From positions 1 through 64,000 of the forward strand of contig MFXP01000004.1 of the NCBI GenBank assembly GCA_001787535.1: a stretch of DNA of 64,000 nt, given 5' to 3'. The stretch is from Candidatus Peribacteria bacterium RIFCSPHIGHO2_01_FULL_51_35 (GTDB lineage Bacteria; Patescibacteriota; Gracilibacteria; Peribacterales; Peribacteraceae). The translations under genes were made by a program, and so were the position numbers. The notes below the pieces were generated by a model that was not told the DNA's origin, ran no database searches, and saw only the letters and a program-made list of their open reading frames with translations. How positions within the stretch are numbered: the first letter of the stretch is position 1; each line of letters opens with the position of its first letter. Of this stretch, positions 1-64,000 are shown in pieces.

Positions 1-490
1 GCTGATCATCCTCTCAGATCAGCTACCCGTCATAGGCTTGGTAAGCCGTTACCTTACCAACTACCTGATAGGCCGCAGGCCTCTCCCGAACCGATAAATC
101 TTTACTCGATTCCTCGCTACACTCGTCCTTTAGGTTTGTGATTGTTATGCATTCTCGGAGGGCTACATTGTTATATGGCTATATTGTTCGCAAGCGAACT
201 CAGATGTTTCCTGTAATAAGGAAAGACCTTTCTTGCTTGCTTAGCTAACAATATAACAATGTAGCAATATGACATTCCGATTTTTCATAACTTCCACAAA
301 CCTTCGATACAAGTGCAATGAGGAACCGAGACTATCCGGTATTAATCCGCCTTTCGGCGGGTTATCCCTGAGTTCGGGGGGAGTACCAACGTGTTACGCA
401 GCCGTTCGCCGTGGGTCTAAACCCACTCGACTTGCATGTGTTAGGCGCACCGCCAGCGTTCACTCTGAGCTAGGATCAAACTCTTCGAAA
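1..490 (-). rRNA. rrs: 16S ribosomal RNA, 5' part (runs off the left edge)
   Basis: Read on the minus strand the segment starts with the canonical bacterial 16S 5' end (GAAGAGTTTGATCCTAGCTC), continues through AACGCTGGCGG and AACACATGCAAGTCGA, and reaches the conserved GATCTGAGAGGATGATC block at the left edge. This covers roughly the first 300 E. coli positions plus a large insertion at about 109-327 in the V2/h10 region. The mature 5' end near 490 is estimated from homology. The rest of the gene, including the anti-Shine-Dalgarno end, lies outside the window. ORFs drawn over this region by the track are spurious. Confidence 0.97.
109..327 (-). repeat. IVS-like insertion in 16S helix h10 (element copy A)
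   Basis: About 200 nt separate AATACCGGATAGTC from the GGTTCGGGAGAGGCC block, where most bacteria have a short h9/h10 hairpin. The ends are inverted repeats (TCCTCGCTACACTCG against CAAGTGCAATGAGGA) and the interior holds another inverted pair (CTACATTGTTATA against TATAACAATGTAG), so the whole insert can fold into one long hairpin extending h10. There is no ORF of note. A clear second copy lies in the rRNA leader. Intervening sequences excised by RNase III at h10 are known from some Campylobacter 16S genes; that the same happens here is inference. Confidence 0.75.
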
Positions 491-565
491 ATGGATACGA
501 CCATCGTTCTCCCTTCGATTGCTCTCAGGGTAAACTCCGGTCTCTCTCCATTGAGAGATGAACCC

Positions 566-582
566 GCAGATCAGAGATCTGC
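566..582 (-). other. Small perfect hairpin in the 16S leader
   Basis: GCAGATC-AGA-GATCTGC is a perfect 7-bp stem with a 3-nt loop, about 80 nt before the mature 16S end. It may be part of the processing stem or antitermination region; the partner strand after the 16S 3' end is not in the window, so no role can be assigned. Confidence 0.4.
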
Positions 583-644
583 TAGTTGCTGATTGCTTTA
601 TTTTCCATGGCGCAATCGACCATGTTAATTCCAAAGGAATTGGG

Positions 645-881
645 GTCCGTGCACTTGGTTCCTTGCTGTACTCGTTTCATGTGTGGATGTTGTTACACAT
701 TCTCGGAGGGTTACATTGTTATATGGCTATATTGTTCGCAAGCGATCATCAGATGTGTTGCATACAACAATCTTCTTCATGTGCTTAGCTAACAATATAA
801 CAATGTAACCATATAACAGTTCCGATTGTTACAATCTTCACAAATTTTTGATTCCAGTACAATAAGGAACCAAGGACGGAC
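645..881 (-). repeat. Second copy of the 16S insertion element, in the rRNA leader (copy B)
   Basis: This stretch matches the h10 insert over about 215 nt, sharing CATTCTCGGAGGG, ATATGGCTATATTGTTCGCA and GCTTAGCTAACAATATAACA. Its ends are perfectly complementary over CTTGGTTCCTT and AAGGAACCAAG, extended by GTCCG and CGGAC, so it forms a hairpin of about 237 nt. It lies between the putative rRNA promoter and the 16S 5' end and should be part of the precursor transcript, not of mature rRNA. The central loop differs most between copies while the stems are kept. Confidence 0.75.
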
Positions 882-1007
882 AAGCTTCTTCTCTACTACA
901 CGATGCTGTGAAGGAGCTGACCCTTCCGAGGCAAAGCCTTATACAGGGGGTAGGAAACTCAGCTTCTCGTCCACGCAAAAACGTAGGAACACAGAAGCAG
1001 CCGAACG

Positions 1008-1035
1008 ATTTTACGCGTCCGGAACCCAGGGTCAA
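1008..1035 (-). promoter_or_regulatory. Putative rRNA operon promoter
   Basis: On the minus strand TTGACC, a 16-bp spacer and TAAAAT form a good sigma70-type promoter. Transcription would start near 1001 and give a leader of about 500 nt before 16S that includes element copy B. No other promoter this good was seen between 490 and 1300 on this strand. Confidence 0.55.
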
Positions 1036-1092
1036 GCGCTTTTAATTTGTTTTGATGCATTCTTTTGCACAGTGACGAGGATTCCGACAAGG

Positions 1093-1172
1093 CCGAAGAG
1101 TCCGAGGAAACCGAGGAACGTACTCTTCGGAATCGTCGGACTCTCGGTTTCCTTGGTTTCCCCTTAAAAAAG
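1093..1172. repeat. Long imperfect inverted repeat between rRNA promoter and rpsF
   Basis: CCGAGGAAACCGAGGA on the left is matched by the inverse complement of CTCGGTTTCCTTGG on the right, with the words CCGAAGAGT and ACTCTTCGG between them. A short CCCTT/AAGGG hairpin with an A-rich loop follows. It lies in a divergent gene interval and resembles other word-reuse hairpins in the window; no function is evident. Confidence 0.5.
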
Positions 1173-1301
1173 GGTGCTTGACCACGCTCTTCCAGACATA
1201 TACATTCTGCTTCCTGATTCCCCTCTGTCGTTTCTGACACAGGGTTTTACCCACCCCTCGATTCGCTACGCTCACTCGGGGTGGATTCTTATCCACGAAT
1301 C

Positions 1302-1865
1302 ATGCCAACGTTGCAGCCATCCACCGAGGAGCACACCATCTATGAGATTGCAGTGCTCTACCCCATCCTTGCTCAGAAAGAAGAGCAGGCTTTGCTGAAG
1401 GAAGTCGAAGGATTTTTTGCAGAAGTGGGTGCAAAGCAGATTGCAAAAGACGCCTGGGGTCGCCGCGGTCTTGCGTATCCTGTGGAAGGAAACATGGAAG
1501 GAAATTTCGTCATCTATTACTACGAGATGGAACCCGCGCGTATTAAAGAAGTGGATAACAACCTGCGCATCGAGAAGAACGTTCTCCGCCATCTCATCGT
1601 AAAACCACCCAAGGGTTACCAAATCGTGAAGTACTCCGAGACGTACGAGCAGTGGTTGAAGGAGCGCGAGACGGTGGACCAAGTTCGCTCACGCGAGAAG
1701 GAAGAGAAATTGAAAGAGCAGGTCGCCAAGAAAGCCAAACAGCAAGCGCGCCGCAGCGACGAGCAACGCAAACAGGAAACGCACGAAGTGAAGAAGCCGA
1801 TGGTGGAAGGCGAACTCCAAAAGAAACTCGATAAATTGATTTCCGATGACACGCTCGACATCTGA
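1302..1865 (+). CDS. rpsF: 30S ribosomal protein bS6
   Basis: The 187-aa product is bS6, which binds 16S rRNA in the central domain together with bS18. The opening TIYEIAVLYP and the block DAWGRRGLAYPV are typical of the family, and the ferredoxin-like core covers roughly residues 10-105. The remaining 80 residues are a Lys/Glu/Gln-rich, probably helical C-terminal extension that most bS6 proteins lack. The ATG at 1302 is preferred to the upstream GTG at 1281 because it places the TIYE strand close to the N-terminus. rpsR follows 4 nt after the stop with no ssb between them. Confidence 0.93.
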   Translation: MPTLQPSTEEHTIYEIAVLYPILAQKEEQALLKEVEGFFAEVGAKQIAKDAWGRRGLAYPVEGNMEGNFVIYYYEMEPARIKEVDNNLRIEKNVLRHLIVKPPKGYQIVKYSETYEQWLKERETVDQVRSREKEEKLKEQVAKKAKQQARRSDEQRKQETHEVKKPMVEGELQKKLDKLISDDTLDI

Positions 1866-1869
1866 TCCC

Positions 1870-2112
1870 ATGCAACCGAACCAATCTTTCCTTCAACGGC
1901 GTCCGGATCTGAAGAGCAAGCCATGTCCGTTCTGCGGCAAGCAGACCAAGTACATCGATTACAAAGATTACCCAACTCTCAAGCCGTACACGGACTACTT
2001 CGGCAACATTCGCGCCAAGTACTACACAGGCGTCTGCTTGAAGCATCAAAAGTTGCTGCGCACGGCAATCGAACGCGCACGCTTCCTGGCGATGCTCGCA
2101 TATCGTAAGTGA
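1870..2112 (+). CDS. rpsR: 30S ribosomal protein bS18
   Basis: The 80-aa protein carries the family signature IDYKDYPTLKPY and the C-terminal VCLKHQKLLRTAIERARF. CPFC near residue 18 plus the later Cys and His resemble zinc-type bS18 variants. The start at 1870 lies 4 nt after the rpsF stop; the track start at 1846 would overlap rpsF and add eight non-conserved residues. It forms an operon with rpsF, its direct binding partner on 16S rRNA. Confidence 0.95.
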   Translation: MQPNQSFLQRRPDLKSKPCPFCGKQTKYIDYKDYPTLKPYTDYFGNIRAKYYTGVCLKHQKLLRTAIERARFLAMLAYRK

Positions 2113-2158
2113 AAAACCTACGGTTTTTCCCTTACGGGAACCCTTTTCCCTCAGAAGA

Positions 2159-2202
2159 GTCGCTTCAGTTGGGCGAAGCCCAACTTCGCGACAATTTTTT
2201 AT
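2159..2202 (+). terminator. Intrinsic terminator of rpsF-rpsR
   Basis: A strong hairpin with AGTTGGGC-GAA-GCCCAACT at its core and GTCGC/GCGAC outside is followed by AATTTTTTAT. This is a textbook Rho-independent terminator about 50 nt after the rpsR stop. A weaker AAAAACC/GGTTTTT hairpin at about 2113-2129 precedes it. Confidence 0.85.
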
Positions 2203-2243
2203 AAAACAGAGGCTCGTCATTTTCTAATCAGGACGTGTAAGAT

Positions 2244-2468
2244 TTAGTTTTGTGTGAATAGATTCCCCTCGCTGATGAGGTATCGAATTTTTTCTCGTGG
2301 ATCGAAAAGTCCGCGCATATTGTTCTCTGGATCATCAGCGCGCACCAATGCCTTGTTTGAAATGGAAAGCTTTGTATATCTTTCGCGGTCAACAATCTCA
2401 ACATCAGCTTCCTCAATAGCTTGCTGAAGGGCGATGCCTGCTTGCGGCAGCTGCGATTCGGAGGACAT
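2244..2468 (-). CDS. Small hypothetical protein
   Basis: A 74-aa acidic, soluble protein with no family I recognise. It is rich in Glu, Asp and Ile, with no membrane segment and no cysteine. It fills the gap between the rpsR terminator and yebC and is read divergently from yebC. The reading frame is uninterrupted and no better ORF covers the interval, which is the main support for it. A TATTCT hexamer lies 11 nt upstream of the ATG. Confidence 0.5.
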   Translation of the reverse strand: MSSESQLPQAGIALQQAIEEADVEIVDRERYTKLSISNKALVRADDPENNMRGLFDPREKIRYLISEGNLFTQN

Positions 2469-2535
2469 AAATCATGCTCAGAATAGCTGGGATTACTCTT
2501 TGGTCAAAGATTTTCTTATTACCTCTGTATTGGCT

Positions 2536-2541
2536 TATACT
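2536..2541 (+). promoter_or_regulatory. -10 element of yebC (leaderless spacing)
   Basis: TATACT ends 6 nt before the ATG at 2548, so transcription should start at or very near the A of the start codon. No Shine-Dalgarno sequence is present. This is one of about 25 similar sites in the window. Confidence 0.6.
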
Positions 2542-2547
2542 AGGGCT

Positions 2548-3306
2548 ATGTCCGGACACTCCAAGTGGGCAAATATTCGGGTGAAGAAGACGGCGCAGGA
2601 TGCCAAGCGCGGCAAAGTATTTACGCGCCATGCCAAGCTCATAGAAATCGCAGCGCGTGCAGGCGGTGGAGACCCGGCATCGAATCCTTCGCTGCGCACG
2701 GCAATCGACAATGCAAAAGCAGACAGCGTGCCGAATATGAATATTGATAGAGCCATAAAGAAGGGAACAGGGGAGAATAAAGGAGAAGCTATGGGAGAAG
2801 TGGTCTACGCTGCCATGGGACCGGGCGGCACTGCGTACTTGATAGAGTGTTTGACCGAGAACAAGAATCGCACACTCTCCAATGTAAAACTTCTCATTGG
2901 AAAGAATGGCGGAAGTTTTGCGGAATCCAGTTCTGTCCTCTGGATGTTCGCGCGCAAAGGAGTCGTGTTAGGACATCGGAGTTCGGACATCGGAGTTCGG
3001 GCGGATGAATTGGAGCTGAAGCTTATCGATGCAGGTGCTGAAGATATTTCGACTGAAAATGCCTCCATCGAAGTCACGACTGATGCAGCGCATTGGACGC
3101 AGGTTCGTGATCTTTTGAAGACAAATGGTTATGAGATCGAATCAGCAGGACTCAAATTCGTAGCTTCCCAGAAAGTTGCTGTGAATGATCCTGCAGTTGC
3201 TCAAAAAATCGCGTCATTCATGGAAGCAATAGAAGAAGATGAAGATGTGTCGGAAGTGCACACGAATGCAGAAGTGTCTGCAGAAGTGATGGTGCAGGTG
3301 GGGTAG
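2548..3306 (+). CDS. yebC: YebC/PmpR family protein
   Basis: The 252-aa protein begins with the hallmark MSGHSKWANI and continues with the RRGKVFT-like KRGKVFTRHAKLI. YebC/TACO1 proteins are described as transcriptional regulators and as factors that help ribosomes through proline-rich stretches. The start at 2548 is set by the family N-terminus; the longer track ORF from 2434 adds non-homologous sequence over the promoter. A 14-nt direct duplication (GGACATCGGAGTTC twice, 2971-2998) encodes HRSSDIGVR in the middle domain, where the family is usually shorter. Confidence 0.95.
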   Translation: MSGHSKWANIRVKKTAQDAKRGKVFTRHAKLIEIAARAGGGDPASNPSLRTAIDNAKADSVPNMNIDRAIKKGTGENKGEAMGEVVYAAMGPGGTAYLIECLTENKNRTLSNVKLLIGKNGGSFAESSSVLWMFARKGVVLGHRSSDIGVRADELELKLIDAGAEDISTENASIEVTTDAAHWTQVRDLLKTNGYEIESAGLKFVASQKVAVNDPAVAQKIASFMEAIEEDEDVSEVHTNAEVSAEVMVQVG

Positions 3307-3325
3307 CATCGCCTTCCAGGCGATG
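3307..3325. terminator. Short hairpin at yebC 3' end
   Basis: CATCGCC-TTCCA-GGCGATG lies immediately after the yebC stop. It is a compact GC-rich stem without a strong T run and sits between convergent genes, so it could end transcription from either side. Confidence 0.35.
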
Positions 3326-3360
3326 CGGTGGGCATCGAGGAATATTTTCCACAATCATTT

Positions 3361-3389
3361 GTAGAGATCGACCGGCGGTCGATCTCTAC
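3361..3389. repeat. GTAGAG palindrome, copy 1
   Basis: GTAGAGATCGACC-GGC-GGTCGATCTCTAC is a perfect 13-bp inverted repeat. Its ends match six other short palindromes in the window while its core differs. It lies between the convergent yebC and PBP genes. The rest of the 3307-3448 interval holds nothing recognisable. Confidence 0.8.
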
Positions 3390-3448
3390 CGAACATTACA
3401 AAATTCCTGCCCACCACATCGGCAAGATGCCGATGGTACCCCACCCAA

Positions 3449-6400
3449 CTACTGCAGCAGCTGCTCAATCGGTTCATCAAGCACAGGATTGAAGTCCGGT
3501 TCTTCATCGCCGGTGATGTGAATCGTGATGCTATCTTCGCGTTCATTTTCCGCAAAGTCCGTGGCAACAACGCGGATTTCCACTTGGCCGCTGAGGGAAG
3601 CATCCAATTCATAATCCAAAGAGTACGGAGCTTTGGGCTTGGTGGTGAGCAAGCGATCATTCAAGTAAAACTGCACGTACTTGATGCCGCCTTCGTCATC
3701 ATCGGCATCTGCAGTGATGGTGATTTCCGATCCTTTCCGCACGGCATCCCCGTCATCCGGTTCCGTGATGCGAATACTGGGGCCGCTTTGGTCTTTGCCA
3801 AAGGAGAACGACACTTTATCTTCCACTTTATTAAAGTATTCGTCCGTGAGAATCACCGTGAAGGTGTGGGTGCCATCTTCTTTGATGGAACGCGGCACGC
3901 GAATGGGCGGTTCCAGTTCGGAACCTGAACCTGCCACCGCCACGCGCTTGCCATCGATCATATAGACGATCTCGCGGACGGCGGAACCAACGGAGAAATC
4001 CAACCTCGGCTGGAAGGAAGGATACGATGCAGTATCGCCGTTGCTTGGGTGCTCAATCGTGAGCTTCGGTTTGATCAAGCGGCCGGGGGTTTTGGAAATG
4101 TCACACTCTTCCGTCGGCGCGACGGGGAGCGGCAGTTGAGAACCGGAGTGCGTGTCGTTCGCATTCCAGAGTGTCATTTGCTTTGCCGCCCATTCCAACA
4201 CTCCCTGCTGCCACAGCGGCCAGCGATCGGCCTGAAGACTCTCCGGAACATAGAAACTCTTTTTCTCTTGCGCATCTTCCGGACAACTCTTGGAAGCAAG
4301 CAAGCCGGTCACTTTATCCACCGTGAGTTCCAAGCATGCGGGGTCATCCTCCGTCGGCGCGTGTTCGCTTAAGAACATATCCGCTTTGCGGAACGGAACG
4401 GGCGTGCAATCCGTCGGCAACTCGCCCGAGAGAAGAGACACCTGCGGTTGCACCAAGCCCTCCGGCACTTTGAAGCTCGTGGGTTTGTCTTTCAGCAATT
4501 TGTGCGCACTCCCCATGAAGTCGCGCCAAATGGGGGCAGCAGCAGACAAACTTTCCGCGCGTTCCGAGAGCGCTTCTGCAGACGCATTTCCCACCCACAC
4601 GCCAGTGACCAGAGCCGGTGTGTAGCCGATCGTCCACAAGTTATCCGGCCTGCGCTCCAGGCAGTTGCCGGAGTTCGATGCCTCCTCCGGGTTCTCCAGT
4701 TCCCCCGGTTCCTTCGGAGCCTGGCGCCTCAAGCACTTGTTGCTGGTGCCGGTTTTGGCAGCGGCTTGGTAGCCCGGCACGGAGAGCACGCTCTGCCAGT
4801 ACTCGTTGGGGCGCGCGGAGACATCGCTGAGAATAGACGTGATCTGGTACGCAACGCGCGGGTCCAAGACTTCCTCTCCTTCTGCGGTGGGATCCGCGCA
4901 CCGGCTGCAGGGGAGAATAGCCCCGTGCTGATTTTTTATATGACGGATGCTGATGACGGGTTTCCACTCGCCGGCGCTGGCGAAGGTGCTGTAGCCGTGC
5001 ACCATTTCCATCAGCGGCGTTTCACCGGCACCAAGTGCAAGCGGCCAGCCGTAATCAAAACCATTCCGTTCCACGATCAACTCCTGCTTGCGCGTGAGCG
5101 GCGTCGTCACGCCCATGCGGGACGTCAATTCCAAAATGGGGTCCTCCCCACCCGCCAGGAAAAATGCTTTTACGGCGGGAATATTTCTGGACGCTGCCAA
5201 CGCTTTGCGGATGGACATGATGCCCCAGAAGGCGCCATCGAAGTTCTGCGGTTCATCTTCGCCGAACTTTGTCGGCACATCATGGACAATGGTGGCCGGG
5301 CCGTACCCTTGTTGAAAGGCCGCCGCATACACGAAAGGTTTAAAGCTGCTGCCGGGTTGGCGCGGGGCGCGCACCATGTCCACTTTGCCATCGTGTTCCT
5401 CATCGCTGTAATCCATATTTCCGACGTAGGCGAGCACTTCCTTCGTCAGGGGATCCAACGCCAGAAGCGCGATGTTGTTCGCACCGATGCGATCCAGCAT
5501 GTCTTCCCGGTGGAATGCCACGGCCTTCTCCGCGGCCTGCTGCAGTTCCCAGTTGAGGGTCGTTTCGATAATCAGCCCTCCCTGCTCCAAGATTCCGGTC
5601 TCCGCACCGGCCAGCATTTCTTCCAATTGTTCGCGGATCCATAGTACGAAGTGCGGCGCACGAATATTTTCGCGCGTCGGTTTGAAGACGATCTTCTCCA
5701 ATTCTTCCAGCGCGCTCAGGCGTTCCGCTTCCTTGATGTACTCCTGCTCCTGCATGTTCCGCAGGACCTGGTCGGCGCGGCCTCCCACGTAGAAGGTCGT
5801 CGCGCCCGTGCCTAAGAAATTTCCCAGCAGTCCGATGCGAATGGCATCCTCCGGAAGATCCTCCGCGCTCCGTATCGTGCCCAGGCGAATTTGTTCTTGC
5901 GTGTCTTCATCCACGGCCGTGCGCATGTGCTGTCCGTACGGACTGAAGTAGGTCGGCCGCTGCGGCAGCGCCGCGAGCACGGCCGACTCGGCCAATGTGA
6001 GATCCTTCGCAGGTTTGCCGAAATACTTTTGCGCCGCCTGCTCCACGCCGTAGGCGTTCTGTCCGAAGGGAATCCAGTTCAAATAGAGTTCCAGAATCGT
6101 GTCTTTGTCGTACATCGTTTCCAGTTTGCAGCCGAGGATCAGTTCTTTGAGTTTGCGATTGATCAAACTGTCCTGCTGCAAGTGGAGTGCATTGCGCGCC
6201 AGCTGACGTGTGAGCGTGGAAGCGCCGCCGCCCCGGCCAAGGCTGAAGATGGCGCGCCCCACGGCACGCCAGTCGACACAACCACGATCGTAAAAGCGTT
6301 CATCTTCAATGGCGATGATGGCGTACTTGGTGTGCGCGGGAATTTCATCGCCGGGAATAAGCGTGCGATCTTCTTCTTCAAAGAGACGATAGAGCTCGAT

Positions 6401-6781
6401 GCCGTTACGATCGGTAATAACAGAACTCTGCGCAGCAAAGAGCGTTTCTGCATCACCGATGTCCGGCAACGTGAGCCAGAGAATCCCTATGTAAGAGGCA
6501 AGAAGAACACTTCCCAAAGCGCCCGCCCGTAATAGGAATTGTGGCCATCCCAAGCGTCGCTTTTCTGCGATGACCCACTGTCCCGTTTGAATGATCGTAT
6601 GAATAATCAATGTAAGGACGCCGGCCACGCGCGCGAATACTCCTTTCTTCTTCGGTTGAAATCCCAGCGCACCTTTCAGAGAGCGCATGCTCGCAAATCG
6701 TTTCTCACGCTCGGGCGAAACATCCTTTTTTGCCTGGTCTCCGCCGGAAATCGTTCGAATGTGGAATCCGTGATCTGACAT
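3449..6781 (-). CDS. Class A penicillin-binding protein with Ig-like C-terminal tail
   Basis: A 1110-aa bifunctional peptidoglycan synthase. A membrane anchor at about 82-104 follows a basic cytoplasmic tail. The GT51 transglycosylase domain shows EDERFYDRG (about 159) and GGASTLTRQL. The transpeptidase domain has SSFK (about 478) and KTGTS (about 676). After about residue 900 come two Ig-like beta domains (VYMIDGKRVAVAG and VQFYLNDRLL strands), an unusual tail that could bind the wall or partners. The ATG at 6781 is chosen because the track N-terminus (from 7024) is not PBP-like and would overlap the divergent gene. The large plus-strand ORFs inside it are shadows. Confidence 0.95.
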   Translation of the reverse strand: MSDHGFHIRTISGGDQAKKDVSPEREKRFASMRSLKGALGFQPKKKGVFARVAGVLTLIIHTIIQTGQWVIAEKRRLGWPQFLLRAGALGSVLLASYIGILWLTLPDIGDAETLFAAQSSVITDRNGIELYRLFEEEDRTLIPGDEIPAHTKYAIIAIEDERFYDRGCVDWRAVGRAIFSLGRGGGASTLTRQLARNALHLQQDSLINRKLKELILGCKLETMYDKDTILELYLNWIPFGQNAYGVEQAAQKYFGKPAKDLTLAESAVLAALPQRPTYFSPYGQHMRTAVDEDTQEQIRLGTIRSAEDLPEDAIRIGLLGNFLGTGATTFYVGGRADQVLRNMQEQEYIKEAERLSALEELEKIVFKPTRENIRAPHFVLWIREQLEEMLAGAETGILEQGGLIIETTLNWELQQAAEKAVAFHREDMLDRIGANNIALLALDPLTKEVLAYVGNMDYSDEEHDGKVDMVRAPRQPGSSFKPFVYAAAFQQGYGPATIVHDVPTKFGEDEPQNFDGAFWGIMSIRKALAASRNIPAVKAFFLAGGEDPILELTSRMGVTTPLTRKQELIVERNGFDYGWPLALGAGETPLMEMVHGYSTFASAGEWKPVISIRHIKNQHGAILPCSRCADPTAEGEEVLDPRVAYQITSILSDVSARPNEYWQSVLSVPGYQAAAKTGTSNKCLRRQAPKEPGELENPEEASNSGNCLERRPDNLWTIGYTPALVTGVWVGNASAEALSERAESLSAAAPIWRDFMGSAHKLLKDKPTSFKVPEGLVQPQVSLLSGELPTDCTPVPFRKADMFLSEHAPTEDDPACLELTVDKVTGLLASKSCPEDAQEKKSFYVPESLQADRWPLWQQGVLEWAAKQMTLWNANDTHSGSQLPLPVAPTEECDISKTPGRLIKPKLTIEHPSNGDTASYPSFQPRLDFSVGSAVREIVYMIDGKRVAVAGSGSELEPPIRVPRSIKEDGTHTFTVILTDEYFNKVEDKVSFSFGKDQSGPSIRITEPDDGDAVRKGSEITITADADDDEGGIKYVQFYLNDRLLTTKPKAPYSLDYELDASLSGQVEIRVVATDFAENEREDSITIHITGDEEPDFNPVLDEPIEQLLQ

Positions 6782-6869
6782 TCGTAGAGTGAGGAGTCTA
6801 AAGGGGATGCATCCTCGGGGCAATAGGAGAGGCCAACGGAATTGATCCGTAGCGCGATTCGTCGATTTC

Positions 6870-6897
6870 TTGACATCGAAGATCCGTGAATTAGTAT
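6870..6897 (+). promoter_or_regulatory. Promoter of the 77-aa gene
   Basis: TTGACA, a 16-bp spacer and TAGTAT lie 8 nt before the ATG at 6906. Both hexamers are recognisable, which supports the short spacing between -10 and start codon seen across the window. Confidence 0.65.
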
Positions 6898-6905
6898 CTT
6901 TGGGT

Positions 6906-7139
6906 ATGGCGACTGCAGATTTTGAACGAGGCTTGGAAAAGGGAATCGTTTTGGGGGAAGGTAGAGCCAATGCAATGGAAGTTGCTGCGGCAGCTTCGCG
7001 TCGTAGGCCCGAAACTTTTTCCAAACTTAAACCTCACTTTGACGAAGTGATGTCGTCTTTTGATCGCCTTAAGATAAATATTTTGAAGGAGGAGGAAAAA
7101 CGGGCGCAACCATCATTTACAGAGGGCGAAGGCATCTGA
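6906..7139 (+). CDS. Small hypothetical protein
   Basis: A 77-aa soluble protein, Ala- and Glu-rich and probably helical (residues 1-65), with no family I recognise. The ATG at 6906 is preferred to the upstream TTG at 6870 because a good promoter (TTGACA-16-TAGTAT) occupies 6870-6897. It is divergent from the PBP gene. The good promoter makes it likely to be expressed. Confidence 0.6.
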   Translation: MATADFERGLEKGIVLGEGRANAMEVAAAASRRRPETFSKLKPHFDEVMSSFDRLKINILKEEEKRAQPSFTEGEGI

Positions 7140-7186
7140 CGCATTCCATCGTTTGCCAGCATATTCCTTTTTAAGGCGTTTTATGC

Positions 7187-7192
7187 TATACT
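7187..7192 (+). promoter_or_regulatory. -10 element of the VirB2-like gene
   Basis: TATACT ends exactly 6 nt before the ATG at 7199, with no ribosome-binding site between. No convincing -35 hexamer is visible at the right distance. Confidence 0.55.
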
Positions 7193-7198
7193 ATTTCG

Positions 7199-7534
7199 AT
7201 GTATACATATCGATTCCTCACCTCGATTGCAGCCATTCTTTTAGGGCGCACGCCCGCAATGGCACAGGGAAGGACCCTCACGGTGGATCTCGGCGCAACC
7301 ATTTCATTCCCGGAACTCGTGGGCAATGCCGTGGAGGCGTTTGCCCTCATCAGCATCCTCTTTACAACGGTGCTGTTTCTTGTCGGTGCTTTTATGATGG
7401 TGATGTCCCGGGGCAAAGAAGACCAGGTTTCCAAAGGAAAAGACCTTATGATCCAGTCTTTGATAGGCATGGCCGTGGTCGGGGGAGCCTATGCCCTCAT
7501 TCGGACGATTTTTTGGCTCATTTACGTTGCCTAA
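7199..7534 (+). CDS. Small two-helix membrane protein (TrbC/VirB2 pilin-like)
   Basis: The 111-aa product has an N-terminal hydrophobic segment ending in an AMA-Q site that looks like a signal peptidase site (about residue 22), a short polar stretch, and two long transmembrane helices (about 38-65 and 78-108) separated by a charged loop RGKEDQVSKGKD. That layout is shared by TrbC/VirB2-type pilins and by small membrane proteins common in CPR genomes. No conjugation or secretion genes are adjacent, so a pilin function is inference. Confidence 0.6.
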   Translation: MYTYRFLTSIAAILLGRTPAMAQGRTLTVDLGATISFPELVGNAVEAFALISILFTTVLFLVGAFMMVMSRGKEDQVSKGKDLMIQSLIGMAVVGGAYALIRTIFWLIYVA

Positions 7535-7564
7535 AAAGCAAGCCCCCGCCTACAATCGAGTATC

Positions 7565-8209
7565 ATGGCAAGTGATCAGCCGTTACCGGATGTCTTGGAA
7601 AGACTGGAGCGCGCGGAGCAACTCAAGCTCAGCGGCGAGCACACCGAAGCACTCGTTATTTTAGAACAACTGCTCTTGGAGGATCCGGAGAATGTCTCCG
7701 CCCTGGAAGAGATCGCAGACAATGAATTGAGCCTGGGAAGATTCGCGCGCGCGGAAGCCGCAGCCAAACGCGCCGTTCTTTTGGACGATGAAAGTTACAC
7801 GGGACATTACATTTTGGGTTTTCTCCGCTCGCGCACCGAGGAATGGCCGGCAGCCATTGCCGCGCTGCGCAAAGCGAATGGTTTGAAACCGAACAATGCG
7901 GAAATTTTGCGTTGCTTGGGTTGGGCTCTCTTCACCAGCGCCAATGAACGCGCGCAAGGCATCGTCACCCTGGAACGCGCATTGAACTTGGACGGACAGA
8001 GCATACTGACTCTTTGTGACTTGGGTGTGGCGTATCTGCAAGTGCAGAATTTTCCGAAGGCAAAAGTCCTCTTCCTGCATGCGCTCCACTTGGAACCGAC
8101 GAACCTGCGTGCGCAGGAATGTCTGCAGGCAGTAGAACGGCTGGAAAAAATTGCAGGCAAGACGATGACGAAGGGGGAGGCGAGGGTCAGCCGGAGCGGG
8201 AAGAAATAA
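7565..8209 (+). CDS. TPR-repeat protein
   Basis: A 214-aa soluble protein built of about five tetratricopeptide repeats from residue 10 to 185, recognisable from the W/G/A/P spacing (ALVILEQLLLEDPENVSAL, VLFLHALHLEPTN). TPR arrays mediate protein-protein contacts; the partner is unknown. There is no signal peptide or catalytic domain. It follows the VirB2-like gene by 30 nt and has its own TACAAT hexamer 8 nt before the ATG, so it may have an independent transcript. Confidence 0.8.
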   Translation: MASDQPLPDVLERLERAEQLKLSGEHTEALVILEQLLLEDPENVSALEEIADNELSLGRFARAEAAAKRAVLLDDESYTGHYILGFLRSRTEEWPAAIAALRKANGLKPNNAEILRCLGWALFTSANERAQGIVTLERALNLDGQSILTLCDLGVAYLQVQNFPKAKVLFLHALHLEPTNLRAQECLQAVERLEKIAGKTMTKGEARVSRSGKK

Positions 8210-8262
8210 GGCAAAGATGAAAGGGTAGGTTTTTCTAAGTTTGATTTAATTTAAAAATATAA

Positions 8263-8268
8263 TATAAT
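8263..8268 (+). promoter_or_regulatory. -10 element before a GTG-started gene
   Basis: TATAAT in a strongly AT-rich run lies 7 nt before the GTG at 8276. The match is perfect to consensus and supports the GTG as the real start. Confidence 0.6.
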
Positions 8269-8275
8269 ATACTTA

Positions 8276-8614
8276 GTGAAAAACTTTGATGAACTAATTC
8301 AGGCTTATGAGAATCTGATTGAAACAGCAGATTATCGTGATTATAAAAAACTTTGGGATGAAGTCCGTGGCACTGCAAAGAAAATACGCATTGAATTTAG
8401 TACGCGACATCCCAATACGGGCATTCATACGCTCGCAATGCGCTATCACCAAGTCTTAGGGAGTACAACATCTAACGTAGAGGACTTTGAGCGTTTAAGA
8501 GAAGCAATTATTGCTAGCGGACTCTCGAGCGAGAAAGTGGATGAAATAGTGTCTGAAATTAACAAAGAGGTAGAAGAAAAAGTTGGTGTATTGCTTATTC
8601 AAGCAGGGTTATAA
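8276..8614 (+). CDS. Hypothetical helical protein
   Basis: A 112-aa charged soluble protein, mostly predicted helix, with a heptad-like tail (VDEIVSEINKEVEEKV). I do not recognise the family. The GTG start is supported by a consensus TATAAT 7 nt upstream. The gene is more AT-rich than its neighbours and stands alone between the TPR gene and ftsX, which could reflect a more recent arrival. Confidence 0.6.
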   Translation: MKNFDELIQAYENLIETADYRDYKKLWDEVRGTAKKIRIEFSTRHPNTGIHTLAMRYHQVLGSTTSNVEDFERLREAIIASGLSSEKVDEIVSEINKEVEEKVGVLLIQAGL

Positions 8615-8676
8615 CTTTTGACAGTGCTAAAAGAACCGCAGAAATGGATCTGCCTACCTATTCTGTAATTTCCCAT

Positions 8677-8682
8677 TATAAT
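8677..8682 (+). promoter_or_regulatory. -10 element of ftsX
   Basis: Consensus TATAAT ends 7 nt before the ATG at 8690 with no Shine-Dalgarno sequence between them. Confidence 0.6.
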
Positions 8683-8689
8683 CACAGCC

Positions 8690-9658
8690 ATGTCCTTCCT
8701 CAGTGTGGAGTCATCGCTCATTTTCCGCCGCAGCGCACTGCGGGGCATCCGACATTTTCTCCGCGGACAGGGCATGGGCATTTCTTTCGCAGGATTTTTA
8801 GGGGCGATGCTTCTGCTCCAACTGTTGCTACTGGTGTTTGTGGGAACAAGAGGCATCACGACCATGCTCCAGGCGGAAACCGATGTGCGCCTGGAAATTC
8901 TCAACGAAGCCGCAACCGCCGATGTGCAGCAGCTCTACGGATCCATCCGCGCATTGCCGTATGTGGAAGGCGCGCGCTACATCACGCGCGAACAAGCGTT
9001 CGAAACCACGCGCACGCAGGATCCCGCCCTGGTGTCTTTCTTGGAGCAGTACAATTTGCGCAATCCCTTCTCGGATGCAATTTCCGTCACGCTGGCGTCC
9101 GCCGCCGCGTACGATCAATTTTCCGAATTCTTGCGGCAGAAGCAGTGGAATCATGTTGTGGATCCCGCATTCCTTTCCGCAGTGACGGCGGAAAAGACGG
9201 AATTGCAAACCATGCTTCGTTTCAGCCGAGTGGGACAAATGTTCAGTGCTTTCTTTGTGCTTTTGATGTTCGGCGTGGTGTTTTTCCTCGGGTTTTCCTT
9301 CGTGCAAAAGAAAGCGGTGCAGCGTCGCAATGAACTGTGCGTTGCACATCTTTCGGGTGCGGTTCTTCCCAGCAGTGTTCTGCCGTTTGCCATGGAACTG
9401 AGTATGCTCCTGGCTCTCACCACGGTTGTGAGTGCGCTTCTGCTCTCTGTGATTCTTTTTGGCATTCCATCCGTACTCCCGTTTCTGGGACTGGAAAGTG
9501 CAGTGCTGCAGATTGCACAACTTCTTTCTGTGATGACAGCGACGGTGCCTGCCTTCTTCGTTCTGGAGATGGCTCTGCTCCTTGCGCTTGCAGTGGGAAG
9601 CGCATGGCTCGCAGTTCAGCGACAACTGAAACCAGCGTTGCTTTTTTCCACGATCTAA
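8690..9658 (+). CDS. ftsX: FtsX-like cell-division ABC permease
   Basis: A 322-aa inner-membrane protein with the FtsX layout: a cytoplasmic start, TM1 (about 28-52), a large external domain of about 120 residues, then three TM helices near 180-205, 230-260 and 275-310. FtsX with the ATPase FtsE controls wall hydrolases at the septum. The family call rests on topology and the segment RGIRHFLRGQGMG. ftsE is not adjacent, so another FtsX-class permease role remains possible. recO follows 6 nt after the stop. Confidence 0.8.
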   Translation: MSFLSVESSLIFRRSALRGIRHFLRGQGMGISFAGFLGAMLLLQLLLLVFVGTRGITTMLQAETDVRLEILNEAATADVQQLYGSIRALPYVEGARYITREQAFETTRTQDPALVSFLEQYNLRNPFSDAISVTLASAAAYDQFSEFLRQKQWNHVVDPAFLSAVTAEKTELQTMLRFSRVGQMFSAFFVLLMFGVVFFLGFSFVQKKAVQRRNELCVAHLSGAVLPSSVLPFAMELSMLLALTTVVSALLLSVILFGIPSVLPFLGLESAVLQIAQLLSVMTATVPAFFVLEMALLLALAVGSAWLAVQRQLKPALLFSTI

Positions 9659-9664
9659 AACTTC

Positions 9665-10300
9665 ATGTCACATTCCTTTACGTGCGAATCGATCATCCTC
9701 CGAGTTTATGATGTTGGAGAAGCTGATCGTTACTGCATTCTTTTCACGCGTGAACTCGGTCGCGTGGCCGCGCGCGCCAAGGCCGTGCGTCGCTTGAAAA
9801 GCCGCATGGGAGGAGCTCTCCTCCCTCTTTCACATGTTCGTGTGGAACTCAAAGAACTCAGCTCCGGTTATATATTGGCTGGTGCGGAGCGCATCCAGGA
9901 TATGAGTCATCTTTCCGTTATGCCCGCGTTCGGTATTGCGGAAGAGGGGATGGAACTTTTGGGTGCCTTGCTCCAGAACGAAGAGCCGGCACAGAACCTT
10001 TTCGATGTATCGCTCAGTTTTCTTGTTGCATGCGGTGCTCCTTCGCGAAGTTTGATGCTCGCGTACACACTGCGTGTGCTGCACATCTTGGGCCTTCTCC
10101 CCGAGAGTTCCAACGATGTGTTCTTCCACGATATTTCCGACGAAGAACGATCCTTTCTCCGGGCTGCCGCAGGACACACTCCTCTTCATGATCTTTCCGT
10201 CAGTCCGACGCATCGATTGGAACACCACTGTCGTATGTTGCTTGCGGATCAGCTCTCTTCTCCGCTGAAGGCGGGGCAAGTGGCTGCGAGGATGGCGTAG
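9665..10300 (+). CDS. recO: DNA repair protein RecO
   Basis: The 211-aa protein starts with the OB-fold typical of RecO (residues 1-80: ESIILRVYDVGEADRYCILFTRELG) followed by a helical domain. RecO loads RecA on gaps together with RecR and RecF. The zinc-finger cysteines found in many RecO proteins are absent, and the protein is slightly short (usual length 220-250). It lies 6 nt after ftsX and is probably co-transcribed. Confidence 0.85.
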   Translation: MSHSFTCESIILRVYDVGEADRYCILFTRELGRVAARAKAVRRLKSRMGGALLPLSHVRVELKELSSGYILAGAERIQDMSHLSVMPAFGIAEEGMELLGALLQNEEPAQNLFDVSLSFLVACGAPSRSLMLAYTLRVLHILGLLPESSNDVFFHDISDEERSFLRAAAGHTPLHDLSVSPTHRLEHHCRMLLADQLSSPLKAGQVAARMA

Positions 10301-10346
10301 AGAGCCCCAATTGACGTAGAGTGAATGCAATTCCCCCCTTTCTTCT

Positions 10347-10550
10347 ATGTCCGTACCTCCAGGATTTGAATCTCGATTGAGCCCTGTTTATACAGCAGCC
10401 GAATTGGAAGCTTTCGCTAAAGAAGTGCCGTCCCCCAATGATCCTATCCATCCAAGCGCATCAGAATTGATCGAATTCATGCAGCGTGTCGCCACTGCAC
10501 CTCCTCGGTCAAAGCCTACAACTGTTTTTGAAGATGAGATAGGGAGATGA
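10347..10550 (+). CDS. Small hypothetical protein
   Basis: A 67-aa soluble protein with several prolines and acidic residues; no known family. It lies after recO and converges on the vanW-like gene, which ends 24 nt away. Similar small orphan proteins are frequent in this window. No -10 element at leaderless spacing is visible, so it may depend on readthrough or a TAGAGT hexamer further upstream. Confidence 0.5.
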   Translation: MSVPPGFESRLSPVYTAAELEAFAKEVPSPNDPIHPSASELIEFMQRVATAPPRSKPTTVFEDEIGR

Positions 10551-10573
10551 ATGTTGAGTTCGGTCTGCCATTC

Positions 10574-11863
10574 TCAACTCTCTTCATCCCACTCCTCTCC
10601 CAACCACGTCGGGCGTGCGATGACATCGCCGTCGTTTGTGGAAATGCCGATTTGCGTGATGAACGGACGTGCTTCGTAGGCGGAAAAGACGCTCTCTATT
10701 TTTTCTTCGCCCGTGACGGACGTGAGGATACGGAACCATTGGGCTTTGAGCCCCGGATGCTTGTCGCCCGCTTTGCGTGTGGTGCCGGCGGGGATCTCCG
10801 TTGTGTATTCCGTACGGTCTGCGGGCGGAGCGCGAAAATCCCAGGTGTACGGCCCGATGATTTCCGTTTGGCGTGTGTCTTTCGTCCCGTAGTAAATGAA
10901 GTACGCTTGATCATTTTCTTGATGTGTCTGAATGAGAATAGCGCCGGGGCTGTCGTTGATGAACGTCATATCCGTGTGCGGAGGGTAGATGGTCGCATCC
11001 GTTCCTTCCGGAAAGTAATACCGCACTGCGAAGCTATGATTTCTTCTGGCCGCGATCGGAAAACCGTACTCCCACACGCCACGGTAGGCAGTCGTGCTCA
11101 CTTGGCAGAGTCCGCCTCCGTATTCGGGAATCGTGAGATCACCCATAATGACGAGTTCCTTCCAGTATCCCGTGGAGGCATCCACTTTCCCCAAAACTTT
11201 ATTGAAGGAAAACGTCTCGCCCTTCGGAATCAGATGACCGTTGAATTTGCTTAAACCGACGGCGATATTGTGGCGGCGAGGAATGGGGGAGCCTGCGTAA
11301 CTCGATTCTCCCACCGTCACGATCTCTTTGATTCCCGACTTGCGCAGTTCCGGGTCGAGCACCGTCACCGTTGGGGCAATTTCTTCCACGGGGAGAATGA
11401 TCTCCGTCATTCCTTTTGTCATCGCTTCCGCAATCAGTGCAGATGCTTCCTTCGTTTGCAGAGAACGTCCCAACATTCCCACTCCCTCAAAGACGATGGC
11501 ACCGGTCGCAGAGCGTTTGATGGTGACATCGCGCGGAGAGCGATTCAATTTCGGTTCGATCGCTTTTTTCAATGTCACTTCCATTGCATGCACGTTCCAT
11601 GTCGGCCGCTCCGAGCGAATGATCCCGCGCGGGAGGGCAGGGAGGCTGTCACCGTCGATGCGGAGTTCCGCAGCAGGTTCAATTTCCTTTCCTTCATACA
11701 TCCAGACTTCTTCGGTCCCGCGCCAAGCGGGGTAACTGTCGGGATCCAGCGTGAAGATGTGGTGCTTGTGGCGGAGAGTGAGTTCGGGATAGGCCGCTTC
11801 CGCTGAGGAAAGTGCAAAGAGGAAAGAGGAAAGTGCGCAGCCGATCAGAAAAAGCTTTTTCAC
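10574..11863 (-). CDS. VanW family secreted protein
   Basis: The 429-aa product has a signal peptide (KKLFLIGCALSSFLFALSSAEA), an N-terminal domain of about 200 residues, and a VanW domain (about 215-370) with KGETFSFNKVLG and GGGLCQVSTTAYRG. VanW-domain proteins occur near wall-modifying genes; the biochemical role is unresolved. The GTG at 11863 is chosen because it starts the signal peptide directly; the track N-terminus from 11974 overlaps the upstream gene. An AACAAT hexamer lies 6 nt before this GTG. Confidence 0.85.
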   Translation of the reverse strand: MKKLFLIGCALSSFLFALSSAEAAYPELTLRHKHHIFTLDPDSYPAWRGTEEVWMYEGKEIEPAAELRIDGDSLPALPRGIIRSERPTWNVHAMEVTLKKAIEPKLNRSPRDVTIKRSATGAIVFEGVGMLGRSLQTKEASALIAEAMTKGMTEIILPVEEIAPTVTVLDPELRKSGIKEIVTVGESSYAGSPIPRRHNIAVGLSKFNGHLIPKGETFSFNKVLGKVDASTGYWKELVIMGDLTIPEYGGGLCQVSTTAYRGVWEYGFPIAARRNHSFAVRYYFPEGTDATIYPPHTDMTFINDSPGAILIQTHQENDQAYFIYYGTKDTRQTEIIGPYTWDFRAPPADRTEYTTEIPAGTTRKAGDKHPGLKAQWFRILTSVTGEEKIESVFSAYEARPFITQIGISTNDGDVIARPTWLGEEWDEES

Positions 11864-11915
11864 CCGCGCATTGTTCACGAAATCTTCTCTTGAGCCAAGA
11901 AAAGAATCAGATTCC

Positions 11916-12509
11916 TTACAAGAGTGGTGGTTGCACCTGTCCCGGTTTCTTGTACGCGGGCGCCGGATGTTCATCCAATGCCTTATTCACGAGTCGGTCC
12001 GCGCGGTAGTTGTCTTCCCGCGGAATGTGTTCGAAGACGATGTCCGGGAATTGCATGGAAAGTTCCTGGATTTCTTCCACCAACGGCTGCAGGCTGGGCA
12101 TTTTCACTCGATATTCTCCATTGAGCTGTTTCACAACGAGCTCGGAGTCCACATGACAGATCAACCGATTCGGATGGTAGCGTTCCGCGATCTTCAACCC
12201 TTCGATCAATGCCCGGTACTCGGCGACGTTGTTCGTCTCCACGCCAATGCGTTCGTAGTGTTCGCGGATCACTTTGCCTTCGATGGGATCCTCCAAAATG
12301 CATGCGATGGCGGCCTGGCCGGGATTCCCGCGGGACCCGCCATCCGTGAAGAGATGGAGGGTTCCCCCCACGGCGGCAATGGTTTCTTCCTCCGTTGCTT
12401 CTTCCGCCAACGCTTTTTCCAACACGTCCGCGACAAACGCGTTCTGATCCTCCGCATCGGGGAAGAGTTGCTGCAATTTTCGTGTGAGGTGCGCTGGGAG
12501 GCGGGTCAT
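11916..12509 (-). CDS. RNase HI-like protein
   Basis: A 197-aa protein with an RNase H fold from about residue 50. The four acidic catalytic positions are all present: D56 in TDGGSRGNPG, E97 in NNVAEYRALIEG, D121 in HVDSELVVKQ and D171 in YRADRLVN. The first 45 residues form a helical extension not found in E. coli RnhA. It probably cleaves RNA in RNA-DNA hybrids. A TAGAAT hexamer lies 8 nt before the ATG. It is transcribed in the same direction as the VanW gene, 52 nt upstream of it. Confidence 0.88.
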   Translation of the reverse strand: MTRLPAHLTRKLQQLFPDAEDQNAFVADVLEKALAEEATEEETIAAVGGTLHLFTDGGSRGNPGQAAIACILEDPIEGKVIREHYERIGVETNNVAEYRALIEGLKIAERYHPNRLICHVDSELVVKQLNGEYRVKMPSLQPLVEEIQELSMQFPDIVFEHIPREDNYRADRLVNKALDEHPAPAYKKPGQVQPPLL

Positions 12510-12591
12510 TGTCCGTTATTCTACACGTGGAATGCTTGCCGGAAAAAACAGTATCGGATATAATCCCGCTCTTGTCATTTCCCTTTTGCAT

Positions 12592-12807
12592 ATGACACAT
12601 CGAGTCCTCTTGAACACCATCGCAGCAACTGTCATCACTTTTTCCCTCGTCGGTACCGCCATGGCCGCCCATAGGAGATCTCCGCCGCGTCAGCGTCAGT
12701 TTCCCCGGCAGTGCACCATTGTTTGCCCCAGCGGTAAAACGTACCCGGCGTGCACGCCGGAAGGCTATCCGATCAACTATTTTATCAATCCCTGTCGTTT
12801 TGGGTGA
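12592..12807 (+). CDS. Small secreted cysteine-containing protein
   Basis: A 71-aa product with a signal peptide (about residues 1-25, ending near AMA) and a short mature part with three cysteines in CTIVCPSGKTYPAC plus a last one in NPCRF. The spacing hints at two disulfides but matches no family with confidence; Kazal-like inhibitors share the CPSG-like motif. TATAAT occurs 27 nt upstream, so this transcript would have a short leader, unlike most genes here. Confidence 0.6.
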   Translation: MTHRVLLNTIAATVITFSLVGTAMAAHRRSPPRQRQFPRQCTIVCPSGKTYPACTPEGYPINYFINPCRFG

Positions 12808-12816
12808 GAACGAGCG

Positions 12817-13464
12817 TCAACATGCGCATGATTCTCCACAGCCGCATTTGCCGCCGCATGTACACGTGTTCTTCTTGGATTCCTCGAGCAGACCCGTCTC
12901 ATCGGCAGGTAGGTCCAACTTAAATCGTCCTTCGCGGAAGTCGATGGTCGCACCGCCGATACGCGCGAGCGTCATGGTCGATGCGAAAATTTTCATCGTG
13001 GGCTCCTCCGCGTGCGTGAATGTTTTCAACTCCTTCGATGTCGTATCCGAAAATTCCAAACAGAATCCGCCGTTTTCATCCAGCGTCACCATCAATCCTT
13101 GATCCGTTCGACTCTCTTCTTCCGCGAGACGCTTGAGAGTTTTTGCTGCGTCCAATGTCACCGTGAGCGTTTCCGGGCGCGGAGGTTTCGCATCCAGTAA
13201 ATTCTGCAGGTCTTCCACGAGCTCATCGATGGCTTCCGCTTCGAAACCGTGTCCCAAGCATCCTTCCTCCAAGGTTTCATACGCATTCGCAGCGCAGTGA
13301 AAACAGTGGAGGCCGTACTCGGCAAGAATCGGTTCGGATTCGGGCAGCAGTGTCACAATCTCGCGCACAGGCATCGTTTTTTGAACCCTGAGAGCAGTCG
13401 GATGCTTGTGTAGAGCAACATCTTTTTGTCCCTTTCCCGCTGGCTTCTTTTTCGTCTCGGGCAT
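12817..13464 (-). CDS. Redox-disulfide (DUF1858-type) and IscA/HesB-like fusion protein
   Basis: A 215-aa soluble protein. Residues about 25-95 match the hybrid-cluster-associated redox disulfide domain (YGLHCFHCAANAYETLEEG, with a CxxC). Residues about 98-190 resemble an A-type Fe-S carrier fold (VTLDAAKTLKRL, GGFCLEFSD), but the usual paired C-terminal cysteines are replaced by a tail rich in Cys-x-Cys (CTCGGKCGCGESCAC). A role in Fe-S or metal delivery or redox sensing is inferred; sufU and sufS lie 18 kb away. TAGAAT lies 6 nt before the ATG. Confidence 0.7.
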   Translation of the reverse strand: MPETKKKPAGKGQKDVALHKHPTALRVQKTMPVREIVTLLPESEPILAEYGLHCFHCAANAYETLEEGCLGHGFEAEAIDELVEDLQNLLDAKPPRPETLTVTLDAAKTLKRLAEEESRTDQGLMVTLDENGGFCLEFSDTTSKELKTFTHAEEPTMKIFASTMTLARIGGATIDFREGRFKLDLPADETGLLEESKKNTCTCGGKCGCGESCAC

Positions 13465-13470
13465 ATCCTC

Positions 13471-13476
13471 ATTCTA
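13471..13476 (-). promoter_or_regulatory. -10 element of the redox/IscA-like gene
   Basis: TAGAAT on the minus strand ends 6 nt before the ATG at 13464, another example of leaderless spacing. Confidence 0.55.
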
Positions 13477-13520
13477 CGCTTGTAGGAGCTTCTGTTCCTA
13501 CGTTTTTTCCAACGTTTCTT

Positions 13521-14780
13521 GTGGTTCGTACGCTCAGAATCCTCACCTACGTCGCTCTTCCCGTTCTCACGCTTCTTTTGGGATGGCAGCTGGGTGCGAC
13601 GTATCAGATGCGGGAATATGCGGAGGAAACGCGGAGGCTCGAGATGCTCTATTCCGGCGAAACGGGCAGCGGACAGATCGTCACCGACCCGGAGAACGAA
13701 GTGGATATGTCACTGCTCTGGGGTGTGTGGCGCATCCTCATCAAGCACTACATCGCACCGGATGAATTGGAAGCGACCAAACTCCTGTTTGGAGCCGTGG
13801 AAGGCATGGTGCGCTCCGTCGGCGATCCCTATACGGTTTTCATGACGCCCGCGCAAAATAAGGATTTCCGGCAATCCTTGGAAGGGAAATTGCAGGGCAT
13901 TGGCGCCGAACTTGCGTTCCGCGACGGCTTGATTGTGATCGTGGCGCCGCTGAAAGGTTCGCCTGCGCAGAAGGCGGGATTGCTGCCCGAGGACGTTATC
14001 ATCGAAGTGGACGGTGAAAATATTGAAGGGGAAAATTTGAACCAAGTCGTGCAGCGTATTCGCGGGCAAAAAGGAACCACCGTCACGCTCACGGTGGACC
14101 GTCCCGGCGCATTGGAATCAAAAACATTCTCCATCGTGCGCGATGAAATACTCATTCCCAGCGTGGAATCGGACCTCATCGAAACCGGCAGCGGCGCGCT
14201 CGGCTACATCGCGTTGAACCAATTCGGCGACACGAGCATCGATGAGTTCCAGAAATCATTGAAGGATCTCCTGGGCAACGATCTCGAAGGTCTGATCGTG
14301 GACGTTCGTTACAACGGCGGCGGGTATTTGGAAGGAGCTGTGGAAATGACGTCGCTCTTTCTGCGACAGGGCAAAGTGGTTTCCGTGGAGCGACGCGGCA
14401 CAGAGCCGGAACACCATTACGTCTACGGTCGCCCGGTGGCGCCCGATGTGCCCATGGTCGTGCTTATCAACCAAGGTTCCGCATCGGCATCCGAGATCGT
14501 CGCAGGGGCGCTCCAAGATCACAAGCGCGCCACAATCATCGGCATGAAGAGCTTCGGGAAGGGGACGGTGCAGGAAGTGCTGGATCTCCCCGGAGGCTCC
14601 AGTTTGCGCGTCACTACTGCGCGTTGGTTGACGCCCAATGGAAAGAATCTGGGCAAAGAAGGAGTACATCCAGACATCGTCGTGGATCGTTCGACAGAAG
14701 ATTTCGAAGCCGAACGCGATCCGCAGTTAGACGCGGCGAAAGAGTGGCTGCTGGATCATGAGGATGTGACGAAGAGATGA
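13521..14780 (+). CDS. ctpA: C-terminal processing peptidase, S41 family
   Basis: A 419-aa protease with an N-terminal membrane anchor (residues 5-25), a PDZ domain at about 105-190 (GIGAELAFRDGLIVIV, GLLPEDVIIEVDG) and the S41 catalytic core. The Ser-Lys dyad is visible as SASASE (about 320-325) and FGKGTVQ (Lys about 347). Such proteases trim C-termini of envelope proteins, including wall hydrolase regulators. The GTG start gives the anchor directly. The ATGA overlap at 14777-14780 concerns only a non-coding track ORF; the next gene starts at 14822. Confidence 0.93.
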   Translation: MVRTLRILTYVALPVLTLLLGWQLGATYQMREYAEETRRLEMLYSGETGSGQIVTDPENEVDMSLLWGVWRILIKHYIAPDELEATKLLFGAVEGMVRSVGDPYTVFMTPAQNKDFRQSLEGKLQGIGAELAFRDGLIVIVAPLKGSPAQKAGLLPEDVIIEVDGENIEGENLNQVVQRIRGQKGTTVTLTVDRPGALESKTFSIVRDEILIPSVESDLIETGSGALGYIALNQFGDTSIDEFQKSLKDLLGNDLEGLIVDVRYNGGGYLEGAVEMTSLFLRQGKVVSVERRGTEPEHHYVYGRPVAPDVPMVVLINQGSASASEIVAGALQDHKRATIIGMKSFGKGTVQEVLDLPGGSSLRVTTARWLTPNGKNLGKEGVHPDIVVDRSTEDFEAERDPQLDAAKEWLLDHEDVTKR

Positions 14781-14809
14781 TTTTAATTCTCAGGAATACT
14801 TCTTTGATC

Positions 14810-14815
14810 TATTCT
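14810..14815 (+). promoter_or_regulatory. -10 element of the 66-aa gene
   Basis: TATTCT ends 6 nt before the ATG at 14822. It favours this internal ATG over the track start at 14777. Confidence 0.5.
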
Positions 14816-14821
14816 TTGTGC

Positions 14822-15022
14822 ATGAAAAATACTTCTCGCCTTTCAGAAGAACAGTGGGCAGAACTCCAGAGAGTCCGGAATGCCATTGCAGGTCGAGGCA
14901 CGTCTCCTGATGGTTCACCGTTGCCTCCTTTGGAGGCACATGCCCTCGCAATCGCAGAAATCAGGCGCATTGATGATGTTATCCGTCAGACTCGAGAAAG
15001 TGGAGAAAAGCCGATGGTTTAA
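14822..15022 (+). CDS. Small hypothetical protein
   Basis: A 66-aa hydrophilic protein, helical at both ends, with no recognised family. A TATTCT hexamer 6 nt before the ATG supports this start. It converges on ndk and overlaps its 3' end by 4 nt. Confidence 0.55.
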   Translation: MKNTSRLSEEQWAELQRVRNAIAGRGTSPDGSPLPPLEAHALAIAEIRRIDDVIRQTRESGEKPMV

Positions 15023-15435
15023 TACGTAAACAATTCTTCTTTCTTAAAGAATCTCTTCACCTCCGCTTCCGCCGCTTCGGGGCTGTCCGATGCGTGTGCG
15101 ACGTTCACCATTTGATCCACGCCAAATTCCGCACGGAGCGTTCCGGGAGCTGCCTTTCTGCTGTCCGTGACGCCGAGCATGTCGCGTACCTTTGCGATGA
15201 TGTCATCGCCTTCCAACACCAGCGCGATCACGGGAACCGACTTCATGAATTTTTCCACCTCCGGATAGAAAGGCTTCTCCGCAATGTGCGCATAGTGGTC
15301 GCGCAGGATCTTGGGATCCAAGTGAATCATCTTGCAGCCACGGATCTTGAATCCCGCTTCTTCGAAGCGGGTGATCACTTTGCCGCAGATTCCTTTTTCC
15401 ACCGCGTCCGGTTTTAGGAGAATCAGAGTCTTCAT
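15019..15435 (-). CDS. ndk: Nucleoside diphosphate kinase
   Basis: The 138-aa enzyme exchanges phosphate between nucleoside di- and triphosphates through a phospho-histidine. The motif NVAHASDSPE contains the active-site His (about residue 114), and KPDAVEKG and the KPFYP segment are family hallmarks. The length is normal for bacterial Ndk (about 135-150). It is monocistronic, convergent with the small gene downstream. Confidence 0.96.
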   Translation of the reverse strand: MKTLILLKPDAVEKGICGKVITRFEEAGFKIRGCKMIHLDPKILRDHYAHIAEKPFYPEVEKFMKSVPVIALVLEGDDIIAKVRDMLGVTDSRKAAPGTLRAEFGVDQMVNVAHASDSPEAAEAEVKRFFKKEELFTY

Positions 15436-15490
15436 AGATCTTCGCTATGGTAAAGCACAAATCAAATCTCTTCAACCTCGCAGATCCTTC

Positions 15491-16009
15491 TTAATACTGA
15501 TACGGCTTTGGTGCCGGCAACGGCGTCGTGCTCTGATCTTGTCGGAATTGATTCTCCAGCCGGTCCAAACAACGGTTGCGTGCACGGTCGGGGAGCGTGT
15601 CCAGCATGCAAAGACGTCGCTGTTCGCGGTACTCCGTGAGGAACGGTCGCGTCGCTGTGTTGTGATCTTCCGTGAATTCTTGCTCGCGATAGGTTTTACG
15701 CGTCTGCGCCCAATGACGTTTATTGTCCGTTGCCCGTTCGCGCTGCAATCTGTTCCGAAGCCTTGCTTGTCCCATATCCATTCCGTCATACGTTTCAAAT
15801 GCAGTATCCGGCTTGTGGGACTCCTGTACCTTCCATCGTGCCAGCTGTCTGGCTTCGCATCGTTCTTTATTCTGTCCCGTGATCTGCTGGCACGGCCGCA
15901 TCAATTGCGTTCGCTGATCACTTGTCATTTCCAATGCTGCTAAAGCAGGAGAGGCAAATGATACGCTCAAAATAATGCCAAGGAGAAAAGAAGAGGATGG
16001 TGGTTTCAT
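15491..16009 (-). CDS. Secreted hypothetical protein
   Basis: A 172-aa product with a clear signal peptide (SSSFLLGIILSVSFASPALA) and a highly charged mature part rich in Arg, Gln and Glu with four cysteines (PCQQITGQNKERCEARQ; RLCMLDTLPDRARNRC) that could form two disulfides. No family recognised. The start at 16009 is set by the signal peptide and by TACGAT 6 nt upstream; the track start adds 11 residues across that promoter. Confidence 0.65.
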   Translation of the reverse strand: MKPPSSSFLLGIILSVSFASPALAALEMTSDQRTQLMRPCQQITGQNKERCEARQLARWKVQESHKPDTAFETYDGMDMGQARLRNRLQRERATDNKRHWAQTRKTYREQEFTEDHNTATRPFLTEYREQRRLCMLDTLPDRARNRCLDRLENQFRQDQSTTPLPAPKPYQY

Positions 16010-16093
16010 GGAGACATCGTACAGATACTTGGTGGGTTTCAAAAATTTTCTTAGCTTTTTGTACTGGTTTTATCCCTCCCCATTTTTTTGATA

Positions 16094-16711
16094 CTACCGC
16101 AGTGAAGCTGTTGCGAACGTGACCCTAAAGGGCACGCACCGAATGACAACGCTCCCATACGAACTCAGATCGGTACCTGCAGGGATGGCGTAGTTTTGGT
16201 TTCCTTTGTTTCCCTTCAATGTGCCGAGATCGAGAAAGCCGGAGTCCACGTTCCCATCAGTGCTGTGAACAAGGTACACGCTGAGGGCGGGACCATTTGT
16301 CACCATGAAGTCCTCGAAGCGAAGGATGTTCTTCCCATCGGGCAGTGCGTAGATCGTTGCCTTGCCCGATCCTTGATGAAAGCTGTCCGCATCTTGAAAT
16401 GCGCCGCTCAGCGCGACTGCAGGCTCCGATGTCATCGGTTCATCTGCAACCGTATCCGGCATCTTCTGCCCAAGTTCTTCCATCATTTCTTTCTTTTCCA
16501 TGCGCTCCACTTCGGGCATCGCTTCCACCTCTTCCAGAGTGAGGGATTCCATCTCCTCAACCATCATTTTTTCATCTTCGGTGAGTCCTGAAGTGGAAGG
16601 TGGAAGTTCCTCATCCACAACGGTGTCAAAGAAAAGCGGCGAACCAAGATACCACCCCAGCACTGCTAGGATGATGATTATGACGCCGATCCCGAGACGC
16701 TTGGCATTCAT
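16094..16711 (-). CDS. Membrane-anchored DM13-domain protein
   Basis: A 205-aa protein with an N-terminal TM helix (residues about 5-24), an acidic Met/Glu-rich linker with heptad character, and a C-terminal DM13 domain (about 110-205) showing GSGKATIYALPDGKNILRFE and NGPALSVYLVHSTDG. DM13 domains are proposed to act in extracellular redox or adhesion. The ATG at 16711 is chosen because it gives a clean membrane anchor; the track start at 16783 would overlap the M16 gene stop. Confidence 0.82.
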   Translation of the reverse strand: MNAKRLGIGVIIIILAVLGWYLGSPLFFDTVVDEELPPSTSGLTEDEKMMVEEMESLTLEEVEAMPEVERMEKKEMMEELGQKMPDTVADEPMTSEPAVALSGAFQDADSFHQGSGKATIYALPDGKNILRFEDFMVTNGPALSVYLVHSTDGNVDSGFLDLGTLKGNKGNQNYAIPAGTDLSSYGSVVIRCVPFRVTFATASLR

Positions 16712-16782
16712 GGAGAGTAAAATCACTATAGCATCTCTTCGATTTCCTACCATCATCGATGGTGTATGGTCGCGCTTGATCA

Positions 16783-18045
16783 TTACTTAAGCAGCTTCAC
16801 GAGAGCATTCTCATTCTCTTCTTTTCCAATCACCACAAGGCGGAAGAGATCTTCCTTCAACAGATTCTTCGCAAGAATATCCACCTGATCCTTTGCCACA
16901 CGGTCGATCTCCGCAAAATATTCCGGGACATCGCGCACAGCGGGGTAGAGGAGTTGCTGCTTCCCGTAGAAGTGCGCGCGATCTTCGCTGTCTTCCATGG
17001 AAAGGGCGATCTTTCCTTTCAAGTAATCTTTGGCGCGCTTCAGTTCGTCGGGCATGACGCCTTCCTTCGCACAGACATGATACTCATGCACGATGTATTG
17101 GATTGCCTCGTGCAAACGCGTTTGATCCACGCCCGCACGGGTGGAGAGCGAACCGGCGTCCATGTAATTGTCGATGTCCGTGGAAATGTAATAGCAGAGT
17201 CCGCGTGCTTCGCGGATGCGCAGGAACATGCGGCTGCTCATGTTGCCGCCCAAGATGATTGCCAGAAGCTTGATCGCGAAGTGATCCTTATCCAGCGAAG
17301 GCAAACCCGGTACGCCAACCACCAGATGCGCTTGCTCCGTATTTTTGCTCCGCAGAAACACGGGCGTCTGTCCGTAGGTCGTGAATGGCAGAAACGTCGA
17401 CTTCTTTTTCTTGCTCGCAAGACCGGCGAAATACGTCTCTGCGAGTTTTTTTGCTTCCTTCGGCGTTATCTTTCCTGCGAAGGTCAGCACCAAGTTATCC
17501 GGACCATAGAGTGCGTCCTTGTGCTTCTGGAAATCTTGCTGCTTTACTGAGCGAATCACTTTTTCTTTTCCGATGGTGTCCCACCCCAGCGGATGATCGC
17601 CAAACACGAGTTCTTCAAAGTCCCACCCCGCTCGGTACATGGGTGTGTCTTGGTACATCCTCTCTTCCTCCATGATGACGCCGCGTTCTTTTTCTATCTC
17701 CGCATCGGGAAAGCTTGCATGCAGCAACATATCACTCAAGACATCGCATGCGAGTTCCGTGTGCTCCGAGGCGACTTTCACGTAGTACCCGGCATACTCT
17801 TTTCCCGTGAACGCATTGAAATCGCCCCCCACGCCGTCGATGGCCGCACTCACTTCTTTCGTATCGCGGTACTTTTTGCCGCCTTTGAAGAACATATGTT
17901 CCAAAAAGTGACTGATGCCCCGTTCACTCTCCTTTTCATACCGCGATCCCGCCCCCGCAAAGACCATCACGGTGACGGAGGCAGTTCCATCGATGGGTGC
18001 AACAAGCAGAGGAAGGCCGGATTCAAGTTTGTCGAGAGTGAACAT
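16783..18045 (-). CDS. M16 family zinc metallopeptidase
   Basis: A 420-aa pitrilysin-type peptidase. The inverted zinc motif HFLEH is at 46-50, and the downstream glutamate lies in the EIEKERGVIMEE segment. The C-terminal half carries the family pattern of substrate-binding residues (GLCYYISTDIDNYMDAGSL). M16B enzymes of this size act as dimers and degrade peptides. There is no signal peptide. The DM13 gene follows after 71 nt. Confidence 0.93.
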   Translation of the reverse strand: MFTLDKLESGLPLLVAPIDGTASVTVMVFAGAGSRYEKESERGISHFLEHMFFKGGKKYRDTKEVSAAIDGVGGDFNAFTGKEYAGYYVKVASEHTELACDVLSDMLLHASFPDAEIEKERGVIMEEERMYQDTPMYRAGWDFEELVFGDHPLGWDTIGKEKVIRSVKQQDFQKHKDALYGPDNLVLTFAGKITPKEAKKLAETYFAGLASKKKKSTFLPFTTYGQTPVFLRSKNTEQAHLVVGVPGLPSLDKDHFAIKLLAIILGGNMSSRMFLRIREARGLCYYISTDIDNYMDAGSLSTRAGVDQTRLHEAIQYIVHEYHVCAKEGVMPDELKRAKDYLKGKIALSMEDSEDRAHFYGKQQLLYPAVRDVPEYFAEIDRVAKDQVDILAKNLLKEDLFRLVVIGKEENENALVKLLK

Positions 18046-18071
18046 GCGTAGGGGTTAACGAGAGTGTACGG

Positions 18072-18122
18072 GACGAAGGAAGCAGGTGGTAGGGGGTAGG
18101 AAGCAGGCTGAAAGGGGGAAGG
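18072..18122. repeat. Word-reuse low-complexity segment
   Basis: The words GGAAGCAGG and GGTAGGGGG recur within about 50 nt in the gap between the M16 gene and rpmH. There is no clear hairpin, but it is similar in texture to other word-reuse loci in the window. Confidence 0.4.
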
Positions 18123-18221
18123 AGACCGACAATGGATGGGTTTTTCCCTGTCGGAAGCTCTTGTTCGAATGAAGGGTTCCTTGTACTCTGCCTCGCACAT
18201 TCATTCCTTTCCGTCTTTTCA

Positions 18222-18365
18222 GTGCTCAATAAGTTACGTTGGCGTCGGCGTCTCCGAAAACATGGCTTCCGCAAACGAAGCAGCACAGCCGATGGCCGCA
18301 AGGTTCTCGCGCGCAGGCGCAGGCAGGGCAGAAGGCGTTTGACGGTGCAAAAGAAGGGATTGTAA
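18222..18365 (+). CDS. rpmH: 50S ribosomal protein bL34
   Basis: The 47-aa product contains the bL34 core LRKHGFRKRSSTADGRKVLA followed by RRRRQGRRRLTV, and the length is exactly that of the family. The track shows it only as the tail of a 77-aa ORF from 18132, whose N-terminus is not bL34-like. The GTG at 18222 gives the right size, but the usual KRT(Y/F)QPS opening is replaced by LNKLRWRRR. A TTGTTC-17-TACTCT promoter lies at about 18161-18189. rnpA, normally next, was not found. Confidence 0.88.
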   Translation: MLNKLRWRRRLRKHGFRKRSSTADGRKVLARRRRQGRRRLTVQKKGL

Positions 18366-18480
18366 TAGAGCGAGCTGGAAGCGGACAGTTCTTTCTCCGG
18401 ATTTATTTGTTGCGAGAGAGTTTTTAGACGTAGATGTTTCCATCTTTCTCCAGCGGGTAGAACTGCGGGATTTAGGATCA

Positions 18481-18530
18481 CGACATACTACAGAGCACCC
18501 CTCCGTGGGTGCGATGTCGATCTTTCTTTG
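18481..18530 (+). terminator. Possible rpmH terminator
   Basis: GCACCC-CTCCGT-GGGTGC with an outer CGACAT/ATGTCG stem is followed by the T-rich CTTTCTTTGTTT. It lies 115 nt after rpmH, before the structured repeat element. Nothing else is recognisable between 18366 and 18567. Confidence 0.4.
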
Positions 18531-18567
18531 TTTGCCGATTCCTTCCACCTTTGTCCGGCTAATGATC

Positions 18568-18779
18568 GCATCGTACGGGTGCCATCAAATGGTATCCACT
18601 TTCTTTTGATGCAAAAGAAAGTGGAGAAAGAAAACATAGCCGCTCTGATAAATTTCCTGCGCAACAATGGCTCGCTGCGCTAAAAACGCGAACTCGTCCG
18701 CCTGAGGGCGGACTCAAACAGCGCGTTTTTTTAACGCTCCGCTCGCCAAGTTGCGCGACGGAAATTTTTCAAGGCGGCA
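18568..18779 (+). repeat. Structured 213-nt element, copy 1
   Basis: It is almost collinear with 47490-47703: ATCGTACGGGTGC at the start, GAAAATTT-type stems, ACAATGGCTCGCT, CTCCGCTCGCCAAG and GGAAATTTTTCAAGGCG at the end. It contains a perfect hairpin (CCACTTTCTTTTG / CAAAAGAAAGTGG), an outer AAATTTCC/GGAAATTT stem, and a terminal AAAAACGCG/CGCGTTTTT stem. No ORF spans it. Differences between the copies preserve pairing, which suggests selection on RNA (or single-strand DNA) structure. It could be a non-coding RNA or a non-autonomous mobile element. Confidence 0.75.
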
Positions 18780-18835
18780 ACGCATTACCCATCGCCTGCC
18801 CACCAAGGAGATATTGCTCCCATGGCGATAGCGTG

Positions 18836-18841
18836 TACTAT
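18836..18841 (+). promoter_or_regulatory. -10 element of the small membrane protein gene
   Basis: TACTAT ends 7 nt before the ATG at 18849, favouring this start over the track ATG at 18822. Confidence 0.5.
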
Positions 18842-18848
18842 TTCTGCA

Positions 18849-19151
18849 ATGCTTCGCTTTTTACATACTTTGAGCGGAATCCTCTTCTACGTTTTAGGAG
18901 CGACATTTTTCCTCGCGTACCTCACGTTCCGCAATGACATCGTTCCCATGTGGTCCGCCTGGTGGATGCAAGTGGCGGATCTTCCGTTTGGATTGGTTGC
19001 GCTTCTCTACGGCGGCTTGAGTTTGTACCTGAGTGTTCATGGCACGAATGGAAAATCCAAGGTGCTTCCGTGGATCATCGGTGTTCCTCTGGTTCTGCTC
19101 TTTGCGGGTCTGTTGGTGTTTAATTTTTGGCAGAAAGCGTCGGTCTTGTAA
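18849..19151 (+). CDS. Small polytopic membrane protein
   Basis: A 100-aa protein with three transmembrane helices (about 4-26, 43-62 and 72-96) and short polar loops. No family is recognised. The start at 18849 is supported by TACTAT 7 nt upstream; the upstream ATG at 18822 would place that promoter inside the gene. It stands alone between the structured element and the cobalamin adenosyltransferase. Confidence 0.65.
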   Translation: MLRFLHTLSGILFYVLGATFFLAYLTFRNDIVPMWSAWWMQVADLPFGLVALLYGGLSLYLSVHGTNGKSKVLPWIIGVPLVLLFAGLLVFNFWQKASVL

Positions 19152-19163
19152 ATGTAATTCGTC

Positions 19164-19192
19164 GTAGAGACGCGCGATTCGCGCGTCTCTAC
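19164..19192. repeat. GTAGAG palindrome, copy 2
   Basis: GTAGAGACGCGCG-ATT-CGCGCGTCTCTAC has perfect arms. It lies in the gap between convergent genes with copy 3 close by. Confidence 0.8.
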
Positions 19193-19237
19193 GGAAGAAC
19201 TATTCTGATTCGGTATGCAAAGAACTCTGCTCGGTTT

Positions 19238-19265
19238 GTAGAGCCGCGAGATCTCGCGTCTCTAC
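19238..19265. repeat. GTAGAG palindrome, copy 3
   Basis: GTAGAGCCGCGAG-ATCTCGCGTCTCTAC has one mismatch near the outer end of the core and is followed by GAACG as in copies 5-7. It lies 45 nt after copy 2. Confidence 0.75.
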
Positions 19266-19277
19266 GAACGAATGGAA

Positions 19278-19826
19278 TTATGACGAATAATCAACAGCCG
19301 TATCGGCAATGCCTTTTTCATGATTCGCAGCGCGTGCAGCAATGAACAGATAATCACTCAGTCGATTGATGAAAATGCGCACAGCGGGATTGATAGTTTC
19401 CTCTCTTGCCAATGCCACGATCCAGCGTTCTGCACGGCGGCAGATGGTGCGTGCCAGGTGCAGATTCGCGGATGCGACGGATCCTCCCGGGAGAATAAAA
19501 CTTGTTTGAGGAGGCAACGCCGTTTCCAACGTCTTGATCCATTCTTCCAGTTCAAAGACATGCTCTTTTGCCATGCGATCCACCTTGGCATCCACAACAA
19601 GCGGCGTCGCGAGATCTGCGCCCACACGGAAAAGAAGATTCTGAATATGAAGCAACTGATCGGATGCTTCTTGTAAAAGCTCTTTTGATGCGAGCACCAC
19701 GCCGATGCATGCGTTCAGTTCATCGACGGTGCCATATGCATGGAGCCTCGGGGAATTTTTGGAGATTCTGCCTCCACCAAAGAGTCCTGTGGTCCCGGAG
19801 TCGCCTGTTTTGGTGACAATCGACAT
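19278..19826 (-). CDS. Cob(I)alamin adenosyltransferase, PduO type
   Basis: The 182-aa enzyme attaches the adenosyl group of ATP to cob(I)alamin. The N-terminal TKTGDSGTTGLFGGGRI and the block TVDELNACIG are family hallmarks, and ICRRAERWIVAL with INRLSDYLFIAAR closes the active site. No cobalamin biosynthesis gene is near, so the cell probably salvages the cofactor for some B12 enzyme outside the window. TAATTC lies 6 nt before the ATG. Confidence 0.95.
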   Translation of the reverse strand: MSIVTKTGDSGTTGLFGGGRISKNSPRLHAYGTVDELNACIGVVLASKELLQEASDQLLHIQNLLFRVGADLATPLVVDAKVDRMAKEHVFELEEWIKTLETALPPQTSFILPGGSVASANLHLARTICRRAERWIVALAREETINPAVRIFINRLSDYLFIAARAANHEKGIADTAVDYSS

Positions 19827-19832
19827 GGATGA

Positions 19833-19883
19833 GAATTATGAATTAAGAAGTATGAATTAGGAATGGCTTTTTCCTAATAATAA
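19833..19883. repeat. Word-reuse segment between cobalamin adenosyltransferase and pheT
   Basis: ATTATGAATTAAG and TATGAATTAGG repeat directly, and TTAGGAA is matched by TTCCTAA across a short loop. It is another local reiteration of one word in both orientations. Confidence 0.45.
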
Positions 19884-19893
19884 TTCCAAAACA

Positions 19894-19942
19894 GGGAGCA
19901 GGCATACCTGCCTGCGATACGCGGCCAAGTATGGCCGCTCCT
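19894..19942. repeat. AGGAGC double-hairpin element, copy 1
   Basis: Outer GGGAGC/GCTCCT frames two small hairpins, AGGC-ATACCT-GCCT and GGCC-AAGTAT-GGCC, joined by GCGATACGC. The second copy is at 38464-38512. The stems differ between copies while pairing and the ATACYTG-like loops are kept. Confidence 0.75.
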
Positions 19943-19960
19943 CACTAAATAAGCATGTAT

Positions 19961-22333
19961 TTAATTCTTCATCCCCTTGACCAATCCTTCATGCACTTTT
20001 TGCACCTCCTGCTCTGTAAGCGTGCGATCCTCCGCGCGATACGTAAACCGCATCGTGACATTTTTTTGCGATGCACTTGCATAGAGATCTACGATTGCCA
20101 CTTCTTCCAAGAATTCGTGACAACCGCGCACGCTCTCGAGTATCTTTTGCATTTCAGTCTTGCCTGAGAGCGGAACCGTCACATCGTAGGTGATCGCCGG
20201 GAATGTGGGCAGCGGCTTTGCCACTTTTGAAGCAGATGCCTTCTCTATCAATGCCGAGCAATCCAGCAGCGCCACGGCTACGCGTTCCGGCAGATCGAAC
20301 CGTGCGCGAACAGAAGGATGCAGTTCGAAGATCCATCCCACAGACGAGCCTTGCACAGAGACCTCCGCCGCCCGTCCGGGATGCGCGCATGCAGGAATCC
20401 TTTTTGGTTTTTCGATAGCCATCGCAAAACCAATGGAGGAGAGGGCTGCTCCAAGATGATCCTTTGCGACTAAGAAGGGATCCTCTTTGATGCCGCGTTG
20501 TTTCTTCTCCGCGATCAGAAGTCCGCATTCCGTATGCTCCGGAACGTTCTTCGAAAATACATGTGCAATGGTGAATGTTTTGAGCGTGTGTTCGGTGAGT
20601 CCCAGGTTTTTCCCTGCATGTTCCAGAAGCCCGGGCAGCGTGCTCGTCTGCATCAAGCTGAGTTCTTCACCGATTGGGTTTTGCACTTCGATGGCATCTA
20701 TGGCATCCAGCCCCGCTTTTTTGAGCAGTGCAACGCCAATGAGCGAGAGAGGAAGAATCTCCGTATACGACTCCGCTTTGAGCGTATCGCGGAAGCGGTG
20801 CAGGCGCGGGTCGCGTGCGGGGACGCGGAGTTCTGCCAGCGGCATCTCCGCATCGATCTCATTGAAGCCGTAGATCCTACCCACTTCTTCTACCAGATCA
20901 TGCTCTCCGCGAATGTCTCCCACGCGATGCAGTGGAGCAGTCACCAAAAAGCTTGTTCCTGCGTTGGTGCTCTTTGTCTTCACGGTAAAACCAAGATCCT
21001 TAAAGATTTTTTCGATCTTCTTTGCAGGAATTTCTGCGCCCAGCATGCGCGTGATTTTTTCCTGAGCAATGTCGATGGCCTTGGGTTTGCCATTGTCGCC
21101 TTTGGACTCCAATTTGGAGGCAATGGTTGCACCGGGAATAAATTCCAACATCAGTTCGAGCGCGCGGAAGAAACCATGTTCCGTGATGACGGGTGGCACA
21201 CCTTTTTCGTAGACGGTTGCGGCATCCGTTCGGTGCCCTGTTGCGATCACGGCTCGGCGAATGGATACGGGATCCAAGCTGGCGCTGTGCAAGTAGATGT
21301 GGCGTGTCGAATTTTTCGTGCTGCTGCGGAGCCCTCCCATAATACCAAGGAGATCGAAAATTCCTTTGGTGTCTTCCAAGATCAATGCACCCTCGGGCAG
21401 CGTGAGTTCGGATTTATCCAGCGTCACGATCTTCTCGCCTTTTTTACTCCCGCGCATCGTGACATCCCCCACGATGTCACCGGCATCGAAACTGTGCAGC
21501 GGCACGCCGATCTCCATCATCACGTAGTTTGTAATATCCACCGGCAAGTTCACAGGGCGCCAGCCTGTCGCCGTGAGCCTCTTCTTCATCCAGTCCGGCG
21601 TTTCCCCCAAACTATCAATTGCGATCAAACATGCGCAGTAGCGTGGCATCAGCTTCGAGTTCTCTACTTTTAGCGCAAACGGCAGCGCAGTCTTCGGGAA
21701 TTTGAAAGTCGGAAGTTCCGGTTCCTTCTTCCATGTGGCAATGCCCATGGCAACGCACTCGCGCGCAAAGCCGACATGGGAAAACAAATCAGCCCTATGC
21801 GTGATGGCGTGATTATCGATGTGCAGGACGGTGTCGCTCAAATTCAAATACGATCGCAGATCTTTGCCGACGCCATCATCTCCGTCACCCAAGTCAACAA
21901 TGGGGCGACTTCCTTCCGATGCCTTTGGCGGGAAACGATCCTCCAGCGCCAATTCCTCCGATGCGCAGATCATGCCGTCGCTTTCCTCGCCGCGAATTTT
22001 CATCTTCTCCAACGTCATCATTTCCTTTCCGTGTTTCACGGTTGCTCCCGAATGCGCGAAGGCAATGCGCATCCCCACGCGAAGATTCGTGCCGCCACAC
22101 ACCACTTTTTTGGTGCCATGATCTGTTTTGACTTCGCAGATATTCAGTCTGTCCGCATTCGGATGCTTCGCAAGGCTCATGATCTTGCCCACGCAGCAGT
22201 GCTTGAGCAGTGCGCCGAGTTCTTGCACCTCATCCACCTCCGCCGCGTGCGCTGTCACCTCCTGCGCAATCACTTGCGGATCTTTTTTCTTGAACTCGAT
22301 GAAGTCGGAGAGCCAATCCAATGATATTTTCAT
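19961..22333 (-). CDS. pheT: Phenylalanyl-tRNA synthetase beta subunit
   Basis: The 790-aa protein has the full PheT domain order: N-terminal tRNA-binding EMAP-like domain (about 40-150, KHPNADRLNICEV), B3/B4 editing domains (B3 about 210-370), B5 (about 400-475, AQEKITRMLG), the synthetase-like core, and a C-terminal FDX-ACB domain ending in FTYRAEDRTLTEQEV. It pairs with PheS to charge tRNA-Phe; pheS is not adjacent, which is less usual. CATACT lies 6 nt before the ATG. Confidence 0.97.
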   Translation of the reverse strand: MKISLDWLSDFIEFKKKDPQVIAQEVTAHAAEVDEVQELGALLKHCCVGKIMSLAKHPNADRLNICEVKTDHGTKKVVCGGTNLRVGMRIAFAHSGATVKHGKEMMTLEKMKIRGEESDGMICASEELALEDRFPPKASEGSRPIVDLGDGDDGVGKDLRSYLNLSDTVLHIDNHAITHRADLFSHVGFARECVAMGIATWKKEPELPTFKFPKTALPFALKVENSKLMPRYCACLIAIDSLGETPDWMKKRLTATGWRPVNLPVDITNYVMMEIGVPLHSFDAGDIVGDVTMRGSKKGEKIVTLDKSELTLPEGALILEDTKGIFDLLGIMGGLRSSTKNSTRHIYLHSASLDPVSIRRAVIATGHRTDAATVYEKGVPPVITEHGFFRALELMLEFIPGATIASKLESKGDNGKPKAIDIAQEKITRMLGAEIPAKKIEKIFKDLGFTVKTKSTNAGTSFLVTAPLHRVGDIRGEHDLVEEVGRIYGFNEIDAEMPLAELRVPARDPRLHRFRDTLKAESYTEILPLSLIGVALLKKAGLDAIDAIEVQNPIGEELSLMQTSTLPGLLEHAGKNLGLTEHTLKTFTIAHVFSKNVPEHTECGLLIAEKKQRGIKEDPFLVAKDHLGAALSSIGFAMAIEKPKRIPACAHPGRAAEVSVQGSSVGWIFELHPSVRARFDLPERVAVALLDCSALIEKASASKVAKPLPTFPAITYDVTVPLSGKTEMQKILESVRGCHEFLEEVAIVDLYASASQKNVTMRFTYRAEDRTLTEQEVQKVHEGLVKGMKN

Positions 22334-22372
22334 GCTAAGAGTATGGAGTAAATAACGCGTTTTTGGAAGATC

Positions 22373-22432
22373 CGTTACTCGTTCACTCGTTACTCGTAAT
22401 AAAAGCCAGAAACGAGTAACGGGTGACTAGCA
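22373..22432. repeat. Word-reuse hairpin upstream of pheT
   Basis: GTTACTCGTT occurs twice, partly overlapping ACTCGTTACTCG, and is answered in inverse orientation by AACGAGTAACGGGTGA. The whole stretch can fold as one hairpin. It lies between divergent genes. Confidence 0.6.
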
Positions 22433-22499
22433 ATATTGCCTTCTTGCAAAGAAGAATGCCCGCGAGTACCGTTTCCTGTAATTTCTTTCCCTCTTCCTC

Positions 22500-22757
22500 A
22501 TGCCAACTCTCTTCAAGAAGAAATCTCCGCACGTCGGCGTCTGTCTGGCGCTGCACGTCGTGCTGGCCATCCTTCTCTTTGTTGCGTCCGTCGCAGCCGT
22601 CATCGGTGCGTACAAGGCACATGTCCTTTCCAGCGGCTTGGTCTTCGGCACCACCAGCGGATCCATGTCCCTGCTCGCTCTCGCGGTGGCATCGCACTTC
22701 TGGATGAAGCATATGAAGTGCTGTGTGACGAAGTGTGAAGCTTGTAACGTTAAATAG
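22500..22757 (+). CDS. Small membrane protein with C-terminal cysteines
   Basis: An 85-aa protein with two transmembrane helices (about 14-40 and 45-68) and a tail MKHMKCCVTKCEACNVK holding four Cys residues that might bind a metal. No family is recognised. The ATG at 22500 follows a TGTAAT hexamer by 17 nt. It converges on the methyltransferase gene. Confidence 0.6.
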   Translation: MPTLFKKKSPHVGVCLALHVVLAILLFVASVAAVIGAYKAHVLSSGLVFGTTSGSMSLLALAVASHFWMKHMKCCVTKCEACNVK

Positions 22758-22778
22758 CGCGAAAGAAAATCTTCCAGG

Positions 22779-23414
22779 TTACAAAGGCTTCCGCGCACGG
22801 ATGAGATACGTGTATTCCGCGTCGTGCATACCGATGTCCATGGGGATTCTCTCGGCGTTCTCAAACCCGATCTCGTGCTGCGTTTGGATCATCTGCGGTG
22901 CGGTGTACATCCATCGGTGCACGTCGTAATCCTCGGTGTCGGTGGATTTGTATTTCCCAAACAGGTGCTGATTGATGGTGTCCGGATCATCGCCGCGCAG
23001 CACGCCGCGTGCAATGGCCTCGATGTCCGGCGTGGAGACGCGGAGCACTCCTCCCGGTTGTAACACCCGGAAAAATTCCCGCAGCATGTGAAGCACGTGC
23101 GGTTTGCGGAGATGCTCCAGTGTCGCAATGGAAATGATTTCGGCGATGACGCCGTCATTGAAAGGGAATTGCTTGCGTACATCGAACACCAGATCCACCC
23201 GGGGAAAGGGGACGATGTCCACGTTCAAAAATTCATCCGGCTTGAAGGGATTCCTGCCGCCGCAGATGTCCAGCTTGGCTCCCACAAAGCCCTTTGCCTC
23301 CCATTCTTTCGCACGCATGGACGATTGACGGCGATCATGCGCGTCCTTCGCCCAGCCATACAGAAAACGGTAGGGGCGAATATAGGTATAGTACTTGTCG
23401 ATCACGTTCTTCAT
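22779..23414 (-). CDS. SAM-dependent methyltransferase (type 11-like)
   Basis: A 211-aa enzyme. The SAM-binding region is recognisable as KLDICGGRNPFKPDEFLNVD (about 50-70), followed by a class I methyltransferase acidic loop and EHLRKPHVLHMLREFFRVLQPGG, typical of polysaccharide-cluster methyltransferases. The substrate is unknown. The start at 23414 is preferred because TACGAT lies 7 nt upstream. It is divergent from the GT4 gene and probably belongs to the same surface-glycan module. Confidence 0.8.
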   Translation of the reverse strand: MKNVIDKYYTYIRPYRFLYGWAKDAHDRRQSSMRAKEWEAKGFVGAKLDICGGRNPFKPDEFLNVDIVPFPRVDLVFDVRKQFPFNDGVIAEIISIATLEHLRKPHVLHMLREFFRVLQPGGVLRVSTPDIEAIARGVLRGDDPDTINQHLFGKYKSTDTEDYDVHRWMYTAPQMIQTQHEIGFENAERIPMDIGMHDAEYTYLIRARKPL

Positions 23415-23452
23415 CCCGAGTATCGTATCATACCTTTTGCGCACCCTGCCTT

Positions 23453-24523
23453 ATGGTTACCATCGTTGCTTTCGGCAATTTTGATCTGGAAGGCGGCCGC
23501 GGCTGGGCTCTCCGCACGGGTCTGGAGCGACACGGATATGTCGTGGAGTTCTGTCGCACGGAAAAGCCGGGACTGTTCGCCAAGTACCGCGATCTCCTGC
23601 GACAGTGGAAGAGCCGCACCGGACATGCGGATCTGCTCTACGTGCCTTTCCTTGGGCACTACTTTTTGCCGCTTGCATGGTGGCTTGCACGGCGCGAGCG
23701 CATCCCGCTTACTATCGATACGTTCCTCTCGCTCTACGACACCGAAGTGAATGACAGGAAACGCTTCTCCCGTTCTCATCCGTACGCATGGATGCTGTGG
23801 ACATTCGATTGGCTCTGCGGACAATTGGCGGACGCCATGTTGCTGGATACGGAAGAACACAAAGAATACTTCGTCCGGCACTACGGCGTGTCTCCGCAAA
23901 AGATTCTCGTGCTGCCCGTCGGGTGCAGGACGGATCTGTTCGTTCCCCTGCATGCTCCGCCGCACGAAGGATTCCGCGTGGAGTTTCACGGCACATTCAT
24001 CCCGCTCCAGGGTATCGATGTCATTCTGGATGCCGCGCGCATTCTGCAGGAGCGGCACGCGGATGACATCTCCTTTGAACTCATTGGCCGCGGCCAAACC
24101 TACCAGGCCATGCATGACAGGGCGAACCGACATGCTCTTAGCAATGTGACATTCACAGGGTCGCTGCCCATGGACATGCTTCCTGCAAAGATTGCGAATG
24201 CAGACATCTGTCTCGGCATCCTCGGCATCACGGAAAAAGCCGACCGCGTCATTCCGAACAAAGCGTACGAAGTCCTGGCGTGCGGCAAGCCGCTGCTCAC
24301 GGGTGATACCACGGCGGCACGGCGGGTGCTTGCACATGGTGAGAATGCATATCTGTCCAGACCGGGGGATCCGGAAGCCCTGGCTGCAGCCATCCTCAGG
24401 CTCAAAGCAGATCCTGCGCTTCGGGAAAAGCTCGCGAAGCACGGACGCATGCTTACGGAGAAACAATTTCTTCCGGAGAAGATAGTCGAGCCGCTGGTGC
24501 AGTGGCTTACAGCACGATCCTAA
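23453..24523 (+). CDS. Glycosyltransferase, GT4 family
   Basis: A 356-aa GT-B enzyme. The N-terminal half starts with VTIVAFGNFDLEGGRG and the C-terminal donor-binding half shows EFHGTFIPLQGIDVILDAA and PNKAYEVLACGKPLL, the latter standing in the place of the EX7E motif. The start is set by the first beta strand; the track N-terminus from 23294 overlaps the divergent gene. A frameshifted relic of a closely similar N-terminus is found at 59732-59913. An epimerase gene follows after 44 nt. Confidence 0.88.
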   Translation: MVTIVAFGNFDLEGGRGWALRTGLERHGYVVEFCRTEKPGLFAKYRDLLRQWKSRTGHADLLYVPFLGHYFLPLAWWLARRERIPLTIDTFLSLYDTEVNDRKRFSRSHPYAWMLWTFDWLCGQLADAMLLDTEEHKEYFVRHYGVSPQKILVLPVGCRTDLFVPLHAPPHEGFRVEFHGTFIPLQGIDVILDAARILQERHADDISFELIGRGQTYQAMHDRANRHALSNVTFTGSLPMDMLPAKIANADICLGILGITEKADRVIPNKAYEVLACGKPLLTGDTTAARRVLAHGENAYLSRPGDPEALAAAILRLKADPALREKLAKHGRMLTEKQFLPEKIVEPLVQWLTARS

Positions 24524-24567
24524 TCTGGAGGAAATCCCTCCTGCTCTCCTGTACCATAGCGTTCCGC

Positions 24568-25578
24568 ATGGCTCGTAAGGTCTTCATCACCGGCATCGCA
24601 GGCTTCCTGGGGAGCCATATTGCCGAGCGCTGCCTGGAGCTGGGGTACGAAGTCTCGGGCTGCGACAATTTGATCGGCGGGTATTTGGACAACGTTCCGG
24701 ATGGCGCGGATTTCTACCAGTACGATTGCAAGTATTTGAATTCGATGAAGAAAATCATGCAGGGGATGGACACCGTGTACCACTGTGCGGCCACGGCCTA
24801 CGAAGGGCTCAGCGTTTTTTCCCCGCATCTTGTGACGCAGAACACGTACCAGATTTCTGTTTCCGTCATGACGGCCGCCATCGGCGTCGGCGTACGGCGC
24901 TTTGTGTACTGCTCCAGTATGGCGCGCTACGGCACGCAAGATCGCGTGCCCTTTACCGAGGACATGATCTGTAAACCCCAAGACCCCTACGGCATCGCCA
25001 AATATGCCGGGGAACTGACACTCGCCAACTTGGCGGACATTCATGGCATGGAGTACGTCATCGCCGTGCCGCACAACATCATCGGGCCCCGGCAGAAATA
25101 CGATGATCCCTACCGCAACGTGGCGAGCATCATGATCAACCTGATGCTGCAGGGGAGGCAGCCCATCATCTACGGCGATGGCATGCAGAAGAGATGTTTC
25201 AGCTTCGTGCAAGATGACATCCAAGTGCTGGAAAAACTGATGGACGAACCGTCTGTGAAGAGCCAGATCATCAACATCGGTCCCGACGAGGAATTCATCA
25301 CCATCAATGACCTGGCCGTCACCATCGCGGACATACTCCACTTCAAACTGGATCCCATCTACGTGCCCGGCCGGCCGCAGGAAGTAAAGCTTGCCACATG
25401 TTCCGCGGAAAAAGCGCGCACGCTCTTGGGATACAAGACCGCCTACACGCTGCGCAGAGGATTGGAGGAAATGATTGAATGGATTGCCAAGCGAGGAACC
25501 AAACGCTTCCGCTACACGTTTGATATTGAAATCATGAACGACAAAACGCCAAAGACGTGGACGCAGAAGATGTTCTGA
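24568..25578 (+). CDS. NAD-dependent epimerase/dehydratase (extended SDR)
   Basis: The 336-aa enzyme has the Rossmann motif TGIAGFLG (about residue 7), a catalytic YGIAKYAG (Tyr-x-x-x-Lys, about 145), and CSSMARYGT with the catalytic Ser. It belongs to the nucleotide-sugar epimerase/dehydratase group (UDP-glucose 4-epimerase-like), but the exact reaction cannot be read. The ATG at 24568 starts the first strand; the track start adds 22 residues of intergenic sequence. It probably supplies a sugar for the neighbouring GT. Confidence 0.88.
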   Translation: MARKVFITGIAGFLGSHIAERCLELGYEVSGCDNLIGGYLDNVPDGADFYQYDCKYLNSMKKIMQGMDTVYHCAATAYEGLSVFSPHLVTQNTYQISVSVMTAAIGVGVRRFVYCSSMARYGTQDRVPFTEDMICKPQDPYGIAKYAGELTLANLADIHGMEYVIAVPHNIIGPRQKYDDPYRNVASIMINLMLQGRQPIIYGDGMQKRCFSFVQDDIQVLEKLMDEPSVKSQIINIGPDEEFITINDLAVTIADILHFKLDPIYVPGRPQEVKLATCSAEKARTLLGYKTAYTLRRGLEEMIEWIAKRGTKRFRYTFDIEIMNDKTPKTWTQKMF

Positions 25579-25585
25579 GATTTAT

Positions 25586-25619
25586 CGATGTGGCGGAGCC
25601 ACGGCGTTCGCGAACACCG
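25586..25619. repeat. GTGGCG palindrome at tRNA-Ser 3' side
   Basis: GTGGCGGAGCCACGG-CGTTCGCGAACA-CCGTGGCGGAG is an inverted repeat that abuts the tRNA CCA end and shares its layout with the palindrome at about 63583-63620. It could act as the tRNA terminator. Confidence 0.5.
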
Positions 25620-25709
25620 TGGCGGAGAGGGGGGGATTCGAACCCCCGAGACCCTTTCAGGTCTACGCGCTTTCCAAGCGCGCGCACTAGGCCACTATGC
25701 GACCTCTCC
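25620..25709 (-). tRNA. tRNA-Ser (anticodon GGA)
   Basis: Read on the minus strand it starts GGAGAGGTCGCATAG, has the anticodon stem-loop GCGCTTGGAAAGCGC (anticodon GGA), a long variable arm (AGACCTGAAAGGGTCT), the T-loop GGTTCGAATCC and an encoded CCA. The acceptor stem GGAGAGG pairs with CCTCTCC. The 90-nt length and long variable arm are typical of tRNA-Ser. Confidence 0.97.
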
Positions 25710-25817
25710 AGTTTATTAATTGTAGATGATCCATACAGAAGGTGCGCAGCGCACGAGACGTCATCTGTGCTACCTGTCCGTAGGCGACGCATTATGACAA
25801 AAGAGAAGAAAAGAAGC

Positions 25818-25823
25818 TACCAT
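25818..25823 (+). promoter_or_regulatory. -10 element of the membrane-anchored protein gene
   Basis: TACCAT ends 6 nt before the ATG at 25830, which favours that internal ATG over the upstream ATG at 25794. Confidence 0.5.
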
Positions 25824-25829
25824 AGCCGT

Positions 25830-26297
25830 ATGGTCGCATTCCTCAAGATCATCATCACTCTCCTCCTGACTGCTTTGATGCTTGCGATTGCCTATGGTTT
25901 CTACCGCACATGGAAAACCGGATGGTCGGAAGATTATGATCGTTTTCAACAAGGTATGGTCCCTTCCGTCATGCCCGAAGGATTGTGGAAGGGCACGGCA
26001 TTGGGACTGGGTGAAGTTTCTTGGAAAGGAAAGAAGTTTTTCAAGAGCGGCACGGGCATCAATCTTGTAGGAGAGGAAGAAAAATTTCCTTTCCGATTTT
26101 CAAAAGAGATGAGCATCAAAGACGGCAAAAAAGAAGTCATTCGCCTGGATTACAATCAGCCCGAGAATCCTTTCTGGCTCCGCTTCATCGTGGATGAAAT
26201 GGTGAGCACGGGCGAAAACCAATTCCTTGGCATCGTGTACATCAAGGTGATTCCGTGGCTGCCGTTCCGCATGGGATACTTCACTCTCACAAAATAG
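25830..26297 (+). CDS. Membrane-anchored hypothetical protein
   Basis: A 155-aa protein with one N-terminal TM helix (about 3-25, FLKIIITLLLTALMLAIAYG) and an external beta-rich domain of about 125 residues that contains no cysteines. No family is recognised. The ATG at 25830 is preferred because TACCAT lies 6 nt upstream; the alternative at 25794 adds 12 basic residues. The long track ORF from 25557 runs across the tRNA and is not real upstream. The APH-GGQ fusion follows after 14 nt with its own promoter-like hexamer. Confidence 0.65.
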   Translation: MVAFLKIIITLLLTALMLAIAYGFYRTWKTGWSEDYDRFQQGMVPSVMPEGLWKGTALGLGEVSWKGKKFFKSGTGINLVGEEEKFPFRFSKEMSIKDGKKEVIRLDYNQPENPFWLRFIVDEMVSTGENQFLGIVYIKVIPWLPFRMGYFTLTK

Positions 26298-26299
26298 GT

Positions 26300-26305
26300 T
26301 ACGCT
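26300..26305 (+). promoter_or_regulatory. -10 element of the APH-GGQ fusion gene
   Basis: TACGCT ends 6 nt before the ATG at 26312, overlapping the stop region of the preceding gene. It supports the ATG at 26312 over the track start at 26255. Confidence 0.45.
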
Positions 26306-26311
26306 ACGCGC

Positions 26312-27679
26312 ATGCCCAAATCCTTTCCTCTGGCGGAGATTGCACAGGCATTTGGTATCAACTTCCAAGCAGTGAAGCAGCCGGAACATTCCTTTTTCGA
26401 CAACGTTTTTATTTTGGATGAGAAGTTTGTCTTGAAGGCTCGGTACAAGAGCGCGGGACTTTCCGAGCACATAGAGAAGGAGGCCGTGCTCGTCTCAGCC
26501 ATCCGACCACGGATTTCTTGGAATGTTCCGGAGCCGATGCGTACAACAAAAGGAGAACTCTTTCTTGCATCAGCAGATCGCATCTGGACGGGAAGTTCCT
26601 TCCTGCCAGGTAGAACATTGGGCAATTGGAAAATGCTTCCCCAAGCGACGGATGCGGAGAATAAATCGGTGCTCGCGTCTCTCCGTTCCTTGCATGATGC
26701 GACGAAGAATTTGGAACTCCATGCATATGCCGATCTGAGCGCCTTTCCTCGCGATCTCTTGGAAAAACACCGAAAGATAGAACATTTGCTTTCTCCTCAT
26801 GCAAATCAAAGAATCAAGAATGCCGTGGCGCGTGTAGAAGAATCACGACGTTCTTTCTCGGGTGAAGAAGCCTGCTTTATCCACGGCGATTACCATCATG
26901 GGAATCTTTTGGTGGATGTGGTGGGGCACATGACGGGACTCATCGATTTTGATCGATCAAGCATCGGTCATTCGTTGGAAGATCTCTCCGTTACCGTGGC
27001 GATCTGCCTCAGCGATTATCGTTCCGCCGATTTTACGTTCAATGATCCTTTGTATAAACAGTTTCTGGATTGGTATGGGTTGCATTCGGATGAGCAGTCG
27101 CTGTTTGCGGAGTATTTCATATTGGCGTGCGTCACGTCCGTGTGGAATTTCTTTGCTGCCCAAGTTCTAGAGAACCGGGATTTCTATCTTTCGTACCAAA
27201 TCTCCAAATTGCAGAACGTATGTGCTCGATTTACGACGGAAGGATCCAAAACAGCACTGCCCGGAGGCACGTCCAACGAGCCGCGTTTCCCTGTGGAACT
27301 GCGGCCGCGTTACATGGAGCTGGCACGGGAGCTAAAAATAAGCGGTGCGGACATTGATGAGCATTTCATCCGTGGCAAAGGGCACGGAGGACAGAAGATC
27401 AACAAAACCAGCAGTTGCGTGGAGCTGAATCACCGTCCCACGGGTATTTCCGTTCGTGTGCAACAATATCGGGAGCAGCACAAGAACCGCATAGAGGCAT
27501 ACAAGCTTTTGATCGAGAAGATCGAAGAGCGGGAGAAGGGAAGCGAGTCCCGCAGGGCGAAGGAAAACTTCAAAATCCGCAAGCAGAAGATGCGCCGCAG
27601 CCGTAAGGCAAAAGAAAAGATGTTGGATGAAAAGAAGAAGCGCGGAGAGCAGAAAAAGTTGCGTAAGGACATCATTTAA
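26312..27679 (+). CDS. APH-type kinase fused to a GGQ (ArfB/RF-1-like) hydrolase domain
   Basis: A 455-aa protein. Residues about 1-320 form an aminoglycoside-phosphotransferase-like kinase with the catalytic HGDYHHGN (about 191) and metal-binding DFDRS (about 212). Residues about 340-455 form a class I release-factor catalytic domain, GHGGQKINKTSSCVELNH with GGQ at about 359-361, and a Lys/Arg-rich tail like that of ArfB, which anchors in the mRNA channel. ArfB frees stalled ribosomes by hydrolysing peptidyl-tRNA. The joining of a small-molecule or protein kinase to it in one frame is clear from the sequence; the substrate of the kinase is unknown. There is no stop or frame change at the junction. 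Confidence 0.88.
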   Translation: MPKSFPLAEIAQAFGINFQAVKQPEHSFFDNVFILDEKFVLKARYKSAGLSEHIEKEAVLVSAIRPRISWNVPEPMRTTKGELFLASADRIWTGSSFLPGRTLGNWKMLPQATDAENKSVLASLRSLHDATKNLELHAYADLSAFPRDLLEKHRKIEHLLSPHANQRIKNAVARVEESRRSFSGEEACFIHGDYHHGNLLVDVVGHMTGLIDFDRSSIGHSLEDLSVTVAICLSDYRSADFTFNDPLYKQFLDWYGLHSDEQSLFAEYFILACVTSVWNFFAAQVLENRDFYLSYQISKLQNVCARFTTEGSKTALPGGTSNEPRFPVELRPRYMELARELKISGADIDEHFIRGKGHGGQKINKTSSCVELNHRPTGISVRVQQYREQHKNRIEAYKLLIEKIEEREKGSESRRAKENFKIRKQKMRRSRKAKEKMLDEKKKRGEQKKLRKDII

Positions 27680-27752
27680 AAATCTTGCGGAAATCGGTGA
27701 CAGCCCCGGGCGTGTTGCATAGAATGAACGTTTTCTCCTTCCACCATTTTTT

Positions 27753-28292
27753 ATGAAAATATCTTCTTTCCACGATCTCTTCTTGCATGCATTGCGCGAC
27801 TTGTACGATGCGGAACACCAGATTGTCGAGGCATTGCCGAAAATGATCGACGATGCGACGAATGAGGAGTTGAAGGAAGCGCTCGCTGAACATTTAGAAA
27901 AGACAAAAACGCATGTGGACCGTCTGGAAGACATTTTTACCATACTGGATGTCGTCGCGAAGCGAGAGACATGTCAGGGCATGAAGGGATTGCTGGAAGA
28001 AGGAGATAAGACGATGAGCAGGATCAAGATTCCGGAAGTGATGGACTGCGCCATCATCAGTGCGGTGCAACGCGTGGAACACTATGAAATGGCGGGCTAC
28101 GGCACGGCACGTTGCTTTGCCGAAATGATGGGGCACGACGAAGCAGCGGATCTGCTTCAGGAAACGTTGGAAGAAGAAGCAGAGGCAGACAGGCTGCTCT
28201 CCGGCATTGCAGAAGATACGGTGAATGCAAAAGCAATGCTCAAAGCGAGCGGAATGAAAGAGGAAGAGGAAGAAATGACTGAAGTGAAATGA
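27753..28292 (+). CDS. DUF892/YciE ferritin-like protein
   Basis: A 179-aa all-helical protein matching the YciE group: an opening FHDLFLHALRDLYDAEHQIVEALPKM, then a central helix with HVDRLEDIF and an EHYEMAGYGTAR segment, with Glu and His residues spaced for a di-metal site of ferritin-like four-helix bundles. The family is associated with stress responses; biochemistry is unsettled. The C-terminus is a run of Glu. TAGAAT lies about 26 nt upstream. Confidence 0.88.
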   Translation: MKISSFHDLFLHALRDLYDAEHQIVEALPKMIDDATNEELKEALAEHLEKTKTHVDRLEDIFTILDVVAKRETCQGMKGLLEEGDKTMSRIKIPEVMDCAIISAVQRVEHYEMAGYGTARCFAEMMGHDEAADLLQETLEEEAEADRLLSGIAEDTVNAKAMLKASGMKEEEEEMTEVK

Positions 28293-28311
28293 GTGTGAGG
28301 TTGTGAGGGCA

Positions 28312-28404
28312 CTAAAAAGTAAGGTAGGTATGGTAGGTAAGGTAAGTACGGCACATCAAAAAAACCTACCGTACCTACTGGACATTCCTGACCTACCTTA
28401 CTTC
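28312..28404. repeat. Word-reuse hairpin between DUF892 gene and rpmB
   Basis: AAGTAAGGTAGGT on the left is matched exactly by ACCTACCTTACTT on the right (13 bp), and inner copies of GGTAGGT and ACCTACC also pair. Both strands consist of the reused word GGTAGGTA with small changes. It separates convergent genes and could end transcription of both. Confidence 0.65.
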
Positions 28405-28614
28405 CTACGCGAGCTTTCCTTGCTGCAATCTCTTGGCGAGCGTGCGCAAGTATCGTGCTGAAACTTTCATTGTTTTGTATGTTCCGGAAACAGGATCAAA
28501 CACACGCTTCTTTTGAAGATTGATTTTCCATGTTCGGCGCGTATGCCGCATGGAGTGGCTCCGGGTGTTGCCGAAAGAGGTTCCTTTGCCGGTTTTGACG
28601 CACTGTCTGCCCAT
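28405..28614 (-). CDS. rpmB: 50S ribosomal protein bL28
   Basis: The 69-aa protein shows the bL28 layout: GRQCVKTGKGTSFGNTRSHS, then RRTWKINLQKKRV and a C-terminal KVSARYLRTLAK. It binds 23S rRNA near the tRNA exit site. The first cysteine is the only one left of the zinc set present in some bL28 proteins. TACTCT lies 9 nt before the ATG. Monocistronic. Confidence 0.93.
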   Translation of the reverse strand: MGRQCVKTGKGTSFGNTRSHSMRHTRRTWKINLQKKRVFDPVSGTYKTMKVSARYLRTLAKRLQQGKLA

Positions 28615-28667
28615 CGGACGTATAGAGTAAAGGCTTTGGGAACTGTGGTCAATGCTTTCCGGGATGG

Positions 28668-28760
28668 GTTTTTAGTTCCTGGTTTGTTAGTTTTTGGTTC
28701 GGAAATTTCAAGATTACTCTATCCTCCAAAACCAAAAACTAAGAACTAAAAACTAATCAC
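28668..28760. repeat. Word-reuse hairpin upstream of rpmB
   Basis: TTAGTTCCTGG and TTAGTTTTTGGTT are answered by AACCAAAAACTAAGAAC and TAAAAACTAA in inverse orientation. It lies in the divergent interval between rpmB and the M50 protease gene. Confidence 0.6.
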
Positions 28761-28763
28761 AGG

Positions 28764-28771
28764 TATAGTAT
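28764..28771 (+). promoter_or_regulatory. -10 element of the M50 protease gene
   Basis: Overlapping hexamers TATAGT and TAGTAT lie 9 and 7 nt before the ATG at 28779. Confidence 0.5.
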
Positions 28772-28778
28772 TTTAGTA

Positions 28779-29465
28779 ATGACAACTTTTTTAAATCCCA
28801 CTTTCATCATCAGCATCCTCATTGCACTCAGCGTCCACGAATGGGCGCATGCCATGATGGCGTATCGCTTGGGGGATTACACCGCGAAGGAGCAAGGAAG
28901 ATTGACCTTAAACCCCATCTCCCATTTGGATTTGCTTGGCACCATCCTCTTCCTCACCGTTGGGTTTGGATGGGGCAAGCCCGTGCCCATCAATGAGCGC
29001 AATTTCCAGCATCCACGCAGAGATATTGCTCTCACAGCGGTCGCAGGACCTGCAAGTAATCTTGTGCTGGCGCTTGCGGCGTACATTAGCCTCACCATTC
29101 TCTCCGCTTCGCTCCCGACGCAATCAGTCTTTGCGTTGTTGGACATTGCTTCCGGCGGGTCGCCACTCCAGATTTTCTTTGTACAACTCCTGGCAAGTTC
29201 GCTCTTCATCAACCTGGGTCTTATGGCATTCAATCTTCTGCCCATCGCTCCGCTGGATGGATCCAAAGTGCTGCAATCGTTTGTGTCGTACCGTTACGAG
29301 CGGCAGTTCGATGAATTTATGCGCGTGGGTCCGTACATTTTGCTGTTTCTTCTGCTCGGGGAACAACTGTTCGGCTTTCCGTTCCTTTCGGGGTGGATTA
29401 CGACGATCATGAGCGGCGTCCTTTGGTTCTTCCAATCGCTGATGCACGTCATGCCGGGACTCTGA
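28779..29465 (+). CDS. Site-2 protease family membrane metallopeptidase (M50)
   Basis: A 228-aa polytopic protein with the zinc-binding HEWAH at residues 20-24 in the first TM helix and the second motif NLLPIAPLDG near residue 155, as in FwdF/Rv-type short M50 proteases without a PDZ domain. About five TM helices are visible. Such proteases cleave within membranes, for example anti-sigma factors. It converges on the TPR GT-C gene with only 7 nt between stops. Confidence 0.92.
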   Translation: MTTFLNPTFIISILIALSVHEWAHAMMAYRLGDYTAKEQGRLTLNPISHLDLLGTILFLTVGFGWGKPVPINERNFQHPRRDIALTAVAGPASNLVLALAAYISLTILSASLPTQSVFALLDIASGGSPLQIFFVQLLASSLFINLGLMAFNLLPIAPLDGSKVLQSFVSYRYERQFDEFMRVGPYILLFLLLGEQLFGFPFLSGWITTIMSGVLWFFQSLMHVMPGL

Positions 29466-29472
29466 ATATCCG

Positions 29473-31113
29473 TCACTGTAGGAGTCCATCCAACTCCGCC
29501 GATCGTCCTCGATAGGAGGAATCCATCTCCAATAATCTTTGATAGACGATCCTCGCTTCTTGATGATTGCCCGCTTTATGGAGTGTGCGAGCCAGGTGCC
29601 AGTGGGCGGGCGTAAAGAACGGAGCAAGATCGATTGCGCGTTTGTAAAGCCGTATGGCTTCCGCCGTTTGTCCGCGCACCATATAGACGCCTGCAAGGTT
29701 ATAGACTCCATTCGGATGATCGGGATCCAAGTTCAATGCTTTTTGCAGCATCTGCTCGGCTTCCAAAAGCATGTTTTTTCGGCCGTAGGCGGCGCCCAGG
29801 TTCACGAGCGCATCGGGATAGTTTGGTTTTTGTGTCAGAGCTTTCCGGAAATACTCCATTGCGCTGTCCGTTTGGTTCTGCACCAGTGCACTCTGCCCCA
29901 AATTGTTCAATGCCACGTGTGAGTTTGGATAACTCTGCAGCACATTCAGGAAGAGTGTTTCCGTTGTTTGCCATGTGTGGCTCTGTGCAAATGCTTTGAA
30001 GGAGAGAGGAGCTGACAGTGCGATCAAAATGACCAAAGCCAGCGTCGATCGTTTGCGCAGCAACTCATAGAGAAGTGATGTCACGAGGAGCACGAGCCCG
30101 ATTAATGGGAGATAGGCATACCGATCCGCACTCATCGTCACATCATTTGATTTCGCGTATGCAAGAAAACTCGGTGCGAGGCTGATGATAAAAATCGCGA
30201 AGCCGATGCTCACGAGTGGCATGCGGCGACGGAAGAGAAATGCTGCAACCATCAATCCCATAACGACTGCTGCGGAGAGAAGAATGATCGGATTCATCAC
30301 GGATAGATCCGTCGGAGCGGGATAGATGGCGGAGAACCGGAGTGGCAGGAAAAATTGCTGCAAGGAGAATGCTGCGCTTCGGAAAGCCAGAAGCAGCGTT
30401 TGCAATGGCGTCAGCAACATAAGAGGATCCGAGCGGCCAACCAATGCAATGATTCCAAAGAGGACACTCAGTCCGAGATACGGAGCAATGGTTTTTATGA
30501 TCTTTCTTGGCGCTCTTCTGCGGTGCCACAGCAACAGTGCCAGCACGAGGGGCACGCTGATCGCAGTCACTTTGGAGAGCAATGCGCACAGAAACAGGAT
30601 CAAACCGAGAGGAGAAAATGCACGTTCTTTCTCATCCGCGTTCAGTGCTGCGAGCAGCGATCCAATGCTCAACAACGTCATCAGTAATTCTTTGCGTGCG
30701 CTGATCCACGAGACTGTCTCCGCATGCAACGGATGCACTGCGAAGAGCAATGCTCCTCCCGCCGCGAGCAGGGGATCCTGCAATACTTTTCGCAGCAGGA
30801 AGAAGATCAACACGGCATTTGCCGCATGAAGGATCAGATTCGTCGCATGGAAGAGGAATGGCTCTGCTCCCACCAATGCATACTCAATTTGATAGGTGAG
30901 GAGCGTGAGCGGTACGTAGAGCTCCGGATCAAATGACCAGAAAATTTTCGGCGAGAAAAACTGCACCAAAGGATTTCCCAGAATCAGTTCGTAGTCGTCC
31001 CACCGCACAAACTCGTAGCCGAGAACGGGGAAATAGATCAAAAAACAAACAAGTGCTATAAATGTCGGCAGCAGAAGATTTTTGTTGTCCCGAAAGAATA
31101 CAGAGGCATGCAC
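29473..31113 (-). CDS. Polytopic GT-C-like membrane protein with C-terminal TPRs
   Basis: A 546-aa protein with about ten TM helices (residues about 10-375) and then four TPRs (about 395-540; NYPDALVNLGAAYGRKNM, NGVYNLAGVYMVRGQTAEA). The first external loop carries FVRWDDYELILGNPLVQF, resembling the acidic motif of GT-C enzymes, as in TMTC-type O-mannosyltransferases. It may transfer a sugar from polyprenyl phosphate to surface proteins. The GTG at 31113 is chosen because TATACT lies 7 nt upstream; the track start runs into tRNA-Thr. Confidence 0.8.
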   Translation of the reverse strand: MHASVFFRDNKNLLLPTFIALVCFLIYFPVLGYEFVRWDDYELILGNPLVQFFSPKIFWSFDPELYVPLTLLTYQIEYALVGAEPFLFHATNLILHAANAVLIFFLLRKVLQDPLLAAGGALLFAVHPLHAETVSWISARKELLMTLLSIGSLLAALNADEKERAFSPLGLILFLCALLSKVTAISVPLVLALLLWHRRRAPRKIIKTIAPYLGLSVLFGIIALVGRSDPLMLLTPLQTLLLAFRSAAFSLQQFFLPLRFSAIYPAPTDLSVMNPIILLSAAVVMGLMVAAFLFRRRMPLVSIGFAIFIISLAPSFLAYAKSNDVTMSADRYAYLPLIGLVLLVTSLLYELLRKRSTLALVILIALSAPLSFKAFAQSHTWQTTETLFLNVLQSYPNSHVALNNLGQSALVQNQTDSAMEYFRKALTQKPNYPDALVNLGAAYGRKNMLLEAEQMLQKALNLDPDHPNGVYNLAGVYMVRGQTAEAIRLYKRAIDLAPFFTPAHWHLARTLHKAGNHQEARIVYQRLLEMDSSYRGRSAELDGLLQ

Positions 31114-31120
31114 GTTCCTT

Positions 31121-31126
31121 AGTATA
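31121..31126 (-). promoter_or_regulatory. -10 element of the TPR GT-C gene
   Basis: TATACT ends 7 nt before the GTG at 31113 and sits between that gene and the tRNA-Thr 3' end. Confidence 0.5.
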
Positions 31127-31133
31127 TCAAGGC

Positions 31134-31208
<75 letters not shown>

Positions 31209-31262
31209 ATTGGACTTGAGAGACATAGGGTACGAGGACACGTGATTCCGATCAACCCGACT

Positions 31263-31679
31263 TCATTGATCTTCTGTGATATGCACCGTCTCCGTCCACG
31301 ATTGCTTGCTCTCTCCTCGCTTCGTACGGAGTGCGTTCTTCACGGTATGCAAACAGAGCAATGCGCATTTGAATCGTCGTGGGCCGATGGGCACGCCGAG
31401 CATTGCGTAGATGTCTTTTTGCGCGAGTGCTTCCAAATCTTTCTCGGATTTTCCCATGATCTCCTCCGACAGCATCGACATGGCGGCCTGGCTGATGGCA
31501 CAACCGGTTCCATCCCAGCCGAGATCGACAATCTTGCCATCATGGATCACGAGATCGACCGTGAGTTCATCGCCGCAGGCGGGGTTCGTTTCCGCGTGAG
31601 AAACGGAAGGCTGGGAGAGCCTCATTTTCCCTTTGGGACGCCGATAATGGTCGAGAATGGTCTCTGCGTATATGTCCAT
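31263..31679 (-). CDS. sufU: SufU/IscU-type Fe-S scaffold protein
   Basis: A 138-aa scaffold on which Fe-S clusters are assembled. The ligands are visible: C35 and D37 in NPACGDE, C60 in GTGCAIS, and C105 with C109 in RRFKCALLC. The insertion between the second and third Cys is of SufU type. The ATG at 31679 matches the family start (DIYAETILDHYRRPKG); the track start at 31703 would reach into the divergent gene. sufS lies about 360 nt upstream with an unrelated gene between. Confidence 0.92.
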   Translation of the reverse strand: MDIYAETILDHYRRPKGKMRLSQPSVSHAETNPACGDELTVDLVIHDGKIVDLGWDGTGCAISQAAMSMLSEEIMGKSEKDLEALAQKDIYAMLGVPIGPRRFKCALLCLHTVKNALRTKRGESKQSWTETVHITEDQ

Positions 31680-31696
31680 ACAAGTTGCATGGTAGT

Positions 31697-32104
31697 ATGA
31701 CACCTTTTATGGAAATTCTCGATGAATTGGAGGCACAAGCGGAACTGTATCGAGATCCAAACAAAACAGTTCCTTCTATGAGTGAGCTTGAACGTTTTTT
31801 GAGTTTACTCAGTCGTTTTATGTATGATGTTATTGCCACCGCTCGAAAGGAGGAAAGGGAATGGGCAGGACGAGAAAGCGCTATTTTACGAAATGCGCAA
31901 AGTGGCCTTCTTTCTTCCGCACGCAAATATTATGTATTGCGAAGTCATGCCAGCGATTACACGCCTCAAGAAATGGTGATTCTTAAGAAGATGAATACGT
32001 TACACAACCAAATAGCTCGTCTCGTCGGACGAGAGCCGGATCCTACTGCAGGCGCTTCACCGCCTCCGGCAGCTCCTTCGCCAGAAGATCCAACTCAGTC
32101 GTAG
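31697..32104 (+). CDS. Hypothetical helical protein
   Basis: A 135-aa soluble protein, mostly helical (residues 1-115) with a disordered tail of Pro, Ala and Ser. No family is recognised. The start may be the ATG at 31697 or at 31709. Its last 62 nt overlap the 3' end of sufS on the opposite strand, and its start region overlaps the sufU promoter, so the gene is tightly wedged between sufU and sufS. Confidence 0.55.
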   Translation: MTPFMEILDELEAQAELYRDPNKTVPSMSELERFLSLLSRFMYDVIATARKEEREWAGRESAILRNAQSGLLSSARKYYVLRSHASDYTPQEMVILKKMNTLHNQIARLVGREPDPTAGASPPPAAPSPEDPTQS

Positions 32105-33269
32105 TGTTGTAGATGCCCACGGACAGGCGTGTGCTCGCAGGAATCCCAAGGCGCCGATGCAGCGGTTGGGTGCAGTGATGTCCCGCGCGAAGACAGATTC
32201 CTTTGCGTCCCAGGATTTCGGTGAGGTCGTGTGGATGGACGCCGTCGATTGTAAAACTCAGGAGAGGGCTAGGGTTAGGATTAGGGTTAGGGCAGAGGAT
32301 CGTGAGGCCGGGAATTTTTTGAAGCAGATCATATGCTTTTTTCATGAGCAATGACTCGTGTTTGGTAATGTCATCCCAAGAAAATTGCGTGAGCCAATCG
32401 ATGGCTGCGTCGAGGCCTACGGCTTCTGCAAGCGGTTGCGTTCCTCCTTCGAACTTTGCGGGAACATCCGCCGTCGTAAAGCGATCGGTAAAGACTTCGC
32501 CGATCATCATGCCGCCGCCGAGAAGGGGAGGAAGCGTCTCCAGCAGCTTTCGTTTTCCATACAACACGCCAATGCCCGTGGGTCCGTAAAGTTTGTGTCC
32601 GGAGAATGTGAGGAAATCGCAGTCGAGTTCCGTGACATCGATCTTTTCATGCGCCATTGCTTGCGCGGCGTCCACAAGCACCAACGCGCCTGCGGCATGC
32701 GCTTTCTGAATCATCTCTTTTAACGGAGGACGTATGCCAAGGACATTGCTCTGCGCGGTGATGGCAACCAGTTTGACCGTGCCATGGCGCAGCACCTCCT
32801 CAAACCCCTGCATGTTGAGCGTTCCGTCATCATGGATGTCGATCCAGAGCAGGTCGCATCCGCGTTCCTCTTTTACTTGCAACCACGGCACGATGTTACT
32901 GTGATGTTCCAAGATCGAGAGGATAATCGCATCCGCATCGATCCACGCTTGCGAAAGTCCGCGCGCAACAAGATTGATGCTCTCCGTGCAGCTCTTCGTA
33001 AAAACGATTTCCTCCGGATGCGCGGCATGCAGAAATGTTTGCACCGTGCGTCGAGAATCTTCCAAAGCGATCGTCGCACGCTCGGCCAGCACATGCATCC
33101 CCCGGTGTGCGTTGGCATTGTCTGTTTCATAAAATCGAGTCATGGCATCCAATACCGCACGCGGCTTTTGCGTGGTCGCGGCATTATCCAAATAGACGAG
33201 GGGATTCCCATCGAAAGTTTCCTTCAAAATGGGAATGTCTTGCCGAATGCGATCCATTGCAAGAGCCAT
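32043..33269 (-). CDS. sufS: Cysteine desulfurase SufS
   Basis: A 408-aa PLP enzyme that removes sulfur from cysteine for Fe-S assembly with SufU. LDNAATTQKP (about 27) opens the domain, the PLP lysine is K226 in SGHKLYGPTG, and the catalytic Cys lies in RAGHHCTQP (about 365). Between the large and small domains a low-complexity PNPNPNPSP is encoded by a run of CCCTAA-like hexamers (32266-32292) that the family lacks. TATGAT lies 8 nt before the ATG. Confidence 0.95.
   Translation of the reverse strand: MALAMDRIRQDIPILKETFDGNPLVYLDNAATTQKPRAVLDAMTRFYETDNANAHRGMHVLAERATIALEDSRRTVQTFLHAAHPEEIVFTKSCTESINLVARGLSQAWIDADAIILSILEHHSNIVPWLQVKEERGCDLLWIDIHDDGTLNMQGFEEVLRHGTVKLVAITAQSNVLGIRPPLKEMIQKAHAAGALVLVDAAQAMAHEKIDVTELDCDFLTFSGHKLYGPTGIGVLYGKRKLLETLPPLLGGGMMIGEVFTDRFTTADVPAKFEGGTQPLAEAVGLDAAIDWLTQFSWDDITKHESLLMKKAYDLLQKIPGLTILCPNPNPNPSPLLSFTIDGVHPHDLTEILGRKGICLRAGHHCTQPLHRRLGIPASTRLSVGIYNTTTELDLLAKELPEAVKRLQ
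32266..32292. repeat. Telomere-like hexamer run inside sufS
   Basis: GGGCTAGGGTTAGGATTAGG and GGTTAGGG on the plus strand form about four TTAGGG-type hexamers in frame within sufS, encoding Pro-Asn repeats on the minus strand. Confidence 0.7.
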
Positions 33270-33351
33270 GAGAGGGAATCATAGCATCCAAACAGCCAAA
33301 AAGAGCTGTCCGAACCCTCTTTTTTTGATACACTTCCCGGGATCTCTTTCT

Positions 33352-36159
33352 ATGCAGAAGAAAACCGTACAAATTCTCTCCATTGCGCTGTTTGCCCTGT
33401 TCCTTCTTTGGGGCGGCGGTTCCCTTATCTATTACGTTGGCGTGCCGGTGCACGGCATGGTGCTTTTGGGCGGTAATGAGCAGAGCATTACGGAAGTGTG
33501 CGGAAGCGCCTCCATCTTTTGCCGTGGTTTTTACAGTTTTCTGCCCATGCTTCAACACACGCTCACACGTGCAGCGGTGTTCTTGCCGTATTTTCTCGTA
33601 TCACTGACGGCCTACGGCATTTTCCTCGGCATCCGTTTTGCACGGCAAGGCAAACTGCCAACATCCATCACGCTGCGCCCGTGGCATCTGTTGCTGCTCT
33701 TCACTGCAGCACTCTGGATGATTTTCACATCCATTGCGTATGACGGTGCGGGAGGAGATTTCCCTATCCGGCGCATCATTGAACCGACGCCTGCTGTCTA
33801 CCAAGGTTTGGATGCGGAAGGCATGGCGGAACTGACGGCAAATTTCCAAGGCTTGCAGGGTCGCAACTGTTTGACGTATGTCGCGCACACCAATAACGGT
33901 GCAGGCGTCTACGATATTGCATTCTCCTGCATGCAGACATCGTTCTTTACGCGCGTGCTGCCTGTTGTCCTCTTCATCGTCCTGCTTCTTTTCGAACTCC
34001 TCGTCCTCGGACGTTTCCTGTTGCAGAGGCTCCGCATCACATTCCCGTTGCTCCTGCTGGAAACGCTGTTCAGCGCGACGGCCGGTGCGTGCGCTCTCGT
34101 CGCCATTCTCTGGTTTTTGGCGGTGTTGTCGCTCTTCATGGATCTTGTGGGATGGATTGTTGTCATTCTTGTTCCCATTCTGTTCTATCGTCATACCAAG
34201 GTTTGGGTACAGCGTTTTCTTTTCTCCTCGTGGGAAGTTCCTTTCCGTTGGCATTCCGTGAGTGTGATTCTCGGATGGTTGCTCCTTAGTTACATCGCGC
34301 TCAATTTTTTGAATGTCGTTCGCCCATTTCCCATCGGTTGGGATGACCTCAGCAGTTACTTGAACCGTCCTCGACTTCTCGTCAGTTACGGACACTTTGT
34401 CTTTTCCATGGCTCCGTTCCAGTGGGAATACCTGACGGCGCTTGGGTTCCTGCTCTTCGGGTACGAGAGCTCGTTCGGCGCAACAGCATCCATGATGATC
34501 AATTGGATGGCGGGACTCTTTGCATTGACTGCGGTATTCGCATTCGCACGCACGTACCTTGGCAAGGGGCATGGACTCTTGTCCGCTCTTCTCTATTACA
34601 CGCTGCCGTTGGTCGGACACTTTTCGTACGCGGACATGAAAGTGGACAATGCCGTGTTCACGATGGGCGTGATGAGTCTCTTTGCCGTCTTCTTGTTTCT
34701 CTTTCCTCCCGCAGATGAGGATTCGGAGGAGCAGGAGAGATCGTTGCGCTGGCTGGCGCTGGCCGGTGTATTCGGCGGATTTGCGCTTTCCATGAAAGCA
34801 ACGGCCATCATGATGGTTGCCGCTGCAGTGACCATTCTTCTGGGAGCCGGACTTCATTGGTCGGCATTCATTGGCGCGGTTGCTTCCGTTCTCTTTGTAT
34901 TTACTGCGAAAGATGTGCTCGATGTGAAGAAAATCGTCAATCATTTGGTGGGATATGCGTTTGAAAGTTCGCGCATGGTTTTCTTGGTGCTTGCGGCACT
35001 CGTTGCAGGCGGCGCTTTTGCATACGCCTTTTTCAAGGATCGGCGCCGTTTTTCCGCCATTCTGCTAGGCACCGGATTTTTTCTGGGGGCGTTTCTACTT
35101 TCCATCAGCCCGTGGATTATTCATAACAATTACTTGCAGGGGAGCCTCATTCCAAGGTTGGAGATGGGTGCGCCGAATACGCTTTCTCCCACGTTTGTCA
35201 TCAGCGGAGGAAGAGAGAGTGCTGCAGATTTCGGGCAAGACATTCGCGTTCTTCCGCCGGAACTTGCCTTGGACAACAATCATCCCACCTGCACGCCCAC
35301 GGGTTCGCGGGAGGAACTGGACCGCTACTGGGGCTTTGGCAAAGGATGGAAGCATTATCTCACACTGCCGTGGCGTACGGTCATGAACTTGGATTCCACC
35401 GGCTACTACGTCACGACCATGCCGGCGTTGCTGCTGTTCCCTCTGCTCCTGCTCCTTCCGTATTTCTGGATAAAACGCGGGCGGTGGCTTCGCTGGCTTG
35501 GCGCGGGAACGGTGCTCATCATTCTTCAGTGGATGTTCATGGCGAACGGCATACCGTGGTACGGCATAGGGATGTTCTTCGGACTCTGCGTTGCGCTGGA
35601 GGCGCTCGTTGCACGTGCGCCGGATCTTCCGAATAAAATATTGGCGTCATTCCTCATTGTTTGCAGTCTCTTCGTCACCTTTGGAAACAGGTTTTGGCAA
35701 TATGAGCAACAGCGGAACCTCTTTGAATATGCTTTGGGCAAGATCACTGCGTCGGCGCTCCGCGAGCGCACCATTCCATACTACGACGATATAAGTGCCG
35801 TCGCCGTCCAGCGACATAACGAAATGCCCGACCGTCCGTACATGTATCGCGTCGGGACATTCATCCCGTACTTCATCCCGAAGAATTTGGAGATCATCGG
35901 ACTCGCCGATCATCAATTGGATACCTTCAATTGTCTGTTCCAGGAGCGTGATGCGGAACTGACACTGAAGCGCATGAAAGCGTTTGGCATCAACAGCATC
36001 GTCTTTGATACGAACACCGCAACCATAGAGCGTGATGTGAATGGGACTCTACACCAAAAAGTCCAAGCGTTCGCCAATTTCTTGAACACAGCATCCTTGG
36101 GTTTGCAGATAGTTGCCAATGATCCCGACGGGGGCGTGGTTTACGTTTTGATCCCATGA
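33352..36159 (+). CDS. Large polytopic GT-C-like membrane protein
   Basis: A 935-aa protein with roughly 18 TM helices and a C-terminal external domain of about 150 residues. A loop after about residue 320 carries FPIGWDDLSSYLNRP, an acidic motif typical of the first active-site loop of GT-C glycosyltransferases that use polyprenyl-phosphate sugars; an N-terminal block of about 310 residues precedes it. The start is set by the first TM helix. Its stop overlaps the start of a GT2 polyprenyl-phosphate-sugar synthase-like gene (ATGA), which suggests that the latter supplies its donor. Confidence 0.78.
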   Translation: MQKKTVQILSIALFALFLLWGGGSLIYYVGVPVHGMVLLGGNEQSITEVCGSASIFCRGFYSFLPMLQHTLTRAAVFLPYFLVSLTAYGIFLGIRFARQGKLPTSITLRPWHLLLLFTAALWMIFTSIAYDGAGGDFPIRRIIEPTPAVYQGLDAEGMAELTANFQGLQGRNCLTYVAHTNNGAGVYDIAFSCMQTSFFTRVLPVVLFIVLLLFELLVLGRFLLQRLRITFPLLLLETLFSATAGACALVAILWFLAVLSLFMDLVGWIVVILVPILFYRHTKVWVQRFLFSSWEVPFRWHSVSVILGWLLLSYIALNFLNVVRPFPIGWDDLSSYLNRPRLLVSYGHFVFSMAPFQWEYLTALGFLLFGYESSFGATASMMINWMAGLFALTAVFAFARTYLGKGHGLLSALLYYTLPLVGHFSYADMKVDNAVFTMGVMSLFAVFLFLFPPADEDSEEQERSLRWLALAGVFGGFALSMKATAIMMVAAAVTILLGAGLHWSAFIGAVASVLFVFTAKDVLDVKKIVNHLVGYAFESSRMVFLVLAALVAGGAFAYAFFKDRRRFSAILLGTGFFLGAFLLSISPWIIHNNYLQGSLIPRLEMGAPNTLSPTFVISGGRESAADFGQDIRVLPPELALDNNHPTCTPTGSREELDRYWGFGKGWKHYLTLPWRTVMNLDSTGYYVTTMPALLLFPLLLLLPYFWIKRGRWLRWLGAGTVLIILQWMFMANGIPWYGIGMFFGLCVALEALVARAPDLPNKILASFLIVCSLFVTFGNRFWQYEQQRNLFEYALGKITASALRERTIPYYDDISAVAVQRHNEMPDRPYMYRVGTFIPYFIPKNLEIIGLADHQLDTFNCLFQERDAELTLKRMKAFGINSIVFDTNTATIERDVNGTLHQKVQAFANFLNTASLGLQIVANDPDGGVVYVLIP

Positions 36160-36821
36160 TTTTTGCCGTCATACCGGCTTTCAATGAAGCAACGCGCATT
36201 GCGCATGTCATCCGGGACGCAAAAAAATACGCTGCCCGCATTCTTGTGGTCGATGATGGATCCACGGATCAAACAGCTGCTGTTTCCGAACAGGAAGGAG
36301 CGACGATTGTTCGGCACATTCAAAACGGGGGAGCGGGTGCCGCCACCATGACGGGCATTGAAGCGGCGCGGGTGCTCGGCGCGACGATCATTATTACTCT
36401 GGATGCCGACGGCCAGCATGATCCCGCAGACATTCCGCTTCTCCTCAAGCCCGTGCAGGATGGCATCGCCGATATTGTTTTTGCAAACCGCTTCGGCCAA
36501 CGCAATCACATTCCTTTCATTCGGCGTGTTGCGAACGGCATCGGGAATGTTGTGACCTTCCTGACGACGGGCAAGTGGGTGAGTGACAGCCAATGCGGAT
36601 TCAAAGTGCTCGGCCCTCGTGCCATTCAGGAAATCGACCTACGCATGAGCGGATTTGAGTTCTGCTCCGAGATCGTGCGCGAGTGCGTGCAGCACAAGTG
36701 GCGCGCGGCGCAGATCCCGACGAAAGTCCTCTATTCCGAATACACACTCGCGAAGGGGCAATCCTTCAGCAATGGCATCAAAACAGCATTAAAGATCCTC
36801 CTACGGTCATTTCTGCGATAG
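36156..36821 (+). CDS. GT2 polyprenyl-phosphate sugar synthase-like (DPM/DPG type)
   Basis: A 221-aa GT-A enzyme. FAVIPAFNEA and VVDDGSTDQT give the nucleotide-binding start, DADGQH is the metal-binding DxD and SDSQCGFKV the acceptor region, as in dolichyl-phosphate mannose/glucose synthases. There is no C-terminal membrane domain. It overlaps the upstream GT-C gene by 4 nt and is followed by DUF2304, a common partner of this subfamily. It probably makes polyprenyl-phosphate hexose on the cytoplasmic face. Confidence 0.9.
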   Translation: MIFAVIPAFNEATRIAHVIRDAKKYAARILVVDDGSTDQTAAVSEQEGATIVRHIQNGGAGAATMTGIEAARVLGATIIITLDADGQHDPADIPLLLKPVQDGIADIVFANRFGQRNHIPFIRRVANGIGNVVTFLTTGKWVSDSQCGFKVLGPRAIQEIDLRMSGFEFCSEIVRECVQHKWRAAQIPTKVLYSEYTLAKGQSFSNGIKTALKILLRSFLR

Positions 36822-36837
36822 CCCTTTTGGGGAAAAA

Positions 36838-36894
36838 CCAAGATACAAGACGCAAGAAACAGTCTGTATCTTGTCTCTTGTTTCTTGTATCTTT
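36838..36894. repeat. Word-reuse hairpin before the DUF2304 gene
   Basis: AAGATACAAGA and CAAGAAACAG are answered by CTTGTTTCTTGTATCTT. Its last word contains the TATCTT that serves as the -10 of the next gene. Confidence 0.6.
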
Positions 36895-36899
36895 TCCGT

Positions 36900-37256
36900 A
36901 TGGTTTTGACTCCCTATCAAGTCGTTGCACCCATCTTTTCGCTGGTCGCGATCTTCTATGCTTGGAACTTGGTTGCCCGGCAGAAGAAGACAATCTGGGA
37001 AGCATTCTTCTGGACGCTGTTCTGGGGACTGGTGTGTGTCATCGCGCTCTACCCGAGCATTCTTTCGTATCTCTCCGCCGTGACGGGCATCGCCGACCAG
37101 GAGAATGCCGTGCTGGTCACCTTCCTTGGCATCCTCTTCTTCATCGTCTTCTATCTGGTGATCCGCTTGGAGGAATTAGAGCAACGTCATACAAAAATCG
37201 TCAGGGCGCTGGCTTTACGAGAAGCCGGGCTTGAGAAAGGGGAACAGAAGAATTGA
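36900..37256 (+). CDS. DUF2304 membrane protein
   Basis: A 118-aa protein with three TM helices (about 6-24, 34-53 and 68-90) and a charged, coiled-coil-like C-terminal tail (VIRLEELEQRHTKIVRALA). DUF2304 proteins frequently accompany GT2 polyprenyl-phosphate sugar synthases, and the adjacent gene is one, so an accessory role in presenting or anchoring the lipid-sugar enzyme is inferred. TATCTT lies 6 nt before the ATG at 36900. Confidence 0.8.
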   Translation: MVLTPYQVVAPIFSLVAIFYAWNLVARQKKTIWEAFFWTLFWGLVCVIALYPSILSYLSAVTGIADQENAVLVTFLGILFFIVFYLVIRLEELEQRHTKIVRALALREAGLEKGEQKN

Positions 37257-37318
37257 CAACGGACAATGTACAATGGACAACGTGTCAGTTTTCAATTGTC
37301 CATTGTCCATTTTCTCTC
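37246..37318. repeat. Word-reuse hairpin at the DUF2304/GT4 junction
   Basis: TTGACAACGGACAATG and ACAATGGACAACGTGTC are answered by CAATTGTCCATTGTCCA. It overlaps the last codons of DUF2304 and any extended N-terminus of the following GT4 gene. Confidence 0.6.
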
Positions 37319-37324
37319 CACTTC

Positions 37325-38464
37325 TTGAATAACACGTCGCAACCTAAAGGCACAATTCTTCTGATCTCTCCTTACTGGAAAGAAGACCATCGCTGGATGG
37401 TGAGTTCTGTGAAGCTTGCGGAGCTTTGGCAAAGGATCGGATACAAGATCGTTGTTGTATGCATGAGCAAAAGTACGGGCGTGGATGTCGTGTCGGATAC
37501 ACTCACCATCCACCGTCGCAAAGATTTCTTTCTGCCCGATCCCTGGAACTACGGCATTGCGTTGGGATTTTCCGGTTATGTGCGACGGCTCGAAAAACAG
37601 ATCAAACCAGATCTCATCATCGTCAATAAACTCCTCTTCTGGACATCGCTTGTGACAGTGCCGCTCCGTCTGCGAGGCAAACGCGTGCTACTGCTGACCG
37701 ATGCCTTCGTCGGCATGACGTGGCAACCGCGTGCATTGCTTCCGAAGATCGTCATGGCGATGGGCGCATGGACGGTAGGTTGGACAATTCTTCTTGCCGC
37801 CTCGCGCGTCGTTACGTTCCACCCACAACCGCCGCAATTATTAAAACGGCTTGGCATTGCAAAGAAGACGAGTGTGATTCCGACGGGGATCGATCCAACA
37901 AACTTTGAAGAGCAGAGAGCAGAAAGCAGAGAGCAGAAAGTTTCGATCACATACATTGGGAGATTAGAATCTGTGAAAGGTGTGGACGATTATTTGGCTG
38001 CAGCAGCATCTTTACTGGCATCACATCCTGAGATGAATGTTCGAGTCGTGGGATGGTATAAAAAAAATCATCCACTTGTCGCTGCATACGGAAATCGTGT
38101 CACGTTCACGGGATTGCGACATGACATCCCTGCAGTTCTCGCGGAGACGGACATCTTCGTGCTTCCCAGTTACAGCGAGGGGCTTTCGAATGCCCTCATG
38201 GAAGCCATGGCCAGTGGTTGTGCGTGCATTGCAAGCGATGTGGGCGGCAACCGGTTCCTCATTCAGAACGGCATCTCCGGCTTGCTCTTCCCCGCAGGGG
38301 ATAGGGAAGCACTGGCAGCACACATCCGCAGACTTCTGGAGGACACGGCAAAGAGAGAATCCTTGGGGAAAGCTGCGCGAAGAAGAATTGATGAACAGTT
38401 CTCATGGAATGTGGTTTCGAGGCAGTATCAGAGCCTTTTTAAGGAGTTGGAATCTAGAAGCTGA
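37325..38464 (+). CDS. Glycosyltransferase, GT4 family
   Basis: A GT-B enzyme of about 379 residues. The first strand GTILLISPYW, the donor-domain opening TYIGRLESVKGVDDYL and the EX7E motif SEGLSNALMEAMASG are all clear. The start is uncertain: the TTG at 37325 leaves a normal N-terminus, while the track TTG at 37253 would translate the word-reuse hairpin. Inside, 37911-37940 is an AGCAGA-type low-complexity run encoding EEQRAESREQK between the two Rossmann domains. A 49-nt double hairpin follows at the stop codon. Confidence 0.88.
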   Translation: MNNTSQPKGTILLISPYWKEDHRWMVSSVKLAELWQRIGYKIVVVCMSKSTGVDVVSDTLTIHRRKDFFLPDPWNYGIALGFSGYVRRLEKQIKPDLIIVNKLLFWTSLVTVPLRLRGKRVLLLTDAFVGMTWQPRALLPKIVMAMGAWTVGWTILLAASRVVTFHPQPPQLLKRLGIAKKTSVIPTGIDPTNFEEQRAESREQKVSITYIGRLESVKGVDDYLAAAASLLASHPEMNVRVVGWYKKNHPLVAAYGNRVTFTGLRHDIPAVLAETDIFVLPSYSEGLSNALMEAMASGCACIASDVGGNRFLIQNGISGLLFPAGDREALAAHIRRLLEDTAKRESLGKAARRRIDEQFSWNVVSRQYQSLFKELESRS

Positions 38465-38512
38465 GGAGCGGCCATACCTGGCCGCGAGTCGCGGGCAAGT
38501 ATGCCCGCTCCT
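38464..38512. repeat. AGGAGC double-hairpin element, copy 2
   Basis: AGGAGC/GCTCCT frames GGCC-ATACCT-GGCC and GGGC-AAGTAT-GCCC hairpins joined by GCGAGTCGC. The first base is the last base of the GT4 stop codon, so it may serve as terminator. Confidence 0.75.
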
Positions 38513-38525
38513 TTGTTTGATCTGC

Positions 38526-38531
38526 TACCAT
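38526..38531 (+). promoter_or_regulatory. -10 element of a GT4 gene
   Basis: TACCAT ends 8 nt before the ATG at 38540. Confidence 0.5.
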
Positions 38532-38539
38532 AGGAAACC

Positions 38540-39595
38540 ATGCATAGGAATATAGTGATCCTCTCCACCTTCTTCACTCCTTTTCGGAGTGGTGCAGAAG
38601 CATGTGTGGAAGAAGTGTCGCGTGTTCTCAAAGATCGCTATGACATCACGATCATTACTGCACGCTTGCGTCACGATCTTCCAAAAAAAGATTCCTTGCA
38701 TGGGGTGAATGTCATTCGAGTCGGTTTCGGCATCCCATTTGATAAATGGCTGTTTCCTTTTTCTGCAGCGGTGAAAGCACATGCATTGCACCCTGTAATT
38801 ATCCATGCAGTTCTCGAAACCTTCGCAGGATTAGCGCTTTCCTTCTGCCGCATGACTGTTCCGAAAGCGCGCAAACTCCTTACTCTTCAAACAACGAATC
38901 GAACGTTTTTAAAGAAGCACGTGATCCGCAGTGCTGACAGGGTGACGGCCATCAGTTCAGTGCTACAACAAGTAGCTCAATCCTACGGGCGCGAAGCAGT
39001 AGTGATCCCAAACGGACTTCGCCTGGCGGATATTCCCGTCACGGAAAAGATTCCGGGAAGGATTCTTTTTGTCGGTCGCTTGGAAAAAATGAAAGGAGTC
39101 GACGTTTTGCTCAAAGCATTTGCCGCACTTCCAACACTGGCACGCGAACAAGCGAGTCTGCGCATCGTGGGTGATGGTTCCGAACGATCAGCCCTGGAAG
39201 CACTCGCGCGCGATCTGAAGATTACGGATCGCGTTTCATTTCTTGGCTATGTTCCGACTCCCGCCGTCTACCACGAATTCGCGGAAGCAGAGATTTTCTG
39301 CGGGCTTTCCCGCAGCGAAGCGCTCGGGAATGTGTTTCTGGAAGCACAAGCTGCCCGCTGTGCCGTGATTGCCACGAAAGTCGGGGGCATTCCGGACATT
39401 ATCAAAGACCGTGCGACAGGACTCCTGGTGCCACCCGACGATGCGGATGGAGCACGCAATGCCATCGAAACATGCCTCATCGACCGCAGCCTTGCCATGA
39501 AACTGGCGGCCGCCGGAAAATTCCACGCGCAGGAATACGACTGGCGTTCCATCGCGGAGCGGTATGCAGAAGTGTACGAAGAAGTGTTGTCTTAA
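38540..39595 (+). CDS. Glycosyltransferase, GT4 family
   Basis: A 351-aa GT-B enzyme starting NIVILSTFFTPFRSGAEACVE, with ILFVGRLEKMKGVDVLLKAF opening the donor domain and SEALGNVFLEAQAARC as the EX7E region. The product resembles capsule and lipopolysaccharide GTs; the sugar is unknown. It has its own TACCAT hexamer 8 nt before the ATG and overlaps the 3' end of the convergent small gene by 4 nt. Confidence 0.9.
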   Translation: MHRNIVILSTFFTPFRSGAEACVEEVSRVLKDRYDITIITARLRHDLPKKDSLHGVNVIRVGFGIPFDKWLFPFSAAVKAHALHPVIIHAVLETFAGLALSFCRMTVPKARKLLTLQTTNRTFLKKHVIRSADRVTAISSVLQQVAQSYGREAVVIPNGLRLADIPVTEKIPGRILFVGRLEKMKGVDVLLKAFAALPTLAREQASLRIVGDGSERSALEALARDLKITDRVSFLGYVPTPAVYHEFAEAEIFCGLSRSEALGNVFLEAQAARCAVIATKVGGIPDIIKDRATGLLVPPDDADGARNAIETCLIDRSLAMKLAAAGKFHAQEYDWRSIAERYAEVYEEVLS

Positions 39596-39852
39596 CCGTT
39601 CTGGACGCGTGAAGCGACAATAGGTCCTATTGAATGCCGCTCGGCATCTGCACGCTGATCGATATACGCTGCTCCAGCCAGGCGCTGTCTTTGTTCAGTC
39701 TCATCTTGCATTCGTGCCATTGCAGCTAGGCGATCCAATGCTTGCTGGTGATTGTCACCTTGCATTCTGAAGACTGCATATGCAGCGCTATCCCCCGGAA
39801 TCAATAATCTGCCAACGAGTTCGGAGTTATCGGGTGAAGGAGTTTCGCTCAT
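39592..39852 (-). CDS. Small hypothetical protein downstream of rmlA
   Basis: An 86-aa soluble protein, Ala/Gln/Arg-rich, with a helical central part (QQALDRLAAMARMQDETEQRQRL). No family is recognised. Its ATG overlaps the rmlA stop by 4 nt, so it is probably translated from the rmlA message. Convergent with the GT4 gene. Confidence 0.55.
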   Translation of the reverse strand: MSETPSPDNSELVGRLLIPGDSAAYAVFRMQGDNHQQALDRLAAMARMQDETEQRQRLAGAAYIDQRADAERHSIGPIVASRVQNG

Positions 39853-40631
39853 ATGGCGAGAGGGGAAGAAGACTTTTTTGAAGTTTTAGAAACGATGCTT
39901 CTGTTTTTCACATTCTGGATGTCTGCGATCTTCCGCTCTCGCACGAGCACCGAAGCTTTGTGCAGACTTTCAAACGTTCCGGCGTCGATCCAGTGGTCTT
40001 GCAAGACGGTGGCCTTGAGCTGTCCTTCTTTCAAATACCATCCGCTGACCTCCGTGATCTCCAGCTCGCCGCGTGTGGAGGGTTTCATGTCGCGGATCAC
40101 CTGGAAGCAGCGTGCGTCATAGACGTAGCAACCTGTCGCAGCCAATTTGCTCTTGGGTTTCAGCGGCTTTTCCTCAATGGAGATCACTTTGTCGTTCTTC
40201 ATCTCCACGACGCCGAAACGTTCTGCATCGGGCACTTCCTTTACGAAGATGTGACCGCCGGTCTTGAAATTTTTGATCGCTATCGAGAGATCATCGAAGT
40301 AAATGTTGTCGCCGAGGATGGCACAGACGTTGTCGCCCTCGGCAAATTCCTCTGCGAGACCAAGAGCTTGGGCAATGCCGCCTGCCCGCTCCTGTACCTT
40401 GTAGGAGAAGTCGCAACCGAAACGATCTCCACTTCCAAGAAAGCTTGCCATCTGGTCTATGTGTTCCGTTCCGGAAATGATGACGATTTCCCGAATGCCC
40501 GCCTTCACCAGAACTTCCAACGGATAGTGGATGAGGGGTTGGTCGTACACGGGGAGAAGACTTTTATTCGTAATCTCTGTCAGAGGTCGAAGCCTGGTAC
40601 CCGTTCCGCCGCAGATGAGAACACCTTTCAT
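39849..40631 (-). CDS. rmlA: Glucose-1-phosphate thymidylyltransferase-like nucleotidyltransferase
   Basis: The 260-aa enzyme joins a nucleoside monophosphate to a sugar 1-phosphate. GTRLRPLTEITNKSLLPVYD is the signature of this group, with ICAILGDNIYFDD as the metal/substrate region. With RmlB next door, dTDP-glucose is the likely product. It is shorter than typical RmlA (about 290), lacking part of the C-terminal helical region. TATAAT occurs 21 nt before the ATG, a leadered exception. Confidence 0.88.
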   Translation of the reverse strand: MKGVLICGGTGTRLRPLTEITNKSLLPVYDQPLIHYPLEVLVKAGIREIVIISGTEHIDQMASFLGSGDRFGCDFSYKVQERAGGIAQALGLAEEFAEGDNVCAILGDNIYFDDLSIAIKNFKTGGHIFVKEVPDAERFGVVEMKNDKVISIEEKPLKPKSKLAATGCYVYDARCFQVIRDMKPSTRGELEITEVSGWYLKEGQLKATVLQDHWIDAGTFESLHKASVLVRERKIADIQNVKNRSIVSKTSKKSSSPLAI

Positions 40632-40702
40632 AGGGGAATTGACAAAGGGGAAATTATAGTGCCTTTTGTATTGTGAAGCAAGCTCATTCTACAGGCTAAA
40701 TA

Positions 40703-40734
40703 CCGAAGCGGAAGATCGCGATCTTCCGCTTCGG
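40703..40734. promoter_or_regulatory. Perfect 32-bp palindrome between rmlA and rmlB
   Basis: CCGAAGCGGAAGATCG joined to its exact inverse complement gives a 16-bp arm with no loop. It sits in the divergent rmlA-rmlB interval, 8 nt before the rmlB -10 element, covering the -35 position. This fits an operator for a dimeric regulator, but it could also be one more intergenic palindrome. Confidence 0.55.
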
Positions 40735-40742
40735 GGATGTTG

Positions 40743-40748
40743 TATTAT
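40743..40748 (+). promoter_or_regulatory. -10 element of rmlB
   Basis: TATTAT ends 7 nt before the ATG at 40756. Confidence 0.55.
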
Positions 40749-40755
40749 TCCTCGG

Positions 40756-41721
40756 ATGAATCTCCTTGTTACCGGCGGTGCCGGCTTCATTGGCTCCCAT
40801 TTTGTTCTGCGGCACAAGAAGCAGTTTCCCGATGACCTCATCGTCGTTGTGGACAGGCTGACGTACGCAGGCAACAAAAAGTTCTTGGAGCCTGTGCTTT
40901 CCACCATCCGTTTCGTCCAAGAGGACATCGTGGATTATGAAGTGATGGCGGAACTCGTAAAAAAATATGCCATTGATGTCATCGTCAACTTTGCAGCAGA
41001 GACACATGTCGACCGATCGATTAAAAATTCCGTTCCGTTCATTCATACGAATATTTTGGGTGTGCAAAGTCTTATCGAAGTCTGCAAAACGAATCCCCAG
41101 GTGAAATTGTTCCACATTTCCACCGATGAAGTCTTTGGGGATTTGGAGGATGACGATCCTCCTTTTAAAATAGGAGATGCGCTGAATCCCAGTTCTCCGT
41201 ATGCGGCATCCAAGGCTGCGGGAGAGATGCTTCTGCAGGCCGCCATGCGGACGTACAAGATAAAAGCATGCGTCTCGCGCTGCACCAATAACTACGGCCC
41301 GCATCAGGATGATGAGAAATTTATCCCAACGGTGATCCGCTCTGCCATGCAGAATAAACCCGTGCCGATTTACGCGCAGGGCAAGAACAAGCGTGACTGG
41401 CTGTATGTGGAAGACCACTGCGATGCGCTGGAATTGATTCTGCAAACGCCGTGGGCATTTTGGGATGACAAGCTGGAGAGCGGACACTTCTTCCAAATTT
41501 CCGCCGATGACGAACAGCAGAACATCGATGTCGCAAAAATGATCTTAAAAGTTCTCGGCAAACCGGAATCACTGCTTACTTTTGTTGCAGATCGCCCCGG
41601 ACATGACTGGCGTTACGCGCTGGATTCCTCCGCACTGCGCAAACTCGGCTGGAAACCGAAAGTCAGCTTCGAGGAGGGGATCAAACGGACGGTGGAGTGG
41701 TTCAACTCAAAAAAAATCTAA
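40756..41721 (+). CDS. rmlB: dTDP-glucose 4,6-dehydratase
   Basis: A 321-aa extended SDR. GGAGFIGSHF (about 7-16) binds NAD, STDEVFG contains the catalytic Thr-Asp-Glu (about 123-125) and YAASK gives Tyr149 and Lys153. ETHVDRSI and NNYGPHQ are RmlB signatures. It makes dTDP-4-keto-6-deoxyglucose, a branch point for rhamnose and amino-deoxy sugars. RmlC and RmlD are not in the window; the DegT aminotransferase at 61.6 kb could act downstream. The start is supported by TATTAT 7 nt before it. Confidence 0.95.
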   Translation: MNLLVTGGAGFIGSHFVLRHKKQFPDDLIVVVDRLTYAGNKKFLEPVLSTIRFVQEDIVDYEVMAELVKKYAIDVIVNFAAETHVDRSIKNSVPFIHTNILGVQSLIEVCKTNPQVKLFHISTDEVFGDLEDDDPPFKIGDALNPSSPYAASKAAGEMLLQAAMRTYKIKACVSRCTNNYGPHQDDEKFIPTVIRSAMQNKPVPIYAQGKNKRDWLYVEDHCDALELILQTPWAFWDDKLESGHFFQISADDEQQNIDVAKMILKVLGKPESLLTFVADRPGHDWRYALDSSALRKLGWKPKVSFEEGIKRTVEWFNSKKI

Positions 41722-42041
41722 TCATCCACATCACCTGCCAATAGGTCTAAAAGATGACGGGTTTTTTCAGACATTGGGAATGTGCTGTCTAAGAATTGAA
41801 GTATTTCTTCACGCGGCTCGTCGACCAAATTTACTGAGGAGTTATGCAATAAGTTGGCTTTCCATGAGCCAAGTTTCCACTGAATGTCTTCATCCATAAG
41901 TATTTCTTCAGGCACATCATATGTTTCAAAAATTTCTCTAACTCTCGTAATCGATCCAACCCCCAGCCAACGCACCAACTGACTTTTTGCCTCTTCAGTG
42001 GAAATAGGCTGTTTCTCTAATGAAGGAATATCCTTATCCAT
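41718..42041 (-). CDS. Hypothetical protein with a strong promoter
   Basis: A 107-aa acidic soluble protein, helical, with a Trp/Leu-rich centre (LVRWLGVGS, WKLGSWKANLL). No family is recognised. It lies on the opposite strand inside the glycan cluster, converging on rmlB with a 4-nt overlap. It is preceded by the best promoter in the window (TTGACA-17-TAAAGT), which argues for real and strong expression. Confidence 0.65.
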   Translation of the reverse strand: MDKDIPSLEKQPISTEEAKSQLVRWLGVGSITRVREIFETYDVPEEILMDEDIQWKLGSWKANLLHNSSVNLVDEPREEILQFLDSTFPMSEKTRHLLDLLAGDVDD

Positions 42042-42048
42042 AAATGTT

Positions 42049-42077
42049 ACTTTATATCACATTGTTTTAGTTGTCAA
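42049..42077 (-). promoter_or_regulatory. Near-consensus promoter, leaderless
   Basis: On the minus strand TTGACA, a 17-bp spacer and TAAAGT, with -10 ending 7 nt before the ATG at 42041. Because -35, spacer and -10 all fit, this is the clearest example of the leaderless arrangement. Confidence 0.8.
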
Positions 42078-42106
42078 CTAATGAGAGAATGAAAGGGAAA
42101 GCGACT

Positions 42107-43207
42107 ATGAAAGTTATCCTCGCAACGGGCATCTATCCTCCCGCCATTGGCGGACCTGCAACGTATGTCGCTGCACTTGCGCGGGAACTGGGTTCCAAAG
42201 ACATAGATGTGCAGGTGGTGTCGTACGGCAAAGCGAGTGCGGATCCTAAAGTTACGATGGTTTCGCTTACTGGGGGATCATTAATTCGATGGTTTCGATA
42301 TGCCGGAGCCTTGAATAAGGCAGCGCAGGATGCCGATGCAGTCATCGCGTTTTCTTCCGTGAGTGTGGGTGTGCCGCTCATTCTTGCTCGGTTGAAGCAT
42401 CCAAAGAAAATTCTTCGTCTTGGTGGAGATTTCTTTTGGGAAAGATATACGGATCGGGGAGGATCACTTAGTTTGAGAGAGTGGTATCAACAACGTTCCT
42501 TTGTAACGAGTTGCTCGTTGCTCGTTGCTCGTTTTATTCTAAAAAAGTTCGATCACGTTGTTTTTTCCACGGAGTACCAAAAGAACATCTACGAAGAATT
42601 TTATAAAGATTTGCCGCCGCACAGTGTTATCGAAAACACGTTTCCTACAAAGATCTCCTCGCATTCCATGCATTTGCTGCGCACAAGCGGCATGAAAGGA
42701 AATGTGCTCCGGTTGCTCTACTTCGGCCGTTTTGTGGGATTCAAAAATCTTCCCGCGCTCATTGCAGCGATGAAAGATCTTCCTGCAACCAAGCTCACGC
42801 TTGTCGGTGATGGACCCATGAAGAATAGGTTGCAGAAACAAGTGCGCGAACTTGGTATTATAGATCGCGTAGAGTTCCAGCCGACTGTGCACGGCGAGGA
42901 GAAACTCAAAATTTTTGCAGCACACGATGCACTGGTGATTCCTTCTGTGACAGAGCTGAGTCCGAATAGTGCATTGGAGGCGCGTAGTGCAGGACTCCCT
43001 GTCCTTCTCACAAGGGAAACGGGTTTGAACTCTGCGCTGACAGAAGGCATGTTGCTCCGCGATCTGCGCACGCTGGAAGCCATTGTTCGCGCTGTGGAAG
43101 AAGTGCGCACAAACTACGAATCGATCGCTTCGAAAGCCACAGCTGAACTCCCAAAGCGGACATGGAGTGACGTTGCAACGGAAATTCTTACTCTCGTATC
43201 ACGATGA
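42107..43207 (+). CDS. Glycosyltransferase, GT4 family
   Basis: A GT-B enzyme of 366 aa. The start KVILATGIYPPAIGGPATYV gives the acceptor-domain first strand and glycine loop; RLLYFGRFVGFKNLPALIAAM opens the donor domain; SPNSALEARSAGLPV is the EX7E region. The ATG at 42107 or that at 42089 may be used. Codons 134-145 consist of the reiterated word TTGCTCG (42504-42535). The next gene overlaps by 4 nt, starting a run of three GT4 genes. Confidence 0.9.
   Translation: MKVILATGIYPPAIGGPATYVAALARELGSKDIDVQVVSYGKASADPKVTMVSLTGGSLIRWFRYAGALNKAAQDADAVIAFSSVSVGVPLILARLKHPKKILRLGGDFFWERYTDRGGSLSLREWYQQRSFVTSCSLLVARFILKKFDHVVFSTEYQKNIYEEFYKDLPPHSVIENTFPTKISSHSMHLLRTSGMKGNVLRLLYFGRFVGFKNLPALIAAMKDLPATKLTLVGDGPMKNRLQKQVRELGIIDRVEFQPTVHGEEKLKIFAAHDALVIPSVTELSPNSALEARSAGLPVLLTRETGLNSALTEGMLLRDLRTLEAIVRAVEEVRTNYESIASKATAELPKRTWSDVATEILTLVSR
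42504..42535. repeat. Word reiteration inside a GT4 gene
   Basis: AACGAGTTGCTCG followed by TTGCTCG twice more, in frame, encoding SCSLLVAR. The word resembles that of the hairpin at 22373-22432. Confidence 0.55.
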
Positions 43208-44319
43208 AACTTTTGATGATCAGCGGGGACAGATCCATTCTCCAAGGAAAGAAAGGGGCGTTCTTTTATACGTTGGAAGAGTTTTCGAAGCATTGGGACC
43301 AGATTGATGTCATTTGTCCGAAAGTGCCAAGTGCCAAAGGCAAAGTGCCAAGTCCTTTTTCGAATGTGCATTTCCATCCGAATCCTGGGGGGTTGCTCTC
43401 TCAGCCATTCTGGATCCTCAAAAAAGGAAAAGAACTCATTGCCGCGTGTCGTCACGACGTGATGACAGTGCATGAGTATCCGCCGTTTTATAATGGCTTG
43501 GGTGCGCGGAAACTCGCCAAGAGCACGGGGATCCTATACATGATCGAAGTGCACCACATTGTGGGGTACCCCGTTGCTGCATCATTTATAGAACTCATCG
43601 GACGATGGATGTCGCGTTTCTGGATTCCTGCCAGCGCGGCATCTGCGAAAGCAGTGCGCATCGTGAGCCTGGAAATAGAACCTGTGCTCATGCGGTGGGG
43701 AATCCCCGAGGAGAAAATTCGCGTTCTCTCCTCTTTCTATCTGGATCGTGAAGCATTGCGGCAGGATCCATCCATCCAAAAGAAGTACGATCTCGTCTTT
43801 TGCGCGCGGCTTGTTGCGAATAAAGGATGGCGCGAACTCTTGGAAGCAGTTGCCAAGCTTCCTGCGGTTACACTTCTCATCATCGGAGATGGACCGGATC
43901 GCAAAGCGCTGGAAGCGAAGGTGAGAACGTTGCATCTTTCAGATCGCGTGCATGTCTCCGGATGGTTGGCGACAAAAGAAGATGTGTATCGTGCCCTTCA
44001 ATCCGGAAAGATCTTCGTGATGAATTCCTCCAGCGAAGGAGGTCCAAGAGTGGCTCTGGAAGCCATGGCGTTAGGACTCCCCATCATCTGCACCAACGTA
44101 GGCATCATGCCGATAGCTGTGGAAGAGGGCGCGAACGGCATCTTCACGAGCGGCGCGTCGGAGGATCTAGCGCAAAAGATCCGGCTGCTGCTGGGAGATG
44201 TCACACTTCGCGAGAAGATTGCAAAAGAAGCATCCACGGTCATCAATCTCTTTGAACGGAAAGAACTCATTAAGAATTATGCGGAATTTCTCCAGGAACT
44301 TCCCACGTTGCGTTCATGA
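43204..44319 (+). CDS. Glycosyltransferase, GT4 family
   Basis: A 371-aa GT-B enzyme translationally coupled (ATGA) to the GT4 before and after it. MISGDRSILQGKKGAFFYT opens the acceptor domain; LVFCARLVANKGWRELLEAV the donor domain; SEGGPRVALEAMALGLP is a good EX7E region. After residue 40 a word run (43321-43355, AAGTGCCAAGTGCCAAAGGC) encodes KVPSAKGKVPS, a low-complexity insertion. A stepwise chain-building role next to the neighbouring GTs is likely. Confidence 0.9.
   Translation: MKLLMISGDRSILQGKKGAFFYTLEEFSKHWDQIDVICPKVPSAKGKVPSPFSNVHFHPNPGGLLSQPFWILKKGKELIAACRHDVMTVHEYPPFYNGLGARKLAKSTGILYMIEVHHIVGYPVAASFIELIGRWMSRFWIPASAASAKAVRIVSLEIEPVLMRWGIPEEKIRVLSSFYLDREALRQDPSIQKKYDLVFCARLVANKGWRELLEAVAKLPAVTLLIIGDGPDRKALEAKVRTLHLSDRVHVSGWLATKEDVYRALQSGKIFVMNSSSEGGPRVALEAMALGLPIICTNVGIMPIAVEEGANGIFTSGASEDLAQKIRLLLGDVTLREKIAKEASTVINLFERKELIKNYAEFLQELPTLRS
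43321..43355. repeat. Word reiteration inside a GT4 gene
   Basis: AAAGTGCCAAGTGCCAAAGG followed by CAAAGTGCCAAGT; the unit AAGTGCCA recurs three times in frame. Confidence 0.55.
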
Positions 44320-45326
44320 AGTTGCTCATCGTCACTCAGAAGGCGGATAAAACAGATCCCGTGCTGGGGTTCTTCCACCGCTGGGTGGAGGAATTTGCGA
44401 AACACTGCGAACACGTCACGGTGATCGCACAGTCTGTGGGGGCACACCAGCTTCCCACGAACGTGACAGTGCTCTCTTTGGAAAAAGAGAAGGGTATCTC
44501 TCGTACACAGCAGATCCTGCGATTCTGGCGGCTCCTGTGGATCCATAGAGGCAACTACGATGTCGTGTTCGTGCACATGGTGCCGCTATGGATCGTCCTC
44601 GGCGCGCCTTTTTGGATCCTGCTTCAGAAGAGGATGTACCTGTGGTACGAAGCACGCGGCGCACGATGGCCGCTCAAATTCGCGCTACTTGTCGTGCGCA
44701 AAGTGTTCAGTGCGTCCAAGCATGGCATGCCGATTGCCACAACAAAGAGCGTGATCACGGGACATGGCATCGATACCGATCGTCACTCTCCCGGAGAAGA
44801 GGAGCGGGAGAGAGGGCTGCTTGTCACTGTCAGCAGGATCACGCGCGCAAAGAAGTTGCAGGTGCTGGTGAATGCATTGGCGGAATTGCCCAAAGAATTT
44901 CATCTCACCATCGTCGGAGGACCCATCACGGAAGACGACCATCATGTTCTTACGGATTTAAAAGAATCCATCGCACGAAAAGATCTGAAAGCACGCGTCA
45001 CCATCCAAAGCTTGTCGCCAAAGCATGTGTTGCCACTCCTGAAACGCGCAGAGGCGTTTATCCACGCCAGTGAAACAAGCCTGGATAAATCCATTCTGGA
45101 GGCAGTCGCCTGCGGATGCCTCACACTTTCCAGCGGCGCTGCAGCCGAGGCCATCTTGCCTCCCATCTTGCGGCCATCCGAAGCCCGTTTTGCGGAACAG
45201 ATTCAGCATGTCCTTTCATTGTCCGATGCGGAGAAGGATCGACTGAGAAAGGAATTGCGAGAAAAGGTTGTACGGGAACATTCATTGCCCCGCCTTATTG
45301 GGCGTCTCGTAAAAGAGATGGAATAA
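44316..45326 (+). CDS. Glycosyltransferase, GT4 family
   Basis: A 336-aa GT-B enzyme coupled by ATGA overlap to the previous GT4. KLLIVTQKADKTDPVLGFF opens the acceptor domain, LLVTVSRITRAKKLQVLVNAL the donor domain, and ETSLDKSILEAVACGC is the EX7E region. It is slightly shorter than typical GT4 proteins. A GT2 gene follows after 14 nt with its own -10 hexamer. Confidence 0.88.
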   Translation: MKLLIVTQKADKTDPVLGFFHRWVEEFAKHCEHVTVIAQSVGAHQLPTNVTVLSLEKEKGISRTQQILRFWRLLWIHRGNYDVVFVHMVPLWIVLGAPFWILLQKRMYLWYEARGARWPLKFALLVVRKVFSASKHGMPIATTKSVITGHGIDTDRHSPGEEERERGLLVTVSRITRAKKLQVLVNALAELPKEFHLTIVGGPITEDDHHVLTDLKESIARKDLKARVTIQSLSPKHVLPLLKRAEAFIHASETSLDKSILEAVACGCLTLSSGAAAEAILPPILRPSEARFAEQIQHVLSLSDAEKDRLRKELREKVVREHSLPRLIGRLVKEME

Positions 45327-45328
45327 GG

Positions 45329-45334
45329 TAGACT
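45329..45334 (+). promoter_or_regulatory. -10 element of a GT2 gene
   Basis: TAGACT ends 6 nt before the ATG at 45341, supporting that start over the track start at 45335. Confidence 0.5.
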
Positions 45335-45340
45335 TTGGCT

Positions 45341-46045
45341 ATGCAGCCGCGTTTGAGCATCATCATGCCGATTTTTAACGAGGAGCGAACGCTTCCGGAG
45401 ATCATTCGGCGTGTTGTCACGGCATGCCCGTTTGCCGAAATCATCTTCGTGAACGACGGCTCCACCGATCGCTCGCTTGAAATTGCTCGAAGCTTGGCTC
45501 GTCCGACGGACACCGTGCTCACGAAAGAGAACGGTGGCAAAGGCTCTGCCGTGCGCATGGGATATGCCTACACAAAGGGAATCTATGTGATCGTGCAGGA
45601 TGCGGATTTGGAATATAACCCTGCGGAAATCATTCCGATGCTGGAGCGTGCCGAGCGGGAGAATCTTCCGGCGATCATGGGCTCGCGGCGCATTTTGAAA
45701 CAACGCCAGTACACGCACATCAAGTACTACATCGGCGGGACAGTGCTCACGTGGATCTTTAATGGCCTGTATGGAACCCGCCTCAGCGACCAGCCCAACT
45801 GCTACAAAATGGTTCGCCGAGACATCTTAGCGACGCTTCCCCTCACGGAAGATGATTTTCGCCTGGATTCCGAGCTGACGGCGCTCCTTGCGCGGCGCGG
45901 CTTCCGAATTGCCGAATATCCCACCACGTATCATCCGCGTTCCGTCACGGAGGGGAAGAAGATCAATTGGAAAGACTGGTTCCGTGCCATCAAAGTCTTC
46001 ATCCGAGTGCGTTTTCTGCCTCGCAAAAAACTGCACCAGATGTAA
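45341..46045 (+). CDS. GT2 polyprenyl-phosphate sugar synthase-like
   Basis: A 234-aa GT-A enzyme: LSIIMPIFNEERTLPEII, FVNDGSTDRS, then DADLEYNP as the metal-binding motif and SRRILKQRQY. It resembles cytosolic dolichyl-phosphate-glucose/mannose synthases without a membrane domain. The next gene, a PMT-like GT-C enzyme, starts 3 nt after the stop, so the pair probably makes and uses a polyprenyl-phosphate sugar. Confidence 0.88.
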   Translation: MQPRLSIIMPIFNEERTLPEIIRRVVTACPFAEIIFVNDGSTDRSLEIARSLARPTDTVLTKENGGKGSAVRMGYAYTKGIYVIVQDADLEYNPAEIIPMLERAERENLPAIMGSRRILKQRQYTHIKYYIGGTVLTWIFNGLYGTRLSDQPNCYKMVRRDILATLPLTEDDFRLDSELTALLARRGFRIAEYPTTYHPRSVTEGKKINWKDWFRAIKVFIRVRFLPRKKLHQM

Positions 46046-46047
46046 CA

Positions 46048-47442
46048 ATGGCAGCAATGCGTTCTGCACTCCATCATCCGCGATTTCCTTGGATATTTTT
46101 GCCGGCAGTTTGCCTGCTTTCGTTCTTGCTGTGGCTGCCCACGTGGGATTACCCCATCGCCAGCGACACATCCCTGTACGCATTGCTGGGAGAAAGCTTT
46201 TGGACAACATCGCGGTACGCCGTGCTGGGAGAAGCGCACGGCAAACACATGCCATTCCACGCCATCGTCAGCTTTCCGTTGGCACGCGTGTTCGGCTACA
46301 GCTTGGGGATGAAACTCTCCACGCTTTTTGCAGGATTAGGCGTTCTCATAGCCGCTTATTTTTTGTTGGAACGAACCATGGGAAGACGTGTCGCGGTTTG
46401 GACGACGCTTGCCATCGCACTGCATCACGGATTTGTGGTGATGACGATGCTGGGCAGTGCGGATTCGCTGCTGACACTACTCTTCTTGCTCTCACTCCAT
46501 GCGTATCTTTCCGCCGCTCACAATCGTCGGTTCTATTTTCTCGTCGGTATCTTCACGGGACTTGCGTGCCTTACGCGTTACAACGCGGCACCGCTCTTTT
46601 TGTTCTTCCCGCTGTACACGCTCTGGAAACGTCCAAAGGATCTTTTCTCGTTGCCGTTCATGGGGGGCATGGCTATGGGTGCGGCACTCTTCTCCATCTG
46701 GTTCATACGCGCGTACTTGGTGTTTGGCACGCTTACCAATGATTACACCGAGGAGCTTTCCGTAAAAACCGCAGGGTTGTTCCGGCAAATGATCATCAAT
46801 ATTCGTTATTACTTAAACCCCATCGGCAACATTCTTCCGGTTCTCTTTCTCTTTTCTTTCTACGGCATTTGGAAAGCACGATACAAACAGCAGTTCCTCA
46901 TCGCGGCGATGGTTGCCATTTGGTCTTTGTTTTTGATCTGGCCGGTGCTCAATCTTCGGTACACCTTCCCGGGATATGTGTTGCTGATCGCCTTCGGTGT
47001 CTTTGGCATTCAAAGCGCGGCTGAGAATCTTCCGCGTCTCCGGACAGCATTTCTTTCCATGATGGTTGTTGCTGTCGTGGCCTTGGATATTGGCGTGCTG
47101 TGTCTCTATTCCTATGGTCAATGCAATGCGCGGCTGGATCGTGCTTTCCCCATGATCCCGAAGAACTTGGGACTGACAATGGAAGGCTTTGCGATGTGGG
47201 ACGAAGCGCGCGATTGGATCAACACGCATGCGGAAACCAAAGCAACTCTTCGGACGGTGGGCAAATACAATGCGCGCATTTGGACGCAGGGAATTTTCCG
47301 CAAAGACATTGCCATCATTGACGAGGAAACCGACAACTGTCCCGTCTATACCATTGCACAGGATGATTCGGCATACGGTTTAGTGGTCTTTCAAACCGCA
47401 GATGCGCCAGTCACCTATGTGATGAAGGAGGAGTGCAAGTAG
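46048..47442 (+). CDS. GT39/PMT-like membrane glycosyltransferase
   Basis: A 464-aa protein with about ten TM helices. The first external loop carries WDYPIASDTSLYALLGES, the acidic motif of ArnT/PMT-type GT-C enzymes, and a second loop TTSRYAVLGEAHGKHMPFH. The C-terminal 110 residues are soluble and external (GKYNARIWTQG). It would transfer a sugar from polyprenyl phosphate to an envelope acceptor. The start at 46048 follows the GT2 stop by 3 nt; the track start at 45967 lies inside that gene. Confidence 0.85.
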   Translation: MAAMRSALHHPRFPWIFLPAVCLLSFLLWLPTWDYPIASDTSLYALLGESFWTTSRYAVLGEAHGKHMPFHAIVSFPLARVFGYSLGMKLSTLFAGLGVLIAAYFLLERTMGRRVAVWTTLAIALHHGFVVMTMLGSADSLLTLLFLLSLHAYLSAAHNRRFYFLVGIFTGLACLTRYNAAPLFLFFPLYTLWKRPKDLFSLPFMGGMAMGAALFSIWFIRAYLVFGTLTNDYTEELSVKTAGLFRQMIINIRYYLNPIGNILPVLFLFSFYGIWKARYKQQFLIAAMVAIWSLFLIWPVLNLRYTFPGYVLLIAFGVFGIQSAAENLPRLRTAFLSMMVVAVVALDIGVLCLYSYGQCNARLDRAFPMIPKNLGLTMEGFAMWDEARDWINTHAETKATLRTVGKYNARIWTQGIFRKDIAIIDEETDNCPVYTIAQDDSAYGLVVFQTADAPVTYVMKEECK

Positions 47443-47489
47443 ATCGATTATTTCCACTTTTTTCCAGCTCGATTTGATCAGTGACAAGG

Positions 47490-47703
47490 ATCGTACGGGT
47501 GCAATCCAATGGGTTTCCACTTTCTTGTGGCGCACAAGAAAGTGGAGCAAAGAAAACAGTCGCTCTGAAAAATTTCCTGCACAACAATGGCTCGCTACGC
47601 TGAAAAGTGCAAAACTCGGCCTCGCTCCGCTCGGCCTCAAACATGCACTTTTCGGGTGCTCCGCTCGCCAAGGTGCGCAACGGAAATTTTTCAAGGCGAC
47701 AAC
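47490..47703 (+). repeat. Structured 213-nt element, copy 2
   Basis: Collinear with 18568-18779 in the same orientation. Hairpin I is CCACTTTCTTGTG / CACAAGAAAGTGG, where copy 1 has TTG/CAA: a T-A pair changed to G-C on both sides. The terminal stem is GAAAAGTGCA/TGCACTTTTC where copy 1 has AAAAACGCG/CGCGTTTTT, again with pairing kept. The inner arms are GGCC/GGCC here and GTCCGCC/GGCGGAC in copy 1, bounded in both by ACTC and CTCAAACA. It fills most of the 47443-47758 gap, which has no other feature. Confidence 0.75.
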
Positions 47704-47758
47704 CCTGTTTGTCCTCACCTCCCGCTTAATCGTAAGAGACGACAGGTAATTCCACTCA

Positions 47759-48799
47759 TCAAAGCTCGCGCAGAAGTCTTGTCCGCACATCATCGAACCA
47801 AGTTAGAGATTGATCACTGCGGAAGTATTGTTTGTGATCTTCACGGAGTTGTTCCAAAACGGCTCGTGCCGGGAGGGAGGGGATGATGTATGGTTCCCCC
47901 GTGATGCGTTCGTAGAGTTCCAAAATCGTCCAGACAGCGAGCATGGAGGAGAGAGTTCCAAAGAGAACATTGCCGCTCCAGCGTTCCTTCTCCGGTGTTT
48001 CATAAAATGCGAGCGTCTGCTCCCGTGTTTTAAAGTATTCCAGGAGTGCCACGGCTCCGCTCATGCCGCTGAATCCCGTCAAATATCGATCGCGTTCTTC
48101 TTTCGGCACGATGGCACAGCGGTATCCTTTTTTTATAAGAATTTCATTCGCTTTATCAAACGTATCGTAGCGGCCGGGAGCTTTCCCAATATTTGAGGGA
48201 TGGTTGTTCCCGTTTGCCGGAGCCAAACTTAAGTGCTCGCGATCGACAAAGATCTCTCTGTTTAACGCAGTGCAGTAGCTGCTGCTGGGTTCATAGGATT
48301 TTCCATCGATTTCCAAGCGCCACCAGTCGCGCGGACGAAAACTCACCGATGCAGTCTTCGGATCGCGGAACTCGCGCTCGAGGACATTAAGCATCTCTCC
48401 GCTCATCGGGAACATATCATCATCGCAAATCCAGCCTATCTTCCTGTTTTTTGCGATGTGTCTTAAAAATTCATCGGATTTTGTCGCAGCATAGAAATTC
48501 AAAAACTTCTGTACACGCGCTCCCAGAAAATCTTTGGGATCCAACTTCCCCGAACAATCAAAGATCACATAATCCACACGATCTCCCAATGCTTTCCGTG
48601 CGAAGTGGTACCACACCGTCATCATGGGCGGCAGGATGTTCATCGTAAACAGTGCAGGCTTCTCGCTCTTCGGCAGGGGGGAGCGCATCAGGTAATACAG
48701 CATGGTGGGCACAGCTGTCCGCATGGCCGCTTTCAAGCTCATGGCTTTAAACGAATGCGCGAGGATTTCGTGAGGGAGGGACACGGTAATAGTGTACAT
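47759..48799 (-). CDS. Putative GT-A-like glycosyltransferase
   Basis: A 346-aa soluble protein. The segment RKIGWICDDDMFPMSGEML (about 125-143) looks like the DxD metal site of a GT-A fold and is flanked by long helices; a later EEYF-like EYFKTREQTLAFYETPEKERW has no match I know. Family assignment is uncertain. Two starts are possible: the ATG at 48799, or the GTG at 48784, which has TACACT 6 nt upstream. Context inside the glycan cluster supports a glycosyltransferase or related role. Confidence 0.6.
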   Translation of the reverse strand: MYTITVSLPHEILAHSFKAMSLKAAMRTAVPTMLYYLMRSPLPKSEKPALFTMNILPPMMTVWYHFARKALGDRVDYVIFDCSGKLDPKDFLGARVQKFLNFYAATKSDEFLRHIAKNRKIGWICDDDMFPMSGEMLNVLEREFRDPKTASVSFRPRDWWRLEIDGKSYEPSSSYCTALNREIFVDREHLSLAPANGNNHPSNIGKAPGRYDTFDKANEILIKKGYRCAIVPKEERDRYLTGFSGMSGAVALLEYFKTREQTLAFYETPEKERWSGNVLFGTLSSMLAVWTILELYERITGEPYIIPSLPARAVLEQLREDHKQYFRSDQSLTWFDDVRTRLLREL

Positions 48800-48855
48800 C
48801 CAGTATTAGAAATATAAGCCCCTTCATTTTTTAGCTATTTTTTATTTTTCTGTTC

Positions 48856-48968
48856 GGACACCCCCTCCCTACCCTCCCCCTTGAGGGGGAGGAGACGTCA
48901 TTTTTCAGAATCGAGAAAAATTACGTCCTCTCTCCCTGTAGGGAGAGAGACAGAGAGAGGGTGTCCGG
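48856..48968. repeat. Multi-arm palindromic element
   Basis: The ends CGGACACCC and GGGTGTCCG pair. Inside are CTCCCCC-TTGA-GGGGGAG, then GACGTCATTTTTC against GAAAAATTACGTC, then CTCTCTCCC-TGTA-GGGAGAGAG. The resulting structure has three arms on an outer stem. CCCTCTCCC/GGGAGAGGG palindromes of this kind are common intergenic repeats in many bacteria. It lies between divergent... same-strand glycan genes on the minus strand, in the 48800-49024 gap. Confidence 0.7.
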
Positions 48969-49024
48969 CTTTATCAATAGAGCACACATCAAAAAATAAA
49001 GGAGGCTCTAAGTCAGCATCCCAC

Positions 49025-50458
49025 TCATTTCTCTGTGGGTATGAATCCCCGCTCGAAGTATTCTTTTTCTTTCCCTACGTTTTCAATGTCCATTCTTCTC
49101 CCTTCGATGATGCTGCGCGCTGCCAGGATACCCATTTCCAACGAGTGATCTTGGTTTGTATAGCGGAAGCGACCCGGACGACCGATGGCGAAGAAGTTCT
49201 CGAAACCATCCAGGTACTCCATAATGGTTGTGAGCCGTTCTTTGTAGAGCAGATCGTATATGGGATACACGTGCGAGGCTTTGTAGTGATGCACACTCAG
49301 CACTTCGTCCTTGCGTAGCAGTTTCAACTTCTCAAACCATTCAATGGCCAACGTGAAGAGTTCGTCTTTGGACATGTTCCAAATACCGTCTCCCTCGAAG
49401 CAGAAAAATTCCACGAAGAGGGAGGTTTTCCCGGGAGGGGACATGAAACGGCTGAAATTTTTCATCTCACTGAAACGCCCGAAGGGGATGGATTTGTCCG
49501 GGTAGTACACCCAGTTGTCGCGTGTCACGAACTCACGGTTGATGGTGAGGAAAAGGTACGCCTGCGCGCGGAAGCGCAGGTTCTTGGCGGCAGCCAGCAC
49601 TTCTTTCGGCGCGGGAGGATCAAATAGTTTCACGGCTTCTGTCACGGGAATGGAGCAGACAACAGAGGGTGGTGCGTACGTTTTCGTACCCTCGGGAGTT
49701 TTCACGTCCACACTCGTTATTCTTTTGCCTTCGCAACGAATCTTCAGCGGTTCCGAGTGCGTGAGCACCGTGCTGCCTTTTTCTTCAATCCTTTTCTTGA
49801 TGGTTTCGTAGATGAGGCCGCTGCCGTGCGAAGGATAATAAAATTCATCGACGAGCGTTTTCGGCCCTCCTTTCTTAAAGAGTGCTTTCTTGAGTGTCGA
49901 CCAGATGCTGAGGCCTCCGATACGCTGCAGTGCCCAGTCGATGCTGATTTCACTGCACGGGATGCCCCAAATCTTCTCCGTATAATTGAGCATGTTGAAT
50001 TCCGCCAATGTCCGCCCGAATTGCGTGACGACGTAATCTTCGAACGACCGCATTTCGCGCGGTTTGATCATTTTTCGCACGCGCTCATACAAGTAATCAA
50101 AGAGGACGCGCGCGGCCTTGAAAGGACCCATCTGTTTCAGGACATTGCCCAGGCGAATCGGGTAAAAATAATATTTTCCATCAACGTAGAAGCGCGTTTG
50201 CCTGCGTACACGAATCCATTCCTCTCCCAGCAAATTTTCGATGAAGTCATACAAATACTTATTCTTGCTGAAGAAACGGTGCGGACCGATGTCCGTGAGA
50301 TACGTCCCGTCCGGTTCCTCAAACTTCAGCGTTTTCGCGAGCCCGCCGAGGGCGGAGGCTTTCTCTATGACGGTGGGCGTTTTGCCTGCGCGCGACAGTT
50401 CCATGGCAGCCGCCATGCCGGCGGGGCCGCCCCCGAGAATGAGAATTTGGTCATCCAT
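49025..50458 (-). CDS. FAD-dependent oxidoreductase, UDP-galactopyranose mutase-like
   Basis: A 477-aa flavoprotein with the N-terminal dinucleotide motif ILILGGGPAGMAAAMELSRAG followed by VIEKASALGG, a central substrate domain (TEKIWGIPCSEISIDWALQRI) and a C-terminal FAD-binding GILAARSIIEGRR. The group includes protoporphyrinogen-oxidase-like and UGM-like enzymes common in glycan clusters, where they act on NDP-sugars or lipid-linked sugars. The start at 50458 is set by the Rossmann strand; the track N-terminus from 50581 crosses an intergenic hairpin. Confidence 0.85.
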   Translation of the reverse strand: MDDQILILGGGPAGMAAAMELSRAGKTPTVIEKASALGGLAKTLKFEEPDGTYLTDIGPHRFFSKNKYLYDFIENLLGEEWIRVRRQTRFYVDGKYYFYPIRLGNVLKQMGPFKAARVLFDYLYERVRKMIKPREMRSFEDYVVTQFGRTLAEFNMLNYTEKIWGIPCSEISIDWALQRIGGLSIWSTLKKALFKKGGPKTLVDEFYYPSHGSGLIYETIKKRIEEKGSTVLTHSEPLKIRCEGKRITSVDVKTPEGTKTYAPPSVVCSIPVTEAVKLFDPPAPKEVLAAAKNLRFRAQAYLFLTINREFVTRDNWVYYPDKSIPFGRFSEMKNFSRFMSPPGKTSLFVEFFCFEGDGIWNMSKDELFTLAIEWFEKLKLLRKDEVLSVHHYKASHVYPIYDLLYKERLTTIMEYLDGFENFFAIGRPGRFRYTNQDHSLEMGILAARSIIEGRRMDIENVGKEKEYFERGFIPTEK

Positions 50459-50486
50459 AAGACGAGAAACAGCATACAGACGATGA

Positions 50487-50575
50487 ACAGGACGCAAAAG
50501 ACACAAAAGAAACAGAAGATGCAGAGGAGCCCGCATTCTTCTGTTTCTTTTGAATCCAATGAGTCTTTTGCATCC
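50487..50575. repeat. Word-reuse hairpin in a divergent promoter region
   Basis: GCAAAAGACACAAAAGAAAC and CAGAAGATGC are answered by GCATTCTTCTGTTTCTTTTG and GTCTTTTGC. It lies between the divergent UGM-like and GT-C genes. Confidence 0.6.
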
Positions 50576-50585
50576 TTTCATTTGC

Positions 50586-50591
50586 TACACT
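50586..50591 (+). promoter_or_regulatory. -10 element of a GT-C gene
   Basis: TACACT ends 8 nt before the ATG at 50600, fixing the start far inside the over-long track ORF. Confidence 0.55.
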
Positions 50592-50599
50592 GGTTCCGT

Positions 50600-52276
50600 A
50601 TGTCCAAAAAAGGATTCCTTGCACTCCTCATCGGCTCAGCCGTGGTGCTCGGCGTTCTCATGGAAGTGCCGCAGTGGCTCTACAGCATCCATCCGCTTTC
50701 GCAGGGGGTCTTGGTCCAGCTCAATTCCGATGAAGATTTGTATTTGTCGCGCGTCATGGAAGCGTTGGAAGGGCGTCCCGAGCAAGCGGCGGAGGCAATC
50801 ACCGGCAATCCTGCAGTCGTGCCTTTGCAAGGAGCATGGGTGGAAGAATGGGAAGGGCGGCTTTTTTCATGGACAAGCCTTTCCGCAGCGGAAGTATTCC
50901 AAATCCTTGATTTCATTGTTCCCGCGTTGCTCTTCCTCACATTGTTTTGGTTTTTGCGGTTGGCGGGGTTCGATCGCTGGACGGCGTATGCAGGCGCTGT
51001 CCTCTTTTCCCTTCTTGAACTCTACAGTTTGAATCGTCCGGTGCATCAGCGTGAAAGTTTTTTGTTGATGCTGCTCGCGCTTGCTTGCATTTTGGAAGGG
51101 CTTCGCAGTAAACGTCAGTTTGGGGTCATCGGCGGCGTGATACTGGGGCTCCTCGTCGGTGTGTATTTTTGGAGTTGGACGTTTGCGTGGACGTTTTGTG
51201 CACTGTTGCTTCTATGGGAGGGGACGATGTGGGCGCTGGAGAAGAAATATCATCCACTCCGGTTCTTCCCACGGCTCTTGGCGCTCTTTCATCGCGTCGT
51301 TCCTCCCGCCAACAATTTTTTGTGGATGCTTTGCTTCCTCGCGGTGGGAGTGCTTGCTGCCATTCCCGCCGTGCTCCAACTTTCTGCGGCCTCCATGCAT
51401 CCACTTGCGGCGCTGGCACGCGAACGCATGGAATTTCTGCCGTCGCATGCACCGGAATCGTGGCTCCGGAGCGGTCTTTTCCTTTTGCAGCTCGTTGGGA
51501 TCGCGGGAGCAACTATTTCTGCACCGCATTTCCGTAAACACTCGAAGATCCTGATCATTTTCATAGCAAGTGCGTTCATCGTTCTCAATCAACAGGTCTT
51601 TCACGGCGTCACGTTCCTCTTCTCCTCCCATTATCTTTTTTCTCTCGTGCTTGCGGGCGTCATGACATTCCTCACGAGCGTGATCTTTTGGAAAGAATCC
51701 AAGTGGCTGCTGCTCTCGCTCGTGGCATCGATGATCTTTCTGGGAGGCATTGCATACGATGGTCGCCATGTTCTTGGTCACTTCGTTATCGACACAGAAC
51801 GCTTTTCCGAGCAGCATTTTGCAACGCTTCTGCCGGCATTGGAGCACTTGCCGCGCGCCACCATCCTGTCCGATGCAGCGAGCATGCAATTTGTTGCAAG
51901 CCACACCAGGCATGATGTTCCGTATAGCATTCGTTTGCATTACATGCTTATCAGTGGAGAAGCATTTGCTGAACGCTATTGCCTGGCGAAGCTGCCCCTT
52001 TCGCCGCTGGAATGGAGGATAGAGGAAGAGCCCATGCTGATTTACGATCGCGGCATCCTTCGGTTGGATCCTTCCCTCCGCGAACAGGAACTCACGTTGG
52101 TGGAAGAGACTTGCAAGCGCATGACCATTGACCCGTACACGTTCCTCAAAAAGTACGGTGTGCAGTACATCCTGTGGGATACCCGCAGACAACCGGGATG
52201 GAACGTGAAACGTTTCAAGATCCGGCTGCAAGATCAGGAACGAGGAGCGGAGTGGATTATGTATAAGATTCTTTGA
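50600..52276 (+). CDS. GT-C-like polytopic membrane protein
   Basis: A 558-aa protein with about eleven TM helices and a soluble C-terminal domain of about 150 residues. The first external loop has VQLNSDEDLYLSRVMEALEG, an acidic motif like that of oligosaccharyl- or mannosyltransferase GT-C enzymes, and the second has NRPVHQRESF. The track ORF begins at 49757 inside the opposite UGM-like gene; the real start at 50600 begins a basic leader plus TM helix and has TACACT 8 nt upstream. The function is inferred from topology and context. Confidence 0.78.
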   Translation: MSKKGFLALLIGSAVVLGVLMEVPQWLYSIHPLSQGVLVQLNSDEDLYLSRVMEALEGRPEQAAEAITGNPAVVPLQGAWVEEWEGRLFSWTSLSAAEVFQILDFIVPALLFLTLFWFLRLAGFDRWTAYAGAVLFSLLELYSLNRPVHQRESFLLMLLALACILEGLRSKRQFGVIGGVILGLLVGVYFWSWTFAWTFCALLLLWEGTMWALEKKYHPLRFFPRLLALFHRVVPPANNFLWMLCFLAVGVLAAIPAVLQLSAASMHPLAALARERMEFLPSHAPESWLRSGLFLLQLVGIAGATISAPHFRKHSKILIIFIASAFIVLNQQVFHGVTFLFSSHYLFSLVLAGVMTFLTSVIFWKESKWLLLSLVASMIFLGGIAYDGRHVLGHFVIDTERFSEQHFATLLPALEHLPRATILSDAASMQFVASHTRHDVPYSIRLHYMLISGEAFAERYCLAKLPLSPLEWRIEEEPMLIYDRGILRLDPSLREQELTLVEETCKRMTIDPYTFLKKYGVQYILWDTRRQPGWNVKRFKIRLQDQERGAEWIMYKIL

Positions 52277-52287
52277 ATGCAAAATTC

Positions 52288-52315
52288 TCGAGATCGACCA
52301 GCGGTCGATCTCTAC
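52288..52315. repeat. GTAGAG palindrome, copy 4
   Basis: GAGATCGACC-AGC-GGTCGATCTC followed by TACGG; the core is almost identical to copy 1 at 3361. The left GTA is eroded. Its right end supplies the stop codon of the minus-strand relic at 52312-52437. Confidence 0.7.
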
Positions 52316-52437
52316 GGTTTTCCGCTCAGATTAAATAATTTGTATGTGGGATTGTGCTGCCCGAGATCGTTGGGAATCTGATGCACGTCCGTAAACCGAT
52401 CTCCTCGATGGATGACAATCCTGTTGCATGCATTCAT
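52312..52437 (-). pseudogene. Short ORF coupled to the TylF gene, probable relic
   Basis: A 41-aa frame whose ATG overlaps the methyltransferase stop (TGATG). It reads MNACNRIVIHRGDRFTDVHQ and then IPNDLGQHNPTYKLFNLSG, and its stop TAG is formed by the end of a GTAGAG palindrome. The segment resembles the C-terminal end of a larger membrane glycosyltransferase-type protein more than a complete small protein, but I cannot name the parent. It could also be a real small gene. Confidence 0.35.
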
Positions 52438-53336
52438 CAAGGCAAGGTTTTTTTTCTCCAAAATGCGCCTGTCTGATCCACAATAATTATTTCCTCATTG
52501 ATGTTCCGTTCCTTGCGAAAATCATGGATGGCTTTTTTACATCCCTCCAAGCCATAATCATCGATTATTAAAAATCCGCCCGGAGAAAGTTTATCGTATA
52601 AGGCTTGCAGTGCTTCCATGGTGGAAGAATACATATCTCCATCCAATCGAAGAATTGCGAGGTGTTCGATGGGTGCATTCGACAATGTATCCTTGAACCA
52701 TCCTTTTAGAAAATGAACTTGACCGTCCAGCAGATCGTAGCGCCGAAAATTTTCTTGTACCTGCTCCAAGGATATAGCCAGCACTTCTTTATAGAGGTGA
52801 TGTATATCCCCGGTATCGGCCGGATATTGACTGTCGGGGGATGGCAAACCTTCAAAAGAATCCGCAACCCACACTGTTCTGTTTTTTATCCCATAGGCCA
52901 TCAAAATTGCCCGCATAAAGATCGTGGCTCCTCCTCTCCAAACGCCGGTTTCGATAAAATCTCCCGGGATGTTCTCGTGTAGAACCGTCTCTGCGCAATG
53001 TTGAATATTATCCAGGCGGCTCAAACCAATCATTGTTTCCGCAAACTTTGGCCAATCCTTGCCGGTATTTCGTTTTGCCAGCATCCGTTCTTTCGACAGA
53101 TTCTCATTTCGTATGTAGTACACATGCATCCGTCGCGATTCGAGAACACGCAGGATGCCATTCATGATGAACTGTTTAAGGGAATAGGAATTGTTTCGAT
53201 AGACTCTTCTTTTATCATCAAATCCCTTTTCAATATGCAGTGTGTCCGTGAGGCATTTTTTTATCAGCGAAAGGTAAAGGTCGGTTGTGTCGGTCTTCTC
53301 AATCCTATCCATGCAAGTTTTTGGGAATGAATTCAA
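52437..53336 (-). CDS. TylF/MycF-type O-methyltransferase
   Basis: A 299-aa SAM-dependent enzyme. The TylF signature is clear: GDFIETGVWRGGATIFMRAI (SAM loop, about 128), RTVWVADSFEGLP, LRLDGDMYSSTMEAL (metal-binding Asp) and LIIDDYG. TylF enzymes methylate sugar hydroxyls of glycosides; here a glycan or nucleotide sugar is the likely substrate. The N-terminal 90 residues are extra. The gene is more AT-rich than its neighbours. The ATG at 53336 or 53312 may be the start. Confidence 0.88.
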   Translation of the reverse strand: MNSFPKTCMDRIEKTDTTDLYLSLIKKCLTDTLHIEKGFDDKRRVYRNNSYSLKQFIMNGILRVLESRRMHVYYIRNENLSKERMLAKRNTGKDWPKFAETMIGLSRLDNIQHCAETVLHENIPGDFIETGVWRGGATIFMRAILMAYGIKNRTVWVADSFEGLPSPDSQYPADTGDIHHLYKEVLAISLEQVQENFRRYDLLDGQVHFLKGWFKDTLSNAPIEHLAILRLDGDMYSSTMEALQALYDKLSPGGFLIIDDYGLEGCKKAIHDFRKERNINEEIIIVDQTGAFWRKKTLP

Positions 53337-53388
53337 ATGGCAATATAGAAAAAAAGCCTTTCAATGGCAAATTACCGTTTTTTTCCGA

Positions 53389-54195
53389 TCACGAGGCTGC
53401 CTTGGGATCATGGGGGAATGTGACGACAATCAGTTTCCAGGCGTACCAGAAGCGAATGAGTTCGTGCTGCAACGGGAGGCGTTTTCCCGGCCGTGGAATG
53501 CCCCAAATCAACAGTAATTTGATGAGGGCGATCAGCCTGGAGCGAAGTGTGCGGAGAAAACGATGCCTGAACCAATGCGCGAAGGAGTCCTGCTCCGCTT
53601 TCTTCCGTTCGATTGTGAGATAACGACTGTTTTTTTCGATGTAGTCCGCAATGCTCCCGAGCGGAGCAAGGCTTGCGCCCTTCAAATGATCCGTGCGTGT
53701 TCCGGAAGCAAGTTCCGGTCGCTCATGCACGGGTTTTCTCCACTCTCGAACGACATCACGGTGAAAAAAGTAGAGCCGCTCGTTCGGATACGTGGTTGCG
53801 TAGTCGATCACCGTGCCATTTTCCAGAACGTAGCGACGTGGAACGTAGCACGCGCATGGATTTCCTTTGGCTGTGATCACTTTGATCTCTTCCATGAGTT
53901 CCGGTGATGCATACTCATCGCTATCCAAGGACAAAATCCACGGCTGTGTTGCATTTTTCAGCCCAACATTGCGCGCTGCCGAGAAATCTGTGAGCGCAGT
54001 TCCTTGTTCAGAAGCATTTCGCTGTGAAATCACCGTTGCACCCGCACTTTTTGCAATCTCGATCGTCGCATCCGTACTGCCGCCATCGATGACCAGGATC
54101 TCCGCGGCATCTTTCACACTCGCAAGTGCCTGCGACAGTGTTTTCGCAGAATTGAAGGTGAGGACATGCACGCTTAATGGAAGTTTATCAGACAT
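53389..54195 (-). CDS. Glycosyltransferase, GT2 family (WaaE/KdtX-like)
   Basis: A 268-aa GT-A enzyme: LSVHVLTFNSAKTLSQAL, ILVIDGGSTDATIEIA, then SLDSDEYASPELMEEI with the DxD motif and NERLYFFHRD, as in WaaE-like beta-glucosyltransferases of lipopolysaccharide cores. A C-terminal amphipathic segment with FLRTLRSRLIALIKLLLIWG suggests membrane attachment. Its ATG overlaps the gtrA stop by 8 nt, so the two form an operon. Confidence 0.9.
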   Translation of the reverse strand: MSDKLPLSVHVLTFNSAKTLSQALASVKDAAEILVIDGGSTDATIEIAKSAGATVISQRNASEQGTALTDFSAARNVGLKNATQPWILSLDSDEYASPELMEEIKVITAKGNPCACYVPRRYVLENGTVIDYATTYPNERLYFFHRDVVREWRKPVHERPELASGTRTDHLKGASLAPLGSIADYIEKNSRYLTIERKKAEQDSFAHWFRHRFLRTLRSRLIALIKLLLIWGIPRPGKRLPLQHELIRFWYAWKLIVVTFPHDPKAAS

Positions 54196-54562
54196 ACACG
54201 AAGAATTTATAAAGAAAGAAATTCCACAGCACGGTGATGAACCAGCTCACAAACTTTGCGGATCCTTCATCCAGGTGCAGATACTCCACAAAAGCGTAGA
54301 GCAGCATGGTTTGTGCAACGATATTTGCGATGGTCAGGATGCAGTACCGTACAAAGTGATTGAGGACGGCATCTTTCTTCCCGAAGACGATGTACTTGTG
54401 GAGAACGAATGTTGCAAAGAACCCCAAGATATTGCTGATGATGTTTGCGGTGACATACCACACATCCAGCTGGAGCATCAAAAAATAGCTGCCAAAATCG
54501 ATCAAGAATGCAAGGCTTCCGCTCACCAAGTACAATCCGAACTGTCTGAATAGCGCTTTCAC
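54188..54562 (-). CDS. GtrA-like flippase/membrane protein
   Basis: A 124-aa protein with four TM helices (about 8-30, 35-56, 72-92 and 98-120) and the GtrA pattern FGLYLVSGSLAFLIDFGSYF and NFFLYKFFVYV. GtrA proteins act with GT2 synthases in moving or presenting polyprenyl-phosphate sugars. The GTG at 54562 is preferred to the upstream TTG because TAGGAT lies 6 nt before it. First gene of a gtrA-GT2 operon; a second GtrA is encoded at 56.9 kb. Confidence 0.88.
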   Translation of the reverse strand: MKALFRQFGLYLVSGSLAFLIDFGSYFLMLQLDVWYVTANIISNILGFFATFVLHKYIVFGKKDAVLNHFVRYCILTIANIVAQTMLLYAFVEYLHLDEGSAKFVSWFITVLWNFFLYKFFVYV

Positions 54563-54636
54563 CAAGCTATCCTAGCAGAATCCTTTCATCCCACCCTGGC
54601 TCCCCACATAAAAATCTGACACCATAGCCCGGTCTT

Positions 54637-56259
54637 ATGATCATCCTTGGTCTCACACATCCATACGGTTGGAATACGGCCGCTGCGCTCATTCGCGACG
54701 GCAAACTTGTTGCATTTGCCGAAGAGGAACGTTTCACGCGCCAAAAACATGCTCCGCTGGCATTCCCCGCGAAAGCCATGGCATTTGCACTCAAAGAAGC
54801 GGGCATCACGTTGGATCAGGTCGACCGTATCGCCATCGGCATGGATAGCAAATGGTCGGTGATCCTGCCGAACTTTTTTCCATGGCAACCGCTGCGGTTC
54901 GCATATGGAAAAATAGAACGCACCATGCGCGAGATCGATCGGGGCAACAGACAGTTGCCATTTTCTGTGCACGATCCACGCCTGACGTTCGTCAACCATC
55001 ACCGGGCGCATGTGGCAAGCTCGCTTTTTTTGTCGGGATTCGAGCAATCAAACTTCATTTCACTTGATGGCGCGGGCGGGGGAGAGAGCGGGATGATCGG
55101 TTACGGCGATGGTGCGAAGCTTGAAATTTATAAACGCATCACGAATGCCGGCAGCTGGGGTGCACTGTATGAACGCTTCACCAAAGTCATCGGTTTTAAG
55201 CCGCACAGTCATGAAGGCAAAACCATGGGGCTTGCTGCATTTGGTACTCCGCATCCGGAGATCATCGATTTCGTCGATTGGAGTGGAGAGATTCCCGTTA
55301 TCAACCACACGAAGCGCAATCGTTTCCTCCGTTCCCTCAAAGTTCGTGATCCGAAAGATCCGCTCACACAGGAGCAAAAAGATCTTGCCGCGACCGTGCA
55401 AGATCTTTTGGAGCGTGCACTGCTGCACATGACGAAGTATCTGGTCGAGAAATCCGGAAGCCGTAATCTCTGCATGGCAGGAGGCGTTGCCCTCAACTGC
55501 TCTGCAAACGGCAAACTGATCCACTCGGGTTTGATCGACAATATCTACGTGCAACCCGCATCATCGGATGCCGGCGTCGCATTGGGTGCTGCCGTGCATG
55601 AATATGTGCGGCTCACCGGTAAACGTCCTGATTTTGTCTTCGATCATGCGTACTTCGGTCCTTCGTATTCCGATGCAGAGATCGAAAAGTTATTAAAGGA
55701 AGCGAAAGTGCCGTACGAACCAGTGGAGAACATCGCCGAACGCACGGCAGAACTGATGTCCCAAGGGAAGATCGTGGGATGGTTCCAAGGACGCATGGAA
55801 GCAGGGCCGCGCGCGCTGGGCGGACGCAGCATCGTGGCCGATCCCATGATCCCGGGCATCAAAGACAAAGTGAATGCAGAGGTAAAACACCGCGAAATGT
55901 GGCGTCCGTTTGCTCCTGCCATGCGGTACGAAGACATCGCGGAATATGTGGAAGGACCGTACGAAAGCCCCTTCATGATCCTTGCATTCCAAGCGCGCAA
56001 AGATCGTGTGGATCAATTCCCGGCTGCTGTGCACGTGGATAACACCGCACGTGTGCAAGGTGTTCACAAGGAAGTGAATCCGCAGTACTACGCACTCATC
56101 GAAGCATTCAAAAAGAAGACAGGTCGCGGTGTCATCTTAAACACATCTTTCAATATCGCAGAGGAGCCGCTGGTCTGCAGCCCGCAGGATGCTCTGCGCA
56201 CATATTTTAGTTCCGGACTGGATGCACTGGCGATAGGAAGTTTTCTTTTGAGGAAATAA
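54637..56259 (+). CDS. Carbamoyltransferase, NodU/CmcH/TobZ family
   Basis: A 540-aa enzyme that adds carbamoyl groups to hydroxyls of sugars through carbamoyl-adenylate. The N-terminal YrdC/Kae1-like domain has ILGLTHPYGWNTAAALIRDG and the His cluster NHHRAHVASS, plus CMAGGVALNCSANGKL; the C-terminal domain has GRMEAGPRALGGRSI and RGVILNTSFNIAEEP. The length is normal for the family. It probably decorates the surface glycan. It is monocistronic, convergent with the small gene that follows. Confidence 0.95.
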   Translation: MIILGLTHPYGWNTAAALIRDGKLVAFAEEERFTRQKHAPLAFPAKAMAFALKEAGITLDQVDRIAIGMDSKWSVILPNFFPWQPLRFAYGKIERTMREIDRGNRQLPFSVHDPRLTFVNHHRAHVASSLFLSGFEQSNFISLDGAGGGESGMIGYGDGAKLEIYKRITNAGSWGALYERFTKVIGFKPHSHEGKTMGLAAFGTPHPEIIDFVDWSGEIPVINHTKRNRFLRSLKVRDPKDPLTQEQKDLAATVQDLLERALLHMTKYLVEKSGSRNLCMAGGVALNCSANGKLIHSGLIDNIYVQPASSDAGVALGAAVHEYVRLTGKRPDFVFDHAYFGPSYSDAEIEKLLKEAKVPYEPVENIAERTAELMSQGKIVGWFQGRMEAGPRALGGRSIVADPMIPGIKDKVNAEVKHREMWRPFAPAMRYEDIAEYVEGPYESPFMILAFQARKDRVDQFPAAVHVDNTARVQGVHKEVNPQYYALIEAFKKKTGRGVILNTSFNIAEEPLVCSPQDALRTYFSSGLDALAIGSFLLRK

Positions 56260-56260
56260 A

Positions 56261-56587
56261 TCATTTTGTCTCGGTGAAGTCATCCCTAAGATCGTCCGGC
56301 ACTTGTGTATTCATGCCTCTTTCGATGGATGATTCGAAGAGCATCACGAAAGGTTGAGATGCCTCTACGGTTTCTTTTTTCGAAGGTTTTATAGGCGCCT
56401 TTGCCTTTTTAGGTTCCACAGGTGCCTTTGCCTTAGGTGGTTCCGGAGAATTTTTCCCCATTGAAAAGATTCTCGGAAGATTCAACGTAACACCAAATCC
56501 CACGGCAACAATCGCAGCTGTCGTTGGTATGACTGTAGTCAATGTACGGAGGAGTGTTGGGGTGGAAGGGAGCCTTTTCGTTTCCAT
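56261..56587 (-). CDS. Membrane-anchored Lys/Pro-rich protein
   Basis: A 108-aa protein with one TM helix (about 15-36) followed by a Pro/Lys/Ala repeat region (KAKAPVEPKKAKAPIKPSKK) and an acidic tail. The composition resembles wall-spanning linkers of the TonB type, but no folded domain follows. No family recognised. TACAAT lies 6 nt before the ATG. Confidence 0.6.
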   Translation of the reverse strand: METKRLPSTPTLLRTLTTVIPTTAAIVAVGFGVTLNLPRIFSMGKNSPEPPKAKAPVEPKKAKAPIKPSKKETVEASQPFVMLFESSIERGMNTQVPDDLRDDFTETK

Positions 56588-56659
56588 ATGTGGATTGTAT
56601 AGAAAACTGTACAGAAGTCCAGATCAAAACTCTTGCGAGAAATCATTTGCCGTTCGTTT

Positions 56660-56688
56660 GTAGAGCCGCGCGATTCGCGCGTCTCTAC
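56660..56688. repeat. GTAGAG palindrome, copy 5
   Basis: GTAGAGCCGCGCG-ATT-CGCGCGTCTCTAC, preceded by GTTCGTTT and followed by GACGACG; one mismatch outside the core. First of three copies within 130 nt. Confidence 0.75.
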
Positions 56689-56719
56689 GACGACGATCAT
56701 ATTTCCATTTCGATCGTTT

Positions 56720-56747
56720 GTAGAGCCGCGACATGTCGCGGCTCTAC
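56720..56747. repeat. GTAGAG palindrome, copy 6
   Basis: GTAGAGCCGCGACA and TGTCGCGGCTCTAC are exact inverse complements (14-bp arms, no loop). Confidence 0.8.
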
Positions 56748-56758
56748 AAACCACTGTC

Positions 56759-56787
56759 GTAGAGCCGTCCCGGCGGGACGGCTCTAC
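56759..56787. repeat. GTAGAG palindrome, copy 7
   Basis: GTAGAGCCGTCCC-GGC-GGGACGGCTCTAC has perfect arms and is followed by GAACGAAC. Its end supplies the stop codon of the relic frame at 56784-56933. Confidence 0.8.
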
Positions 56788-56933
56788 GAACGAACATGAA
56801 TAAATTCTGTTATTTTTCTCGCAATATCCTCCGGATCTCCCGCTTTGCAGAGGATCACCTCTTTTTCCGTTGGTGAATTTTTCATGAATGGCAGGTGTGT
56901 CACATGTGAGGACAAGAGCCTGCCTATCGGTTT
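56784..56933 (-). pseudogene. Glycosyltransferase C-terminal relic
   Basis: Directly after the GtrA stop, and in the same frame, 49 sense codons read KPIGRLLSSHVTHLPFMKNS and TEKEVILCKAGDPEDIARKI before a TAG formed by a GTAGAG palindrome. AGDPEDIARKI matches the end of GT4 proteins, where a GDPEALA-type segment precedes the last helices. No start codon and no upstream domain are present, so it looks like a truncated remnant. The rest of the 56588-56783 gap holds three palindromes. Confidence 0.4.
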
Positions 56934-57338
56934 CTAGATGTACACAACGTACTTATAAAGAAGGAAGTTCCATGGAACTGTGAAGCCGATGCTCAGAATT
57001 CTGGCCAGAATTTTGTCCATACCAGTGAACTCCACCAGTGCATAGAGGAGCATAGCCTGGATAACTGTGTTGGCCACCTGGAGGAGAGTGAATCGCGCGA
57101 CATGGTGGATCAACCCTTCCCTCTTTTCGAATACCAGATATTTGTGGAAAAGAAATGTCGAAAGGAATCCCACACCGTCACTCACAACAGACGCGGATAC
57201 GTACCACAAGCCCGCCCGGATCAGAATGGCATAGGCGACAATAGCCAGGATCGCCGCCACACCGCCGCTGGCGAGATACCCAAACACCTGAATGGTGATG
57301 ACGCGGAGACCGCTATGTGTGCGTGGCAATGTATCCAT
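56934..57338 (-). CDS. GtrA-like flippase/membrane protein
   Basis: A 134-aa protein with four TM helices and the GtrA pattern FGYLASGGVAAILAIVAY, FLFHKYLVFEKR and VPWNFLLYKYVVYI. It is the second GtrA in the window, about 30% like the first by eye. It starts 2 nt after the FkbM methyltransferase stop and is probably in its operon. The ATG at 57338 is chosen because it follows that stop; the track start at 57386 lies inside fkbM. Confidence 0.85.
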   Translation of the reverse strand: MDTLPRTHSGLRVITIQVFGYLASGGVAAILAIVAYAILIRAGLWYVSASVVSDGVGFLSTFLFHKYLVFEKREGLIHHVARFTLLQVANTVIQAMLLYALVEFTGMDKILARILSIGFTVPWNFLLYKYVVYI

Positions 57339-57340
57339 CA

Positions 57341-58210
57341 CTACTCGCGAATGCAGAGAATATTCGCCATCTTGTGCTGCACGCACATCATCACCGCCAT
57401 TTCAGCGTTCGCCATCCGCGTGATGGCGCCGGTCGCGTCATCAATGAAGGAGAATACGAAGCCTGTCTGCTCGAGCGATTGGAAAAGCTGAATCGGATCA
57501 GTTCCCACCTTTCGGAGTATCGCCGGCCAACATTCCACAATGAATTTTACGCCTTGGTTCTCGTTCAGGATGCGCTTCATGCCGCGGATACCAGATTCTT
57601 CCGCTCCTTCTATATCCATTTTGATCATATCCACGGTGGTTCCGGTTGGAAAATAATCGTCCAATGCCACACAACCAATCGTCACCTGTTTGCGGCTGTT
57701 GGATACGTGGTAAATCCGGTGGTCGGCGGTGTTGAAGCCCGACTGGTACAGCGTGCAGGTGCCTGTCTTGTCCGACACCGCCTTCTCAACAATAGTCACA
57801 TTACGATAGCCATTCTGTTCGATGTTCTTACGCAGAAGCGTGCAATTGTCCGCACCAGGTTCGAACGCGTACACCTTCCCCGTTGGGCCCACCTGACGCG
57901 CAGCCATCAGTGAGAAGAGCCCGATATTGGCACCGACGTCTACGAATGTCATCCCGGGCTTAAGCACGCTCTTGCAGTACGCCATACTTGCCGCCTCGTA
58001 TTCGCCAGTCGATTCCAGTTCGAACGACACGCCGAAATCAACCGGATCCACTGATACGGTGTGACCGTCCCACTGCACGGTCGGTTTGAGATACCATGAC
58101 ATCATCTTCACACCTACGTAACGCAGCGGCCCGACGTGTTCCAATATCTGGCGCATTGCGGGCGCCAGCGTCCTGCGCAGCTTTATGAAGACCGTGGTTC
58201 CCTTCTGCAT
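57341..58210 (-). CDS. FkbM-family methyltransferase
   Basis: A 289-aa SAM-dependent enzyme with the FkbM core: GMTFVDVGANIGLFSLMAAR (SAM loop, about 96), GKVYAFEPGADNCTLLRKNI, and VDMIKMDIEGAEESGIRGM near the active site. FkbM enzymes O-methylate polyketides and sugars; in a glycan cluster a sugar is likely. TTATCT lies 7 nt before the ATG at 58210, which is preferred to the track start six codons upstream. Confidence 0.92.
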   Translation of the reverse strand: MQKGTTVFIKLRRTLAPAMRQILEHVGPLRYVGVKMMSWYLKPTVQWDGHTVSVDPVDFGVSFELESTGEYEAASMAYCKSVLKPGMTFVDVGANIGLFSLMAARQVGPTGKVYAFEPGADNCTLLRKNIEQNGYRNVTIVEKAVSDKTGTCTLYQSGFNTADHRIYHVSNSRKQVTIGCVALDDYFPTGTTVDMIKMDIEGAEESGIRGMKRILNENQGVKFIVECWPAILRKVGTDPIQLFQSLEQTGFVFSFIDDATGAITRMANAEMAVMMCVQHKMANILCIRE

Positions 58211-58272
58211 AGAAAAAAGATAACGCACAAGAGTTTATGGGAAGCTCTCAGACAAGTCCACGCTTTCCTTTA

Positions 58273-59655
58273 TCAAGAGCAATCCTTAGGCGGTGGGACG
58301 ATGATGTGACCCGTGAGAGTCCCTCCCTTAGGATCATTGGGAGTTTTCTCACGGATGAGCGTGAAACAGCGTTGTTTCTCATCCGGTGTTACGAGAGCTG
58401 CAGGAATTCTAGTGGAGAGCGTTACATTTGTGAGGAAAACCCAATGAGGATTTTTAGGAAGGTGAATGAATACCGGTGCACTTTGGATAATGAGATTCGT
58501 GTCTGCAAAATGTTCTTGGATGTACGTGGCTGTGTTTTGAGCTGTGAGACTGGCGCTAGAACCACGATGATCCCATTGCCACCATGCTTGTACCAGTACT
58601 ATGGCGCCGAGTACGACAATACTCATGTTCTTGCCAAAAAGAATGCGAGCTCCTGTGGGAACAAATGGCAGCAGCAAAATATGTGCTGCAAGCAGGAGTC
58701 GATACCATCCCGAGCGCGTGAAGCAGTAGGCAGTGAAAAGAATGATGACAGTCATGATGGTAATGGACAGCGCGTTTGGCATGGAGCGACGGAGCTTGAT
58801 GAATCCCACAATTCCTAAGATAAGCACTACGTCGTAGGCAAGAAATGGAAGACGTAGAAGAAATTCCGGTTGTGTCCAAAGAACATGTTTTGCGAGAAGG
58901 ATGTCATCCGTTCCTACGATCCACGCATAGATCTCCACGAAAAAACGCATATCCATTGCGCCGAGCACCGGAGAAAATATGGCAAATGTTAGGAGAGTGG
59001 TGAATCCAGCCACAGTAAGAGAGAGCACTTCAGGATATTTTCTTTGTAGAAGTGCCCAAATCCATGCGATTCCCATGCCACCCAAAAGGAATGCATAAGG
59101 CAATTTAGTGACGAAAGCAGCGCCAACAAATGCGCCACAGGCAATGCTCTGCCAAAGCGACAATCGTTTTTGCGTTAGTAAAAGAAGAGCGATCAGTGCA
59201 AAAAACATTCCCGGCACTTCTCCTATGACAACTTTGCCGGTGTTGACGAATGCCGAGAGCGAAACGAGCAATGCCGTGGCAAAACATGCGGAAGAACGAC
59301 CTGCAATTTTCTTTGTGAAAAAATAAAATACTATTGTGGTGCCGCAGAGATAGAGCACCATGGGAATCCGAGCGGCGACAATGCTCGGCCCCAATATCTT
59401 CATAAAAAACGCAGAGGGATAAATCAGCATGGGTCCCACCTGGAGGATTGGATACAGCCATGGGCGACCGAGGATCGGCAGGGTGTAACCATTTCCTGTG
59501 GCATATTCGCGGGCAACGATCATGAAAAGGCTGTCATCGTTCCAAGCAGCGGGGAATGTGCCGAGTTCGCGCACAAAGAAAAATAATGCCGCACTTGCAA
59601 TGATGCATTCGGGAAGGATATTCCATACTCGTCGAAAGAGTTCCTTTTGCTTCAT
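58273..59655 (-). CDS. GT39/PMT-like membrane glycosyltransferase
   Basis: A 460-aa protein with about eleven TM helices. The first loop carries FPAAWNDDSLFMIVAREYA, the acidic motif of GT-C mannosyltransferase-like enzymes, and the next loop GNGYTLPILGRPWLYPILQ. A soluble tail of about 90 residues follows the last helix. It probably transfers a polyprenyl-linked sugar on the outer face. The ATG at 59655 has TACCAT 6 nt upstream; the track start at 59739 lies in a region with a different relic. Confidence 0.85.
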   Translation of the reverse strand: MKQKELFRRVWNILPECIIASAALFFFVRELGTFPAAWNDDSLFMIVAREYATGNGYTLPILGRPWLYPILQVGPMLIYPSAFFMKILGPSIVAARIPMVLYLCGTTIVFYFFTKKIAGRSSACFATALLVSLSAFVNTGKVVIGEVPGMFFALIALLLLTQKRLSLWQSIACGAFVGAAFVTKLPYAFLLGGMGIAWIWALLQRKYPEVLSLTVAGFTTLLTFAIFSPVLGAMDMRFFVEIYAWIVGTDDILLAKHVLWTQPEFLLRLPFLAYDVVLILGIVGFIKLRRSMPNALSITIMTVIILFTAYCFTRSGWYRLLLAAHILLLPFVPTGARILFGKNMSIVVLGAIVLVQAWWQWDHRGSSASLTAQNTATYIQEHFADTNLIIQSAPVFIHLPKNPHWVFLTNVTLSTRIPAALVTPDEKQRCFTLIREKTPNDPKGGTLTGHIIVPPPKDCS

Positions 59656-59661
59656 GGATAC

Positions 59662-59667
59662 ATGGTA
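59662..59667 (-). promoter_or_regulatory. -10 element of the PMT-like gene
   Basis: TACCAT on the minus strand ends 6 nt before the ATG at 59655. Confidence 0.5.
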
Positions 59668-59731
59668 GCAGTGAACAGGTAGGACAGCTTGTCGCCTCTC
59701 TACGAGGCGATCTTTTGTGCAAATATCTGAT

Positions 59732-59913
59732 TTATGCATTTTGTCGCTGTTCGCTTAATTTTTTCGAAAGATCGCGGTACTTCGCCATTAATCCTTGTTC
59801 CTTCGTATGACATTCGCGCACTTCGTAGCCTCCGCGCTGCAGATCGCGCTTCACATTCCAGTGCGCGGAGTGTTCTGATCATGATAACCAAAAGCGATGA
59901 GAATCTTGCTCAT
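59732..59913 (-). pseudogene. Frameshifted N-terminal relic of a GT4 glycosyltransferase
   Basis: From the ATG at 59913 the frame reads MSKILIAFGYHDQN; a one-base shift then gives HWNVKRDLQRGGYEV and KEQGLMAKYRDLSKKLSEQR before a stop. This parallels the start of the GT4 at 23453 (TIVAFGNFDLEGG, GLERHGYVVEF, EKPGLFAKYRDLLRQW), spaced correctly. A TACAAT hexamer lies 8 nt before the ATG, so the promoter survives. It is a decayed and truncated copy. The two track ORFs here (59700-59891 and 59734-59919) are other frames of it. Confidence 0.6.
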
Positions 59914-60020
59914 GAGTGACTATTGTACCCCAAAACCACAACCCTCCTTCGCCAAGGTTTCGGAGGGCAGGCGGGGGAGGGTACTTTCCAAGCGTGAAGC
60001 GACTGAGAAGAAAATTAAGG

Positions 60021-60026
60021 TATCAT
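60021..60026 (+). promoter_or_regulatory. -10 element before a GTG-started GT4 gene
   Basis: TATCAT ends 6 nt before the GTG at 60033; supports the GTG over the track start at 59916. Confidence 0.55.
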
Positions 60027-60032
60027 AGGCAC

Positions 60033-61193
60033 GTGCGCATCACCTACGTCACCCATACCCGCTTTCCCGTCCAAAAAGCCCATGGAAAGCAAATTGCAGA
60101 TGTCTGTGCGGCGCTGGCTGCCATCGGACATACTGTGACGTTGCTCTGTCCGACAGTCTCGAATTCCATCAAGCTCTCCTGGAACCGTTACTACGATCTC
60201 CCGGAGTCGTTCAAGGTGAAAACATTGGGACACAAAGATGCGACGCGGCAGTGGTGGGTTCCGGGGGTGTTCCATTTCCGCATCAACATGCGGCGGTACC
60301 AGAAAGCGCTCAAAACTTTTTTTGAGACGCACAAAACGGATCTCATCTATGTCCGCTCTCCTCAATTGCTGCCCGTCCTGCTCCGTGCAAAGGCGGATGT
60401 CATTTTGGAATTGCATTCCTTGCCGCGGCTCAGAAAGAAAAAGTTTGCAGCCCTTTGCAACAAGTGTGTTCGCATTGTGTGTCTGACAACCGCCATGGAG
60501 CGCGAACTCCTGTATTTGGGCGTAAAGCCCAAGAAAGTAATCGTGGAGCCGGATGCTGCGAACCTGGAGCGCTTCGCAAAGTCCGTATCGGTGAAGGTTG
60601 CGAAGAAAAGGACAAAAGTATTCCCGCTTGATCGTCCCGTCATCGGCTATTTCGGATCGTTCTACACGCAGAACAACATCGAGAAAGGAGTGAGTGTTCT
60701 CATCGAGGCCATCCTGCGCCTCAGACGAAAGAAAGTGCGTGTGTATGCGGGCATTGGCGGAGGGTGGGGCAAGGAAATCAATGAGTTCCAGAAGAAAGTG
60801 CGAGCGAAAAATTTGGAAGAAGATGTGCGGCTCTTGGGACACCTTCCTCCAGCGCAAATTCCCGAATACATGCTGGCGTGCGATGTGCTGGTGTATCCCG
60901 CACCGGCATCCAAGCATCCGTACTTCCAACGCGATACGTCTCCGCTCAAGCTCTTCGAGTATCTTGCCGCGGGACGACCCATCGTATGTGCGGATCTTCC
61001 GCCGCTGCGGGATATCGTCTCCAAAGAGACCGTGTACTTTGCGACCCCCGGGGATCCGAACTCCTTTGCGCACTGGATAGAGTATGTGCTTGAACATCCG
61101 GACGAAGCGGCGGTAAAAGTGAAAAAGGGGCTTGCTGCCGTGGCGTACTACAGTTGGGAAAAGCGCATGCGGCGAATTTTGAAGGGACTTTAA
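60033..61193 (+). CDS. Glycosyltransferase, GT4 family
   Basis: A 386-aa GT-B enzyme. RITYVTHTRFPVQKAHGKQI gives the first strand and glycine-poor loop, VIGYFGSFYTQNNIEKGV the donor domain, and DTSPLKLFEYLAAGRPIV the EX7E region (DxSPLKxFEY, as in mannosyl/capsular GTs). The GTG start at 60033 fits both the fold and the TATCAT 6 nt upstream; the 39 residues added by the track start translate intergenic DNA. A cupin-aminotransferase-GT2 operon follows. Confidence 0.9.
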   Translation: MRITYVTHTRFPVQKAHGKQIADVCAALAAIGHTVTLLCPTVSNSIKLSWNRYYDLPESFKVKTLGHKDATRQWWVPGVFHFRINMRRYQKALKTFFETHKTDLIYVRSPQLLPVLLRAKADVILELHSLPRLRKKKFAALCNKCVRIVCLTTAMERELLYLGVKPKKVIVEPDAANLERFAKSVSVKVAKKRTKVFPLDRPVIGYFGSFYTQNNIEKGVSVLIEAILRLRRKKVRVYAGIGGGWGKEINEFQKKVRAKNLEEDVRLLGHLPPAQIPEYMLACDVLVYPAPASKHPYFQRDTSPLKLFEYLAAGRPIVCADLPPLRDIVSKETVYFATPGDPNSFAHWIEYVLEHPDEAAVKVKKGLAAVAYYSWEKRMRRILKGL

Positions 61194-61220
61194 GCATTAG
61201 CGCCTTTGGAGCCGGAATGT

Positions 61221-61226
61221 TAAACT
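61221..61226 (+). promoter_or_regulatory. -10 element of the cupin-aminotransferase operon
   Basis: TAAACT ends 7 nt before the ATG at 61234. Confidence 0.5.
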
Positions 61227-61233
61227 TTGCTCT

Positions 61234-61650
61234 ATGGAAAGCGTGAAAACCATCAAGAAAGGCGATGCCATCTATGCCCTCTTCATCTCGAAGAATCTGT
61301 CTCCGGAAGGCGGCATCAAATTTTTAACAGATCATGCATCTCCGTTTCAATTGGGCTTGATGGAGCGCCCCGCGGGTCACAAAGTGAAGCCGCATCAGCA
61401 TCCGCCGCAAACGTTTGATGTTCAGCGTTTTAGTGAATTTCTCTATGTAGAGAGAGGGAAGATAAAAGCAACGGTGTTTGATGAGGAATGGAATGTTCTT
61501 GCAGAGCAAGAGTTGGGAGCCGGAGATTTTTTGCTGTTCCTCCGCGGAGGACACGGCATCGATGTGTTGGAACCGAGCCGCATGATAGAAGTAAAGCAAG
61601 GACCGTTCCCCGGTGATAAGGCAGCCAAGACTTTCCGTGCCATACCATGA
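61234..61650 (+). CDS. Cupin-fold protein
   Basis: A 138-aa single-domain beta-barrel. The first cupin motif is GHKVKPHQHPPQ with two candidate metal His residues; the second is weaker, GDFLLFLRGGHGIDV. It lacks the catalytic residues of RmlC-type epimerases that I would expect, so a sugar isomerase role (as in FdtA/WxcM-type proteins) is possible but unproven. Its stop overlaps the start of the aminotransferase (ATGA), so both probably act on the same nucleotide sugar. Confidence 0.78.
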   Translation: MESVKTIKKGDAIYALFISKNLSPEGGIKFLTDHASPFQLGLMERPAGHKVKPHQHPPQTFDVQRFSEFLYVERGKIKATVFDEEWNVLAEQELGAGDFLLFLRGGHGIDVLEPSRMIEVKQGPFPGDKAAKTFRAIP

Positions 61651-62768
61651 CCTCTCCTCTCAAAGTTCCGGTCAACGAGCCCGTCCTCACGAAAGAGGCG
61701 AAGCAGTATGTTGCCGAGGCCATGGAGTCGGGCTGGATCAGCTCTGCGGGGAAATACATCGAGCAGTTCGAAGCGGAGTTCGCGGCATTCCTTGGTGTGA
61801 AACATGCCGTCACCACCACAAGCGGCACCACGGCCATCCACTTGGCGCTTGCGACGCTGAACATCGGACCCGGCGACGAAGTGATCGTTCCGGATTTTAC
61901 AATGATGGGGAGCATCCTTCCTGTGCTCTACTGCGGAGCCACGCCGATCTTTGTGGATGCCAAGCCGGAGACGTTCAATATCGATCCCTCGCTCATCGAG
62001 AAGAAGATCACAAAGAAGACGAAGGCCATCATGCCCGTCCATCTGTACGGCCAGAGCGCAGACATGGATCCCATCCTCGCAATCGCCAAGAAGCATAATC
62101 TTTATGTTGTCGAAGACGCAGCGGAGGCACATGGTGCGACGTACAAAGGCTGCCTCTGCGGTTCGATGGGAGACATCGGGTGTTTCAGCTTCTACGCAAA
62201 CAAGATCATTACGACAGGGGAGGGAGGCATGCTCGTGACGAATGATGATCAATTGGTAGCGCGTGCGCGGACACTCAAAGACTTGGCGCACAGTCCCCAA
62301 AAGCGTTTTTGGCACGAAGAGATGGGTTTCAACTATCGCATGACGAATCTGCAGGCGGCTGTCGGACTGGGGCAACTCAAGCACATCGATGAATTTATTA
62401 AGCATAAACAATGGATGGCCGATCGCTATCGCGAGGGGCTCAAAGGCATCAAAGGGCTTCGCCTGCCGGCAGTGAAGAAAGATTCTCTGAATGTGTACTG
62501 GATGTACGGTGTGCTTGTGGAAGAGTCTTTTCCAATGGCAAAAGACGAACTCCGAGCGGCGCTCAGAGAAAAAGGAGTGGATACACGTGATTTCTTCTAT
62601 TCCTCTGCATCGCAGCCACTGTTTAAAGATCTTCCTTCTGCAAAAGAATCATTTCCTGTCAGTAAGATGCTCAGTGAGCGTGGGTTTTACCTGCCTTCGG
62701 GACTTGCTCTTACAGAGGAACAAGTCGACTATGTCTGCTCCGCACTTCGTGAAATCGCCTCAATATAA
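61647..62768 (+). CDS. DegT/DnrJ/EryC1/StrS sugar aminotransferase
   Basis: A 373-aa PLP enzyme that transaminates keto-sugars on nucleotide carriers. SGTTAIHLAL (about 59) binds PLP phosphate, VVEDAAEAHGA contains the PLP-pyridine Asp (about 157), and FYANKIITTGEGG carries the Schiff-base Lys (about 186). It is coupled to the cupin upstream and overlaps the GT2 downstream by 38 nt. A 4-keto-6-deoxy sugar made by RmlB is a plausible substrate. Confidence 0.95.
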   Translation: MTSPLKVPVNEPVLTKEAKQYVAEAMESGWISSAGKYIEQFEAEFAAFLGVKHAVTTTSGTTAIHLALATLNIGPGDEVIVPDFTMMGSILPVLYCGATPIFVDAKPETFNIDPSLIEKKITKKTKAIMPVHLYGQSADMDPILAIAKKHNLYVVEDAAEAHGATYKGCLCGSMGDIGCFSFYANKIITTGEGGMLVTNDDQLVARARTLKDLAHSPQKRFWHEEMGFNYRMTNLQAAVGLGQLKHIDEFIKHKQWMADRYREGLKGIKGLRLPAVKKDSLNVYWMYGVLVEESFPMAKDELRAALREKGVDTRDFFYSSASQPLFKDLPSAKESFPVSKMLSERGFYLPSGLALTEEQVDYVCSALREIASI

Positions 62769-63519
62769 AACCGGCTTCGTTTCTATCATCCTTCCGACAT
62801 ACAACGAGGCGGGAAATATCATCGCGCTTGCGGAAGAGCTGGACAGCCATGTGAAATTTCCAAAGGAAATCATTGTGGTTGATGACGATTCTCCGGATGG
62901 CACGTCCCGCCTTGTCCAAGAATGCATCGCAGGCGGAGCCATCCCTGGGCTTCGTCTGGAAACGCGCACGGCGGATCGTGGGCTTAGAAAGAGCATTGAA
63001 CGAGGGATTGAAATTGCGCAGGGCGACATCATCTGTTGGATGGACTGTGATTTTTCACATCCTCCGGAAGATATGGCATTGCTTGTTCAGGAGGTTTTGA
63101 ACGGTGCGGATATTGTGATTGCATCACGGTATATGAAAGGGGGGGTGTATAAAAAAGGGCTTGGCTGGTTTGATGCGGATGAATCCGCATTTGCCGTGCT
63201 CCTCAGTCGCATTATCAACTGGATTATTCATGTTGTTCTCGATCCTCGGATTCACGATTATACGAGTGGCTTCGTCGCATTCCGTCGCAGTGTGCTTGAA
63301 TCCCTTCTGCCGCTTCGGGGCGATTATGGCGAATACTTTGTGGAGTTGATCTATTGTGCCGTGAAAACTCGCAATATTTCCATCATTGAGTTGCCGTTCA
63401 CCTCACCCCCTCGGCGCTCCGGACAATCCAAGACAGGTACGACCTTCCGAGCGCTCTTCTGGCGAGGGCTGCCTTATGCCCGCTTGATTCCCAAACTGCG
63501 GGCGATGAAAAATAATTGA
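62731..63519 (+). CDS. GT2 polyprenyl-phosphate sugar synthase-like (DPM1 type)
   Basis: A 262-aa GT-A enzyme: SIILPTYNEAGNIIALAEEL, VVDDDSPDGTSRLVQE, DCDFSHPPEDM with the metal site, and SRYMKGGVYK, all DPM1-like. HDYTSGFVAFRRSVLE is the acceptor region; the C-terminus lacks a membrane domain. The ATG at 62731 lies inside the aminotransferase 3' end, so the pair is translationally coupled. It probably makes polyprenyl-phosphate-linked amino sugar or mannose. Confidence 0.9.
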   Translation: MSAPHFVKSPQYKTGFVSIILPTYNEAGNIIALAEELDSHVKFPKEIIVVDDDSPDGTSRLVQECIAGGAIPGLRLETRTADRGLRKSIERGIEIAQGDIICWMDCDFSHPPEDMALLVQEVLNGADIVIASRYMKGGVYKKGLGWFDADESAFAVLLSRIINWIIHVVLDPRIHDYTSGFVAFRRSVLESLLPLRGDYGEYFVELIYCAVKTRNISIIELPFTSPPRRSGQSKTGTTFRALFWRGLPYARLIPKLRAMKNN

Positions 63520-63582
63520 TCCTGTACCACATGTCTGTCCTCATAAAATTGATTTTCGGAAGAAATCGAACAGAATAAAAAA

Positions 63583-63622
63583 ATAGCGAAGCTACCGGCG
63601 GTCGCGACCGCCGTGGCGAAGC
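63583..63622. repeat. GTGGCG-type palindrome, second copy
   Basis: GCGAAGCTACCGGCGGTCGC and GACCGCCGTGGCGAAGC pair around TCGCGA. The layout matches the palindrome next to tRNA-Ser at 25586 (GGCGGAGCCACGG...CCGTGGCGGAG). It lies between convergent genes; the rest of the 63520-63650 gap shows nothing else. Confidence 0.5.
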
Positions 63623-63650
63623 AAGGGGGAGCACCATTACATCATCCCCG

Positions 63651-64000
63651 CTACGGAAGATTGTGCGCGATTAGCCAAGCCTTGAATTCGCGTGCAATAA
63701 TGTCATGGCCTTCCTGGCTCAGGTGACCGTCTCCCTCCAGGTACGGTTTTTTGCCATCTAGAAGAGCTTGGCGGAGAACCGGCGTTGCATTAAAGACAAG
63801 GATACCATGCTGCTCTGCGAGTTCTGCGATTCTCTTCTGGGAAAAATCCAGATCGATCTTCTTTCCTTGGAGGACAGGATATTTTTCGATAAGTTCCGGC
63901 GTCGTGCGGAGATCCATTTCTAGTAGAGAAGGGATGATGCCGAGGACAAGCATACCTTTGTCCACCTCTTTCTTCATTGCGACGAGCAATTTTTCATTCA
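63651..64000 (-). CDS. SGNH/GDSL-type hydrolase, C-terminal part (cut by window end)
   Basis: The last 116 residues of a larger protein. DGHLSQEGHDIIAREFKAWL carries the catalytic Asp-x-x-His (block V) of SGNH hydrolases, which act as esterases or acetyl-hydrolases. The frame stays open to base 64000 (reading NEK before the track start), so the N-terminal GDS motif lies outside the window. In this cluster a glycan O-deacetylase or acyltransferase partner is plausible. Confidence 0.75.
   Translation of the reverse strand, partial: NEKLLVAMKKEVDKGMLVLGIIPSLLEMDLRTTPELIEKYPVLQGKKIDLDFSQKRIAELAEQHGILVFNATPVLRQALLDGKKPYLEGDGHLSQEGHDIIAREFKAWLIAHNLP

Follow-up and report, generated by a model that had tools for sequence, protein, structure and literature searches.

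A hairpin insert in 16S rRNA helix h10 and a related copy in the rRNA leader of a Peribacteria genome, with a core resembling PF05635-linked repeat elements

The 16S rRNA gene of Candidatus Peribacteria bacterium RIFCSPHIGHO2_01_FULL_51_35 carries a long hairpin insert at helix h10, and a second copy of this insert is located in the leader of the same transcript. The two were found in a stretch of 64,000 nt (contig MFXP01000004.1, positions 1 to 64,000 of the forward strand), which is referred to here as the window. A sequence-only reading of this DNA had proposed a hairpin element in h10 and a homologous element in the leader. Our analysis confirms this observation: the two inserts of 218 nt and 221 nt share 78% identity across 222 nt (BLAST E 2.6e-38) and both fold into long hairpins. 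We think it rather probable that both inserts derive from a single selfish, non-coding hairpin that occupies two hairpin tips within one transcript, and that their core belongs, as a form without an ORF, to a mobile family linked to PF05635 genes. The modest genome size, the 16S inserts and the gene content would be in keeping with a Patescibacteria (CPR) lineage. The pair is best seen as a composite, in which an rrn-restricted hairpin appears to enclose an octamer core of the PF05635-linked kind. The features of the 16S gene and the two inserts are as follows.

1–491, minus strand: 5′ part of the 16S rRNA gene (RF00177 model positions 1–308, 214.6 bits), continuing past the end of the window and of the contig.
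109–326, minus strand: h10 insert of 218 nt in place of a 3–4-nt loop, from comparison with the 16S of relatives (fold z −11.9).
154–279, minus strand: inner core of the h10 insert, an octamer-arm hairpin of period 8 with the CGCTTGCGA motif, matched by a dispersed family in this genome and in relatives.
654–874, minus strand: leader copy of the insert, 221 nt (fold z −8.3).
702–824, minus strand: inner core of the leader copy, an octamer-arm hairpin, from genome search, alignment and repeat period.

Position 1 of the Rfam model RF00177 corresponds to window position 491. The contig terminates within the gene near model position 308, and a DNA search located the 16S 3′ end on another contig, C1. 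The 16S of this genome was read as these two parts, the middle of the gene lying outside the sequence seen. A search of the genome with the RF00177 family gave no match, the probable cause being that the gene is split over contigs. While the h10 loop of relatives comprises 3–4 nt (CCGGATAGTCTCGTAAGAGTAAAG; CTCGTAAGAG), it spans 218 nt here, from CTCG to the 3′ strand of the h10 stem. Reading of the sequence revealed no ORF in the h10 insert or in the leader copy. SSU rRNA was the sole match to Rfam models in window positions 1–7000, and a group I or group II intron was rejected for lack of an intron match in this region. The h10 insert shares with the intervening sequences (IVS) of rRNA its position in an rRNA gene, at the variable tip of a helix, and its complementary ends, which form a long stem. 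An internal PF05635 ORF, which some IVS have and which is not required of them, is absent here and is present in an h6 insert of the relative G049.

As the contig ends inside 16S and the genome consists of 18 contigs, collapsed rrn loci or a read-level duplication might have produced the second copy, a danger that the sequence-only reading had itself raised. However, the copies are 22% different and carry compensatory changes, the flanks of each are unique and conserved in relatives, and a like arrangement is found independently in the relative G002. The single occurrence of the 16S 5′ end in the genome speaks against collapsed loci. We consider an assembly artefact highly improbable.

The relationship between the two copies is well beyond chance, with a local alignment score of 120 where 200 shuffles reach 27.5 at most. 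Identical blocks had been described as 13–20 nt long; the longest extends further, to 34 nt (164–197 equals 712–745). Identity varies by part, being 66–68% in the outer stems, 86–96% in the inner arms and 56% in the loop. This distribution indicates that the copies are related, though not very recent; the earlier description of them as recent relatives holds only in part, their being recent finding no support. A repeat period of 8 was found in all four arms. Each copy forms a single long hairpin, the fold z values being relative to dinucleotide shuffles. When the 78 base pairs of the h10 fold were mapped on the leader copy, 45 were unchanged, 8 were changed on one side, 5 were changed on both sides with pairing kept, 16 were broken and 4 fell in gaps. 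Controls in which one strand was slid by 1–3 nt gave 0–1 two-sided changes. The comparison of these counts indicates that the RNA stem has been kept, either under selection or by being re-formed.

The leader in which the second copy is located has the following features.

627–644, minus strand: conserved 16S leader motif CCCAATTCCTTTGGAATT, present in the leaders of several relatives.
645–650, minus strand: 3′ strand (ACGGAC) of the short leader stem that bears the leader insert, complementary to GTCCGT near 876–881.
874–883, minus strand: 5′ strand of the leader stem (TTGTCCGTCC), from leader comparison and fold.
888–916, minus strand: boxA-like segment and 5′ strand of the leader–trailer processing stem.
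1009–1036, minus strand: probable rRNA promoter, with −35 TTGACC at 1031–1036 and −10 TAAAAT at about 1009–1014, recognised from sequence and similar to TTGAC/TAAAAT boxes in relatives.
1102–1161, no strand assigned: a further hairpin, its arms made of repeats (GGAAACCGAGG) with a period of about 9, directly upstream of the promoter, recognised by its inverted repeats, with a word like the arms of the PF05635 locus L046.

Relatives share a common leader layout, namely a boxA-like segment (CTCCTTCACAGCATCGTGTAGTAGAGAAG), a variable hairpin and then CCCAATTCCTTTGGAATT. The leader copy occupies the tip of the variable hairpin, between the promoter and the 16S 5′ end. Pairing is predicted between the boxA-like segment and the 16S trailer, which lies on contig C1 (−48.9 kcal/mol), and this would place the leader copy inside the processing stem yet outside the mature 16S. 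On the same contig (L183 1–1600), no 23S follows the 16S 3′ end in the part read, and the 16S is seemingly unlinked from the 23S.

The genome has one RNase III gene. By analogy with known IVS (PMC4990558, PMC8708148), RNase III would cut the h10 hairpin after transcription to yield a split 16S. The insert would be tolerated because the variable tip alone is lengthened. The leader copy would be thrown away with the pre-16S leader, because it lies between the leader–trailer processing stem and the mature 5′ end.

We compared the rrn leaders and h10 regions of relatives, as the sequence-only reading had suggested, and h10 proved to be a recurrent insertion site. Among 99 class-level 16S loci with leaders, the h6 region exceeds 70 nt in 20 and an h10 insert is present in 11; about 30 of the 99 have an h6 or h10 insert, and leader copies occur in two. 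Copying into the leader has taken place more than once. Paralogous pairs of rrn inserts are found between h10 and the leader in our genome, between h6 and the leader in G002 (z about 24) and, more weakly and in AT-rich sequence, between h6 and h10 in G053. The low number of leader copies bears on the possibility that the leader copy is maintained because it serves coordinated processing, for example by recruiting or titrating RNase III or by pairing with the h10 insert. Such a role would be in keeping with the compensatory changes that preserve pairs, and with the place of the copy just inside the leader–trailer processing stem. However, most relatives with an h10 insert have no leader copy, and sequence and position vary. 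A host function appears quite improbable to us and is unnecessary to explain the leader copy, leader copies being rare.

The hairpin of G002 is 80–82 nt long with CCAGC...GCTGG ends, and it is found in the 16S leader, in h6, in h10 and at 23S sites, at least five in number, on another contig. This distribution indicates that, in at least one relative, rRNA hairpins multiply from one rRNA gene to another and into the leader. One 23S site of G002 (L366 83–400) contains a 318-nt insert with the same ends as the hairpins of about 81 nt, and this insert encodes a GIY-YIG domain (60.5 bits). Similarly, the 16S h10 insert of G035 (L177 927–1230) encodes GIY-YIG, and a short ORF-less h10 derivative with nearly the ends of G035 is located at the same site in G032 (L178). 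The inserts of our genome are like these GIY-YIG hairpin inserts in their long terminal stem and in the occurrence of ORF-less derivatives at other rRNA sites including the leader. They differ in that they have no sequence relation to the G002 hairpin family, in which no periodic arms were seen. A search of 464 kb of our own sequence gave no GIY-YIG relative. Two further observations were made on relatives. AT-rich long hairpins in h10 of G049 (L163 1320–1590) and in h6 and h10 of G053 (L164) probably form one family, and the start of the G021 h10 insert resembles our outer stem with weak similarity.

The sequence-only reading had also raised the question of other genomic copies. With the leader copy as query, a search of the whole genome (18 contigs) returned the two rrn copies and about 11 other loci, which match the inner ~125 nt alone. 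The outer stems have no copy in this genome beyond the two rrn inserts. The dispersed loci are palindromic, their arms consisting of tandem octamers (TTGTTATA and variants), and most have a CGCAAGCGA motif beside one arm; related palindromes were found in 10 of the 59 relatives searched. One locus on contig C14 (L056) has a PF05635 gene (23S_rRNA_IVP, 78 bits) between the octamer arms of the rrn core, and the arms contain the start and stop codons of this gene. The h10 inner arm and the 5′ arm of the C14 element agree at 33 of 38 positions, a match that continues through the region of the start codon, and the C14 arms are the best match to the rrn core among 67 PF05635 arms. PF05635 is the rRNA intervening-sequence protein, a four-helix bundle. 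The simplest reading of these similarities makes the rrn core an ORF-less derivative of a C14-type PF05635 element.

The confinement of the outer stems to two places is what would be expected if the inserts arose by local duplication, through a template switch or recombination between hairpins 330 nt apart, from h10 to the leader or in the reverse direction, the octamer core having been inserted earlier by whatever means. Both places are hairpin tips in one operon, and within-rrn pairs are known from G002 (h6 and leader) and G053 (h6 and h10) as well. The G002 hairpin, however, is also present at many 23S sites on another contig, so that copying there was not solely local. We hold local duplication without mobility to be the less probable account. 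For the leader copy itself, as the outer stems have no other copy, local duplication without mobile machinery provides an explanation that serves as well, and the second copy may owe its origin either to insertion driven by the element or to a local template switch.

In the explanation that we prefer, a selfish hairpin would occupy the tip of 16S h10 and the tip of the variable leader hairpin. Its core would come from the mobile hairpin family with tandem octamer arms (TTGTTATA) linked to the C14 PF05635 gene. An rrn-only outer stem is expected of a hairpin spreading between rRNA hairpin tips. The spread would probably proceed by DNA hairpin copying between tips with the protein of the element helping in trans, the candidate helper being the PF05635 protein for the core and the GIY-YIG nuclease in the parallel G002 family. 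The mobility enzyme and the direction of copying are what we infer. Neither a transposition event nor an empty site was observed between close strains. That the element could spread as a hairpin had been suggested before, and this fits the dispersed core, the PF05635 element with matching arms and the multi-site family of G002.

An inspection of 464 kb of our own sequence (about 39% of the genome) identified 46 periodic-arm hairpins, compared with none in a block shuffle. Three of the 46 are long-looped; judged by coordinates, a PF05635 gene lies in two of these and a Y1 gene in the third. The words of the 43 short hairpins fit the arms of the PF05635 genes of the same genome better than all 1000 random sets of arms from relatives. 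Fourteen of the 43 lie mostly inside ORFs (at least 120 aa) where 36 are expected, so ORFs are avoided. We propose a family of PF05635-linked tandem-repeat hairpins, to which the rrn pair would belong by its inverted arms of 6–9-nt tandem repeats, by the C14 PF05635 gene of this genome, whose arms match, and by the dispersed ORF-less copies.

More hairpins with tandem-repeat arms were observed in the window at 36840–36893, 37255–37314 and 50504–50552, with periods of 7, 7 and 9, and the one at 37255–37314 fits the arms of the PF05635 locus L050 of this genome. A tandem 14-nt unit (GTTMGGACATCGGA, about two heptamers) at 2967–2996 in a yebC-like gene looks like a single element arm in coding sequence. 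A 38-nt imperfect inverted repeat lies at 3297–3445, between the yebC-like gene and its neighbour, and its 73-nt loop holds a second hairpin, which is perfect and 14 nt long.

Twelve PF05635 genes were counted in the genome, and most of them lie between inverted repeats of short tandem repeats, the word differing from gene to gene. In a set of 80 PF05635 genes, drawn from this genome and its relatives, the mean score between the two flanks of a gene is 18.4, compared with 9.2 for the flanks of different genes. Fifty-one of the 80 exceed the 99th percentile of mismatched pairs, as does one of 72 flank controls, and the repeat periods in the group are 7, 9, 8 and 6. A wider sample of 78 PF05635 loci from Bacteroidota, Proteobacteria, Clostridia, Acidobacteria, archaea and others gave a mean of 20.5 against 9.1 for mismatched pairs, with 45 loci over the threshold. 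The collection was scanned for PF05635 with a 5-sequence alignment, a 12-sequence alignment being too diverse. In the relative G049, a classmate of this lineage, a PF05635 gene with period-7 arms (GGTTGTT) is located within 16S h6. Nearest neighbours in the protein tree have the same period in 44 of 59 cases (mean 20.7 and maximum 36 in 2000 label shuffles). The arms and the PF05635 protein are thus inherited together, and the link between period and tree may show no more than this. We infer that the PF05635 protein reads the repeat. The protein is not known to have an enzymatic activity. The nearest solved structures, 2gsc and 2rld, have five chains each, and the Xanthomonas S23p was reported as a ring-shaped homopentamer (PMC4990558).

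The genome also has eight Y1_Tnp genes, one of them between AATGACC arms, and these arms match those around a PF05635 gene. The octamer hairpins might accordingly be of the REP/MITE type and have been mobilised by a Y1 (HUH) transposase. However, none of the eight Y1 genes is surrounded by octamer arms, and four relatives (G007, G012, G013 and G039) have periodic-arm PF05635 elements with no detected Y1_Tnp match. On account of these four genomes we reject the Y1 transposase as a general partner, and we regard REP-like spread by Y1 as unlikely. Like REP/REPIN sequences with their Y1 gene (RAYT), the hairpins studied here are dispersed intergenic palindromes with a cognate gene. Unlike REP/REPIN, their arms are 6–9-nt tandem repeats, their cognate gene is PF05635 and several carrier genomes have no Y1. 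Heptamer arms (AATGACCAATGACCA) bracket both the Y1 transposase gene L155 (C6:106441-106797) and the PF05635 gene L054 (C6:72069-72218). Pfam did not recover a Y1 match from L155 in the reading frame given; the gene may be on the other strand, and its assignment follows the set of eight Y1_Tnp genes.

IVS of rRNA with an S23p/PF05635 protein are known from Leptospira, Coxiella and Brucella. Our inserts are like them in the variable rRNA helix tip, the long complementary ends and the PF05635 link, and unlike them in their location in 16S h10 and the leader, in having no ORF, in the combination of an outer stem with an octamer core and in the dispersal of this core in the genome. In the 23S IVS of Coxiella, the terminal stem measures 28 bp and the S23p ORF is preceded by tandem heptamers (GACAGAT); RNase III cuts this IVS out in vitro (PMC4990558). 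This stem with heptamers is in line with the pattern of PF05635 and tandem repeats. A survey of rRNA-gene inserts likewise found them, in bacteria with small genomes, at the tips of stem-loops; some encode 23S_rRNA_IVP or GIY-YIG, and many short ones are unclassified. In the parts of that survey available to us, it concerns inserts of at least 100 bp inside genes relative to E. coli, and leaders, insert paralogy and dispersed copies are not treated. Paired tandem octamers or heptamers were described in Geobacter metallireducens as 'global regulator sites' (PMC2700814). As far as the accessible text of that paper goes, these sites are like the hairpins studied here, being intergenic pairs of 4–5 tandem 7–8-mers on opposite strands with variable spacing and many copies, whereas they are read there as regulator binding sites and the PF05635 link is not made (PMC2700814).

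Possible analogues are the heptanucleotide repeats of cyanobacteria (STRR) and the mitochondrial double-hairpin elements. We found no earlier description of the link between PF05635 and tandem repeats in the open-licence literature. On a wider scale, PF05635 proteins could be the trans-acting partners of widespread mobile hairpins whose arms of 6–9-nt tandem repeats are read by a ring-shaped protein, with the period set by protein clade; the classical rRNA IVS, the scattered periodic hairpins and the h10/leader pair would then all be members or derivatives. We give this general proposal an even chance.

Although rRNA IVS have been known since about 1990, we are aware of no agreed origin for them and of no role for their protein. 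The occurrence of PF05635 genes with cognate arms and ORF-less hairpins makes the idea that IVS are mobile elements directly testable. The link supplies the PF05635 protein with a concrete candidate ligand, and it offers an explanation for short-tandem-repeat hairpins that have elsewhere been called regulator sites. The evidence points to a widespread, little-recognised class of mobile DNA. The leader copies show that elements of this kind settle as well in those parts of rrn operons that are transcribed and then discarded, which surveys of mature rRNA overlook.
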